In this document: positions 1 through 47,999 of the stretch, in pieces | How positions within the stretch are numbered: position 1 is the stretch's first letter | Layout: each line of letters opens with the position of its first letter | DNA from: Bacteroidota bacterium | GTDB taxonomy: Bacteria > Bacteroidota > Bacteroidia > Palsa-948 | Direction: 5' to 3' | DNA: 47,999 nucleotides | Assembly: GCA_023251625.1 (NCBI GenBank) | Contig: JAHEYK010000002.1 | Span: 8,636 to 56,634, forward strand | The notes under the pieces: generated by a model | The model's database searches: none | What the model saw: only the letters and a program-made list of their open reading frames with translations | What the model was told of the DNA's origin: nothing | Position numbers and translations under genes: made by a program

Positions 1-2
1 CG

Positions 3-31
3 TTTGTAAACGGATAAAATGCTTACATTTG
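3..31 (+). promoter_or_regulatory. Bacteroidota-type promoter for the zinc-ribbon gene
   Basis: A TTTG element at 3-6 lies 17 bases before TACATTTG at 24-31. This matches the Bacteroidota -33 (TTG) and -7 (TAnnTTTG) pattern. A possible TTG start at 29 falls inside the -7 box, so the ATG at 47 is the better start. Confidence 0.6.
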
Positions 32-46
32 GCAAATTTTCAACTT

Positions 47-418
47 ATGGCAACACATTGTTTAGAATGTAAAGAGCCGATCAAAGGCCGTATAGACAAA
101 AAATTCTGTTCCGATATGTGCCGGAATGCGTACAACAACAAGCAAAACAGCGACAGCACAAATTACATGCGCTCGGTCAATAACATTTTGCGTAAGAACC
201 GGAGGATACTGCAAGAGAAAGTGGAAAAAGGTCATGGCAAAGCCAACATACATAAAGATAAACTGGCTGAAACAGGTTTTAATTTCACACATATTACCCA
301 CACTTACAAAACTAAAAAGGGGGCTATATATAACTTCTGTTATGAATACGGATATTTGCCTCTTGACAGAGACTTCTATTTTTTGGTGAAGTGGGGAGAT
401 GAGAAAAAAGAGAGCTGA
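47..418 (+). CDS. Small zinc-ribbon protein of unknown function
   Basis: This 123-residue protein begins with a probable zinc-binding module: CLEC near the N-terminus is followed by a second pair, CSDMC, about 16 residues later, as in short bacterial zinc ribbons resembling DUF2116. The remainder is basic, partly helical and ends in a conserved-looking aromatic stretch (NFCYEYGYLPLDRDFYFLV). No signal peptide or membrane segment is visible, so it is probably cytoplasmic and may bind nucleic acid; that role is inference. The start at 47 is preferred because the upstream TTG lies inside a promoter element. It converges on the CotH-like gene with only three bases between the stop codons. Confidence 0.75.
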   Translation: MATHCLECKEPIKGRIDKKFCSDMCRNAYNNKQNSDSTNYMRSVNNILRKNRRILQEKVEKGHGKANIHKDKLAETGFNFTHITHTYKTKKGAIYNFCYEYGYLPLDRDFYFLVKWGDEKKES

Positions 419-421
419 TCT

Positions 422-2665
422 TTACTTCTGCACAACAAGTTTTTTCACGGCCGCACCTTCCGCTGATCTTAGGGTCAGAAAATAAACTCCATTGGGCTGG
501 TCTGATAGGTCAAAAGAAAAAGTTGAAGTGCCTGACGGAGAGTTGCGGCAAATCATCTGCCCCATCACATTCCGCACCTCCAATTCTGAAACTTTGAACT
601 TGAAGCTTTGAACCATGAATTTTCCCGAAGATGGGCTAGGATAAACATAAATTGAATTCTGAAACAGTTCCTCCTCCACCCCGGCTATGGTATTAGCCGC
701 ATTAAAGGTGGGAGGCATCGCAACAAAAGGCCCTGAGCCATTAGGGTATCTACCCCACGAAACATTAGCAGTTTGAACCGGGAACGTAATGCTGTCCACC
801 ACCGTACCGTTCGCATAACCAATGGCGGCTTGCTCTCCGGCACCGGAAAATGAAAAGCTGCAGTGCAATTCGGAAGATGAAGTGTCCTTATCCGCCCACA
901 CCACCAGATAACCCTGAGTAGGAATGACCGTTCCATACGGAAACTGCCATTTGGACATATTGGAGCCGTTGTCCGATAAGTCCAGATAGTTCAGTGTTGC
1001 AGGACCTGAAGTAGGGTTAAAAAACTCTATCCAATCTCCGTACACGCCGTTTGCATTCTGATTCGTTGTTGTATTTACAGCCAGAATCTCATTGATCACT
1101 ATCTGCCCCGGACTTAATATGGCGTACTTGATATTCAATTTATAATGCTCGTGCTCTGCGCGGGCCGGAGAAAATATTCCTGCATTGCTGTTCTCTGCAT
1201 ATATGTAATAATGAAACTCCTGGCCGGACACAGAGACAGAAACTCCATACACACCATCCGCTGCTGCACCGTCGCCATGCAGACCGTCATCATACATCTG
1301 CTTGCGAACAAATCTATCCATCACAGAATATCTCATTCCCAAATACACCGAAGAAGCATTTGAAACTGCCGCTGTGAAGAATATATTTGTGTTGATCAGA
1401 GGGAAAGTATCCGACTGAGTGATGGTTCCGATCACCGGAGCCACCTGTTGAAATTCCGGAGTTGAATTCAAATATGTATTCCTTACTGACATCAGCTCGG
1501 TAATACCCGGAATGATCTTGGGGCCTTCCACAACGGTATTATTCAGGTTGCTCAGGAAATTTGCGTAGGTATCAAATTTTTTAGGGTCGGAAAGAACTGC
1601 CGTATCCACCACCGCCTGCAGTTGCTGAGCGAATGTGCTGTAATAATTATTCGAAAAATTCTCGCTCATAATGGTTTTCATATGCGCGATGTACATGCGC
1701 TTGTATATGGGGATCGCAAGCAAATTTTTCACCAGCGGCCACATGGAGTCATTAGCATGTAGCAGTGGCGTCATGTTTTGCATTTGTGCGGTAGTATAGC
1801 CACTGCTCATGTCGGCCTTGTTGAAAACACCTAACCCTCCATTCAGATCCCAGATGATGGGGTTAAAACGTCCATTATGATCTTCGTAGATGTAATAATT
1901 ATGTTTGGAGTTACCCAGATAGCTGTCCAGTGTGACGGTAGCGTTGGTGTAAGCATGCAACCAAAGAGTGCGATCCACATCCAGAATATTTTCAATGCCG
2001 GCAATATTATTCTTAAGTGAATCGCATAGATGCATCAGGTCAGCCCAGCCGTAAGTAGATTTCAAAGTATAAGGGCTATAATAAAACGTAGAATCATTGC
2101 CTTTATACCGCAGATCGCAACCGCCGTTATCGCCAAAGACAAAAGTGTTATTGTTAGAAAAAAATCTGTCCTTCAAAAAAGTATTGGTTACCGCCTCTAC
2201 ATTGGTGTACACGCCCCAGTATTGCCCATTGATATATACCTGCGCGAAATTAGACAGGGACGCATCGGCATACTTTTGAAACATATTGTAGAGCATTACC
2301 TCCCGCACAAAAGAAGGCTCATGGTAACTGTTACTGAGTTTAATATCCTTGTAGCCCTGGTAACTCTGATTTTTGAAATGATCCAACTCAATGTGCAAAG
2401 GATTTTTTGCATTGTTGGGATTATATGAACTATTGCCTTTATACTTTACTCCGGCACTGTCAAACTGAACGCCATTGATCTTTACCCATTGCGATAAAGT
2501 ATAACTGTCGCTACCTTGCTTGGCTGTGTCCAAAATATAATCCCAATTGGACTGAGTAAAAGATATCTCGATCTTCTGGATAGTATCGATGGCGTAAAAA
2601 TTCTGAGAAAAGATAAAAAGAGGAGAATGAAATATCAAAAGAAGGGATAATGCTGTTTTTTGCAT
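422..2665 (-). CDS. Secreted CotH-kinase family protein with lamin-tail domain and T9SS type A signal
   Basis: This 747-residue protein has a signal peptide (about residues 1-20), a CotH-like domain (about 25-400), a lamin-tail (LTD) domain (about 520-650; GDWIEFFNP motif) and a C-terminal type A T9SS sorting domain (last 75 residues; YPSPSSGKF, then GVYFLTL and a basic end). CotH proteins are atypical secreted kinases first known from spore coats. The family motif is visible as LDSYLGNSKHNYYIY around residues 246-260, followed by IIWDLNGGLG around 270-279, which carries the expected metal-binding Asp. The substrate is unknown. The domain order CotH-LTD-CTD is common in Bacteroidota. It is probably displayed on, or released from, the outer membrane after T9SS export. 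The ATG at 2663-2665 gives a complete signal peptide. Confidence 0.85.
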   Translation of the reverse strand: MQKTALSLLLIFHSPLFIFSQNFYAIDTIQKIEISFTQSNWDYILDTAKQGSDSYTLSQWVKINGVQFDSAGVKYKGNSSYNPNNAKNPLHIELDHFKNQSYQGYKDIKLSNSYHEPSFVREVMLYNMFQKYADASLSNFAQVYINGQYWGVYTNVEAVTNTFLKDRFFSNNNTFVFGDNGGCDLRYKGNDSTFYYSPYTLKSTYGWADLMHLCDSLKNNIAGIENILDVDRTLWLHAYTNATVTLDSYLGNSKHNYYIYEDHNGRFNPIIWDLNGGLGVFNKADMSSGYTTAQMQNMTPLLHANDSMWPLVKNLLAIPIYKRMYIAHMKTIMSENFSNNYYSTFAQQLQAVVDTAVLSDPKKFDTYANFLSNLNNTVVEGPKIIPGITELMSVRNTYLNSTPEFQQVAPVIGTITQSDTFPLINTNIFFTAAVSNASSVYLGMRYSVMDRFVRKQMYDDGLHGDGAAADGVYGVSVSVSGQEFHYYIYAENSNAGIFSPARAEHEHYKLNIKYAILSPGQIVINEILAVNTTTNQNANGVYGDWIEFFNPTSGPATLNYLDLSDNGSNMSKWQFPYGTVIPTQGYLVVWADKDTSSSELHCSFSFSGAGEQAAIGYANGTVVDSITFPVQTANVSWGRYPNGSGPFVAMPPTFNAANTIAGVEEELFQNSIYVYPSPSSGKFMVQSFKFKVSELEVRNVMGQMICRNSPSGTSTFSFDLSDQPNGVYFLTLRSAEGAAVKKLVVQK

Positions 2666-2729
2666 GCGCCAGAGATTAGTTTTTGCATGACGAAGATAAG
2701 GTAAAGAAAGTTACAGGAGCATGCCGACT

Positions 2730-3083
2730 CTATTGAACAACAAACTTCCTGGTGATCTTGCCGCATTTTGAAATTACGGAAATAAAGTAAATTCCTTTTA
2801 GGTATCCTGAAACATTCATTCTTAATAAGTTCGCCCCTCTCGAAAAGTATGAATTTTCATTCCACACATTTCTTCCCGGCAGATCAACAATTTCAACATA
2901 AACAGGTTTGTCGACCGGTAGAAACAGATTTGCCTGCAAAATGTCCTTAGTAGGGTTATTAAGTAACATCAGTGAGCATTCGTCATTGAAAGAACAGTGG
3001 GCAGACAGCAAAATAGAAAACCGTCCGACCGAAGAAATTGCCAGGGAGAAGGCAGGGATGTAAAGTAAAACTAAGAGGGAATT
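2730..3083 (-). pseudogene. Orphan T9SS type A C-terminal signal domain, apparent gene remnant
   Basis: The frame from the enoyl-CoA hydratase stop down to 2730 is open and encodes a recognisable type A sorting domain of about 80 residues: LLNNPTKDILQ, VYVEIVDLPGRNVW, GYLKGIYFISVIS, then a basic KITRKFVVQ end. No passenger domain precedes it. The roughly 25 codons upstream are hydrophobic but contain no ATG; the only usable start is a TTG at 3009-3011. The simplest reading is the 3' remnant of a deleted exported-protein gene. Alternatives are a very small secreted protein from a non-ATG start, or readthrough from the hydratase, which is in the same frame; the latter is unlikely because a T9SS signal is useless on a cytoplasmic enzyme. 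Confidence 0.5.
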
Positions 3084-3863
3084 TTATCTCCCCGTGAAAT
3101 TGGGTTTTCGTTTTTCTAAGAACGCAGAAGTGCCTTCTTTAAAATCCTGAGAAGAAAAACATTTACCGAATTCATTTATTTCGGCCTTGAATCCATCAAC
3201 ACCTTCCGTAAAAAAGGCGTTAATCGCATTGATAGCTCCTCCAACGGCAACAGGGGATTTTGTTTTTATACGTTCCAGAATTTCTATGCAGCGGGCCATC
3301 AGTTCAGCTTGCGGAACTACATAATTCACCAGTCCAAGAAAGAGTGCCTGTTCTGCTGTGATCATATCGCCTGTAAGATGCAGTTCCATAGCCTTTGTTT
3401 TACCGATGAGTTGGATCAGACGCTGTGTGCCTCCGTATCCGGCGATCAGACCTAAATTCACTTCGGGCTGGCCAAATTTTGCATTATCGGTCGCCACTCT
3501 CATGTGACAAGCCATTGCCAGTTCACACCCTCCGCCCAACGCAAAGCCATTCACCGCTGCGATCACAGGCTTATGGCAATTCTCAATGAACTTGAAAACA
3601 TCCTGCCCTGCCTGCGCCATGGCCATTCCCTCCGCCGGGCTAAGACCGATGAATTCAGAAATATCGGCACCCGCTACAAATCCTTTTGTACCCGAACCGG
3701 TAATAATGATGCCTTTCACCTCCGGGTTTTCTTTGGCAGAATTAATGGCCTGTTGGATCTCCTGTACCGTAAGTTTGTTCAGGGCGTTGAGTTTATCCGG
3801 ACGGTTAACAGTGATGGTTAAAATACCATTCGAAAGATTGAACAAAAGATTTTTGAATTCCAT
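3084..3863 (-). CDS. Enoyl-CoA hydratase/isomerase (crotonase family)
   Basis: This 259-residue cytoplasmic enzyme has the full crotonase fold. It should hydrate trans-2-enoyl-CoA to 3-hydroxyacyl-CoA in beta-oxidation or a related acyl-CoA pathway. Visible features are the N-terminal NRPDKLNAL motif, the first oxyanion-hole segment FVAGADI (63-68), the second in ALGGGCELAMACH (108-120), and both catalytic glutamates, Glu114 and Glu134 (GQPEVNLGL). Keeping both Glu residues favours a real hydratase over an isomerase or hydrolase. The length is typical. It starts four bases after the stop of a putative antitoxin gene and may share its transcript. A B12-dependent mutase subunit lies about 1 kb upstream on the same strand, which would suit acyl-CoA catabolism. 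The substrate chain length cannot be read from sequence. Confidence 0.92.
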   Translation of the reverse strand: MEFKNLLFNLSNGILTITVNRPDKLNALNKLTVQEIQQAINSAKENPEVKGIIITGSGTKGFVAGADISEFIGLSPAEGMAMAQAGQDVFKFIENCHKPVIAAVNGFALGGGCELAMACHMRVATDNAKFGQPEVNLGLIAGYGGTQRLIQLIGKTKAMELHLTGDMITAEQALFLGLVNYVVPQAELMARCIEILERIKTKSPVAVGGAINAINAFFTEGVDGFKAEINEFGKCFSSQDFKEGTSAFLEKRKPNFTGR

Positions 3864-3867
3864 AATA

Positions 3868-4080
3868 TTACTTTTTCTTTGCTTTTATTTTCTGCATTTT
3901 CTCCCATTGCCCCAGGTAAGCCGGCTTTTTTTGCGCAGCAATAATTCTCCGCTCGGCTTCTTCTATTCTTTCTTCACTCAGAGGTTCTTTCTTACGGTCG
4001 GCCGTGATACTTTCCCAAATGGCATCAACCAGCACAATGCGCTGTTGAACGCTGAGTTGTACTATTTCGGAGAAGTTCAT
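3868..4080 (-). CDS. Putative addiction-module antitoxin, second copy
   Basis: This 70-residue protein matches the unstable-antitoxin family of addiction modules (PF09720/TIGR02574 type): an N-terminal helix with LSVQQRIVLVDAIWESI, a PLSEE turn, and a basic C-terminus after a conserved Trp. It is the same length as the antitoxin at 4378-4590, and 25 of 70 positions are identical in ungapped alignment, so the two are paralogs. It begins one base after the toxin stop, and no second toxin follows; the next gene, four bases on, is the enoyl-CoA hydratase. It may be a spare antitoxin, an anti-addiction copy, or the survivor of a module that lost its toxin. Confidence 0.75.
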   Translation of the reverse strand: MNFSEIVQLSVQQRIVLVDAIWESITADRKKEPLSEERIEEAERRIIAAQKKPAYLGQWEKMQKIKAKKK

Positions 4081-4081
4081 A

Positions 4082-4381
4082 TTAATGATGGCGCTTTAAA
4101 AACAATTTTGGGTTTCTTCTACAGTGTAAAACTGCAAGAATAATTATTTCGTGCTTTTCAATAGTGAAAAATACAGCAAAAGGAAACCTTTTAGTCAATG
4201 CTCTCCGAATACCTTTTTTTATTACGCGAAACAGGAGTGGATTGCGGGATATTGAGTTTAAAGTAGCATCTATTGAAAAAACAAATTCCTCACCGAGCCC
4301 CTTTCTTCTTTCCTCATACCAATGTTTTGCATCTTCAAGGTCGGTTTCAGCAAGAGGGGCAAGAGAAACAGGATAATTCAT
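4082..4381 (-). CDS. RelE/ParE family toxin
   Basis: This 99-residue protein has the RelE/ParE toxin pattern: an N-terminal strand, a helical region with AKHWYEERRKGLGEEF, then GIRRALTKRFPFAVFFTI and the C-terminal ILAVLHCRRNP strand with its basic cluster. Family members either cut ribosome-bound mRNA (RelE) or poison DNA gyrase (ParE); sequence alone does not say which. Its ATG overlaps the stop of the antitoxin at 4378-4590 by four bases (ATGA), the standard antitoxin-first layout. A second antitoxin-like gene follows after one base. No truncation or frameshift is visible. Confidence 0.85.
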   Translation of the reverse strand: MNYPVSLAPLAETDLEDAKHWYEERRKGLGEEFVFSIDATLNSISRNPLLFRVIKKGIRRALTKRFPFAVFFTIEKHEIIILAVLHCRRNPKLFLKRHH

Positions 4382-4590
4382 TTTTTCGCAAGCAAATCAC
4401 GTTTAACTTTATCCCAGTTTTTAACTTTAGTTGGGTTTTTCTTGTATTCAGCCAACCGCTTTTCAACTGTCCGCATTTGCTCTTCCGTAACAGGAATATG
4501 TTTACTGTCCGCCTCAACAGAATCCCAAATTGTTTCAACCAGGAGTATTCTCTCTGATAAACTAAGTTTTAATATTTGCTGTATGCTCAT
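4378..4590 (-). CDS. Addiction-module antitoxin
   Basis: This 70-residue unstable-antitoxin family protein (PF09720 type) shows LSLSERILLVETIWDSV near the N-terminus, a PVTEEQ turn and a basic C-terminal tail. It should bind and neutralise the RelE/ParE toxin encoded immediately downstream, whose start overlaps this stop by four bases. In this family the N-terminal part is short and without a clear DNA-binding fold, so autoregulation is uncertain. It follows a third antitoxin-like gene by 22 bases on the same strand. Confidence 0.8.
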   Translation of the reverse strand: MSIQQILKLSLSERILLVETIWDSVEADSKHIPVTEEQMRTVEKRLAEYKKNPTKVKNWDKVKRDLLAKK

Positions 4591-4612
4591 ATGTTTTAAA
4601 TATATTTTATTT

Positions 4613-4795
4613 TTACTTCAGCCATTTTTTCAATTTCTTCTTGGCAACAACAGTTGAATGAGTTTTCCCTTTTGTGGACTGCTCTAATCCGACTTCAATT
4701 TTGTGAATTAGAAACAAACGATCGATCAATTCATCAACTGAAAATTTATCGGGAAGGTTTTTGACTGTTTCTAAAAGCTGTGATTTGGTAAGCAT
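4613..4795 (-). CDS. Small antitoxin-like protein
   Basis: This 60-residue protein has the sequence LPDKFSVDELIDRLFLIHKIEVGLEQSTKGK. From memory this matches a small Bacteroidota family usually found directly upstream of RelE/ParE toxins and presumed to be the antitoxin. Here it is followed not by a toxin but by a second antitoxin gene, 22 bases on, so it may be the third antitoxin of a multi-gene array. The ATG at 4793-4795 is chosen; a TTG at 4813 would overlap the -7 box at 4811-4818. Confidence 0.6.
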   Translation of the reverse strand: MLTKSQLLETVKNLPDKFSVDELIDRLFLIHKIEVGLEQSTKGKTHSTVVAKKKLKKWLK

Positions 4796-4810
4796 TTGAT
4801 TAATTTTAAT

Positions 4811-4818
4811 CAAAGGTA
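4811..4818 (-). promoter_or_regulatory. -7 promoter element for the antitoxin/toxin array
   Basis: On the minus strand this reads TACCTTTG, an exact match to TAnnTTTG, ending 15 bases before the ATG of the small antitoxin-like gene. No clear -33 TTG is seen at the usual distance. It would give the array its own transcript, separate from the mutase-subunit gene just upstream. Confidence 0.45.
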
Positions 4819-4828
4819 CAAATTTTTC

Positions 4829-5236
4829 CTAAAACTTTCTATGCTTCTTTACCCACTCTGTGATATAATCCACTATTGTTTTTGTATCCGTTCCCGGAGG
4901 GAAAAGCTTGCCCACTCCCATCTCGTTCAGTTTTTTCATGTCCTTTTCGGGAATGATTCCACCTCCTGTTAAGAGAACATCGTTCAATCCTTTTTCTTTC
5001 ATCTGTGCAAGTATTTTAGGGAACACAGTGTTGTGTGCACCTGAAAGAATGCTGATACCGATCACATCCACGTCTTCCTGCAAAGCAGAGTTCACCACCA
5101 TTTCAGCCGTCTGGCGCAGGCCGGTGTAGATCACTTCCATACCTGCATCACGGAGAAAAGAGGCAATGACTTTGGCACCACGGTCATGACCGTCTAAACC
5201 AACTTTTGCAACTAAAACTCGAATAGGGCGATTCAT
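4829..5236 (-). CDS. Stand-alone cobalamin-binding subunit of an acyl-CoA mutase
   Basis: This 135-residue protein is only the B12-binding (Rossmann-like) domain of the methylmalonyl-CoA mutase family. The cobalamin signature is complete: DGHDRG at 15-20 with the lower-ligand His17, then GISILSGAH and LLTGGGIIP. Such separate small subunits pair with a roughly 550-residue catalytic subunit in archaeal-type methylmalonyl-CoA mutase and in 2-hydroxyisobutyryl-CoA mutase. No large subunit is in the window. The start at 5236 gives a domain of standard length; extension to 5311 would translate part of the palindromic repeat upstream. It lies between the sensor kinase and the toxin-antitoxin array, all on the minus strand. 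Confidence 0.88.
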
Positions 5237-5240
5237 AAAG

Positions 5241-5248
5241 CAAATGTA
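5241..5248 (-). promoter_or_regulatory. Possible -7 element for the B12-binding subunit gene
   Basis: The minus strand reads TACATTTG, an exact TAnnTTTG match, only four bases before the ATG. If used, the transcript would be leaderless or nearly so. No -33 TTG is seen at normal spacing because the upstream DNA is the arm of a palindromic repeat. Confidence 0.35.
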
Positions 5249-5263
5249 AAATATTTTCAGCGA

Positions 5264-5358
5264 GTCATTGCGAGCCTGCCTGCGGTAGGCAGGCGAAGCG
5301 AAGCAATCCAACAGTTCCTTTGGGAGATTGCTTCAGTCGAAGACTCCCTCGCAATGAC
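5264..5358. repeat. Nested palindromic intergenic repeat
   Basis: The outer arms, GTCATTGCGAG at 5264-5274 and CTCGCAATGAC at 5348-5358, are perfect 11-bp inverted repeats. Inside them, GCCTGCC (5274-5280) pairs with GGCAGGC (5288-5294), and GAAGCAATC (5300-5308) pairs with GATTGCTTC (5326-5334). From memory, elements with this terminal sequence are scattered between genes in many Bacteroidota genomes, resembling REP/MITE-like repeats. It fills the gap between the sensor kinase stop and the mutase subunit gene and could act as an mRNA 3' stem-loop. Confidence 0.8.
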
Positions 5359-5359
5359 G

Positions 5360-8300
5360 CTACAATTTATATTCGGGTAATGAAACAAAGAATGTCGTTC
5401 CTTTTTCTCTAGCAGTCTCAAACCATATCTTGCCATGAAAAGTCTCCACAATGCTTTTTGCCATTGCAAGGCCCAGGCCCATTCCTCCTGTTTTGGTAGT
5501 GAAATTAGGCGTAAATATCCTACCCATCTTGTCTTCACTGATCCCGGTTCCGTTGTCTTTTATTTTCAATAGGATGGATTCTTCTTTTCTTGAAAGCGAC
5601 ACCTCAATTTTTCCCTGCTGGTTTTCAGGTATCGCCTGTAATGCGTTTTTCAACAGGTTTGTACAAACGCGAAGCATTTGCTCTTTATCCGCAAATACAA
5701 AAGCATTGCCTAATTTACAGTCAAACGTAATCTCACTATCCGTAGAATCTTTAAAAAGTTCGATCGTATTCTCTAAAACGCTTCGCACATTTATTTTTTC
5801 ATTTACCGACACAGGCATCTTGGCAAAGTTCGAGAACTCGCTCGCAATCGTGGAAAGAGCCTCTATCTGCTCAATGATAGTAGCCGTGATACGCTCTATC
5901 TTTTTATCCATGTCATCGTCCTTATTCTTCCAGGTACGCTGCAGATGCTGAATACTCAGCTTCATGGGCGTCAATGGATTTTTTATTTCATGAGCTACCT
6001 GTTTTGCCATTTCACGCCAGGCCGTTTCACGCTCCGACCTCGCCAAAAGCTCCGCACTTTTCTGAAGTTCATCAATCATGCGGTTATATTCGTTCACCAA
6101 ACTCCCTATCTCGTCTTGCGAGCTCCATTCTATCGATTCACTCGTCTTACCCAATTTTAGCTTGCTGAGTTTTTCCTGGATCAGCTTGAGTGGTTTTGTG
6201 AAATATTCTGAAATCGCAAGTGCCAGGACCACCGAAATGACAAAGAGCAATACATATATATTGATGATGGCTGAGAGGATCGTTGAGATTTCTTTTTCAA
6301 GCTCACTCTGCCTTGCAAAATAGGGAATGTTAAGATAACCCAACAGGTCACCGCTGTTGTTACGCAACGAACAATAGGCTGAAAGATATTCGAGGTTCCC
6401 TATCTTTTCATCGTGGATGAATTCGATGTTTTGCTTGATCGCAAGTCGGTAATAGGAGGCAGGGCACATTTTGCGGGACATCAACCCTTCTCCGAACATT
6501 TTCATCTGAGAAGAACCCACCAGGTTGCCGGCTTTGTCATATAAGGTAATGTCTGTAAGGAAAATATTTGACATCCGCTTTAATATGTAGGAAAAAAAAT
6601 CGGACTTGGTGATCTTCAGCTCTGTTTCAGAGCCGATCTCCTGCCGGGCTTCTACCAGAGCAGAGATCATTTTATCACGAACATTTTGCTGTGTCTGGCG
6701 GTCATACTGCCGGTTAATGTAGAAGATCGTTCCTCCCCCAAAGAACAGCAATGAGAAGAGCACCATAGATACAAGCACGAACTGGATGCGGCTTCTGAAA
6801 GAATCCAAGCGTATCCTTCTTTCAAAAATGAGCACGCGCAGGAAAAGCAAAAGCAATAATATGAGGCTGAAAAAGGCAAAGAGATAAGAGAAGATGGTGA
6901 TCACTTCAATTTGGCCTTCGCCCTTTTTGCTCAGCACAACCAGTGTATTGCCATTTGGCATATACGAAAGATGGCTGTATCCGTCCATATCCGAGAAAGT
7001 AATACGGGGAAATATTTTCCCGGCAGAACTATCTGCCAGGAAACTCTCCGAGGATAGGCTGTAAGGGAATTTGCCATGATAGGATATCAGCTTGCCATCC
7101 TTATATTTTGCATACGAATAATCCTGGAGGTCTTGTTCAATACCTATCTTGCGGTCAAGCATCAGCTCCGGGAATCCCATTTCGTCTGAAACAACACGCG
7201 AATCAAATTCAATGAAGAGGTCCGCAATGCGTTTGGGGTGAACCAGTGGAATATGGGCAAGATAGCTGATGCGGCCCGAAGAACTTTTCAGGTAAAACAA
7301 CCTTTTGCTTTCTGTCCGGATCCCTTCCGATGATATCACGCTTTCAAAATAAGCCAGGTTATCACGATCAGGAGCTGAACTTTGCAACAACGGCAAACAG
7401 GTGGTGTCGAATACCGATATTTTTATTTCATACTTTTCCCAATACCCGCTGAAATATTTCGACAACAACTGATGCTTGAAGGTTTCCGCATGGGTGGGAG
7501 CAATCGCAGGCAATGATTTATGCTTGTAATTGGGATGGTTCAGCAAGTTGATGAGTGCCGTATCACTACTCACCGGCTCTTCAAGTTCCGCAAAAAGATG
7601 TTCAGCAAGAGGGTCTTGTTCGGCCGAAAGTTTTTGCGCAAATATTTTCCGGCTCTCCTGCTCTTTGTATCCGGTATATTTCAGGATAACATGCGCAGAA
7701 AAAAATGAAATGACAAAAAGCAGGATCACGATCGTGGAGAAAGAGTAGGAAGATCCTTGTTGCTTGATCCACATAACGATCAGAAAAATAAGCAGGGGCC
7801 AGCATACCAGGATCATGTCCAGTGTTCCCAGTAAATGCGAAGCGACAATGAACAAAATAATGGCGGCAGCACCAACGATAATGAGCACGCCTTTGTCTTG
7901 CTCGGAATCTTTGATCAGTTGCGCAACCTTGTCAATGCAAATAAAATAGGATAGGAAAAGCAAGCTGATGATAACAAGGCACAGGTAGGTATAAATATTC
8001 TGGTTAAAAATATCATTCAGCGCAAAAGGAATATTGGAATTATTGATGACTCCATAGAAAACATAGTTCAAGATACGTGAAGCAAAGAATAAAAGAGAAA
8101 GAAGAATAAAAAGGCCGGGAAGCCGCAAAACTCCGGTGTTAATATGCCTGCCTATATAATAAGTTAGATAAAAAATGATCAGCACATTGATCAGCAGTTC
8201 TCCCAATGAACCGAGCAAGGCATAATTCGCATCCCCATACAGCTCCGGAGAAAAAAGCTTCGTTTCATAAAACACCTGTGGAAAATGAGCTGCAATGCAA

Positions 8301-9097
8301 AGATACCTGAGTGCTATCACCGCACCTACCAGCCATACAGGGCCCCATTTCTTTCCTGTTGTACCTGACCCTGAGCTGCATGAAACATGAAGAAAACAAA
8401 CAGCAAAAAACAAGCCCAGTATGTTTAAGATCAACGCGAGGTAAAATGATATCGTATTTCCTGAATTAGCAGCAGGAAATATAAGCGTGAACAAATACCT
8501 TCCATCCATTGAATGCACCACACATCCCAGCCTGTTTTTGGCTTTGAGATTCTCTATCTTAATGTCAACATCGTTGCTTACATTGAACTCCTTCTGAAAT
8601 TCATTTGCCAGGTATCTATTCTGATATGCATATTCCCTTTTCAGAAGGACAAGAGCCAGTAATTCTTTTTTTCCCTCCTTTAATTTCACGATCTCGAACC
8701 AGCCGTTTGGAAGCTTGACGATGTTCTCAATAAAATTATTCTGAGAAAGACGGTTGTCTACCGCAATGGTATTGTCGGTCCAGAAACTAAGCGTATCATT
8801 TTCAAAAATAAAGAACACAAGTCCTTCCCGGTCGAACAAACTTTCATAATAACCCGGCTTTTCACTGAAGAGTTCTTTGTACGACCATTTTTTTGTTTTT
8901 TCCGAAAGCGCTGAGAGCTCTTTTTCGGAATGCTCGATCTTTTTGTTCAGCACCTTCTCAAAATGGGCTGTTGCCGAGCTGTAATCAGCATTTTCTTTTC
9001 CTGAAATAAAAAATGCGGAAACAAAACAAAGTACCGCAATTGAAAGAAGAAAGAACCGGTTTTGTAGAAAGGCACTGATCGTATAAGGTTCCTGCAT
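5360..9097 (-). CDS. Very large NtrY-like membrane sensor histidine kinase
   Basis: This 1,245-residue inner-membrane kinase has one N-terminal membrane helix (about 14-30), an extracytoplasmic region, a block of about seven or eight helices (roughly 215-475), a second sensor region, another helix, a third sensor region and final helix, a HAMP domain (near ITKPL-type FTKPLKLIQEKL), and then HisKA and ATPase domains. The H-box is VAHEIKNPLTPMKL with His1036, the form found in NtrY-type kinases. The N box (NLLKNALQAI), G1 (DNGTGIS), F box (FTPNFTTK) and G2 (GGMGLGLAMA) are intact, so it should be active. No response regulator lies nearby. Orthologs of this size are common in Bacteroidota; the signal is unknown. 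Confidence 0.88.
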   Translation of the reverse strand: MQEPYTISAFLQNRFFLLSIAVLCFVSAFFISGKENADYSSATAHFEKVLNKKIEHSEKELSALSEKTKKWSYKELFSEKPGYYESLFDREGLVFFIFENDTLSFWTDNTIAVDNRLSQNNFIENIVKLPNGWFEIVKLKEGKKELLALVLLKREYAYQNRYLANEFQKEFNVSNDVDIKIENLKAKNRLGCVVHSMDGRYLFTLIFPAANSGNTISFYLALILNILGLFFAVCFLHVSCSSGSGTTGKKWGPVWLVGAVIALRYLCIAAHFPQVFYETKLFSPELYGDANYALLGSLGELLINVLIIFYLTYYIGRHINTGVLRLPGLFILLSLLFFASRILNYVFYGVINNSNIPFALNDIFNQNIYTYLCLVIISLLFLSYFICIDKVAQLIKDSEQDKGVLIIVGAAAIILFIVASHLLGTLDMILVCWPLLIFLIVMWIKQQGSSYSFSTIVILLFVISFFSAHVILKYTGYKEQESRKIFAQKLSAEQDPLAEHLFAELEEPVSSDTALINLLNHPNYKHKSLPAIAPTHAETFKHQLLSKYFSGYWEKYEIKISVFDTTCLPLLQSSAPDRDNLAYFESVISSEGIRTESKRLFYLKSSSGRISYLAHIPLVHPKRIADLFIEFDSRVVSDEMGFPELMLDRKIGIEQDLQDYSYAKYKDGKLISYHGKFPYSLSSESFLADSSAGKIFPRITFSDMDGYSHLSYMPNGNTLVVLSKKGEGQIEVITIFSYLFAFFSLILLLLLFLRVLIFERRIRLDSFRSRIQFVLVSMVLFSLLFFGGGTIFYINRQYDRQTQQNVRDKMISALVEARQEIGSETELKITKSDFFSYILKRMSNIFLTDITLYDKAGNLVGSSQMKMFGEGLMSRKMCPASYYRLAIKQNIEFIHDEKIGNLEYLSAYCSLRNNSGDLLGYLNIPYFARQSELEKEISTILSAIINIYVLLFVISVVLALAISEYFTKPLKLIQEKLSKLKLGKTSESIEWSSQDEIGSLVNEYNRMIDELQKSAELLARSERETAWREMAKQVAHEIKNPLTPMKLSIQHLQRTWKNKDDDMDKKIERITATIIEQIEALSTIASEFSNFAKMPVSVNEKINVRSVLENTIELFKDSTDSEITFDCKLGNAFVFADKEQMLRVCTNLLKNALQAIPENQQGKIEVSLSRKEESILLKIKDNGTGISEDKMGRIFTPNFTTKTGGMGLGLAMAKSIVETFHGKIWFETAREKGTTFFVSLPEYKL

Positions 9098-9101
9098 AGA
9101 G

Positions 9102-9109
9102 CAAAATTA
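9102..9109 (-). promoter_or_regulatory. Possible -7 element for the large sensor kinase
   Basis: The minus strand reads TAATTTTG, matching TAnnTTTG, four bases before the kinase ATG. This implies a nearly leaderless transcript or a slightly later start. The opposite strand has an imperfect match, TATTTTAG at 9129-9136, before the divergent AtpI-like gene. Confidence 0.35.
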
Positions 9110-9145
9110 GGAATAAAGAAAGAATATCTATTTTAGCACCTTATC

Positions 9146-9517
9146 ATGAAAGATTTCCTCATCAAGCTTCTTCTCTTCTCCATTTCCATCGCTCTCCTTG
9201 ACTATTGCTGGATCCGATTCATGCGTGTTGAAAAGCACATTCCGCATATCTGGCTTCTCATCGCATTTTTCACTCTAATGACCCTACTCTTTCATTTTCT
9301 TTCCATCCATGCATCAAAAGGCAAGCCACAAGCATTCATAAGGTATTATATGGGCTCCACTGCACTGCGACTATGCTTTTATATACTGGTGATTATTATC
9401 TACCGCTTTTACGACAAACCTACTCTCACTCCTTTCGCGATAGGGTTCATGGTTCATTATTTATTATTCACGGTATTTGAGGTACCCGTTCTTCTTAAAG
9501 AGCTTAAGAAATCATAG
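9146..9517 (+). CDS. AtpI-like membrane protein
   Basis: This 123-residue protein consists almost entirely of four predicted membrane helices (about 5-22, 33-51, 68-86 and 95-114) with a basic C-terminus. It lies directly upstream of the ATP synthase F0 genes, where a small poorly conserved membrane protein (AtpI or its Bacteroidota equivalent) usually sits and is thought to help c-ring assembly. Sequence similarity to AtpI is not obvious by eye, so the call rests mainly on position, size and topology. The gap to atpB is 130 bases and contains a separate promoter, so it may not always be co-transcribed. Confidence 0.6.
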   Translation: MKDFLIKLLLFSISIALLDYCWIRFMRVEKHIPHIWLLIAFFTLMTLLFHFLSIHASKGKPQAFIRYYMGSTALRLCFYILVIIIYRFYDKPTLTPFAIGFMVHYLLFTVFEVPVLLKELKKS

Positions 9518-9587
9518 CTAATCCAACCTTCCGGCACTCCATCTTTGCAGCCTGATTTTTTGTTATTAATTGCCTGATAAAATTCAT

Positions 9588-9617
9588 TTTGTCAATTGTC
9601 TGAAATGTATAGTTTTG
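9588..9617 (+). promoter_or_regulatory. Promoter of the ATP synthase operon
   Basis: TTTG at 9588-9591, an 18-base spacer and TAGTTTTG at 9610-9617 fit the Bacteroidota housekeeping promoter consensus exactly. The predicted transcription start is near 9623, giving a leader of about 25 bases before the atpB ATG at 9648. This also argues against the upstream TTG start at 9570. Confidence 0.65.
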
Positions 9618-9647
9618 CACCACTTTAAAAGAATTTTCAGACATTTT

Positions 9648-10703
9648 ATGCTAAGCAGATTCCGGATTTTTACCCTTATTTTAACCCTTTCAGGGCTTGC
9701 TTTTTTGTCAAATAATGTGATGGCTTCAGATGAGCCTGTACAAGCCCAGGAACACGAAAAATTTAATCCCGGAAAGTTTATTATTGACCACGTTACCGAT
9801 AAATACGAATGGCATGTGATGGGTCCTCATGAAGGCGGTCTTTCCATTCCGTTGCCTATGATCCTGTATTCAAAAGAGAACGGGCTGGATATTTTTCTTT
9901 CGAGCAAACTGGAACACAGAACAGTTTACCATGGCTACACAATTGATCATGAAGGCCATCTGGAGACTGAAGGCAATTTCTCTTACTATGATTTTTCTAT
10001 CACCAAAGCAGTCACAGGCGTATTGATCACTTCTGTTCTCATTCTTCTGATCTTCATTTCGGTTGCAAAAGCATACACACGCAGACAAGGGCAAGCGCCT
10101 AAAGGATTTCAATCCCTCATCGAACCTCTTATCATTTTCGTGCGTGATGACATTGCGAAACAATCTATCGGAGAAAAGCATTACAAAAGATTTCTTCCGT
10201 TCCTCCTGACCATCTTTTTTTTCATCTGGATCAGCAATTTCATAGGACTGATCCCTTCTTTCCCCGGCATTATGGGAAATATTTCCGTTGCCTTTACATT
10301 AGCCATGATCGTTCTGGTTATCACCCTTTTCATTGGCAACAAACATTATTGGCAGCATATTCTATGGATGCCGGGCGTTCCTGCCTGGGTAAAAATATGC
10401 CTGCTTACTCCCATTGAGATCATAGGGGTATTTCAGCGCCCGGGTGTATTGATGATCCGGATCTTTGCAAACATCGCTGCCGGGCACATTGTAATTCTTT
10501 CTTTCATATGCCTCATATTTGTGTTCAGTTCCGGAAGCGATGCAGGCGGATGGGGTTTTTCTCCTGTCTCGATGGCTTTTGCACTTTTCATGAACGCCAT
10601 GGAATTGCTGGTTGCATTCCTGCAGGCATTTGTATTCACACTTTTAACAGCCATGTACATCGGCTCTTGCCTGGAAGAACCACATCACGCAGAACATCAT
10701 TAA
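9648..10703 (+). CDS. atpB: F0F1 ATP synthase subunit a
   Basis: This 351-residue integral membrane subunit forms the proton half-channels facing the c-ring. The essential arginine is present as Arg271 in VLMIRIFANIAAGH, and the following helix carries the AGH motif typical of the family. It has a longer N-terminus than the E. coli protein: a cleavable-signal-like hydrophobic segment (about 6-27) and a histidine-rich extramembrane region (about 30-115), both usual in Bacteroidota atpB. Five or six helices follow from about residue 122. It is the first gene of the ATP synthase set after the AtpI-like gene and is followed by atpE after 41 bases. Confidence 0.95.
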   Translation: MLSRFRIFTLILTLSGLAFLSNNVMASDEPVQAQEHEKFNPGKFIIDHVTDKYEWHVMGPHEGGLSIPLPMILYSKENGLDIFLSSKLEHRTVYHGYTIDHEGHLETEGNFSYYDFSITKAVTGVLITSVLILLIFISVAKAYTRRQGQAPKGFQSLIEPLIIFVRDDIAKQSIGEKHYKRFLPFLLTIFFFIWISNFIGLIPSFPGIMGNISVAFTLAMIVLVITLFIGNKHYWQHILWMPGVPAWVKICLLTPIEIIGVFQRPGVLMIRIFANIAAGHIVILSFICLIFVFSSGSDAGGWGFSPVSMAFALFMNAMELLVAFLQAFVFTLLTAMYIGSCLEEPHHAEHH

Positions 10704-10741
10704 ACAGAATAATAACAAACAACTATAACCTTAAACTATAA

Positions 10742-10984
<243 letters not shown>

Positions 10985-10998
10985 AAAATTCACCTCTC

Positions 10999-11037
10999 CC
11001 CTAAAGTGCGAATGCGAACATCATTCTCCCTTTAGGG
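10999..11037 (+). repeat. Inverted repeat between atpE and atpF
   Basis: CCCTAAAG (10999-11006) and CTTTAGGG (11030-11037) are perfect 8-bp arms around a 23-base loop. No T-run follows, so it does not look like a full terminator. It could stabilise or partly end atpE mRNA, which would suit the high copy number of subunit c. Confidence 0.5.
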
Positions 11038-11057
11038 CCGGGGTAAAATATATCTTT

Positions 11058-11576
11058 ATGACACCTGCAATATTACTTCTAAACCCCCTCCTCAGTCCCT
11101 CATACGGCCTGATCGTGTGGACGCTGCTTGCCTTTGGCATCGTGCTTTTTCTTTTGAAGAAACTGGCATGGAAACCCATTCTGAAATCTCTTCAAGAGAG
11201 GGAAGATTCTATTCAGAGCGCTTTGGATGAATCCAAAAAAGCACGCGAAGAAATGGCATCGCTGAAATCGGATAATGAAAGGATCATCGCTGAGGCTAAA
11301 ACACAGCGGGATATTATCCTGAAAGAAGCGCGTGAGATCAAAGACAAAATGATCGCAGAGGCGAAGACACAGGCATCCTCTGAAGCAGATCGCATCACCG
11401 CTTCTGCACGCGAGAACATCCAGAACGAAAAAATGGCTGCTATCACTGAATTAAAAAATCAGGTGGCGCATCTTTCAATCGAGATTGCTGAGAAAATACT
11501 GAAACAGGAACTTTCTGAAAAAGACAAGCAGAAAACAATTGTCAAAAATCTGCTTGAAGACGTTAAGATGAATTAA
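11058..11576 (+). CDS. atpF: F0F1 ATP synthase subunit b
   Basis: This 172-residue peripheral-stalk subunit has one N-terminal membrane helix (about 15-36) and a long charged helix to the C-terminus that dimerises as a coiled coil and binds delta. The sequence WKPILKSLQEREDSIQSALDE just after the membrane helix is characteristic. The gap to atpH is one base, so the two are translationally linked. Confidence 0.95.
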   Translation: MTPAILLLNPLLSPSYGLIVWTLLAFGIVLFLLKKLAWKPILKSLQEREDSIQSALDESKKAREEMASLKSDNERIIAEAKTQRDIILKEAREIKDKMIAEAKTQASSEADRITASARENIQNEKMAAITELKNQVAHLSIEIAEKILKQELSEKDKQKTIVKNLLEDVKMN

Positions 11577-11577
11577 T

Positions 11578-12135
11578 ATGAAAGGCACGCGCGCAGCTGT
11601 ACGCTATGCAAAAGCTCTCAAGGAGCTTGCACTTGAACAGGGTGTTTTGGAAAAGGTGCGCGATGATATGCAACTCATCACCTCCGTTTGCCAAAGCAAC
11701 CATGACTTTTCCGTGATGTTAAACAGCCCGATTATCAAAACAGACAAAAAACAATCTATTTTGACCGAAGTGTTCAAAGGGAAAATTTCCAAGCTCACAG
11801 AAATATTCATGAAGATACTCGCTGCCAAAAGAAGAGAGTCTTATATCGAAGCCATTGCCATAGAATTCGGAAAACAATTCAAAGAACACAAAAAAATACT
11901 TACCGCGATCGTCACCACAGCATCTGGACTGGATGAGGAATTGAGGAAGAAAGTATTGCAAGTGGTAAAGGGCAGCAGCAATTCAGAAATTGAACTGATA
12001 GAAAAAATTAATGAAAAACTTATTGGCGGCTTCACGTTGCAGGTTGGTGACAAACGCGTTGATGCCAGCCTGGCAAAACAAATAAGGAAATTATCACAGA
12101 GCTTTAATGAGAATCCATATATAAAAGAGTATTAA
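11578..12135 (+). CDS. atpH: F0F1 ATP synthase subunit delta
   Basis: This 185-residue subunit connects the b-subunit stalk to the top of F1. It has the usual N-terminal six-helix domain beginning RAAVRYAKALKELA and the family signature GGFTLQVGDKRVDASLAKQIRKL near residues 154-175, slightly diverged from the common GG..I.VGD..iD.S. Its length is typical. It follows atpF by one base and precedes atpA by 65 bases that contain a short duplicated sequence. Confidence 0.94.
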   Translation: MKGTRAAVRYAKALKELALEQGVLEKVRDDMQLITSVCQSNHDFSVMLNSPIIKTDKKQSILTEVFKGKISKLTEIFMKILAAKRRESYIEAIAIEFGKQFKEHKKILTAIVTTASGLDEELRKKVLQVVKGSSNSEIELIEKINEKLIGGFTLQVGDKRVDASLAKQIRKLSQSFNENPYIKEY

Positions 12136-12155
12136 ATCAGAATTAGTTCGTAAAG

Positions 12156-12198
12156 ATTCGTAATTCGTAACATTAGTAACAAATTCGTAATTCGTAAC
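12156..12198. repeat. Short direct repeats between atpH and atpA
   Basis: The 16-mer ATTCGTAATTCGTAAC occurs at 12156-12171 and again at 12183-12198, ending two bases before the atpA ATG. Each copy is itself a doubled TTCGTAA unit. It is non-coding; it may be a slippage product or affect atpA translation. Confidence 0.75.
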
Positions 12199-12200
12199 CT

Positions 12201-13781
12201 ATGGCAGAAGTAAAACCGGCAGAAGTATCAAACATTCTGCGTCAGCAATTAGCAGGATTCAAATCTGAGAACGAACTTGAAGAAGTGGGTACTGTGCTCC
12301 AGGTGGGTGACGGTATTGCACGCATTTACGGGCTTACCAAGGTACAGTCCGGCGAGCTCGTTGAATTCGAGAACGGATTAAAAGCCGTTGTGCTGAATTT
12401 GGAAGAAGATAACGTAGGAGCCGTAATGCTTGGCTCGTCGGGAGAAATCAAGGAAGGGGATATTGTAAAACGCACACGCAAGATCGCATCCATCAACGTT
12501 ACTGAGAAAATGCTCGGCCGCGTAGTAGATACACTCGGAAATCCGATCGATGGCAAAGGCCCGCTTCAAGGCCCTTTCTTCGAAATGCCTATCGAGCGCA
12601 AAGCTCCAGGGGTAATTTTCCGTCAGCCGGTAACAGAACCGCTTCAAACCGGCATCAAGCCGATCGATGCGATGATCCCCATTGGCCGCGGGCAACGTGA
12701 GTTGATCATCGGCGACCGCCAAACAGGAAAAACGGCTGTTGCGATCGATACGATCATCAATCAAAAAGAATTTTACGATAAAGGTCAGCCCGTATTTTGT
12801 ATCTATGTTGCGGTGAGCCAGAAAGGTTCTACTGTAGCAAATATTCAGCGTGTACTGGAAGAGAACGGAGCGATGGCTTATACGGTTATTGTAGCCGCAA
12901 CCGCTTCAGATCCTGCACCCATGCAGTTCTTCGCACCCATGGCAGGAGCTGCTATCGGAGAATATTTCCGCGATACCGGCCGCCCTGCATTGATCGTATA
13001 TGATGACCTTTCAAAGCAAGCCGTTGCCTATCGTGAGGTATCCCTTCTTTTAAGAAGGCCTCCCGGACGTGAAGCATATCCCGGTGACGTATTTTATCTC
13101 CACTCACGTTTATTAGAACGAGCTGCAAAAGTGATCAACTCGGATGAGATTGCAAAGAACATGAACGATCTCCCTCCATCCCTAAAAAGTGTAGTAAAAG
13201 GCGGTGGTTCTTTAACAGCTCTGCCCATCATTGAAACACAGGCAGGTGACGTATCAGCGTATATTCCAACCAATGTAATTTCAATTACTGACGGACAAAT
13301 ATTCCTGGAAGCAAACCTTTTTAACTCGGGTATCCGTCCTGCGATCAACGTAGGTATTTCGGTATCACGTGTAGGAGGTAATGCACAGATCAAATCCATG
13401 AAAAAAGTTGCCGGAACATTGAAGCTGGATCAAGCTCAATACCGTGAGCTGGAGGCCTTCTCCAAGTTCGGTTCTGACCTGGATGCTTCTACCAAAGCCA
13501 TTCTGGAAAAAGGAGCCCGCAACGTGGAGATCCTGAAACAGGCACAATTCTCCCCCATGCCAGTAGAAAAACAGATCGCTATTATTTATTGCGGAACCAA
13601 AGGACTTTTACGCGATGTTCCTATGAACAAAGTAAAAGAGTTTGAGTCAGATTTCTTAACTGTAATGGAAGGCAAACACAAAAACATACTGGACGACCTT
13701 CGTGCTGGCAAGCTCACGGATGACATCACCAACACGCTTGAAACAGTAGCCAAAGAAGTCTCCAGAAAGTACGTTAAATAG
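12201..13781 (+). CDS. atpA: F0F1 ATP synthase subunit alpha
   Basis: This 526-residue subunit forms the non-catalytic nucleotide sites of the F1 hexamer. The Walker A motif is GDRQTGKT at 171-178, the family signature region [14 protein letters not shown] is intact, and the arginine-finger residue lies in SVSRVGG. Length and domain order (N-terminal barrel, nucleotide-binding domain, C-terminal helical domain) are standard. It is followed directly by a terminator; the gamma subunit gene that usually comes next is absent. Confidence 0.98.
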
Positions 13782-13800
13782 CATTGGTCCTATAGTCTTT

Positions 13801-13831
13801 AAAAAACGCTCATCGAAAGATGGGCGTTTTT
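13801..13831 (+). terminator. Rho-independent terminator of the ATP synthase operon
   Basis: AACGCTCATC and GATGGGCGTT form a 10-bp stem with one G-U pair and a GAAA tetraloop, followed by a run of five T. It lies about 20 bases after the atpA stop and ends the operon. Confidence 0.85.
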
Positions 13832-13910
13832 GATTTAGGACAGACTATATACGTTTTTACTCATTTATTTGTACCTTTATCCATTGAATAGCATAGCCGT
13901 AAAAAGATAC

Positions 13911-15095
13911 ATGTTCTATCTCTGCTCAAAAAAAAGTCTTATCTGTTTAAGGGTTGCAGCTGTTTCCCTTTTCTCCTTTCTTGTTATCTCCACACAAGCC
14001 CAAGACGCTATCTTGACTATTAAGGGACAAACGTCCATGAAACTACGTGCAAAAGGGCTGGCAATTGGCTCCGGGATCAAAAGTGTCAGTTGGACAGAAG
14101 AAATAGTGGAAGGGGTGAATATAGAGATTAAAAAAAATGGAAATACTATCGCAAAGGCGGTATCTGAAAAAAAAGGGAAGTATTCCTTTCAGGTATCTGT
14201 AAATACTGCCGATCCGAAAAATGATTATGTAGTTTATTTTTCCAAGGAAGGAATGGCGCCACAGATAATGTTTGTGAACGGATATGTTCCAAAAGAAGAA
14301 TCTCCAAAATACCAGTCGGCCAAATATGAAGTATCGGGGGCAGATGTACGAATGATATCAACCACCATACAGGATATTGACCCCGTTAAACCATTTGTAA
14401 AAATTAAATGGGACAAAATGAAGGAGCATAAATTTACGGTGGACCCGGTATATGAGAAGGTGGCTTTGGGAGAAGAGTTGAAAATATTAGCTAACCCTGA
14501 TCAATATTATGCAAGTCTGGTGAAAAAGAAAAAGAAACTGGATGATGCACTGGCATCAAAAAAAGCTGCCGCAGACGCCAAACTGAAAGCGGAGGAGGAG
14601 GCAAAGAAAAAAGTGGAAGAAGAAGCACGGCTCAAAGCAGAGGCAGAAGCAAAAGCCCTTGCTGACAAAAAAGCCAAAGCGGATGCTGCTGCCAAAGCTC
14701 TTGCTGACAAGAAAGCAAAAGAGGAGACCGACAGGCTTGCCCGTGAACAGGCTGCTGCTTTGTTGAAAATAGAAATGCACCGAAAACACATTGCCGACAG
14801 TTTAGCTCAGGCTGCTAGAGAAAAAGCAGCCCGGGATGCTGCAAACGCCAGTGCAAAGGTGGATATAAAACAAACCGTAACACCTGTTGAAATTGCAGAG
14901 ATAATAAGTAAGGACCTGTATGATGCTTCTGAGACCTTCTCTATTAACATTGCCCGGAAGACGCTCAACATGCAAAAAGAAAGAATGAATAAAGAAAAGG
15001 CCGTTAATCTTGCCGCTAAATACGAAACGATAAACACCCTTACCAGTTTGCTTGATGTGGTGGATGAATATGACAAAAACAACAAGAGGCAATAG
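13911..15095 (+). CDS. Exported protein with an Ig-like domain and an alanine/lysine/glutamate-rich coiled coil
   Basis: This 394-residue protein has a signal peptide (about 1-31, ending STQAQ). A beta-rich region follows at about 65-105 resembling the carboxypeptidase-regulatory Ig-like fold common in Bacteroidota envelope proteins (GVNIEIKKNGNTIAKA). Residues about 205-320 form a long helix of repeated K-A-D/E-A units such as ALADKKAKADAAAK, probably a coiled coil or rigid stalk. The C-terminal 80 residues are helical. No T9SS signal or membrane anchor is seen at the C-terminus, so it is probably periplasmic. The function is unknown. The ATG at 13911 is chosen over a TTG at 13869 because it begins a normal signal peptide. 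Confidence 0.75.
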   Translation: MFYLCSKKSLICLRVAAVSLFSFLVISTQAQDAILTIKGQTSMKLRAKGLAIGSGIKSVSWTEEIVEGVNIEIKKNGNTIAKAVSEKKGKYSFQVSVNTADPKNDYVVYFSKEGMAPQIMFVNGYVPKEESPKYQSAKYEVSGADVRMISTTIQDIDPVKPFVKIKWDKMKEHKFTVDPVYEKVALGEELKILANPDQYYASLVKKKKKLDDALASKKAAADAKLKAEEEAKKKVEEEARLKAEAEAKALADKKAKADAAAKALADKKAKEETDRLAREQAAALLKIEMHRKHIADSLAQAAREKAARDAANASAKVDIKQTVTPVEIAEIISKDLYDASETFSINIARKTLNMQKERMNKEKAVNLAAKYETINTLTSLLDVVDEYDKNNKRQ

Positions 15096-15128
15096 TTCCT
15101 CTTTGGTCCTCCTCTCCCCTCAGATGTT

Positions 15129-18100
15129 TTATTTCTGTGCCCTGCTTCCGTATAGCTGATCGAGTGCCTCTACTTTTGTGTTGAGTTTAGAGAATTGTTC
15201 TTTCAACTCCGAAAGCTGCACCTTGAGATCTGAATTTTCTGTTTCTAATTTAGTATTGAGCTCTTGGACCGCTTTTACCAGCGGAACAGTGAATAATTCA
15301 TAAGCAACACTGTAATTATCATTTTCATTAGCAGGTTTATGCACTCCGTTAAAATTATATCCTGATTCTTTGGCAGCCTGTTCCACTTCCTGCGCAATAA
15401 AACCGGTTTGGCGAATTGCTGTTGATTCCCTGTAATCTTTTCCGCTCATGATAACCTCCCTTAAACTATCAGTCGCATTTTTCAACAAAAAGGCATCAAA
15501 TTTACGGGTGTCAAAGTTGTAAACTATCGGACGAAGTTTTGTGATGAAATCCAGGCCCTTTACTTCTTCGGTCACATTGTTTTTAAATCTTCCATCCGAG
15601 GGGAATGTATAAGCCACCTGCCCTTCAATGACTGTTACGGTTGCATCTCCGAGTCGGATCTTATTACTTGCGGTCATAACCGAATTAGCACCTAACGCTG
15701 TGGTATTCGAATACGTAGTTGCCATCAGACTTGCATAATATCCCACCGCTGTATTATAATTTTCGTTGGTAATGGAGCCCAATGCTTGTCGTCCAACAGC
15801 GGTATTGCGCATGCCTGTGTTTACAAACGACATAACAGAATATCCAAGGCCTGTATTGTCAACCCCTGAAGTATTTGCCTGCATGGTATTGCTGCCGAGT
15901 GCGGTATTAAAATTTCCGCCCAGGTTCGCAAAAAGTGTCCTCCAGCCTACTGCGGTATTTTCAGCACCCGAAGTATTTGAATACATGGACATGTAACCGT
16001 TAGCGGTGTTTTGTGTACCGTCAGCATTTGTATACAAGGCCTGAAATCCTGCAGCCGTATTAAATCCTCCTGTAGTAAGTCCTCTTAATGTTTGGTAACC
16101 AAGAGCTGTATTCCAGTTGCCCGTATTGGCTGCAGCTGTAGTAGATCCGCGCATCGCTTCATAGCCGAGTGCAACATTATAATTCGTAAACGCACCTACA
16201 GCATTGTTAGCATAGTACATCGCATTATAACCGACCGCGGTGGCATTACTGCCCGCCACATTATAATAAAGCGACTGATCTCCAACCGCCGTGTTATAAT
16301 TTCCTATCGAATTGGAAAAAAGGGCCCAGGTTCCGGTTCCGGTATTGTAGCCACCCGAAGTGTTATTCCTAAGAGTTCCTAATCCGAAAGCTGCATTCTC
16401 ATTTCCGGTGCTCAGATAAAGTGAGCGGTATCCCATAGCCGTATTATCAATTCCGGTTGCATTGGTATACAACGCCTGCATGCCAACAGCAGTATTTTCG
16501 TTTCCGCTTGAATTTGAATAAAGCGCCTGGTACCCGACTGCTGTTCCATGATATGCATTTGTGTTTGAATAGAGCGCCTGGCTTCCAAGGGCTGTATTTT
16601 CATATCCGTCAGCATTCGTGGTCGGCTGATTGGTATAAAGTGCTTTGAATCCTACAGCTGTATTGTCGGTAGACCACGCTGTGGTTGTATTTGTAAAAGC
16701 ATTGTTTCCCTGAAAATACAGAGCATCAAAACCAAGAGCAGTATTTTGCGATGCGTATGTATTTTGCTGCATGGCGTTATTGCCCATGGCAGTGTTGTTG
16801 GATCCGGCAATATTCGCCCAGATACATTGCTCGCCAACAGCTGTATTAGCGGCTCCGATGGTGTTCTGCCTCAAGGCAGCTCTTCCTATAGCCGTATTTT
16901 TATCAGCCGTGGTATTTGCTGCCAGCGCATGAATTCCTACAGCTGTATTGTAAATTCCAGTAGAGTTATTGGTCAACGCATTGAATCCGATGCCTGTATT
17001 TCCTTCGCCCGTAGAATTCAGATACAATGATCCGGATCCGACAGCGGTGTTCTGATACCCATTGGCTCCAGTTGTAGAGTTGGTGGTATAAAGCGAATGA
17101 AATCCAACTGCGGTATTGTTACTGAGCCATGCAGTACCTCCATTATTGTATGATTGCGTATATAAAGCCTGGTTTCCAATGGCCACATTTTGGCTGGCAG
17201 TGGTATTGTTATACAGAGTGCTATCTCCAAAAGCTGAATTATCATTTGCAATTGTATTATTTCGAAGTGAATGATACCCTGCTCCCGTATTCCAGTTACC
17301 TGAAGTATTTGCGTATAAAACATTGGTGCCTGTGGCCGTGTTCTGATTTCCGGTTGCGTTATCATGCAGCGTGTTAACTCCTGTAGCCGTATTTTGCGTG
17401 CCGGTAGTGTTTGAAATTAATGACTGCCATCCGACAGCCGTGTTAAAATTCCCGGAGCTATTTGCAAAAAGAGCATCGCGGCCCATGGCAGTATTTGCTA
17501 ATCCGGTATTCGATGCTGCGGTAACAGAACCCCGAAGAGAATTAACTCCCACAGCAGTATTCGTATTATCATACGGCACAGCTGTACTGTTTGCATAATA
17601 TTGTGAGTTACGCCCCACCGCTACTCCCAGATCTCCTGTTACATTCGAATAAAGTGCAGAATTTCCTATGGCAACATTATTATCTCCGGAGGTGTTCGAA
17701 AAATTTGCCAGATACCCGATAGCGGTATTGCCCACTCCTTGCCCGGTTGTATTTGTGTTCCCTGCCTGATATCCGAAAAAGGTATTACCCTGCGTTCCGT
17801 CTATCCTTCCAGCCTTGTTATTGTTCATCCGGATGTTGAAAGGGATATTATCCGTGGTGCCGATAAAATTTGTCCCGTCAACAGTGCCTGTATTTCCAAG
17901 AATCGCCCAGTCTAATCCACCGTTCCCACCGCTCCAGCGCACCCACTTGGTACCATCCCAGTAATAATATCCCGGGGTGACATTATTCGGAGAGACTCCT
18001 GCTGTAGCTGTGTTATAAACGATCAATCCTTCTTCGCTCGCAGCAGGTGCCGGCGTAATAGGCGATGTATTATTCGTGGCTGACAGGGCAACCCTGGGCG

Positions 18101-18269
18101 TAAATATTCCCTTGGTCGTGCTCACCACATCCAGCATGGAAGAACTGTTTGGCAAAGCTCCCGTACTATTGATAGAAACGTTTTGGGCATGCAACCCGGC
18201 ATCCTTCCAAAGAAATGGAATGAGAACTAGTAATGAAGCTGCGAAGCTTACGTTGATGGCTTTTTTCAT
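15129..18269 (-). CDS. Giant beta-solenoid surface protein with S74 self-cleaving chaperone domain
   Basis: This 1,046-residue protein has a signal peptide, an N-terminal module (about 27-115; SSSMLDVVSTTKGIF, GYYYWDGTKWVRW), then about 39 repeats of roughly 18-24 residues with the core NTAVGxxAL. These resemble the YadA-type trimeric adhesin head (left-handed beta-roll). Near the C-terminus lies an S74 intramolecular chaperone (PF13884 type, as in phage endosialidase tails): FPSDGRFKNN carries the Ser-Asp-x-Arg signature with the expected cleavage Ser. A heptad-rich coiled coil (VQELNTKLETENSDLKVQL) ends the protein. It is probably trimeric and autoprocessed. It has no T9SS signal, so how it reaches the surface is unclear. 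Confidence 0.82.
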   Translation of the reverse strand: MKKAINVSFAASLLVLIPFLWKDAGLHAQNVSINSTGALPNSSSMLDVVSTTKGIFTPRVALSATNNTSPITPAPAASEEGLIVYNTATAGVSPNNVTPGYYYWDGTKWVRWSGGNGGLDWAILGNTGTVDGTNFIGTTDNIPFNIRMNNNKAGRIDGTQGNTFFGYQAGNTNTTGQGVGNTAIGYLANFSNTSGDNNVAIGNSALYSNVTGDLGVAVGRNSQYYANSTAVPYDNTNTAVGVNSLRGSVTAASNTGLANTAMGRDALFANSSGNFNTAVGWQSLISNTTGTQNTATGVNTLHDNATGNQNTATGTNVLYANTSGNWNTGAGYHSLRNNTIANDNSAFGDSTLYNNTTASQNVAIGNQALYTQSYNNGGTAWLSNNTAVGFHSLYTTNSTTGANGYQNTAVGSGSLYLNSTGEGNTGIGFNALTNNSTGIYNTAVGIHALAANTTADKNTAIGRAALRQNTIGAANTAVGEQCIWANIAGSNNTAMGNNAMQQNTYASQNTALGFDALYFQGNNAFTNTTTAWSTDNTAVGFKALYTNQPTTNADGYENTALGSQALYSNTNAYHGTAVGYQALYSNSSGNENTAVGMQALYTNATGIDNTAMGYRSLYLSTGNENAAFGLGTLRNNTSGGYNTGTGTWALFSNSIGNYNTAVGDQSLYYNVAGSNATAVGYNAMYYANNAVGAFTNYNVALGYEAMRGSTTAAANTGNWNTALGYQTLRGLTTGGFNTAAGFQALYTNADGTQNTANGYMSMYSNTSGAENTAVGWRTLFANLGGNFNTALGSNTMQANTSGVDNTGLGYSVMSFVNTGMRNTAVGRQALGSITNENYNTAVGYYASLMATTYSNTTALGANSVMTASNKIRLGDATVTVIEGQVAYTFPSDGRFKNNVTEEVKGLDFITKLRPIVYNFDTRKFDAFLLKNATDSLREVIMSGKDYRESTAIRQTGFIAQEVEQAAKESGYNFNGVHKPANENDNYSVAYELFTVPLVKAVQELNTKLETENSDLKVQLSELKEQFSKLNTKVEALDQLYGSRAQK

Positions 18270-18310
18270 AGTAATAAAATTTATGTTTTGAGAACGGGTA
18301 TACCCTGCCA

Positions 18311-18318
18311 CAAAGATA
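18311..18318 (-). promoter_or_regulatory. -7 element for the S74 solenoid gene
   Basis: The minus strand reads TATCTTTG, an exact TAnnTTTG match, about 42 bases before the ATG. A good -33 TTG at the right spacing is not apparent. Confidence 0.45.
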
Positions 18319-18400
18319 ATTTTTCTTGCCGAAGTTGTTTAACGGGTTATAAACGCATACAAATACAAATTCTTTCAGATTTTAACCCGGAAAATATTTA

Positions 18401-18430
18401 TTGTATTTCCATGCAACCTTTTTAACTTTC
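18401..18430 (+). promoter_or_regulatory. Putative promoter of the ECF sigma factor gene
   Basis: TTG at 18401-18403, 19 bases, then TAACTTTC at 18423-18430, one mismatch from TAnnTTTG. The gene start at 18460 follows with AAGGA just before it, one of the few Shine-Dalgarno-like sequences in the window. Confidence 0.4.
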
Positions 18431-18459
18431 CACGTTCTTAATACGCCAACGAACAAGGA

Positions 18460-19020
18460 ATGGACACAAAACAAGCAAATACAGGCCCCGATCTTCTCCT
18501 GGAAAGATGCAGGAACAAAGAGCCCAAAGCTTATAAAGAGTTATATGAACTGTACGCAAAAGCCATGTTCAGCATCAGCATGCGTATTGTGAACAACCGG
18601 GATGAAGCAGAGGATATTTTACAGGAATCATTCCTGAAAGCTTTCAAAGACATGTCCCGCTTTCCGAATCGTGCAGCGTTCGGAAGCTGGATAAAAAGAG
18701 TCGTCATCAATCATTCGCTGGATGTGGTGAGGAAACAAAAACTGAACTTCCTCTCACTTGACGATGCCGATCATATTGAAAACGATGAAAGCGCAGAAGA
18801 AATTTCATACGATGCAGCGATGGTGAGTGAATGCATACAGGAACTTCCTCAGGGATACCGTGTCATTATCACCCTTTTCCTGATCGAAGAATACAGCCAC
18901 AAAGAGATCGCAGAAATGCTGAAGATCAGCGAAAGCACTTCTAAATCGCAATACAACCGCGCGAAGAAAAAATTAATATCACTTGTCCAACAAAAAAATC
19001 CTGTTTATGAGCAACATTGA
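18460..19020 (+). CDS. ECF (extracytoplasmic function) RNA polymerase sigma factor
   Basis: This 186-residue sigma-70 family protein has region 2 (about 25-95; YELYAKAMFSISMRIVNNRDEAEDILQESFLKAF, GSWIKRVVINHSLD) and region 4 (about 125-175; LPQGYRVIITLFLIEEYSHKEIAEMLKIS), without regions 1 and 3. It should direct RNA polymerase to a small regulon. The next gene begins 14 bases before this stop and encodes a single-pass membrane protein, the usual place for a cognate anti-sigma factor. The ECF subgroup cannot be assigned by eye. Confidence 0.93.
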   Translation: MDTKQANTGPDLLLERCRNKEPKAYKELYELYAKAMFSISMRIVNNRDEAEDILQESFLKAFKDMSRFPNRAAFGSWIKRVVINHSLDVVRKQKLNFLSLDDADHIENDESAEEISYDAAMVSECIQELPQGYRVIITLFLIEEYSHKEIAEMLKISESTSKSQYNRAKKKLISLVQQKNPVYEQH

Positions 19021-20515
19021 AATTTTTATACGGGAACACCGCAATGAACTGGATGTGTTCACACCCTCAACGGCTGTCTGGAGCGGCATCGAGGCCGGGA
19101 TGCATCAACCTACCTTCCTAAAGAGCACAACATCCTGGCTCAAATACGCAGGTTTCAGCGCATCGGTCATTGCGGTTCTTGTATATCTCAAAACAAATTC
19201 TACTGAGCCTGCGATCACACATGCATTGGCATCAGAGCAAAAAGTACAGACATCAGAAATAATTGTACCTCCCCCTTCTCCTGTAACAGAAGTTTCACAG
19301 GAAAAAATAATTGCTTCGCAACTTGAGTCTGTTACCCCCTCTTATAAAGCAGAAGAACGGAATGAAGTTTCAACTGCTCCCGTTACTTCTACCTCTGCAA
19401 GAAACGAAGATATAACTGCTCCAATAGCATTATCTACTCCTCCTCAAATCGCTGCATCTCCTACTCCATCTGTACGGCAACAACCTTCGTCCGGCATGCT
19501 GGCTGTATCAAAGGATTCTATAAAAATAGACACCTCTTTTGCAGGAGTAAATACACTGGAAGTAGATTGTTCCAGTTTTGACATCAATATTACAGCCGTT
19601 GCCGGAGATAAAATAACCTTCAAAGCAAACAGCAAATCTGAATCACACGGACTGATTATCGGAAAACGTAAACGCAGCATCAAATATGAGCGTACAAATG
19701 ATGTTCTGAAAATAACAGAGGTAAAAGAGTCTAAAGACTCAAACGGTGATACAACATCCGTAAACTGCAAGCAATCAAAAGATGGCAAAGGTTCAAAAGG
19801 GGATGTAATAATAGGCTGCCATACCGAATCCTCCCACATGAGCTTTGAAGTGCCTGCATCCACCAATGTGATCCTACATAGTTCGTATGGAGACATCAAA
19901 GTAAGCGGACTGCAAAACAAATCCACTACCATTCATGCTCGTTCGGGCGATGTGAAGCTGGAAAACCTGGCAACTGAACTCGATTTAAGCATGGGTTATG
20001 GCGATCTTTCAGGAAACGGAATGACAGGTAATGTTTCCGGGAAAGTTTCTTCAGGAGATATTACATTCACCAACTTGAAAGGAAATGTGGACATTACCAC
20101 GTCCTACGGAGATCAGCATTACAAAGATGTAACCGGAAATATAAAAGCTCAATGCAGCTCAGGCGACTTGAAAATAAACAGCATGAAAGGAGACCTTGAC
20201 ATTGATTCAAAATATGGAGATATTTCGCTGGAAGATTTCAAAGGCAATACCATGCTGCACACATCATCGGGAGACATCAAAGGAAAAAATGTAGAGCTCA
20301 CCGAAAAGATGGAAGCCAACACCAGTTATGGAGATATTAAAATGAAGTTTGTGAACCCGCTTAGTGCTCTGAGCTTTGATCTGGAAACAAACTATGGCGA
20401 TATTCGCATAGACAAGGACGGGCAAAATGTGAATGAGAATAAGAAGCTGGTTCTTAAAAACGGCAATATATTGGTAAAGGCACACACATCTTCGGGCGAT
20501 CAATCTTATAAATAA
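19007..20515 (+). CDS. Membrane-anchored DUF4097-type beta-solenoid protein, putative anti-sigma factor
   Basis: This 502-residue protein has a cytoplasmic stretch of about 48 residues (VFTPSTAVWSGIEAGM, like the segment before the membrane helix in Bacteroidota anti-sigma proteins), one membrane helix (about 49-65; YAGFSASVIAVLVYL), a proline/serine/threonine-rich linker (about 75-165) and a DUF4097-type domain. In the latter, motifs YGD and SGD alternate every 18-20 residues through nine copies, with two more near the end. This implies a regular beta-solenoid outside the membrane. The start overlaps the sigma gene by 14 bases, which suggests coupled translation and a joint role. Direct sigma binding is inference; no classical zinc anti-sigma motif is seen. 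Confidence 0.78.
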   Translation: MSNIEIFIREHRNELDVFTPSTAVWSGIEAGMHQPTFLKSTTSWLKYAGFSASVIAVLVYLKTNSTEPAITHALASEQKVQTSEIIVPPPSPVTEVSQEKIIASQLESVTPSYKAEERNEVSTAPVTSTSARNEDITAPIALSTPPQIAASPTPSVRQQPSSGMLAVSKDSIKIDTSFAGVNTLEVDCSSFDINITAVAGDKITFKANSKSESHGLIIGKRKRSIKYERTNDVLKITEVKESKDSNGDTTSVNCKQSKDGKGSKGDVIIGCHTESSHMSFEVPASTNVILHSSYGDIKVSGLQNKSTTIHARSGDVKLENLATELDLSMGYGDLSGNGMTGNVSGKVSSGDITFTNLKGNVDITTSYGDQHYKDVTGNIKAQCSSGDLKINSMKGDLDIDSKYGDISLEDFKGNTMLHTSSGDIKGKNVELTEKMEANTSYGDIKMKFVNPLSALSFDLETNYGDIRIDKDGQNVNENKKLVLKNGNILVKAHTSSGDQSYK

Positions 20516-20545
20516 GATACGTTAGGTTTACGTTTTAATCACTTC

Positions 20546-20595
20546 AACGCCTGCCTAAAACCTGAATACGAGCGGGAATTAGCAGGCGTTTTTAG
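20546..20595 (+). terminator. Terminator after the sigma/DUF4097 operon
   Basis: AACGCCTGC (20546-20554) and GCAGGCGTT (20582-20590) form a perfect 9-bp stem around a 27-base loop, followed by TTTTA. It separates this operon from the two-component operon that follows. Confidence 0.65.
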
Positions 20596-20604
20596 GTTCT
20601 ATCT

Positions 20605-20641
20605 GCTCCAAAATCCCTACAGAATCATTTCCATATATTTA
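20605..20641 (+). promoter_or_regulatory. Putative response-regulator box A and promoter
   Basis: CAAAATC (20609-20615) and CAGAATC (20620-20626) are direct repeats with an 11-bp period, the spacing used by OmpR/PhoB-type regulators. The longer word CTACAGAATCA (20617-20627) recurs before the other two genes of this locus. A -7-like TATATTTA lies at 20634-20641. This would give autoregulation. Confidence 0.5.
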
Positions 20642-20645
20642 CAGT

Positions 20646-21323
20646 GTGAAAATATTGTTAGTAGAAGACGAAGCTGCCCTTGGCGAATCGGTTCTTTCAT
20701 TTTTGAAGAATGAAGGTCACGTTTGTGAGTGGGTGAAGAATTTTGGAGCAGGCAATGAAAAGGCAGGTATGTATCAATACGACTGTGCCCTTATCGACAT
20801 TACCCTACCAGGCGGCAGCGGCCTGGATATTGTAAAAGCACTCAAAAAAAATAATGCGAAGACAGGCATCATTATCATCTCGGCAAAAAATTCTTTGGAT
20901 GACAAAATTTCAGGCCTTGACCTGGGAGCTGATGATTATATCACCAAACCTTTTCACCTGGCGGAATTAAATTCCAGGTTGAATTCGGTTCTGCGCAGGC
21001 GAAACTTTGAAGGCAGCCATGAAATAGCTTTTGAAACACTCAAACTCATCCCCGATAAACAGGAGGTGTTTGTAAAAGGAAAAACCCTGAACCTTACCAA
21101 AAAAGAATATGACATGCTGCTGTTTTTCATCTCCAACAAAAACCGTGTTGTGACCAAAGAATCCATTGCAGAACATTTGTGGGGCGATGAAGCAGATGCA
21201 GCCGATTCCTTTGATTTCATCTATTCGCATATCAAGAACCTTCGCAAAAAAATTATGGATGCAGGTGGCGATGATTATATTAAATCTGTATATGGGATGG
21301 GATATAAATTTACGTCTACATGA
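20646..21323 (+). CDS. OmpR/PhoB-family response regulator
   Basis: This 225-residue regulator has a receiver domain (about 1-115) with acidic residues ED at 7-8, the phospho-acceptor Asp51 (LIDITLPGGSG) and Lys101 (ITKPFHL), then a winged-helix DNA-binding domain (about 130-223; LTKKEYDMLLFFISN, HIKNLRKKI, IKSVYGMGYKF). It starts with GTG, giving the standard MKILLVEDE N-terminus. The kinase gene overlaps its stop by four bases. It probably activates its own operon and the two downstream envelope genes through the shared direct-repeat motif. Confidence 0.95.
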   Translation: MKILLVEDEAALGESVLSFLKNEGHVCEWVKNFGAGNEKAGMYQYDCALIDITLPGGSGLDIVKALKKNNAKTGIIIISAKNSLDDKISGLDLGADDYITKPFHLAELNSRLNSVLRRRNFEGSHEIAFETLKLIPDKQEVFVKGKTLNLTKKEYDMLLFFISNKNRVVTKESIAEHLWGDEADAADSFDFIYSHIKNLRKKIMDAGGDDYIKSVYGMGYKFTST

Positions 21324-22573
21324 AACTTTTAACCAAAACCACACTCTGGTATCTTGCTATGACGATGGTCCTTTTCGTCATTGGAGGGGTGTTGTTTTAT
21401 TTTTCACTCCGCTCCATCATTGACGAGAATATTTCGGAGAATCTGGAACAATCCCAGACACAGGTTTTGGGCTATGTAAAAAAAACAGGCAAGCTGCCGG
21501 TGCAATCTGTTATTGGCAGGGATATCCTCTTCTTTACCCCTGCTGATAAAGCGGTTGCTGACGCAATAAAAGATACTGTTCTCTATAATTCCTATGAAGA
21601 TGAAAGTCTGCCTTTTCGGGAGCTGATCTTCTCCGTAAAAACCAATGAAGGTTATTTTACCACCACCACCGGCACTCCCCTGCTTGAATCCGATGATCTT
21701 ATAGACAGTATTGTAAGTTCACTCGGAATTGTAGGAGGAATATTACTGGCCATTCTGATTCTTTTTAATTGGTCGCTCTCCAAAAGCCTGTGGAAACCAT
21801 TTTACAAGACCCTTGACTCCTTAAGAAAATTTGACCTGGGTAAAAAAGAAGCTGTTGATTTTCCGGAAGCGGGCACTTCCGAGTTTAAAATGCTGAACGA
21901 AGCCCTTGGAAAGATGACCGAAAAAATGCAAAATGACTTCCGGAACCTGAAAGAATTCACCGAGAACGCCTCACACGAACTGCAAACCCCGCTGGCCATT
22001 ATCCGCTCGAAACTTGAACTGATGGTGCAAGCTGAAAATCTTTCAGGAGAGCAGATGAAACAAGTACAGGATATTTACGAAAGCGTGAACCGATTATCTA
22101 AATTGAATCAATCGCTGTTACTGCTCGCAAAAATTGAGAACCGGCAGTTCCATGAGACACAAACCCTGGATGTATATACACTTGTTGAGAAAAAGATCGG
22201 ACAGCTTGAAGAATTGATCGATCTAAAAGGAATTAAAATTGACAAAATTTTTGTTGAGAATGTTAAAATAAAAATGAATTCCCAATTAGCGGATATTCTT
22301 CTGTCAAACATTCTAAGCAATGCGATCAGGCATAATACAAGCGGAGGGAAAATAATAGTTGAAATAAAAAATAATTCACTTATAGTTTCCAATTCAGGCA
22401 ATGCCCTTAATATCCCTGGTGAAAAGCTGTTTGAGCGGTTTCAAAAATCTTCTACTTCATCGGAATCAGTGGGGCTTGGGCTTTCTATAGTAAAACAGAT
22501 CTGCGATACCTACAATTTCCGGGCTTCTTATCAGTATGCAGGAAACATGCATACCATTACAGTCATATTCTAG
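21320..22573 (+). CDS. Sensor histidine kinase, partner of the OmpR-type regulator
   Basis: This 417-residue inner-membrane kinase has two membrane helices (about 10-30 and 132-152) flanking a periplasmic sensor of about 100 residues, a linker, HisKA with NASHELQTPLAII (His219) and a HATPase domain (N box NILSNAIRHN; G2 SVGLGLSIVKQI). The G1 box is reduced to VSNSGNAL instead of DxGxG, a form often found in this Bacteroidota kinase group, so activity is still likely. It shares an ATGA overlap with the regulator. The signal is unknown; the neighbouring outer-membrane and PepSY-like genes suggest envelope or metal/cation stress. Confidence 0.92.
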   Translation: MKLLTKTTLWYLAMTMVLFVIGGVLFYFSLRSIIDENISENLEQSQTQVLGYVKKTGKLPVQSVIGRDILFFTPADKAVADAIKDTVLYNSYEDESLPFRELIFSVKTNEGYFTTTTGTPLLESDDLIDSIVSSLGIVGGILLAILILFNWSLSKSLWKPFYKTLDSLRKFDLGKKEAVDFPEAGTSEFKMLNEALGKMTEKMQNDFRNLKEFTENASHELQTPLAIIRSKLELMVQAENLSGEQMKQVQDIYESVNRLSKLNQSLLLLAKIENRQFHETQTLDVYTLVEKKIGQLEELIDLKGIKIDKIFVENVKIKMNSQLADILLSNILSNAIRHNTSGGKIIVEIKNNSLIVSNSGNALNIPGEKLFERFQKSSTSSESVGLGLSIVKQICDTYNFRASYQYAGNMHTITVIF

Positions 22574-22574
22574 C

Positions 22575-22619
22575 CTACAGAATGTCTTCAGAATCAGGTT
22601 CTATGTTTGGTCAAACATA
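22575..22619 (+). promoter_or_regulatory. Response-regulator box B, promoter and overlapping palindrome
   Basis: CAGAATG (22578-22584) and CAGAATC (22589-22595) repeat with an 11-bp period, and CTACAGAAT begins at 22575. Six bases later comes an exact -7 box, TATGTTTG (22602-22609), which is also the left arm of a perfect inverted repeat, TATGTTTG-GT-CAAACATA (22602-22619). The box sits where a -33 element would be, as for an activator-dependent promoter. Confidence 0.55.
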
Positions 22620-22624
22620 AAACC

Positions 22625-23254
22625 ATGAAAAAATATATCTTATTAAACATTCTCTCTGCAGCGTTGGCCATTAGCGCCTTCAGCCAGGAAGCACAGGAGC
22701 TTAAAAAACTTGCTGTAAAGGCTAACATTCTTCCCTTTTTAATCGATAACAGCAGTTCGGAATCCTATTTTCTATTCTCTACTGCAGTCAGGATCGATGC
22801 GGAAAAACAGATCTCAAAAAATAAATCTCTCGTATTTCAATTAGGCTATGCAGGGCCTGTCACCTTTGATATTGAAAAAGGCGAAGGAGGCGAAGACATT
22901 GTTACGAACGGGGTCATTGCCGGGTTAGGGGCCAAATTTTATCTGGCAAACATTGCTCCCATGCGCGGAGCCTATATCATGCCGATGATAAATTACTCTC
23001 AAATTAAACTTTTAGAACACGCAGAAGAGATGCCCCAGGTTGGGTTCGTAAGTTTCACGGACATAGGCGGATCTTTTATCCTGGGCTACCAGGTTGTATC
23101 CGAAAAAAACTGGGTGCTGGATATTTCCACAGGCGCTCATCTATTTCAACGGAATTATTATGACAGCACGCTGATGGAAAGTCCGGATATAATAAATCAC
23201 AATGAAACAGGAATAAAACCGGTATTAGGTATTTCGATCGGAAAAATATTTTAG
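22625..23254 (+). CDS. Outer-membrane beta-barrel-like protein
   Basis: This 209-residue protein has a signal peptide (about 1-20, ending ISAFSQ) followed by alternating polar and hydrophobic strands consistent with a small outer-membrane barrel: KNKSLVFQLGYAGP, GVIAGLGAKFYL, GGSFILGYQVVS, IKPVLGISIGKIF. The C-terminal phenylalanine is typical of barrels inserted by the BAM complex. It follows the kinase by 51 bases that hold its own putative regulator box and promoter. It could report on or change the envelope property sensed by the kinase. The function is unknown. The ATG at 22625 is chosen over a TTG at 22607 that lies within the promoter palindrome. Confidence 0.75.
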   Translation: MKKYILLNILSAALAISAFSQEAQELKKLAVKANILPFLIDNSSSESYFLFSTAVRIDAEKQISKNKSLVFQLGYAGPVTFDIEKGEGGEDIVTNGVIAGLGAKFYLANIAPMRGAYIMPMINYSQIKLLEHAEEMPQVGFVSFTDIGGSFILGYQVVSEKNWVLDISTGAHLFQRNYYDSTLMESPDIINHNETGIKPVLGISIGKIF

Positions 23255-23257
23255 TAC

Positions 23258-23293
23258 GCTCCAACTTTTCTACAGAATCACATAACAGCTTTA
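23258..23293 (+). promoter_or_regulatory. Putative response-regulator box C
   Basis: GCTCCAA, five bases, CTACAGAATCA (23258-23280) repeats the arrangement of box A with the same spacing. The -7 region is weak (CAGCTTTA at 23286-23293). It lies in the 43-base gap in front of the first possible start of the PepSY-like gene. Confidence 0.45.
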
Positions 23294-23339
23294 CATCATG
23301 AACACACAAACAAAAAATAACACTAAAACTAAAATCACA

Positions 23340-23813
23340 ATGAAAAAGATCATGTTAGCAGCAGCCGTACTGGGAGTATTCGCAGTATCTGCAATGGCGT
23401 TTGGAGGTGACGATGCACCTGCAGCCGCAAAAACCAAATTAACTTCTCTTTACCCCAACGCAACCAAAGTTAAATGGGGAAAAGAAGATGCGAATTTCGA
23501 AGCAAGTTTTGAAAATGCCAAGGTAGAAATGTCTTGCCTGTTTGATGCAGCCGGAACCCTGCTTGAAACAGAAAGCGAGATCGAAATATCTGCGCTCCCA
23601 AAAGGTGTTACAGACTACCTGGCGAAAAACTATGCCGGGCAAAAGATCAAAGAAGCAGCAAAAATTATTGACGCAAAAAATGTAACCATCTTTGAGGCTG
23701 AAATGAAAGAAGGAGATATTCTTTTTGACGACAAAGGGAATTTCATAAAAAAGGTAGTAGCACCCAAAGAGAAGAAAGAAGATGATGATGATGAGAAAGA
23801 TGAAAAAAAGTAA
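23340..23813 (+). CDS. Exported PepSY-like protein with acidic C-terminus
   Basis: This 157-residue protein has a signal peptide (MKKIMLAAAVLGVFAVSAMA) and two similar segments, KTKLTSLYPNATKVKWGKED and the later VTDYLAKNYAGQKIKEAAKI, which fit the PepSY-like/beta-lactamase-inhibitor-like family (PF11396 type) of Bacteroidota periplasmic proteins. The last 16 residues are almost entirely Glu, Asp and Lys and could bind cations. Members are often encoded beside two-component systems, as here. An ATG at 23298 would add 14 residues before the signal peptide and is less likely but possible. Confidence 0.75.
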   Translation: MKKIMLAAAVLGVFAVSAMAFGGDDAPAAAKTKLTSLYPNATKVKWGKEDANFEASFENAKVEMSCLFDAAGTLLETESEIEISALPKGVTDYLAKNYAGQKIKEAAKIIDAKNVTIFEAEMKEGDILFDDKGNFIKKVVAPKEKKEDDDDEKDEKK

Positions 23814-23824
23814 TCACTGACATG

Positions 23825-23864
23825 CAAAAACCCTGTCCGGATCATATCGGGACGGGGTTTTTTT
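23825..23864. terminator. Bidirectional terminator between convergent genes
   Basis: AAAACCCTGTCCGGAT and ATCGGGACGGGGTTTT form a long stem with one mismatch, one G-U pair and a CAT loop, flanked by A and T runs. It serves the PepSY-like gene on the plus strand and the helical-protein gene ending at 23866 on the minus strand. Confidence 0.85.
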
Positions 23865-23865
23865 A

Positions 23866-25389
23866 TTACCCTTCTGAACTCTTTTGAACAAGTTCGGCAT
23901 AACTCATATCTTTGATCTTACTGTCCAGCCATAGATCCACCTTAATGCTGCCTGTTGTTGCATCTGCGCCTGCCTGATCTTTGCATGCCTCCATGCTTTG
24001 TTTCAGGTAAGCAAATGCAATTGCCTTTTCTTGTTTCGAATTTAACTTAACTATCTTTTTTTCGAAGAAATTAAAAAGAATAGAGTCTTCTTCTTTCAGT
24101 ATGTTACATTTATCGTACGACCTTCTGGCCTGTTTCGCAAGCGAAGGAAGAATATCGATATTGTTCAGTTCGTAGTGAGAAAGCAAGAGTAAAAGATTTG
24201 CTTCACAATATACGGTAGGCCTTACCGGTTCATAAGGGATTGTATTGGCCAACCTGACGGCCTTGTGAAAATCTCCCTGCATGAATTGGCCCAGTGCAAC
24301 ATTCATGGCACAAAGGGATACAGAATTCTTTTTACCGTACCGGTGTATCTCGTTTTTATTTTCTTCCCACAAGTTGAGTGTTTTTTCAGGCAGTCCGGTT
24401 TCATTGAAAATAGCCAGCATGTTTTCCACAATATAAGAGTAATACAGGCTGGAAATATCGGGCGTACATGTTTTAGGAGAAAGAGAATGGAAATAGGTTT
24501 CTGCAGCTGAAAATGTTCTTTCGATGGTTGAAAAATCCCGCATGTTCGCCAGCGCTATCACGATGGAATTATAGCCATGCAATACCGTTCGGGCAAAGAA
24601 TGCATTTGTATTGGGCAAGCTTTTTAAATATTGCGAGTATTCTTTTATCTCCTTGTTTAATGCCGCTGAATTATTCAGGATCATCAGGCATTGTATCTTG
24701 GAACTATAATACCTGGACTTTGAAAAATTATTCAGGGAAAGGTTTTTGGAAATATAATTCAGCTTTTCCAGGACTTTAGATGCATTTTTCTTTACCATGC
24801 TTTCAGAAGCATGTTTGTCGTAATGCTCAATAGCCAGGTTGAGTGCGTCAAAGCCCGCTTTTCTTAATTCTGTTTCAAGTCCGAACTCTTTCAAGTGCGC
24901 ATTGACCGACAACATGTATTTATCCACCCAGGCCTGCTTCTTTTCATGAAAATGAAACCCTACGTAATCCAGCAGCAACTGATATTCATACATGGTATGG
25001 GCATTGGCCATTTTCTGCGCCTTGTCAAAATATTTATGAGCAGTGTGGAACAGATTTTTTTTGATCAGGATATTTACCTCCTGCAACAGGTTTCCCAGTT
25101 TAATACTATTCTCCGTTTCCGAGTGATATTTGGTCAGTGCACTTAGAATCGCTTCGGTGAGATAGGTCTGAGCCTTAAAATAATTGGATTTAAAGCCCTT
25201 TTTTGTAAGTATGAGTTTAAGTTCATGCTTATCATAAAACTCCATTTCATTCATGGCGTCAAAAAGCAGCAGGAACGAGGGCGTGCCCTCCTCTTCTTTT
25301 GCCTTGAGAAAATAGGCCTTGAAAAAGGTCTTTTCCTGAGGGGTTAAGCTCCGGATGATGTCGAAAAGCTCGTTGGTCTGCGCGCTCAT
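23866..25389 (-). CDS. Large helical cytoplasmic protein of unknown function
   Basis: This 507-residue protein lacks a signal peptide and is predicted to be almost all helical. It starts with NELFDIIRSLTPQEKTFFKAYF, a segment I recall from uncharacterised Bacteroidota proteins of about 500 residues, and continues with repeats that look like degenerate tetratricopeptide hairpins (for example LLQEVNILIKKNLFHTAHKYFDKA). No catalytic motif is seen. It may be a scaffold or regulator. It is divergent from the glycoside hydrolase gene and separated from the PepSY-like gene by a shared terminator. Confidence 0.65.
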   Translation of the reverse strand: MSAQTNELFDIIRSLTPQEKTFFKAYFLKAKEEEGTPSFLLLFDAMNEMEFYDKHELKLILTKKGFKSNYFKAQTYLTEAILSALTKYHSETENSIKLGNLLQEVNILIKKNLFHTAHKYFDKAQKMANAHTMYEYQLLLDYVGFHFHEKKQAWVDKYMLSVNAHLKEFGLETELRKAGFDALNLAIEHYDKHASESMVKKNASKVLEKLNYISKNLSLNNFSKSRYYSSKIQCLMILNNSAALNKEIKEYSQYLKSLPNTNAFFARTVLHGYNSIVIALANMRDFSTIERTFSAAETYFHSLSPKTCTPDISSLYYSYIVENMLAIFNETGLPEKTLNLWEENKNEIHRYGKKNSVSLCAMNVALGQFMQGDFHKAVRLANTIPYEPVRPTVYCEANLLLLLSHYELNNIDILPSLAKQARRSYDKCNILKEEDSILFNFFEKKIVKLNSKQEKAIAFAYLKQSMEACKDQAGADATTGSIKVDLWLDSKIKDMSYAELVQKSSEG

Positions 25390-25411
25390 TCAGGTTCAAA
25401 TATTACAACCC

Positions 25412-25419
25412 CAAAGTTA
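25412..25419 (-). promoter_or_regulatory. -7 element for the helical-protein gene
   Basis: The minus strand reads TAACTTTG, an exact TAnnTTTG match, 22 bases before the ATG. No -33 TTG is seen at normal spacing. Confidence 0.4.
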
Positions 25420-25476
25420 TTGATTTCCTCCATTTATATGCTCTTTCAGTAAGGTGAGTTCAGACGCTGAATTGGG

Positions 25477-25507
25477 TTGCATTTCCCCTGCTTTACAGAT
25501 ACATTTG
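25477..25507 (+). promoter_or_regulatory. Promoter of the glycoside hydrolase gene
   Basis: TTG at 25477-25479, a 20-base spacer and TACATTTG at 25500-25507 match the Bacteroidota consensus exactly. The ATG is 17 bases after the -7 box. Confidence 0.6.
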
Positions 25508-25524
25508 AAGAAAATAAAACCGAT

Positions 25525-27660
25525 ATGAAAAAAATCCTGGTTGTTGCATACTTTACTCTCGCTGGTGTTTGTTCTGTATGCACCGGAACAAATCTCGCAC
25601 TTAGTGCTGTAGCCTATCAGAGCAGCAGCAATTATATCCCATCTGAAGCAGGAAACTTTGCCTATGATGGAAACGTCAATACGAAATGGACCAGCAATTC
25701 GGCTCCTAACCAATGGCTTGCACTGGATCTTGGCAAGAGCTCCAATATATCCGGTATTATACTCAAACATGCATCGGCCTGCAGCTGCGATCCATCTATG
25801 TATAACCTGAAAAACTACGAGATACAAACAGCAACATCGCTTAACGGCCCCTGGACCACCAAAGGTACTTTCAGCAATGCTAATCAGGCGGCTATTACCA
25901 CACACAACATAAACTTCACAGCACAATATGTCCGTTTATATGTAACCAATTCAGGAATTGACCTGCATGTGCGCCTGCCGGAATTTGAAATAAATGGTTC
26001 GTATGCTGTTCCTCCGGGCACACCTTATAATTTACAGGTAACGGCTCCTACCTGCACGAATCCGAATGCAATGTTCAACTGGTCAAACCTGGGCAATGGA
26101 TGGGTATTGGATATATCCAAAACGGTGAACGGGAATTTTGATCCGAATAATTTTTACAACAAATCTGTTTCTAATATGACCACAACAACAGGGGCAACAG
26201 GATTTGTTTCGTATCTCATCAACGGACAGGTGAACACCGGTCAGGCGTTGACCTTTCAACCCGGGCAATGGTACTCCTGGAGGATATGGAACGGGAGCTC
26301 GCATACCTACGGTTCAACCTTCCAGGTACCGAACTGCAACTCTTCGGGCAGCTGCAATACTATTTACGGAATTCATTTTTGGGAATCGAGTGCAGGAAAC
26401 GTCATGAACGGAAAAAAGGGCTGGACGGTTGAAATTATAAATACCGAAGACGGAGCTAGCGGAGGCTGGGGCATCAACAATGCAAAAAACCTCATTCAGC
26501 AGGTACGGAACCAGGGCCTGTTTGAACCGATTGTTCGCATAGACAAAAACTGGGGAAAAAATATTCCGAATAACTCTGCTGACTTTACCTCGTTTGCCAA
26601 CGACTGCAAGAATGTGGTTGTGCAATTATCGCAGGCTCCCTACAATGTAAAATGGTTTACGATAGGAAATGAACCTAATCTGGCAGGAGAGAACTCAGGC
26701 AATGCAGGTAACAACGGAAAAGGTGTTCCTGCCGATGTATATGCCGCTTGTTTCAAACAATGTTATAACACGATAAAAGCAGCAGCTCCACAAACTAAAA
26801 TTATGGTTGCGGGCCCGGGCACATTTAATAATCAAGGCCCTCTCTCAACCTCCACCGGAGGAGGAGTGTATTATGATGTCTATTTTGATCGTGTGGTAAC
26901 ACAAGTGGGAAACACCTGTGACGGATATGCCATTCATGCCTACGGATCAGCAAATACACAGAGTGCAGACAATAACCTGCAAGCATCCAACAAAAATTCA
27001 AATGCCTGGGAGTTTGACTGCTTCAAAGTGTATATGACAATACTTTCAAAATATTCTTACGCCAAAACAAAAGCCGTTCATATCACCGAAACAAATACCA
27101 ACTCGCACGGCAATCAGCCGTCATCTTCGTATTATTCCGGGTGGATGCAGCAAGCGTACGCCAGAATCAACAGCTGGAACCAAACCACAGGCAACCAACA
27201 GATAGAATCGCTATGCTGGTTTGTGTATAAAGATTACGGAGGGTGGGGAAATTATTCTCTTTTGAGTCAAAATGGAAATCTCTCACAGGCCCGAAGCGAT
27301 TATAATTCCCTGACAGCAGGAACAAATTACAAACCCGTAAATTGTCCCGGAGAAACAACAACAGTTCCCGATCCCACTCTGAGGAAGGGTGATTATGAAG
27401 AACTTGGTTCGGAAGAAATAAAAATATTCCCGAACCCTGCTTCAGATGTTTTGAATATTGAAATGCCGGAGGGTATAGGAGAAATGAAAACAAGTATTCA
27501 TATTTTCAATTCGATCGGCTCCGATGTCTACTTCTCGTCTTCACCCTTATTTAACCACAAGACGTCACAAATAGATATCAGAAATTATCCTAAAGGGGTC
27601 TATTTTATTGTGATCTCATATGGAAGCCTGATCAGCTCAAAACCTTTGATTTTAGAATGA
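25525..27660 (+). CDS. Secreted clan-A-like glycoside hydrolase with discoidin domain and T9SS signal
   Basis: This 711-residue protein has a signal peptide (about 1-20), an F5/8 type C (discoidin, CBM32-like) domain (about 22-158; NFAYDGNVNTKWTS, VRLPEFEING), a small beta domain (about 165-270), and a TIM-barrel-like domain (about 280-590). The barrel carries the clan A hallmarks: WFTIGNEPN with the acid/base Glu383, and AVHITETNT with the likely nucleophile Glu522. The C-terminal 70 residues are a type A T9SS signal (IKIFPNPASDVLNIE). It should cleave a polysaccharide at or outside the cell surface. I cannot assign a GH family; no sugar transporter or SusCD pair is nearby. Confidence 0.8.
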   Translation: MKKILVVAYFTLAGVCSVCTGTNLALSAVAYQSSSNYIPSEAGNFAYDGNVNTKWTSNSAPNQWLALDLGKSSNISGIILKHASACSCDPSMYNLKNYEIQTATSLNGPWTTKGTFSNANQAAITTHNINFTAQYVRLYVTNSGIDLHVRLPEFEINGSYAVPPGTPYNLQVTAPTCTNPNAMFNWSNLGNGWVLDISKTVNGNFDPNNFYNKSVSNMTTTTGATGFVSYLINGQVNTGQALTFQPGQWYSWRIWNGSSHTYGSTFQVPNCNSSGSCNTIYGIHFWESSAGNVMNGKKGWTVEIINTEDGASGGWGINNAKNLIQQVRNQGLFEPIVRIDKNWGKNIPNNSADFTSFANDCKNVVVQLSQAPYNVKWFTIGNEPNLAGENSGNAGNNGKGVPADVYAACFKQCYNTIKAAAPQTKIMVAGPGTFNNQGPLSTSTGGGVYYDVYFDRVVTQVGNTCDGYAIHAYGSANTQSADNNLQASNKNSNAWEFDCFKVYMTILSKYSYAKTKAVHITETNTNSHGNQPSSSYYSGWMQQAYARINSWNQTTGNQQIESLCWFVYKDYGGWGNYSLLSQNGNLSQARSDYNSLTAGTNYKPVNCPGETTTVPDPTLRKGDYEELGSEEIKIFPNPASDVLNIEMPEGIGEMKTSIHIFNSIGSDVYFSSSPLFNHKTSQIDIRNYPKGVYFIVISYGSLISSKPLILE

Positions 27661-27778
27661 CCAGCCATAATATCGGAGAAATGATTTCCGGACAAAGTTA
27701 TTGATTGGGCCAATACTGTACTATCCGGCGAGGTAAATCAAGCAGAAATTCTTCAAGGCAGTTGTCCATCTTTTTGAT

Positions 27779-27786
27779 TATATTTG
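27779..27786 (+). promoter_or_regulatory. -7 element for the propeller-protein gene
   Basis: TATATTTG matches TAnnTTTG. A TTG at 27762-27764 is only 14 bases away, shorter than usual. Because it ends two bases before an ATG at 27789, the next ATG at 27822, which begins a clear signal peptide, is the better start. Confidence 0.4.
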
Positions 27787-27821
27787 AGATGCTCCCTCGC
27801 ATCACACAACTTCTGGTCTTC

Positions 27822-29741
27822 ATGCGCAGAACGAATTATCTTCGGACTATTGCCTGCCTCATTATTTGGGTTACGCCAATGATCGCTTTTACTCAAACAT
27901 TTCAACGCACCTATGGAGGCACCGGTACCGAGCGCGGATATTCTGTTATTCAGGATAGTGATGGCAATTATATTTTTTCAGGAAGTACGACTACCTCAGG
28001 TGCTGGAGGCACGGATATTTATCTTGCCAAGATAAATACAGCGGCAGTTGTAGTTTGGTCAAACGCTTTTGGTGGAGCAGGAAATGAAATTGCCTATTCT
28101 GTGGTTCAGGCTAACGATGGAGGTTATGTCATTGCAGGAAGCACTACAAGCTTCGGGGCGGGAGGATCGGATGTTTATCTGCTGAAAACCGATTCCGATG
28201 GAACTTTGAAATGGACGGCCACGTTTGGGGGAGCTGCAGATGACGAAGCTTCATGTGTGACGACCACAACCGATGGAGGATTTGCTATTACGGGATACAC
28301 TATAAGTTACGGAGCTGGTTTGAAAGATGTTTACCTGATAAAAACCAACAGCGATGCCAGCACTTTCTGGACAAGCGTTATTGGTTCAGCGAGCGATGAT
28401 GAGGCGTATTCGATAATCCAGGATACAGACGGAGGATATGTAATGTCCGGCTATACTCAGGGTTACGGTTCCGCAGGAAATGACAACGCATATGTTATCA
28501 AAACCGATAATGCAGGAGCGGTGAGTTGGACACAGGTGATCGGAGGCGGCAATGCGGACGAACTATACGACATAGTACAAAACACCGATGGAACTTATTT
28601 GGCTGTAGGAGGGACAAAAAGTGTCGGCTGTTGCGGAGTGGGTTACGAAGTCTACTTTGTTATGCTGAGCAACGCTGGTGGCATCATTTGGGACAGAGTA
28701 TTAGGTGATGATGGCAGCGGTTCTGACGAAGCAGGAACATCTCTGGTTCTTTTAAACAATGGCAGTTACGTAGTAACCGGTTACACAAAAAGTTTTGGCG
28801 CAGGAGCCAAGGATATACTGCTGACAAGAGTCTCTTTCAGTGGAGCGAGCACTACGGTGCATTGGCTGAATGCAATAGGAGGCGCAGGCGTTGATGAAGG
28901 AAAATCAGTGGTGAATACAAACGATGGAGGGTTTGCGGTAGCCGGAATTACAACCGGCTTCGGAGCCGGGGGCGATGACGTATATTTTATTAAATCAAAC
29001 AGCACCGGGTCGAGTAGCTGCAATACCTTGGCCAACTTTCTTTTTGTCGGAGTCACCGGTTTCGCAAGTACAAACGGCTCAGTTTCTGCTGCCGGCGGCA
29101 GTTCTTCAAGCGGGGGCACTGCTTCATCTGCCGCAACCAAAGTGGCCTACAATGCCTGCACCAACACAGTTCTGCCAGTAGATATGCTGCGCTTCTGGGC
29201 CATTCAGGAAGGAAATACCGTTCATTTACTTTGGTCAACAGTAACTGAACTGAACAACGATCACTTTACCGTAGAACGAAGTATAGACGCTGATCAGTGG
29301 AAAGCCATTGGAAATATTCCAGGTGCCGGAAATTCTTCTACGCAGGAAAACTACGACTTCATTGATTTTGAACCTCTTTCAAACGACCCTGCGGAAACTT
29401 TTTTCTACCGGCTCAGGCAGACTGATCGTAACGGACACAATGAATATTTTGGTCCTGTACCGGTAAGACCCGTTGCTGAAGAAGGAATTTCTTTATTTCC
29501 CAATCCGAGCGATGGGAAATTTGCAATGACCATACATGATTCCTTTGCCAAAAAAGATGGAAAGATTCTCGTGCTGGTTCGCGATATATTCGGGCGGGAA
29601 TATTATTCAAAAATAATTTTTAACAGCCGAAGCGAGGTAAGCATCGCTGTTGATCCGGAAAACAAGATCCCAGCAGGTGTCTACACCGTGATTGCTTCCA
29701 GCGATGACCAGATTTACATGAAATCTATCGTGATTTATTGA
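27822..29741 (+). CDS. Secreted seven-repeat beta-propeller protein with T9SS type A signal
   Basis: This 639-residue protein has a signal peptide (about 1-25, ending IAFTQ). Seven repeats of about 55 residues follow (about 28-420), each with a GGxGxDE-like start, a YSVIQxxDGGYVxxGxT strand pair and a DVYLxKTxxxGxxxW strand, consistent with a seven-bladed propeller. A glycine/serine-rich linker comes next. Then there is a fibronectin-like module (LPVDMLRF, NNDHFTVERS) seen in many Bacteroidota secreted proteins, and a type A T9SS domain (LFPNPSDGKFAM). It has no enzymatic motif, so binding or adhesion is more likely than catalysis. The gap before it holds no other gene. Confidence 0.78.
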   Translation: MRRTNYLRTIACLIIWVTPMIAFTQTFQRTYGGTGTERGYSVIQDSDGNYIFSGSTTTSGAGGTDIYLAKINTAAVVVWSNAFGGAGNEIAYSVVQANDGGYVIAGSTTSFGAGGSDVYLLKTDSDGTLKWTATFGGAADDEASCVTTTTDGGFAITGYTISYGAGLKDVYLIKTNSDASTFWTSVIGSASDDEAYSIIQDTDGGYVMSGYTQGYGSAGNDNAYVIKTDNAGAVSWTQVIGGGNADELYDIVQNTDGTYLAVGGTKSVGCCGVGYEVYFVMLSNAGGIIWDRVLGDDGSGSDEAGTSLVLLNNGSYVVTGYTKSFGAGAKDILLTRVSFSGASTTVHWLNAIGGAGVDEGKSVVNTNDGGFAVAGITTGFGAGGDDVYFIKSNSTGSSSCNTLANFLFVGVTGFASTNGSVSAAGGSSSSGGTASSAATKVAYNACTNTVLPVDMLRFWAIQEGNTVHLLWSTVTELNNDHFTVERSIDADQWKAIGNIPGAGNSSTQENYDFIDFEPLSNDPAETFFYRLRQTDRNGHNEYFGPVPVRPVAEEGISLFPNPSDGKFAMTIHDSFAKKDGKILVLVRDIFGREYYSKIIFNSRSEVSIAVDPENKIPAGVYTVIASSDDQIYMKSIVIY

Positions 29742-29810
29742 TTTTTCTTGCAGGATTTTCAGTAAAGTAAATTTTTCGCATACTAATTATTCTATTTCTC
29801 GAAATTATCT

Positions 29811-29818
29811 TATCTTTA
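29811..29818 (+). promoter_or_regulatory. Weak -7 element for the DUF1566 protein gene
   Basis: TATCTTTA differs from TAnnTTTG at the last base and lies 19 bases before the ATG at 29838. Confidence 0.25.
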
Positions 29819-29837
29819 TTGTGAGCAAAGAAATAAC

Positions 29838-30629
29838 ATGAATGGGATAATTAAAAAGTTGATTGTTGTTTACGTTATTGCACTTTCCGCACAGGCAACC
29901 TGCCATGCGCAGAATATTGCCATCAACACATCTGGCGCTGCCGCTAATGTTTCTGCCATGCTGGATATAGTTGCCTCAGACAAAGGCATGCTCCTGCCCC
30001 GCGTTTCACTCACCAGCAACACAGATGCAGCAACCATTTCAGGAACTGAAGCGGATGCATTGATTGTATTCAACACAAACGGCTCCATGACCAATGGAAA
30101 TGGAAAAGGATATTATTACTGGGATCTACCTACCCTGAAATGGATCTATCTCACTGCTGCTTCCAACGGGCCCGGCACCAGCGGACAAGTGTTAACCAGC
30201 CAGGGAGACGGAAATAATCCGCAGTGGACAAACGCGAGCGTTTCTAGTGGAGGAGGCGGGAATACAGGATGTGCTGCGTGCGTAACGACTATCAGTACCG
30301 CCGAACAAACAGGCCTTGCAACCTGGATCACTGCCAGAGAATATTGCAGAACTCTTGTTGAAGGGGGATATTCTGACTGGCGTCTGCCTACTTTCGAAGA
30401 AGCACTCTATTTCCTCAGTGGCACTTTTGATCCTCCGGATGGTTCCTGGATCAATGATGAAATATGGACTGCCACCGCTGCCACTCCTGTCTATGGAACT
30501 CAAACAGCAGCCACAGGCGCAACGAAGACCTCCAACAATCAGTACGTGTGGATACATGAAACGAATGGCACCTGGGGCTATGCTAATTACAACGATGCCA
30601 TCAACCCCGGATGCCGCTGCGTTAGGTAG
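29838..30629 (+). CDS. Exported DUF1566 (Lcl-like) domain protein
   Basis: This 263-residue protein has a signal peptide (about 1-25, ending TCHAQ). Its N-terminal module (about 26-105; VSAMLDIVASDKGMLL, GYYYWDLPTLKWIYL) closely parallels the N-terminus of the S74 solenoid protein at 15129-18269. A glycine/serine linker follows, then a C-terminal DUF1566 domain (about 160-263; AREYCRTLVEGGYSDWRLPTFEE, EIWTATA). DUF1566 resembles the FGE/C-type-lectin-like group and is usually found in surface-exposed bacterial proteins. Four cysteines (CAAC and CRC) may form disulphides. It has no T9SS signal. The role is unknown; surface attachment or binding is inferred. Confidence 0.72.
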   Translation: MNGIIKKLIVVYVIALSAQATCHAQNIAINTSGAAANVSAMLDIVASDKGMLLPRVSLTSNTDAATISGTEADALIVFNTNGSMTNGNGKGYYYWDLPTLKWIYLTAASNGPGTSGQVLTSQGDGNNPQWTNASVSSGGGGNTGCAACVTTISTAEQTGLATWITAREYCRTLVEGGYSDWRLPTFEEALYFLSGTFDPPDGSWINDEIWTATAATPVYGTQTAATGATKTSNNQYVWIHETNGTWGYANYNDAINPGCRCVR

Positions 30630-30692
30630 AATTTTTCCTGCTATTCTTCTTTCTTAGTTCCCTCAGTAGGGTGAATCCTTCTCATCATTCAA

Positions 30693-30723
30693 TTGTTTTT
30701 CCTCTCCCTTCACCGTACATTTG
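30693..30723 (+). promoter_or_regulatory. Promoter of the cysteine-rich protein/protease operon
   Basis: TTG at 30693-30695, a 20-base spacer and TACATTTG at 30716-30723 match the consensus exactly, with the same spacing and -7 sequence as the promoter at 25477-25507. Confidence 0.6.
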
Positions 30724-30770
30724 AAACAGGAAGAGATCAAACCACTTAACCATTCATAAAATCCACAAAC

Positions 30771-32552
30771 ATGAAAACATCTTTACGAATTTTATTTTTT
30801 GCATTCGTTATACAGGGGTTGGCTGTAAATTTTTCTTTTGCCCAGCTTAATGGCTCATGTGCAGCGATCATTTACGGACAAAACAAGGTTTGCCCAAGCG
30901 GGTGTACCACTCTCAACGCTCAGTTTGGCAGTTCTGCCCTCTGTACAAATGTTACCTATCAATGGGCTCCTGGAGGACAAACCACTTCTTCGATCGTTGT
31001 GTGTCCTAAAGCAACCACCACCTATACTGTAAATGCCTGCTGTACAAGCCCCAATCCCTGCTGCGATACGGCAGTTTTTACTGTGATGGTGGCACCCACA
31101 ATGACCGTAGCTATAACCGGGCCAAACACCGTTTGCGCAGGGCAAGGCAGCAGCTTGTGTGCAGGAAGCGGACTTACGGGTGTTACCTATTTATGGGTGC
31201 CCGGTGCACAAACAACCAATTGTATTTATGCATCTCCATCTGTTACCACTACGTATACCGTAACTCTCACCAATCAACTTGGCTGCACAGCCATCGATTC
31301 ATTTAAATTAAATGTGATCAACTGCAATGTATCCCCCTGCACTGCTTCTATCACCGGAAAAACACAAGTTTGTTCGGGCGGATGCACCACGCTCAATGCC
31401 GGGTTCAGCACTTCGCTCAACTACTCTTCTTTAACCTATCAATGGATGCCGGGAGGGCAAACCACCTCTTCCATTGTTGTGTGCCCGACTGCTGCGACCT
31501 CTTATTCTGTAGTGGTGTGTTGCATAAGCATCCCCAATAATTGCTGCGATACAGCATCTATCAGCGTAAGTATTTCTCTTCCACCTGTTGTAAAAATTTC
31601 AGGGCCCGATACGATTTGCTCCGGGCAGGGAACCAACCTTTGCGCAAATACAGGTGTGAGTTATTTGTGGATGCCCGGAAATCTGACCACGTCCTGTATC
31701 AATGCATCTCCATCTGCAACTACCACCTATACAGTGATTATTACGGATGCAAATGGTTGCAGCGGAATGGACACATTCAGGTTAAATGTCAAAACCTGCA
31801 CCAGCACAGGATGTGTGGCTTCGATATACGGACAAAATAAGATCTGTGCCGGCAGCTGCACTACATTAAATGCCTGGCTCAGTTCAAACATCAACTGCAC
31901 ATCCACCACGTATATCTGGTCTGCCGGAGGGCAAACAACTTCTTCTATTGTGGTATGTCCTACTTCCACCACCACGTATATGGCTATGATCTGCTGCAAC
32001 GGAAGCAGTTCAAGCTGCTGCGACTCTGCATCTTTCACGGTGATCGTAATGCCTTCACCAACAGTCACCGTGCTCGGGCCTACTTCCATTTGTGCCGGAC
32101 AAACCGCAACGCTGTGTGACGGCAGTGGTAATCTTGGGTTCACCTATTCCTGGATGCCGGGAGGACAAACAACCAATTGCATTACAGACGCACCCTCTAG
32201 TACAACAACCTACACGCTGACATTAACCGGCCCCAATGGATGCGTTAGCAGCACCACACACATGCTGACAGTGATCAATTGCACAACCGATATGATGGAA
32301 AATGTTTTATCCAACCAGATAAACATTTTCCCAAATCCTTTCAGCGATCAAACAACTATACACATCTTCAATGCTCAGGTTATTCCTTCCGAGCTTTGCA
32401 TTTACAACCTGCTTGGGGTTGAAGTAAAAAGGATCCATCTGGAGAATGTTGAAACAACGATCTCCCGCGAAAATTTATCCTCCGGAATATATTATTACAG
32501 GCTATCACAACAAGGAAGGAGCATGGGGAACGGAAAACTGGTGATTGAATAA
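30771..32552 (+). CDS. Cysteine-rich Ig-like repeat protein with T9SS type A signal
   Basis: This 593-residue secreted protein has a signal peptide (about 1-24), three tandem double modules of about 160 residues each, and a type A T9SS domain (INIFPNPFSDQTTI). Each double module holds two PKD/Ig-like units: one beginning ASIYGQNKICAGSCTTLNA with a GGQTTSSIVVCP core and ending in a double-cysteine pair such as CCTSPNPCCDTA, and one with GPxTICxGQ and ATTTYTVTLT. The double cysteines are conserved in all three copies, so disulphide stabilisation outside the cell is likely. It is followed 17 bases later by a subtilisin-like protease gene, probably in the same transcript. Confidence 0.78.
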   Translation: MKTSLRILFFAFVIQGLAVNFSFAQLNGSCAAIIYGQNKVCPSGCTTLNAQFGSSALCTNVTYQWAPGGQTTSSIVVCPKATTTYTVNACCTSPNPCCDTAVFTVMVAPTMTVAITGPNTVCAGQGSSLCAGSGLTGVTYLWVPGAQTTNCIYASPSVTTTYTVTLTNQLGCTAIDSFKLNVINCNVSPCTASITGKTQVCSGGCTTLNAGFSTSLNYSSLTYQWMPGGQTTSSIVVCPTAATSYSVVVCCISIPNNCCDTASISVSISLPPVVKISGPDTICSGQGTNLCANTGVSYLWMPGNLTTSCINASPSATTTYTVIITDANGCSGMDTFRLNVKTCTSTGCVASIYGQNKICAGSCTTLNAWLSSNINCTSTTYIWSAGGQTTSSIVVCPTSTTTYMAMICCNGSSSSCCDSASFTVIVMPSPTVTVLGPTSICAGQTATLCDGSGNLGFTYSWMPGGQTTNCITDAPSSTTTYTLTLTGPNGCVSSTTHMLTVINCTTDMMENVLSNQINIFPNPFSDQTTIHIFNAQVIPSELCIYNLLGVEVKRIHLENVETTISRENLSSGIYYYRLSQQGRSMGNGKLVIE

Positions 32553-32569
32553 CAAAAAATAAAAATAGT

Positions 32570-34273
32570 ATGAAAAAAATATATTTATTCCTGATTTCAT
32601 TGCAGGCACTGGCACAGGCAGGCATCTCTCAGGCACAAACATTTCGCGAAAAATATTTTGCGGAAGGAGAGATCATCGTGATGCTGCACTCTAACAGCGA
32701 TGCAGAACGTTTTTCCTTCTCATTTCAAACGATGAACGGAGTTCAGACAAAATTGGGTGGTGCTGAACTGCTTTCAAAGGACATGCATTGCTGGTTGTTT
32801 CATTTTGATGCTTCAGCGATAGATGCCGGAGCGATGTTGGAAGCTGCGAACAGCAGCCCTTTCGTACAGCTTGCTCAGTTGAACCATTACGGAGTGCAGG
32901 AAAGATATGTTCCGAATGATCCTGACTATCCGGATCAATGGGCGCATCACAATCATGGGCAGGATACCTATTACCCCAACACAACAGGAGACATGCAAAC
33001 GCAGGAAGCATGGGATATCAGTACCGGAAACAACGGTGTTACTTCCAGCGGAGATACCATGGTGGTGGCTGTGATTGACGGGGGGATAAAATATGCTCAT
33101 GAGGATCTGAACTATTTTGTGAACTATCATGAAATTCCGGGCAATGGAATTGATGATGACGGAAACGGGTATAAGGATGACATCAACGGATATGATGGAG
33201 TGAATAACGATATGAGTGTTGCCAGCAGCGATCATGGAACCCATGTTTCAGGAATTATTGGTGCTATCGGAAACAATGGCAAAGGGGTTGCAGGAATTTG
33301 CTGGGGAGTAAAAATATTGCCGATACAAGGGCTATATAGTGGAAGCGCAAGCAATAGCCAGAAAGAATCTACCGTGCTGCGCTCGTACGGATATGTACTG
33401 GCAATGCGTAAACTTTATAACAGTACCCATGGAACCAAAGGGGCATTTATAGTTGCAACCAACTCTTCTTTTGGTGTTGACAATGGCAAGCCTGCCCAAT
33501 TCCCGTTGTGGTGTGCATTTTACGATTCGCTCGGCCTGGCCGGAATTTTAAATGCGACATCCACTACCAATAACCAGGTGGATGTGGATGCGGTAGGTGA
33601 TATTCCTACCGGATGTACAAGCCCCTACATGATCGGAGTGGGGAGAACAAATCCGGATGACACTCAATCAGCAGGATGGGGAACCACCTCCGTAGATCTG
33701 GGCGCTCCGGGCTTTTGGATCTATTCTACAAGTGCGTATAATCCTCCGTATGTTAAAATGACCGGCACCTCCATGTCATCGCCTGCCGTTGCAGGGGCCA
33801 TAGCGTTGATGTATTCCACGGCCTGCACACAGATGATGAGCGACTACAAATTAAATCCGGGAGCTATTGCATTGCAAATGCGTAATTATCTGCTGAGCAG
33901 CGTAGACACATCATCCATCCTGAAGCCAAAATATGCTTCCGGAGGAAGATTAAATATTTACAACGCGTTGGTTGCTGTGCAGGGGTATAACTGTTTGGGA
34001 ACCGGAGTTCACGAGCATACAGATATGGGAATTCATTCGGTTTACCCCAATCCTGCTTCCTCTGCCCTGTTCGTGGATTTTTGGCACTATGAGAACCAAA
34101 AAATAAACATGGAAGTATATGATGTGTTGGGAGAAAAGATATTGGAAGATAATTTGCCTCCCTTAAAAGAAAAAGCAGTTCTGAATATTTCTAAACTGGC
34201 AGCCGGATATTATATGTTAAAAATATTTGACGAAAAAGGGAACTGCTCTGTGAAAAAATTTGTGAAAGAGTAA
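32570..34273 (+). CDS. Secreted subtilisin-like (S8) serine protease with T9SS type A signal
   Basis: This 567-residue protein has a signal peptide (about 1-22), an N-terminal propeptide-like region (about 25-110), a subtilisin domain (about 118-475) and a type A T9SS domain (SVYPNPASSALFVDF). The catalytic triad is complete: Asp170 in VVAVIDGG, His222 in SSDHGTHVSG and Ser401 in MTGTSMSSPAVAGA. The oxyanion-hole Asn expected before the DVDxxGDxP segment is not obvious: the stretch reads LNATSTTNNQ where related proteases have an Asn in an A-x-x-N pattern. It could still be active, perhaps with an altered rate. It may process its operon partner or other exported proteins, which is inference. 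Confidence 0.87.
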   Translation: MKKIYLFLISLQALAQAGISQAQTFREKYFAEGEIIVMLHSNSDAERFSFSFQTMNGVQTKLGGAELLSKDMHCWLFHFDASAIDAGAMLEAANSSPFVQLAQLNHYGVQERYVPNDPDYPDQWAHHNHGQDTYYPNTTGDMQTQEAWDISTGNNGVTSSGDTMVVAVIDGGIKYAHEDLNYFVNYHEIPGNGIDDDGNGYKDDINGYDGVNNDMSVASSDHGTHVSGIIGAIGNNGKGVAGICWGVKILPIQGLYSGSASNSQKESTVLRSYGYVLAMRKLYNSTHGTKGAFIVATNSSFGVDNGKPAQFPLWCAFYDSLGLAGILNATSTTNNQVDVDAVGDIPTGCTSPYMIGVGRTNPDDTQSAGWGTTSVDLGAPGFWIYSTSAYNPPYVKMTGTSMSSPAVAGAIALMYSTACTQMMSDYKLNPGAIALQMRNYLLSSVDTSSILKPKYASGGRLNIYNALVAVQGYNCLGTGVHEHTDMGIHSVYPNPASSALFVDFWHYENQKINMEVYDVLGEKILEDNLPPLKEKAVLNISKLAAGYYMLKIFDEKGNCSVKKFVKE

Positions 34274-34371
34274 TTATTCTATCACCCCATTTTCAGCACA
34301 ACAACTTTAGCCATTAGGCAGGCATGTAAGCAGTTCTTAAAAGGTACCGTTTAAAATTGGAAGATGGGCAC

Positions 34372-37300
34372 CTATCGGATCAATGAAATATTTCCTTTTC
34401 TTAGAATTTCTTTGTCGTTCAGTAAGGTGACCCTCAAATAATATGCAAATACAGCTGTGTTCATCATTTTCCCTTTATAGTTTCCATCCCAGGTGGAAAC
34501 CAGGTTGCTTGCTTCAAACACCTTTTCTCCCCACCGGTCATAAATGACAAACTCCAGATCTTTGATACAGCTGATATCCGGATAGTAAAGTTCAAGTACA
34601 TCATTCTTTGTATCGTTGTTGGGCGAAAATGCATCCGGAACAAAAAACTGATCATCGGCATAATTGCAGTTATCGGTTTGCTGAATATACACGATCACAC
34701 AGGCGCTGTCAATACATCCTCCGCTAGTTGATGAAACGCAGTACGTGGTGGTAACAACCGGAGAAACAGAAATTACCGCTGTGGTCTCTCCTGTACTCCA
34801 GGTATAATTATTTCCTCCGCTTGCAGAAAGTGTTGTACTGCTTCCTGCCGTAATGGTTGTATTGCTGAAGGCAGAAACGGACGGCCCCGGATTTACCACC
34901 ACGGTTGCAAATGCTGTATCGGAACAGCTGCCTGCTGAAACTATAACCGAATAGGTTGTGATCACAAAGGGGGAAACCTGAATAGTAGATGCCGTTGCCC
35001 CGTTGCTCCAGGAATAATTGGTGCCACCATAGGCATTCAGCACAGCTGTTTGCCCTATACAGATGGTATCGTTTGAAGCAGTAGCTGTTAAACTGCCCGT
35101 TGCTGCAACAGTTACTGCTGCAGAGGATGTGCATCCGTTAGCATCTGCTATCATTACCGAATAATTTCCTGAAGAAAGGTTAGATGCTGACTGGGTGGTT
35201 TGTCCGGAAGGGTTCCAGGCATAGGTATACAACATAGTTCCACCGGATGCAGAAACTGAAGCACTGCCGTTGTTCCCTCCGCAAGCTGCAGGTGTTGAAC
35301 TCACGCTGGCGCTGAGCGCTGCGGGTTCTGTAATACTTATTGTTTGAGTACCGCTGCATCCGCTCGCATCCGTCACCGTCACAGAATAAATTCCGGCACT
35401 GAGCCCGCTCGCAGCGCTGGTTGTTTGCGCCGTAGGATTCCAGATGTATGTGTAAGGAGAAGTACCGCCCGAAGCGGAAATATTTGCCGAACCATTATTT
35501 CCACCTTTACAAGAAACATTTACATAAGGTGGAACGGTAACAACTAACAGCCCGGCAGGAATGGTTGCCACCGCAGTATCTTTTTCATTGCAGGCGCCTG
35601 CTCCTGTAACGATGACTGTGTAATTTCCTCCGGCAAGTCCGGTTGCGGTTTGCGTGGTTTGCGGAGGAATGGTATTCCATACATACGTGTAAGGCCCGGA
35701 ACAAAATAATGCTGTAGCGGTGGCGGTGCCGATGTTGGATGATCCACATGAATTTGGAGTGGTGGTAATATTTATTGCGTTACAAATGCTTGACATATTG
35801 AACTGCGCAACAAATCCGGAATTGGTACTCGCAGTTGCTGTTCCTCCAACGGCATAAAATATACCTCCGGCACCCATGCAGATATCGAGCACAGGAAAAG
35901 GTGTTGCAAAAGAAGTAAGAAGAGTTAAGGAAGGATCGAATACATAAACTCCGGTAGAGGAACCCACATAAATATTCCCACATTTATCCACCGCTAAACC
36001 CGAATTAGAATGCTGCACTCCATTCGGGACAGCAACGCTTCCGATGAGAGCTCCGGTGACCAGGTTTCTTTTTTCCAATGTCGCGCCCAAACACAAATAC
36101 AAATAACTGCATCCTGCCGCTAAACCATTGATGCCATACGTGCCGTAACTTGTATTGAAGCCATCTTTAAAAGCTGCGCTCACCGGATAATTATTACTGA
36201 ACACAACCGAAAAACCTGTTGCGGGATTCAGGCAGCTGAGATGAGAATTTGAAACAGGGCTCGTATCCATCACTGAAAGAATATACAAGTATCCGTTCTT
36301 TCCGTAAGATGCTGAAACAATATCGCCTGTAGCGGGAGGAGAAAATTTTATTGTCTCCGCACCGGTACCTGTATTGATAATATCCCCCTGCCCTACGTTG
36401 CAGCAACCGGGACCGCAGCCTAACTGGATCAACTGCGTGAAATCACAATTAAAAGCGTTGCGCCAGTTTTCGTATAACTGCGGGCTCTGGGTATTCCACA
36501 TCAGGGTTCCGGCTGTATTTAATTTCGACTGCATGCAATCGAAGAAAAAATATCCGATGAAATAAAACCCACAGGTCACATACGAATTACCAGCAGGGTC
36601 AACAGAAATATCTCCGGTATTTTGAATGTAATTCATCGCCTGAGTAAAACTGAAGGTCCATTGGAGCACCCCGGCTGAATTATATTTCTGAACATAATGT
36701 CCAACGGGATTTGTGGCGTTCATCAACCCGTCAAATCCGTATATGTAAACATTATTGGCCGCATCTGAAGAAACTTCTACTACCGTATTGGAAGGCGTCA
36801 GTCCGCTTTTTATCCATGGATCAACAACAACTGTTTGAGAATGATCGTAAGAACCCAGCTCAAATGTGACCACATTATTCATTAAATTAAAATGAGAAGA
36901 AATTAATCCATCTCCTGACGCGTAAAAAGTTTCCGGAGCCTGATCCGATATATTCCCTGCAACATTCGAAAATAAAATATCACCACCGTTGTTCTTAACT
37001 ACTTTTTCAGCACCTGTATACTTCATTTTAACCTTTGAAATATCCGCTCCCGGGTGCAGGATCAATTTATATTTCAGTCCTTCGGTGGAATGAAAAATAT
37101 ATTCAACATCAATGTTCGGATAAAGGTCCTTATAAATTATTTTTTTGTATCCACTAACACGATCAATACTCTTGTGAATGTTCTTCGGATCAAGGTAGTT
37201 CCAATATTCCGAAACTTTATTTTCGGACACGATGCGGGCATTGGGGTTTACTCCCTCCCACTCCATCTCTATATAATACGTGCGCAAGATAGTTTGCTCC

Positions 37301-37620
37301 TTTTCTCCTTCCTCCGCTTCTTTATGTCCGTCTCTTTGATGCTCCAAATATTTCTCTTTCTCTTCTTCGCTCATCCTGTCTTCCTTTTGCATTCCATAAA
37401 TAAGCCCGGTGGTGGTAAAATAAACCTGCGGACCGAACTCTGCTCCGAACAATATCTTTCTTGCTGAATAATTTTCAGGAAGTACAAACTGTCCTTTGTT
37501 CTCGATGAATATTTTGGGAGATGATTGCTCAGCAGTCCAATTTCTTCCGGATGCATGCACTGCGGTGATGCCAAAAAAATGAAGTGCGGCCGCAAATAAA
37601 AACAGCAGAGTTATTCTCAT
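34372..37620 (-). CDS. SprB-repeat surface protein with DUF7948 domain and type B (CHU_C) T9SS signal, copy 3
   Basis: This 1,082-residue protein is the last gene of a five-gene operon. It has a signal peptide (about 1-24), a DUF7948-type N-terminal domain (about 30-270; FIENKGQF, DVEYIFHSTEGLKYKLILHPGAD), a propeller-like region (about 275-610), three SprB-type repeats (about 610-850; SPYTYIWNPTAQTTS, GIYSVTVTDASGC), two PKD-like repeats, and a CHU_C/gliding-motility-associated C-terminal domain (last 100 residues; FVPDAFSPNNDTKND, YDRWGEKVFEAS). A highly charged Glu/Lys insert sits at about residues 77-108. Type B proteins are exported by the T9SS and usually need a SprF-like partner, which is encoded directly upstream, nine bases away. 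Confidence 0.87.
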   Translation of the reverse strand: MRITLLFLFAAALHFFGITAVHASGRNWTAEQSSPKIFIENKGQFVLPENYSARKILFGAEFGPQVYFTTTGLIYGMQKEDRMSEEEKEKYLEHQRDGHKEAEEGEKEQTILRTYYIEMEWEGVNPNARIVSENKVSEYWNYLDPKNIHKSIDRVSGYKKIIYKDLYPNIDVEYIFHSTEGLKYKLILHPGADISKVKMKYTGAEKVVKNNGGDILFSNVAGNISDQAPETFYASGDGLISSHFNLMNNVVTFELGSYDHSQTVVVDPWIKSGLTPSNTVVEVSSDAANNVYIYGFDGLMNATNPVGHYVQKYNSAGVLQWTFSFTQAMNYIQNTGDISVDPAGNSYVTCGFYFIGYFFFDCMQSKLNTAGTLMWNTQSPQLYENWRNAFNCDFTQLIQLGCGPGCCNVGQGDIINTGTGAETIKFSPPATGDIVSASYGKNGYLYILSVMDTSPVSNSHLSCLNPATGFSVVFSNNYPVSAAFKDGFNTSYGTYGINGLAAGCSYLYLCLGATLEKRNLVTGALIGSVAVPNGVQHSNSGLAVDKCGNIYVGSSTGVYVFDPSLTLLTSFATPFPVLDICMGAGGIFYAVGGTATASTNSGFVAQFNMSSICNAINITTTPNSCGSSNIGTATATALFCSGPYTYVWNTIPPQTTQTATGLAGGNYTVIVTGAGACNEKDTAVATIPAGLLVVTVPPYVNVSCKGGNNGSANISASGGTSPYTYIWNPTAQTTSAASGLSAGIYSVTVTDASGCSGTQTISITEPAALSASVSSTPAACGGNNGSASVSASGGTMLYTYAWNPSGQTTQSASNLSSGNYSVMIADANGCTSSAAVTVAATGSLTATASNDTICIGQTAVLNAYGGTNYSWSNGATASTIQVSPFVITTYSVIVSAGSCSDTAFATVVVNPGPSVSAFSNTTITAGSSTTLSASGGNNYTWSTGETTAVISVSPVVTTTYCVSSTSGGCIDSACVIVYIQQTDNCNYADDQFFVPDAFSPNNDTKNDVLELYYPDISCIKDLEFVIYDRWGEKVFEASNLVSTWDGNYKGKMMNTAVFAYYLRVTLLNDKEILRKGNISLIR

Positions 37621-37629
37621 ACAGCCGCT

Positions 37630-38730
37630 TTACTTATTGAAGCTTGCATTCGAATAAAGGAACGGACTTGGGTTCAGAAGGCGAAGTGTGATCTCAAATC
37701 CTCCCCTGCCGTATGTCACTGCCTTTAAGCCCGAAACATTGATGTCGTAGCTAATACCCAGCGAGTAGCTCGCCATTTCTATGTTTGCGGCTACGATCAC
37801 TGCATCCTGGTAACGGTAATATCCGCCCAATGATACCGCGGCTCCTTTTACATAACCCGTATAGTGAGAATCTTCTTTTAACATGTAACGCACCAATGTT
37901 CCGAACAATATCTCACGTGCTGTGCCTTGCTGCGCATACAGGAACGTAGGGGTGAACGAATAATTTGTGTTGTCCACTCCCAGCAAACTATGTCCATGAA
38001 TAATGTATTTGCGATACAATGTCTCCGTGGTGCCGAAAAAAGAATAGGAGGGTTGTGCAAAATGGGAAATCGATGCGCCCAAATAAACATCCCGCTGGTC
38101 ATTGCCTCTCATGTAACGTTCGTTCTTCTTATAGGTCCATAACAGGCCTGCACCAAAATCAGGATAGATGACCGATGTCTTTGAAAAATCTTCCTGGGCG
38201 GGGAGATTGGGGTCATAATTACTTCCGTCATATTGGCTACCCCATTTAAGATCATTATAATTAATGCTGCGTTGGGCAAGGCCGCCTTGTAACCCCAAAG
38301 AAAGCATTTGGTTCTGCCCAATCTTCGCCTGATAGGCGAGCGATAAGTTTGCGTTGGTAGTTCCCATCTGCGAAGTTCCGGCCTGGTCTTTCAACACCAA
38401 AATACCCCAACCCAAACCAGTCTCCGATACTTTCTGAAAAAAAAGTGTCTTCCGCTGACTAAACACGGTCTCTATCTGACGAGCCCATCTCTTTCTGAAC
38501 TTCTGGTCAAAAGAGAATCCGAATGTACGGTACGGAATAGTGACACTCCCCCACTGTTCGCGATACGACATCTGCGCCCGTATCCAAACTGTGGTGCCGG
38601 CTTGCGCCGGATTAGTTGCCAGCGGCATTTGCGTGTATTGCGCAAAGTGGATGTCTTGCGAGAAACAATAGTCAGCAGACAGTAGATAGCAGGCAAAAAA
38701 GAGCCCAAGAAAATGTAATTTAGATCTCAT
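37630..38730 (-). CDS. PorP/SprF-family type IX secretion outer-membrane protein
   Basis: This 366-residue protein has a signal peptide (about 1-24) and the family N-terminus DIHFAQYTQMPLATNPAQAG, followed by a long series of beta strands typical of the PorP/SprF barrel family (TIGR03519). In Flavobacterium johnsoniae, SprF is needed to secrete the type B substrate SprB. Here the gene sits between two CHU_C substrate genes, with gaps of 11 and 9 bases, so it is probably the dedicated exporter or anchor for the operon's large proteins. The C-terminus (FEITLRLLNPSPFLYSNASFNK) is family-like. No core T9SS genes (gldKLMN, sprA) are in the window. Confidence 0.9.
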   Translation of the reverse strand: MRSKLHFLGLFFACYLLSADYCFSQDIHFAQYTQMPLATNPAQAGTTVWIRAQMSYREQWGSVTIPYRTFGFSFDQKFRKRWARQIETVFSQRKTLFFQKVSETGLGWGILVLKDQAGTSQMGTTNANLSLAYQAKIGQNQMLSLGLQGGLAQRSINYNDLKWGSQYDGSNYDPNLPAQEDFSKTSVIYPDFGAGLLWTYKKNERYMRGNDQRDVYLGASISHFAQPSYSFFGTTETLYRKYIIHGHSLLGVDNTNYSFTPTFLYAQQGTAREILFGTLVRYMLKEDSHYTGYVKGAAVSLGGYYRYQDAVIVAANIEMASYSLGISYDINVSGLKAVTYGRGGFEITLRLLNPSPFLYSNASFNK

Positions 38731-38741
38731 GTTTTATTTTA

Positions 38742-41700
38742 TTAACGTATTAGACTAATATTTCCTTTTTTGATCGTTTCCTTTCCATTATTAAAAGTTA
38801 CTTTCATATAATAAACAAAGACAGCCGTGTTCATCATCTTTCCTTTGTATGTACCATCCCAGGTAGATACAATACTGGACGCTTCAAATACTTTTTCTCC
38901 CCATCGGTCATAAATGACAAACTCCGTCTCTCTGATACAGCTGATATCGGGAAAATATATTCCCAGAATATCATTTTTTGTATCTGCATTCGGAGAGAAT
39001 GCATCAGGAACAAAAAGTTGATCCTCGGCATAATTACAATTATCCGTTTGCTGAACGTATACGATCACACAAGCACTGTCAGTGCAGCCACTGTTGCTCG
39101 AAGTAACGCAATATGTGGTAGTAACCAAAGGCGAAACTGTGATATCTGACGTGGTCTCTCCTGTGCTCCAGGAATAATTGGTTCCTCCGGTCGCAGAAAG
39201 CGTAGTGCTGCTTCCTGCCGTGATGGTTGTGTTGCTCCAGGCAGAAACATTGGGGGCTGTATTAACGGTCACCGTGGAGAAAGCAGTATCTGTACAAGTG
39301 CCTGATGAAACAATAACAGAATAATTTGTTGTGACAACAGGATTTACACTCACACCGGCTGTGGTTGCGCCTGTGCTCCAGGAATAATTGGTTCCTCCGG
39401 TAGCTGCAAGAGTAGCATTTTGCCCGGCACAGATCGTATCATTTGTTGCCGATGCTGAAATACTTCCGGTTGCAGCAACTGTAATTGTTTGCGTGGATGA
39501 ACACCCGCCGGCATCGGTGATCGTCACCGAATAATTTCCGGATGCAAGATTACTCGATGTTTGAGAAGTTTGTCCATTGCTCCAGTTATACGTATAAGGC
39601 GGGGTTCCGCTAGAAGAAGATGCCGTTGCGGTGCCACTGTTGCCTCCGCAGCTCGCTGCTGTGGATGTAACGGAGGCAGAAAGTCCGGCTGTCAGGCTGA
39701 CGCTTACCGTTGATATTTTACTGCAGCCATTTGCATCGGTGACTGTTACAGAATAATTTCCGGATGCCAAACCTGTTGCATTTGCTGTGGAAGATCCGGA
39801 TGGATTCCAGGAATAAGTATACGCCCCTGTTCCTCCGGAAGCCGATACGGATGCACTTCCGTTATTTCCTGAACAACTCGCAGGATTGGAAGAAACCGTT
39901 GTTGAAAGCGCAGCGGGTTGTGTAACATTTATAGTTTGTGTGCTCGTACATCCTGTGCCATCCGTTATAGTGACTGAATATATTCCGGAGGATAATCCCG
40001 TGGCCGCTGATGTGCTTTGCCCCGAAGGATTCCAGCTATACGTATAGGGAGTACTTCCTCCGTTCACAGTAACACTTGCAGAGCCACTTGTTCCACCAAA
40101 ACATAAATTGGGAGTGAAGGCAGGGGTCACAGAAAAACTTGCACCGGATGGCAATGTAATTACAACTACGGTTGTCTCTGCGGGGCATGAAGAATCTATG
40201 ATGGTGCATGTATAAGTTCCGGATGCCAGGTTACTGATAGCGCTCGTAGTTGCTCCATTGCTCCACGAATAATGGTACGGCCCGATTCCATTGATGATCG
40301 TATCTATCCAGGCAGTTCCATTCGTATTGCCGCAACCTGTAGGCGGAGTTGAATCAGCAGTTGCAGTCATGGGTAAATTCGGTTGAGGATTGCAGGTGAT
40401 GGGTGCTCCTCCCTGAACAATCCCTCCGTATACTCCTACAAATCCAATTCCACAGGCGGCAATTGTATTACCCGGAGCAAAGGCCATGTCGTAAACAGGT
40501 TTGGAAGTTGGAACAGAAGTAATGAGGGTCATTGCCGGAGTGTAAGCGGAAATTCCGTTTTGCGTTCCCACATAAAAATTATTAGCAAGGTCGGCCAGTA
40601 TTCCGGAATTCATCAGCAATGTTCCTCCTGCAATATTTGTACTTCCTAAAAGTGAGGGAGAATAGATATCAAATTTCTGCACCTGGCTTCCGGTGTAAAT
40701 ATAGATGTAGCAGTTGCTTGCTGCAATTCCATTTCCCATATAATAACATCCAACGTAATAGGTAGGGCTCGAAGGTTGAAAAGGAATAGTCCAGTAAGGG
40801 GAAGGCGGAACATTGCAGGAGCGGTAGATACCCACAAAGTTGGGATCAAAGCCGGTGATGGTAGAAACATTATTCGAAGATGACCCGTCTCCCACTGCAG
40901 TATATCCATAAAAATTTCCGTTAGGGGCACGTGTTATGTGGCGGAACTCTCCATTTGCATTCGGGCATGCAGCAGGACAAGGACCCGAAATAATATTACA
41001 GGCATTCCATCCTTTCGGGAGCCACTCAGGGCTTCCGGTAGCCGGATCATACCACGTTGCTTTGGTTTGTCCGTTCGAGCCTGCTCCATACAACCTGTTA
41101 TTCACAGGGTCAAAGACCATTCTCCATCCTGTTTCGCAGCAGGCAATATTGGTGATATCACGAGTAGGCGCATAGAGCCAGGTGCTGGTTCCGGCTGCAG
41201 ATAATTTTCGCACACATTCCGATCCGCTGCAGTAACTATTGCCGGCAGGATCAACAGCCAGGTCTCCTCCTATCAAAGTAGGGTTGTATAAATAACCGGG
41301 GCCGGACGTGAATGTCCATTGAGGAACTCCGGCATTGTTGTATTTTTTTACTTCCGAGTTGTAATCACCATACACCAAAACATTCCCTGCAGGATCCACC
41401 GCAATTTCGTATGCGGTGTCTAATTGCGGCCCTGTTACACTCACCCATGGATCGATGATGATGGTAGATGAATGATTAACAGAAGCAGGGGCCAGTTTGA
41501 AGGAAACTGTGTTTCCATTCAATTCAAATGAAGATGAAACAGGCTCTCCGTTTTGATAAAAACTTATCGGAGCATGATCGATAATATCCCCCAGCAGGGT
41601 CTTGATGACAATGTTATTCTTTTGATCCAATGAAATTTTTTGCGCTCCTGAGTATTTCAATTTCACCTTGCTTATATCTGCTCCTGGGTGAATGATCATA

Positions 41701-42266
41701 TTGTATTTGATACCGGATATTTCATGGAACACATATTCCACATCAATCCCTTCATACAAATTTTTATAAAGCAGCTTTTTATACCCCTTTACAAAATTGA
41801 TATCGTGCCTGATGTCTTTATCCATTCCATAATTAAAATATTCATTAGCCACGTGTGAGGCTTCCACTTCACAATTGGGGTTTGCTCCGGCCCATTCCGC
41901 ATAGATCACAGTTGTTTTTGCCTTGAATATTTTACTTTTCAATTCCTGTTCTTCCTCTAGTTCGTGCTGACTTTCCGGACCGCCTTTCCCTTCTTCTTTC
42001 TGAAACTTCCTGAACGCTTCTTCGTCCCTCACACAGGTGTGAAGCGTATATGCTACCTTGTTTTTTGAGAAGAAGATTTTAGTGCGAGGGTGATTCATCG
42101 CAAATAATACCTCGGGAAAATCTCTTAAATAAGGCGCTCCGTTAAACTGCCCTTTATTCTCAATAAATAATTTAGGAGAGAACAACGTGCTGTCCACCCA
42201 GCCGGAAGCCGATGCAGGACCCAAGGCCACCACAAGGAATGCTATAAGAAATAATATTTTTTTCAT
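38742..42266 (-). CDS. SprB-repeat surface protein with DUF7948 domain and type B (CHU_C) T9SS signal, copy 2
   Basis: At 1,174 residues this is the longest of the three paralogs. It has a signal peptide, a DUF7948 domain (FIENKGQF, DVEYVFHEISGIKYNMIIHPGAD), a propeller-like middle (YDMAFAPGNTIAACG at its end), about five SprB-type repeats (TPYTYSWNPSGQSTS, GIYSVTITDGTGC), two PKD-like repeats and the CHU_C domain (FVPDAFSPNADTKND, YDRWGEKVFEAS). Its C-terminal 100 residues are nearly identical to copy 3, which points to a recent duplication or gene conversion. An acidic insert lies at about residues 85-115. The 32-bp exact DNA repeat inside it lies in the PKD-like units. It follows copy 1 by three bases. 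Confidence 0.87.
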   Translation of the reverse strand: MKKILFLIAFLVVALGPASASGWVDSTLFSPKLFIENKGQFNGAPYLRDFPEVLFAMNHPRTKIFFSKNKVAYTLHTCVRDEEAFRKFQKEEGKGGPESQHELEEEQELKSKIFKAKTTVIYAEWAGANPNCEVEASHVANEYFNYGMDKDIRHDINFVKGYKKLLYKNLYEGIDVEYVFHEISGIKYNMIIHPGADISKVKLKYSGAQKISLDQKNNIVIKTLLGDIIDHAPISFYQNGEPVSSSFELNGNTVSFKLAPASVNHSSTIIIDPWVSVTGPQLDTAYEIAVDPAGNVLVYGDYNSEVKKYNNAGVPQWTFTSGPGYLYNPTLIGGDLAVDPAGNSYCSGSECVRKLSAAGTSTWLYAPTRDITNIACCETGWRMVFDPVNNRLYGAGSNGQTKATWYDPATGSPEWLPKGWNACNIISGPCPAACPNANGEFRHITRAPNGNFYGYTAVGDGSSSNNVSTITGFDPNFVGIYRSCNVPPSPYWTIPFQPSSPTYYVGCYYMGNGIAASNCYIYIYTGSQVQKFDIYSPSLLGSTNIAGGTLLMNSGILADLANNFYVGTQNGISAYTPAMTLITSVPTSKPVYDMAFAPGNTIAACGIGFVGVYGGIVQGGAPITCNPQPNLPMTATADSTPPTGCGNTNGTAWIDTIINGIGPYHYSWSNGATTSAISNLASGTYTCTIIDSSCPAETTVVVITLPSGASFSVTPAFTPNLCFGGTSGSASVTVNGGSTPYTYSWNPSGQSTSAATGLSSGIYSVTITDGTGCTSTQTINVTQPAALSTTVSSNPASCSGNNGSASVSASGGTGAYTYSWNPSGSSTANATGLASGNYSVTVTDANGCSKISTVSVSLTAGLSASVTSTAASCGGNSGTATASSSSGTPPYTYNWSNGQTSQTSSNLASGNYSVTITDAGGCSSTQTITVAATGSISASATNDTICAGQNATLAATGGTNYSWSTGATTAGVSVNPVVTTNYSVIVSSGTCTDTAFSTVTVNTAPNVSAWSNTTITAGSSTTLSATGGTNYSWSTGETTSDITVSPLVTTTYCVTSSNSGCTDSACVIVYVQQTDNCNYAEDQLFVPDAFSPNADTKNDILGIYFPDISCIRETEFVIYDRWGEKVFEASSIVSTWDGTYKGKMMNTAVFVYYMKVTFNNGKETIKKGNISLIR
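39160..39401. repeat. Exact 32-bp direct repeat inside the copy 2 surface-protein gene
   Basis: The same 32 bases occur at 39160-39191 and 39370-39401, in frame and 210 bases (70 codons) apart, at matching positions of the two PKD-like repeats. Exact identity over this length exceeds what the protein similarity requires and offers a site for repeat gain or loss. Confidence 0.8.
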
Positions 42267-42269
42267 TCT

Positions 42270-45200
42270 CTATCTGATCAAACTCACATTTCCTTTTCTG
42301 ATGGTTTCTTTTTCTGTAATAAATTTCACCCTCATATAGTACACAAATACGGCTGTGTTCATCATCTTTCCTGCATACGTTCCATCCCAGGTAGAAGCGA
42401 TGCTAGTCGATTCAAATACTCTTTCTCCCCAACGGTCGTACACAATAAAGAAGAATTCTTTTATACAATTAACATTTGGATAGTAAACTCCCAATACATC
42501 ATTTTTAGTATCGTTATTAGGCGAGAACGCATCGGGCACAAAAAGCTGTTCATCTGAAAAACCGCAATCCATGGGCTCTACATACACCGTTACACAGGCC
42601 GTATCTGTACAACTGTTGGCAGTAACCGAGACACAGTAAATAGTATTTATCAGAGGAGCAACAAAAATAACCGAATCGACCTGGCCGGTGTTCCACGCGT
42701 AAGTGCCTCCGCCTGTTGCAGTAAGTGTTGCTGAATTTCCATACGAGATCGTCACATCAATGCCTGCATTGGCAACCGGCCCGCCACCCGATGTAACCAC
42801 GCTCACGGTAGTTGTGTTAGTGCATCCGCCTGCATCGGTAATAATAGCAGTATACGTTCCGGCACTCAGCCCGGTGGCGGTTGAACCTGTTTGGCTTCCT
42901 GGAGACCAACTGTATGTATAGGGCAACGCACCTCCGCTGCCCGCTGCTGTTGCAGTTCCGTTACTTACTCCGCAGGGTGTAGGTGTTGCACTGGCAGTCA
43001 CAGCAACGGTTGAAGGTTGATTGACAGTAACTGTTTGCGTTTGTGTGCAACCATTTGCATCGGTAATGGTAGCGGTATATGTTCCAAACCCCAGTCCGGT
43101 AGCAGTAGCTCCCACTTGCCCGCCAGAAGACCAACTGTAAGTAAATGCTCCTGTTCCGCCTGATGCATTTACTGTTGCGGTACCCGTATTTCCTGCACAC
43201 GAAGTTTGTGTAGATGTTGCCGTCGCTGTGATCGCAGTCGGTTGAGTGATAGTAATTATTTGCGGGTTAGTACATCCGCTGGCATCCGTTACGATTGCAG
43301 TATACGTACCGGCACTAAGCCCTGAAACGGCTGTTGTTGTTCCTCCGGATGGAAGCCAATTATAGGTATAGGGAGATACACCTCCGGTAGCAGATACAGT
43401 GCCGCTTCCATCGCTTCCAACGTTACAAGTGACATTGACCTGAGTACTTGTAACAGAAAAATTTCCAACGGATACAACAGTTACCGTGGCTGTTGATGTG
43501 CTTCCGCCCGGGCTGCAAGGAGAAGAAGCATCTGACACCGTAACAGTATATGTACCTGAAGACAAACCAGTAGCCGTTGAGGTAGTTTGCCCGCTTGGAT
43601 TCCAAAGATACGTGTAAGGAGGTGTTCCACCGGATGCAACCACGGTTGCAGACCCTGTTGAACCTCCGCAAGATGAGTTGGTAGCAGAAATAGTAAGATT
43701 GATCTGGTTACAATTCACAGAGGATAATAAAAGTTCAGAAACAAATCCGGCACCACACACATACAGCTTATTGAAAGGGCCCAAACAAACATCATATACT
43801 TCACCTGTAATAGTGGTGGTAATCGGTGTGCCCGCTGTAAATGTTGTTCCGTTAAAATTATATACGTGCACTTTATTGGGTCCTCCCACATATACATTGT
43901 TGCACGGATCCACGTCAATGCCTTCATGCGTTCTGTTTTGGCCGCCGGTATAGCCTGCATTGACAATTACAGAACCCAGGTTAGCACCGGTTGTTTTATT
44001 CCATGCGATGAGTGTTTTTCCATCGTATGTAAATGCATATTGAGCATTTAATGTAACCGCATTTGCCCGCACAGTTATCTGACCGGCAAAACCCGGAATT
44101 CCGTTATTGGTGATCTCCTGAAAATCATAAGCGGTGGCAACGTTGAAAGCACAAGGTGGATTGTATGTAGTCGAATTCAGGCTTTTCATGAACTTATTAT
44201 TCACCACTAAAAGTCCGGAAGAAGAAGATGTGATCGCATAAAAATCTCCGTTGTTATCCATATCTACCGAGGTAATATCATTACAACAGGCTCCGGGTGC
44301 TCCAAAGCCGTTGAAATTTTTGGGGACACTGCTTGTTAAATTGGTATCAGCGATCAATTGAAGATTGTTTGTGTTACTGGTACCGCCTCCGAAAGCAATA
44401 AGTTTTCCGGTACAGAAATTATAAAACATTTTCCATATCTCATTGGTGCCTGCCAAAGGAGCTGAAGTAGTTTGCAGTACTCCATTTGATTTAACTTTCA
44501 TGACACGAGGGGTGGCACCTGAATTAAATCCTTCGCCAATGAACATGGTACCGCTTTGGCGCAGCAGGCAAAAACGGGAATAGGTATTTGCCCAGCCGGG
44601 CGGAAAAGTAAAGGTCCATAAAAAAGTTCCGGCACTTGAATATTTTGACACCTTATACGGAAAAGATCCGCCTGATACATACACATTTCCATTATTATCA
44701 TAATCAACATCAAACGCGGCGTTATTGGTGCTCAATCCGGTTGGTGTAGCTGTCCAGGGATCGAGAATAATTGTTTGGCCAAAATTATTTTTATGCTCCA
44801 GATAAAACGAAACCAGGTTTCCCTTTAATTCAAATGCTGATTTTATTTTTTCAGATGTATGTTTATAAAAACTTTGCGGCGCATGATCTATTATTTCACC
44901 GGCAGGTGTTTTGACCAGAATATTTCCGTCAGAAGAAAGGCTGATCTTGTCAACATCACCGGAATAGTTCATCTTCACCTTGCTGATGTCAGCTCCGGGG
45001 TGAATGATGAGGGAATATTTAATTCCTCCTTGGGCAGGAACGATGTATTCAGCATCTATGCCGGGATAAAGCTCTTTATAAACTAACTTTCTATACCCTT
45101 TTGCTTTAATATTCTCAAAACCTTTTTCTCCGAACGTATAATACCCTTCCAACGCTTCACTCACTTCCATGGCCGGATTTTCATTACATCCCTCCCATTT

Positions 45201-45536
45201 CATATGCACATAATAGACTTGGGTAGGTTCTGACTCTCCTCTTCTTTCCATCTCCTCCTGTTTTTCTGCACTCAAGCCATTTTCCTTTTTTTCCAGTTTA
45301 ATGGTAAGCCCCTGCTGCGTGAAAAAGATCTTGTCATTACAATTCAGAGCGTATTTAATGGAAGCTTCCGTCTTTGCCCAGCCGTCAAACTGTCCCAGAT
45401 TTTCTACAAAGACATTTGTCTGGAAAGGGCTTGAAGCATTAAAAATAGTTTCGGCTTTTTCTGCAGCAAAAGAAAGATCACAAATAAAACTTGAGAGGAC
45501 ACTTGAAAAAAGAAAATAAAGAGTTATCCGTTTCAT
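42270..45536 (-). CDS. SprB-repeat surface protein with DUF7948 domain and type B (CHU_C) T9SS signal, copy 1
   Basis: This 1,088-residue protein has a signal peptide (about 1-24), a DUF7948-type domain (FVENLGQF, DAEYIVPAQGGIKYSLIIHPGAD), a propeller-like middle ending GFVSELLLSS, four SprB-type repeats (PPYTYLWNPSGQTTS, GTYTVTVSDASSPC), one PKD-like repeat (VANAGIDVTISYGNS) and the CHU_C domain (FVPDAFSPNNDTKND, YDRWGERVFEST). It differs more from copies 2 and 3 than they do from each other, especially near the C-terminus (PMDCGFSDEQ instead of QTDNCNYA). It starts 19 bases after the S74 protein upstream and is followed by copy 2 after three bases. Confidence 0.87.
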   Translation of the reverse strand: MKRITLYFLFSSVLSSFICDLSFAAEKAETIFNASSPFQTNVFVENLGQFDGWAKTEASIKYALNCNDKIFFTQQGLTIKLEKKENGLSAEKQEEMERRGESEPTQVYYVHMKWEGCNENPAMEVSEALEGYYTFGEKGFENIKAKGYRKLVYKELYPGIDAEYIVPAQGGIKYSLIIHPGADISKVKMNYSGDVDKISLSSDGNILVKTPAGEIIDHAPQSFYKHTSEKIKSAFELKGNLVSFYLEHKNNFGQTIILDPWTATPTGLSTNNAAFDVDYDNNGNVYVSGGSFPYKVSKYSSAGTFLWTFTFPPGWANTYSRFCLLRQSGTMFIGEGFNSGATPRVMKVKSNGVLQTTSAPLAGTNEIWKMFYNFCTGKLIAFGGGTSNTNNLQLIADTNLTSSVPKNFNGFGAPGACCNDITSVDMDNNGDFYAITSSSSGLLVVNNKFMKSLNSTTYNPPCAFNVATAYDFQEITNNGIPGFAGQITVRANAVTLNAQYAFTYDGKTLIAWNKTTGANLGSVIVNAGYTGGQNRTHEGIDVDPCNNVYVGGPNKVHVYNFNGTTFTAGTPITTTITGEVYDVCLGPFNKLYVCGAGFVSELLLSSVNCNQINLTISATNSSCGGSTGSATVVASGGTPPYTYLWNPSGQTTSTATGLSSGTYTVTVSDASSPCSPGGSTSTATVTVVSVGNFSVTSTQVNVTCNVGSDGSGTVSATGGVSPYTYNWLPSGGTTTAVSGLSAGTYTAIVTDASGCTNPQIITITQPTAITATATSTQTSCAGNTGTATVNASGGTGAFTYSWSSGGQVGATATGLGFGTYTATITDANGCTQTQTVTVNQPSTVAVTASATPTPCGVSNGTATAAGSGGALPYTYSWSPGSQTGSTATGLSAGTYTAIITDAGGCTNTTTVSVVTSGGGPVANAGIDVTISYGNSATLTATGGGTYAWNTGQVDSVIFVAPLINTIYCVSVTANSCTDTACVTVYVEPMDCGFSDEQLFVPDAFSPNNDTKNDVLGVYYPNVNCIKEFFFIVYDRWGERVFESTSIASTWDGTYAGKMMNTAVFVYYMRVKFITEKETIRKGNVSLIR

Positions 45537-45555
45537 TTCAAAAATTACTATTTGC

Positions 45556-47999
45556 CTACTTCTGTGCTTCTTCCTTTCCTGCCTGGAGCAGCTGCTGCAT
45601 TTCAGCCTCTAATTTAGACATTCTTTTTTCATACTCTGATCTCAGCGAACGGCTATCTGATCTCAGCTTATCGATCGTTTTTTGCTGTTCTTTAATGGAT
45701 TCTACAAGGATGGGGGTGAGTCGGGAATAATCGAGATACTTATACCCCTCTTTGTCAGTAAAGATCAGTTCAGGAAAAAGCTTTTCAACATCCTGTGCTT
45801 TCATACCCAGTTGGCGCTCATCTGCAAATTTCTTGTCCGGAAATTCCTTTGTATTGAAATAATAGTAGTAACCGGATAATTGCAATATTTTATCAAGTGA
45901 GTTTTCCAGTTTCACAAAATCTTTTTTCCAGCGCACATCGCTGCAGGCCGCCTGTGCACCCAACACACTTCCGGTGGCGTAAATATTTCCGGTTACATAC
46001 AGGGCTTGAGTAGGTGCAGTACAACGGATGCCTATATTACCTGTTGCAGCATCAACCCGCATATACTCAGTAGGTGTGCCTGTCCCATTTGTCACAAAAC
46101 GAATAGATCCTGCAGCATCGTCTGAACGGAGGGTCATTCCTTGTGTGGAATTGGTCCATATATAGGCCGACTGAAAATCAGATGTATTAGCTCCGGTATT
46201 GTATGCATTGTTTCCAAGGCCAAACGTTGCAAGTTTTCCATCGCTTCTTGTTATCATGCATTCAGCTGTGGCAGATGTATTGTTCGTCATGTTCTTGAGA
46301 GATATTCTGGTCTTTCCATTCTGATCACGCTGCACATGCAAAACTTCAGCAGGTGCGTTGGTTCCAATGCCTACATTGGTATTGGACAACGCAGGCGATC
46401 CCGTCCAGAAAGTATTGGCAGCTGTAGCAATGCTTCCCAAAACTAACGAGTTATCCGCCTGACAATATGCATATGCTCCAATCGCGGTACGGTTGGTTGA
46501 CGCTCCTGCATCACAATCAGCACCAATGCCAAGAAAAGTATTATTGGTTCCCGTTGTAACCGTTTTTCCAACACCGGAATAAACATCCATTGGAAATCCC
46601 AAGCAAGTTGGATTTTGGTAGAGAGGGGGGCCAATAGCTGTATTGCCGCTTCCTGTTGTCAATCCGCCGTTACCCGGCCCATTGCATGATTGAGTAAATT
46701 TTGCAAAGGCGTAATCACCAATGCCAACGTTGTAACTGCCATTTCCGACTGCTGTAGAAGATGTAAAAGCAAGCGCATCGTAACCTACCGCAACGTTATC
46801 ATTGCCGGGTGGATTAGCCTGAGAGCCGCTAAGAGCATATGCTCCGACGGCAGTATTTTGCTTTCCGGATGTTTGATTGTCGAGCGAAAATGCTCCGATG
46901 GCAGTGTTATTACTTCCGGTAGAAGTATTAGTGCCATTCTGATCGCCGAGCGCCTGGCCACCAACAGCTGTATTGTTCGCTCCTCCGTTTGTATGCCTGA
47001 GCGCATCTTTACCAACAGCTGTATTCCAACTACCTAAGGTTCCATTATTATCCCACAAGGCATACGCACCAACTCCAGTATTATTCATTCCCTGATTGTT
47101 GTACAGCGACTGATAACCAAAAGCCGTATTATCCGCAAAGGTGTTATTCCAAAGAGCTTTATATCCCATGGCGGTAAGATGGCTGCCTCCATTCCAGTAT
47201 CCCGCGTAATATCCTACAGCAGTAGAACTAACACCTGCATTGGTCCATAAAGCAGAATCCCCTATAGCGGTACAATAATTTTTTGTGTTATTATAACCGG
47301 CATAATATCCTAAAAAAGTTTCTCCACCGTTGTTGGCTGCTTGTGTTGCAACAGATGCGCGTGTAAGTATTCCGGCGGTTGCATTATTAATTCTAAAGTT
47401 TAAAGGCACATCATCCGTAGTGCCAAGGAAATTAGTCCCACTCACGGTTCCCGCATTTCCGAGAAGCGACCAATACATTCCGTTGTTGGCAGCATGTATG
47501 TTCATTACGATCCATTTTTGTATCCCCGCTGTATTATTGTACTGCAGCATCACGCTGCACGGTCCTGGGCAAACAACATTAGCTCCCGTCAGCGTTGTGA
47601 TCTGGTTGGCAGCGGCCGAAGTAGAATTGTTAGCGAGGGTCATTACCTGTGCAGTGGTATTATAAAGATTTACAATACGACCGTCATATCCTCCTGTCAA
47701 TCCTGAAAGTGTGAACACTGCTGTTGGTCCGGTGATCCGGAAAAAACTATTATTCCCAAGTGCAACATTATTATTAGCTCCGTTAACAAGAGCGAGGGCG
47801 GTTCCCTCTCGAAAAGCAAAACTGCCATTTATATCAACGGTTGTGTTGGGTGCTGTGGTTCCGATACCCACATTGCCGCCGTTAGGTTGCAACACCAGAT
47901 ACCTGTATGCACGTGTACCCGCTCCGGTGGAATCCACCGCTTCGATACCTCCATACATGGAAGTGGCCGTTGCATTTGTTCCCAAGATCATTCTCAGCT
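45556..47999 (-). CDS. S74-domain solenoid surface protein, N-terminus beyond the window
   Basis: This is the 3' part of the first visible gene of the operon; the frame is still open at the window edge. The visible 811 or more residues show a repeat region with about 14 NTAVGxxAL-type units (for example NTAVGKDALRHTNG, NTAIGAFSLDNQT), short GIGTxAPxxxLHV modules common in tail-fibre-like proteins, and a C-terminal S74 chaperone domain with ACSDVRWKKDF as the Ser-Asp-x-Arg site, then LGMKAQDVEKLFPELI. A coiled coil (IKEQQKTIDKLRSDSRSLRSEYEKRMSKLEAEM) ends it. It is probably trimeric and self-cleaving. It has no T9SS signal although it is co-directional with type B substrates 19 bases away. Confidence 0.82.
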   Translation of the reverse strand, partial: LRMILGTNATATSMYGGIEAVDSTGAGTRAYRYLVLQPNGGNVGIGTTAPNTTVDINGSFAFREGTALALVNGANNNVALGNNSFFRITGPTAVFTLSGLTGGYDGRIVNLYNTTAQVMTLANNSTSAAANQITTLTGANVVCPGPCSVMLQYNNTAGIQKWIVMNIHAANNGMYWSLLGNAGTVSGTNFLGTTDDVPLNFRINNATAGILTRASVATQAANNGGETFLGYYAGYNNTKNYCTAIGDSALWTNAGVSSTAVGYYAGYWNGGSHLTAMGYKALWNNTFADNTAFGYQSLYNNQGMNNTGVGAYALWDNNGTLGSWNTAVGKDALRHTNGGANNTAVGGQALGDQNGTNTSTGSNNTAIGAFSLDNQTSGKQNTAVGAYALSGSQANPPGNDNVAVGYDALAFTSSTAVGNGSYNVGIGDYAFAKFTQSCNGPGNGGLTTGSGNTAIGPPLYQNPTCLGFPMDVYSGVGKTVTTGTNNTFLGIGADCDAGASTNRTAIGAYAYCQADNSLVLGSIATAANTFWTGSPALSNTNVGIGTNAPAEVLHVQRDQNGKTRISLKNMTNNTSATAECMITRSDGKLATFGLGNNAYNTGANTSDFQSAYIWTNSTQGMTLRSDDAAGSIRFVTNGTGTPTEYMRVDAATGNIGIRCTAPTQALYVTGNIYATGSVLGAQAACSDVRWKKDFVKLENSLDKILQLSGYYYYFNTKEFPDKKFADERQLGMKAQDVEKLFPELIFTDKEGYKYLDYSRLTPILVESIKEQQKTIDKLRSDSRSLRSEYEKRMSKLEAEMQQLLQAGKEEAQK

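Follow-up and report, generated by a model that had tools for sequence, protein, structure and literature searches.

A putative T9SS type B adhesin-display operon with three diverged heads, one PorP/SprF-family carrier and a co-encoded S74 fibre gene in a Bacteroidota genome

The minus strand of the DNA analyzed here (the window, 47,999 nucleotides, i.e., G000:C146:8636-56634) carries a gene cluster that, in our judgement, fairly probably represents a T9SS type B adhesin-display operon which co-encodes a self-maturing trimeric S74 fibre and assigns three heads to one carrier. Type B/PorP modules as such are known, and carriage and anchoring by them have been established experimentally (PMC9143113; PMC12618676); the genes described here would extend this kind of module to three heads on a single carrier and to a co-encoded S74 fibre. 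In the proposed mechanism, three DUF7948/SprB/CHU_C proteins would pass through Sec and exit via the T9SS translocon, and a single PorP/SprF carrier, whose gene lies between those of copies B and C, would collect them and hold them at the surface, such that a common, operon-specific sorting domain combined with diverged DUF7948-propeller heads would let one carrier display three alternative heads. The S74 protein would be a secreted, trimeric, phage-tail-fibre-like adhesin whose chaperone may be cut off by the protein itself once it has trimerised; with the genes presumably co-transcribed, fibre and CHU_C adhesins would be produced together, both in time and in location.

Gene content, sorting domains and carrier

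Five reading frames on the minus strand, separated by gaps of 19, 3, 11 and 9 bases exactly as given in the first-pass annotation, encode the S74 fibre protein (45556..47997), adhesin copies A (42270..45536, 1088 aa) and B (38742..42266, 1174 aa), a PorP/SprF-family outer-membrane carrier (37630..38730, 366 aa; PF11751/TIGR03519) and adhesin copy C (34372..37620, 1082 aa); the placement of the carrier gene between copies B and C also agrees with that annotation. Window position 47999 corresponds to contig position 56634, which is the contig end, and the S74 gene (at least 813 codons) is cut there at its 5' end. As the window stops at the contig end, the S74 reading frame lacks its start, a truncation that went unmentioned in the first-pass annotation, and the operon may continue upstream; the designation "five-gene operon" is thus accurate in that five genes are present, but five is a minimum. 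No PorE-like (TPR/PD40/OmpA) gene was found in the operon (34372-47999) among the reading frames or by domain search, and promoter and terminator scans, which gave counts close to those expected by chance or lower (33 vs. 28; 10 vs. 14), were given no weight. The genome (2.73 Mb in 178 contigs, 79% complete) has, by genome search, 11 S74, 10 PorP, 14 DUF7948 and 69 CHU_C matches.

All three adhesins show the order DUF7948, propeller-like region, SprB repeats and CHU_C. Their initial identification as three paralogs with DUF7948, SprB repeats and CHU_C was confirmed, as these domains all scored over curated cut-offs in the domain search, with 145-167 bits for DUF7948, 55-77 bits for SprB repeats (PF13573) and, at the extreme C-terminus, 47-56 bits for CHU_C (PF13585; cut-off 27) and 43-49 bits for TIGR04131 (cut-off 35). 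The TIGR04131 type B sorting domains of copies A, B and C are located, on the minus strand, at 42273..42539, 38745..39011 and 34375..34644, respectively; by sorting domain, the three proteins are T9SS type B substrates, with a dependence of secretion on the T9SS and a cognate PorP/SprF protein predicted. Hydrophobic basic N-termini, candidate Sec signal peptides, were visible by eye in the translations. The term "propeller-like" takes its backing from one moderate-confidence structural model, i.e., that of the copy B region between DUF7948 and the SprB repeats (pLDDT 64, pTM 0.51), whose PDB matches were nearly all beta-propellers.

The last 95 residues of copies A, B and C, which represent the sorting domains, are 67-77% identical to one another and share 25-51% identity with their counterparts in other DUF7948 proteins of this genome. 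For the N-terminal regions, on the other hand, identity amounts to 39-44% between copies, as against 61-68% with the respective orthologs in a related genome (G004; see below). Since the sorting domains are common within the operon while the DUF7948-propeller heads have diverged, these data suggest an arrangement of one carrier and three heads, and they fit the earlier suggestion of alternative filaments. Three diverged heads, one type of sorting domain and one carrier would also make this operon a natural test of carrier specificity. Gene conversion among the sorting domains of the window was not clear, with 4-fold sites 33-40% identical between copies.

The carrier scored 149 bits for the PorP_SprF domain and 181 bits, over the full length and over the cut-off, for TIGR03519. 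PorP/SprF carriers recognise cognate type B sorting domains, with one carrier shown to serve three cargos (PMC12618676), and retention of type B proteins on the cell surface is a function of PorP-like proteins (PMC9143113); the single carrier of this operon probably exports all three adhesins. SprF requires a C-tail Cys-X-Cys, which bonds GldK through a disulfide, for gliding (PMC12635249). Inspection of the mature chain of the window carrier revealed no cysteine outside the first 22 residues and no C-tail Cys-X-Cys, and two orthologs of this protein likewise have no cysteine in the mature chain. As the carrier lacks the SprF C-tail Cys-X-Cys, we do not call copies A to C gliding adhesins, despite the presence of GldJ in the genus. 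The expectation that the CHU_C set would have a SprF-type partner is supported in that the operon encodes its own PorP/SprF carrier, but not in that this carrier would be a SprF in the gliding sense. A PDB match of the carrier to 8i7r (E 0.03) was dismissed as chance. Elsewhere in the same genome, on contig C95 (L023:7921-8904), a PorP-family gene adjoins GldJ, and its product has C-tail cysteines at positions 312 and 324, which do not form a Cys-X-Cys; this protein is a better candidate for a gliding carrier than the operon PorP.

The same locus in sister species

The PorP genes closest to that of the window were found in genomes G002 (73% identity) and G004 (70% identity). Neither a CHU_C nor an S74 gene adjoins the PorP gene of G002. 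In G004, the gene order is an S74 stub, a type A cargo gene, three DUF7948/CHU_C genes and PorP; the stub, with 108 codons, matches the last 98 residues of the window S74 protein (43% identity, E = 1 × 10-16). This C-terminal stub, with the type A cargo gene behind it, has no catalytic motif, and the middle adhesin gene of G004, copy b, is either broken in frame or mis-assembled (L063:995-9597 for this stretch).

In a phylogenetic tree, each adhesin of the window groups with a different one of G004 (A with a, B with b and C with c) at support values of at least 100/99, and the pairs thus represent 1:1 orthologs. This pairing indicates that the three-adhesin array predates the split of the two species, that PorP has moved and that decay of the S74 gene took place in one of the lines. 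As G004 keeps three CHU_C genes and PorP after decay of its S74 gene, S74 is not obligatory for the type B/PorP module. The sorting domains of G004 are 81-93% identical among themselves as compared to 66-76% identical to those of the window. In copies b and c (L063:7441-13295) these domains are 93% identical and their 4-fold sites 81% identical, far above the values for orthologs, which points to a recent event at the 3' ends, either gene conversion or duplication, with a signal clearer than that among the window copies.

The S74 protein and its gene neighbours

The S74 protein consists of beta-helix motifs of the type VGIGTxxP, an NTAxG-type solenoid (approx. aa 226-520), the S74 chaperone/protease domain and a C-terminal coiled coil. 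Its Peptidase_S74 domain (PF13884; 45766..45942 on the minus strand, aa 686-744 of the open frame) scored 46 bits, over the curated cut-off. The motif SDVRWK, with the codons of the catalytic Ser at 45940-45942 and of the catalytic Lys at 45925-45927, is an intact SDxxxK, a motif that is invariant in close relatives, occurs in 230 of the 232 Bacteroidota S74 domains sampled and has been shown to self-cleave in Bd3182 (PMC10769870). The description of the protein as self-cleaving thus applies at the level of the motif, and cleavage itself we infer. A profile built from the alignment of the S74 C-terminus identified the long tail fibre of a phage, MAT fibres of Bdellovibrio and MyRF as relatives in the PDB, while a single-chain AlphaFold model of this C-terminus was poor (pLDDT 53) and was given no weight. 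A signal-peptide-like start was seen in 171 of 201 Bacteroidota S74 proteins as compared to 432 of 997 other reading frames under the same crude rule.

In agreement with the first-pass annotation, no T9SS C-terminal domain was found in the window S74 protein; its proposal that this protein serves as tip or scaffold of CHU_C filaments, however, found nothing in its favour. Among the S74 proteins encoded in loci of the genus, 18 of 51 end in a type A sorting domain of their own behind the S74 domain, which links this protein class directly to the T9SS even though the window protein lacks such a domain. Where an early type A profile matched S74 protein parts, inspection revealed genuine sorting domains at the C-terminus of a subset of these proteins. 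Several of the proteins with a type A sorting domain behind S74 (found in L088, L089, L113, L111, L112 and others) have two S74 domains; should S74 cleave at its N-terminus, the type A sorting domain would depart with the chaperone. The window contains a second S74 gene (15129-18311, minus strand, 1060 aa), which is solitary between opposed genes with no CHU_C or PorP gene nearby.

The pairing of S74 with T9SS genes had been described as steady; this does not hold, as one locus cannot show steadiness and our surveys show the pairing to be uncommon. Only 2 of the 11 S74 matches in G000 adjoin DUF7948 genes, i.e., the window locus and one on contig C87 with the order type A cargo, S74, DUF7948; the others are tandem (C72, C107) or single. 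In 20 independently chosen PorP loci, PorP was adjoined by CHU_C in 18 and by S74, directly upstream, in 1. We then compared the genes next to S74 with genes at least 4 genes away, in all loci of the genus, in 80 named loci chosen by similarity of the S74 C-terminus and in 80 further loci representing other families within the class, using custom-made profiles for which the split between CHU_C and type A is approximate. T9SS sorting-domain genes were overrepresented among the near neighbours in named Bacteroidota (28/125 near vs. 10/258 far; P = 5 × 10-8), in the genus (31/75 vs. 29/206; P = 2 × 10-6) and, about 2-fold, in the class (27/160 vs. 24/267; P = 0.012), and next to S74 genes outside Bacteroidota there were none (0/26). 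The majority of S74 genes adjoin either type A cargo or no gene of relevance. We rejected the idea that genes for proteins with a T9SS C-terminal domain adjoin S74 more often when the S74 protein lacks a sorting domain than when it has one, as both kinds often have such neighbours.

The combination of S74, CHU_C and PorP genes, whose absence from other genomes the first-pass annotation had named as a refutation of the functional link, does occur there, in the order S74, CHU_C, PorP, in L133, L169, L170, L197, L280 and L292. Among 188 evaluable S74 genes, 6 (the window, L133, L169, L170, L197 and L280) showed this order, as compared to approx. 0.37 expected from an average of 7.3 PorP genes per genome (P = 3 × 10-6); this value weakens to P = 0.001 or P = 0.012 if surface-protein genes cluster three- or fivefold, respectively, and all of these P values are somewhat generous as the window itself is among the six. 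The seventh lineage, L292, was found from the PorP side, and a CHU_C-PorP pair was located downstream of 0 of 143 type A cargo genes. In Roseivirga echinicomitans (L197), the two junctions between the three genes are overlaps of 11 and 4 bp. In three Bacteroidota lineages (L133:5693-17254, L169:7559-14565 and L170:6419-15722), the gene after PorP has the domain set of PorE (TPR/PD40/carboxypeptidase-regulatory/OmpA), giving a cassette of S74, CHU_C, PorP and a PorE-like gene; the CHU_C proteins of L169 and L170 are short (254 and 273 aa, respectively). As the PorPs of these loci do not form one clade in a tree, the arrangement has probably been formed or lost several times. Overall, the S74-CHU_C-PorP pairing is uncommon but recurrent, and the link is real.

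Relation to known systems and alternative readings

The operon resembles Fjoh_3952-3951-3950 of F. johnsoniae and PG1035-PorP-PorE of P. gingivalis, in which a C-terminal CHU_C/TIGR04131 domain and a PorP/SprF carrier are likewise encoded in the same cluster (PMC12618676, PMC9143113), and several cargos per carrier are already known from T9SS type B/PorP-SprF operons (PMC12618676). It differs from these operons by its three cargos with diverged heads and by the S74 gene in front, and from the PorE-PorP-type B static anchor operon by having no PorE-like gene, which L133, L169 and L170 do have. With SprB-SprF of F. johnsoniae it shares SprB repeats, a type B sorting domain and a SprF-family carrier (PMC12635249), but the window adhesins are much shorter and have DUF7948 heads, and the GldK-bonding Cys-X-Cys is missing. 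The S74 protein is similar to the Bdellovibrio MAT fibres, an S74 subgroup, in being a large beta-helical fibre of cellular origin whose C-terminus carries an S74 domain, and in its SDxxxK and VGxxxxP-type motifs (PMC10769870). By contrast, PMC10769870 holds no T9SS link, and in the window the S74 domain is followed by a coiled coil; MAT fibres are defined by a conserved, approx. 130-aa beta-rich domain directly after the signal peptide, and the counterpart region of the window protein lies beyond the contig end. Phage K1F endosialidase, the T5 L-shaped tail fibre and MyRF ICA have the same S74 intramolecular chaperone with Ser-Lys self-cleavage (in the window, the motif only), but the window S74 is cellular and located in an operon with T9SS genes.

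One quite plausible alternative, which in our view nevertheless falls short of being probable, is that this is an ordinary type B cargo/PorP operon and that S74 is a mere neighbour with no functional link, given that in Bacteroidota the genes of surface and secreted proteins form clusters with shared promoters. The prevalence of type A cargo, or of no T9SS gene, next to S74, the only 2-fold enrichment in the class, the survival of the G004 operon beyond S74 decay and the single S74 gene directly upstream in 20 PorP loci are all consistent with it, whereas the recurrence of the S74, CHU_C, PorP order in seven lineages including the window, the absence of the same downstream pair at 143 type A genes and the overlapping Roseivirga genes argue for a link. 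Also counting against the display-operon model itself are the stub-only operon of G004, the G002 PorP with no adjoining CHU_C or S74 gene, the usual neighbours of S74 genes and the P value of 0.012 at fivefold clustering; moreover, the N-terminus of the window S74 protein is beyond the contig end, so that any export signal is out of view.

It appears improbable that the CHU_C proteins serve as gliding adhesins which travel on the gliding track in the manner of SprB with SprF. The SprB repeats, GldJ over the cut-off in 7 of 7 genomes of the genus and the missing PorE-like gene, as with mobile cargos (PMC12618676), would be expected under this explanation, but the window PorP and its two orthologs have no mature-chain cysteine where SprF needs a C-tail Cys-X-Cys (PMC12635249), the adhesins, at approx. 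1100 aa, are far shorter than SprB, and a different PorP, that adjoining GldJ on C95, has C-tail cysteines. Hardly credible, finally, is an S74 gene left over from the tail fibre of a phage or contractile injection system and lying next to an operon with which it has nothing to do: while S74 domains are a typical feature of phage tail fibres (PDB 6f45, 8jov), no phage or injection-system genes adjoin S74 within the visible sequence, which ends upstream at the contig end, signal-peptide-like starts in 171/201 relatives are unlike phage fibres, and 18/51 S74 proteins of the genus loci carry their own T9SS sorting domain.

Beyond the adhesin-display operon as such, we consider it unlikely, if worth testing, that some Bacteroidota use a dedicated type B protein together with PorP (and, in some, a PorE-like peptidoglycan anchor) to export or anchor, in trans, those S74 fibres that have no sorting domain themselves, with S74 self-cleavage as a surface maturation step; if true, phage-type trimeric fibres would have an assembly route linked to the T9SS. 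Our literature search found nothing on the export route of the many Bacteroidota S74 fibre genes, and the recurrence of S74 next to export genes in unrelated relatives points to a little-explored display route for such fibres. The co-location of S74 with T9SS cargo, the S74, CHU_C, PorP (and PorE-like) gene order and the S74 proteins with sorting domains together suggest, as a testable proposal, that the T9SS displays phage-type fibres.

Some further arrangements were observed around S74 genes. A DUF7948 gene lies directly behind the S74 gene, with a gap of 3, in a Flavobacteriales MAG (L144:8853-11411) and, with a 4-base overlap, on contig C87 of G000 (L019:2-382). Two genes upstream of S74 in L160 (6298-7827), a gene adjoining a short CHU_C gene encodes a PorP-like protein of 509 aa with an OmpA-like C-terminus, possibly a PorP-OmpA fusion. 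Short proteins with an N-terminal TVIGSxGG... YTxGE and a T9SS sorting domain of type A or B are encoded next to S74 in L014 (5763-6254), L116 (5947-6450), L156 and L169 (10475-11239), and may be a common partner of S74.
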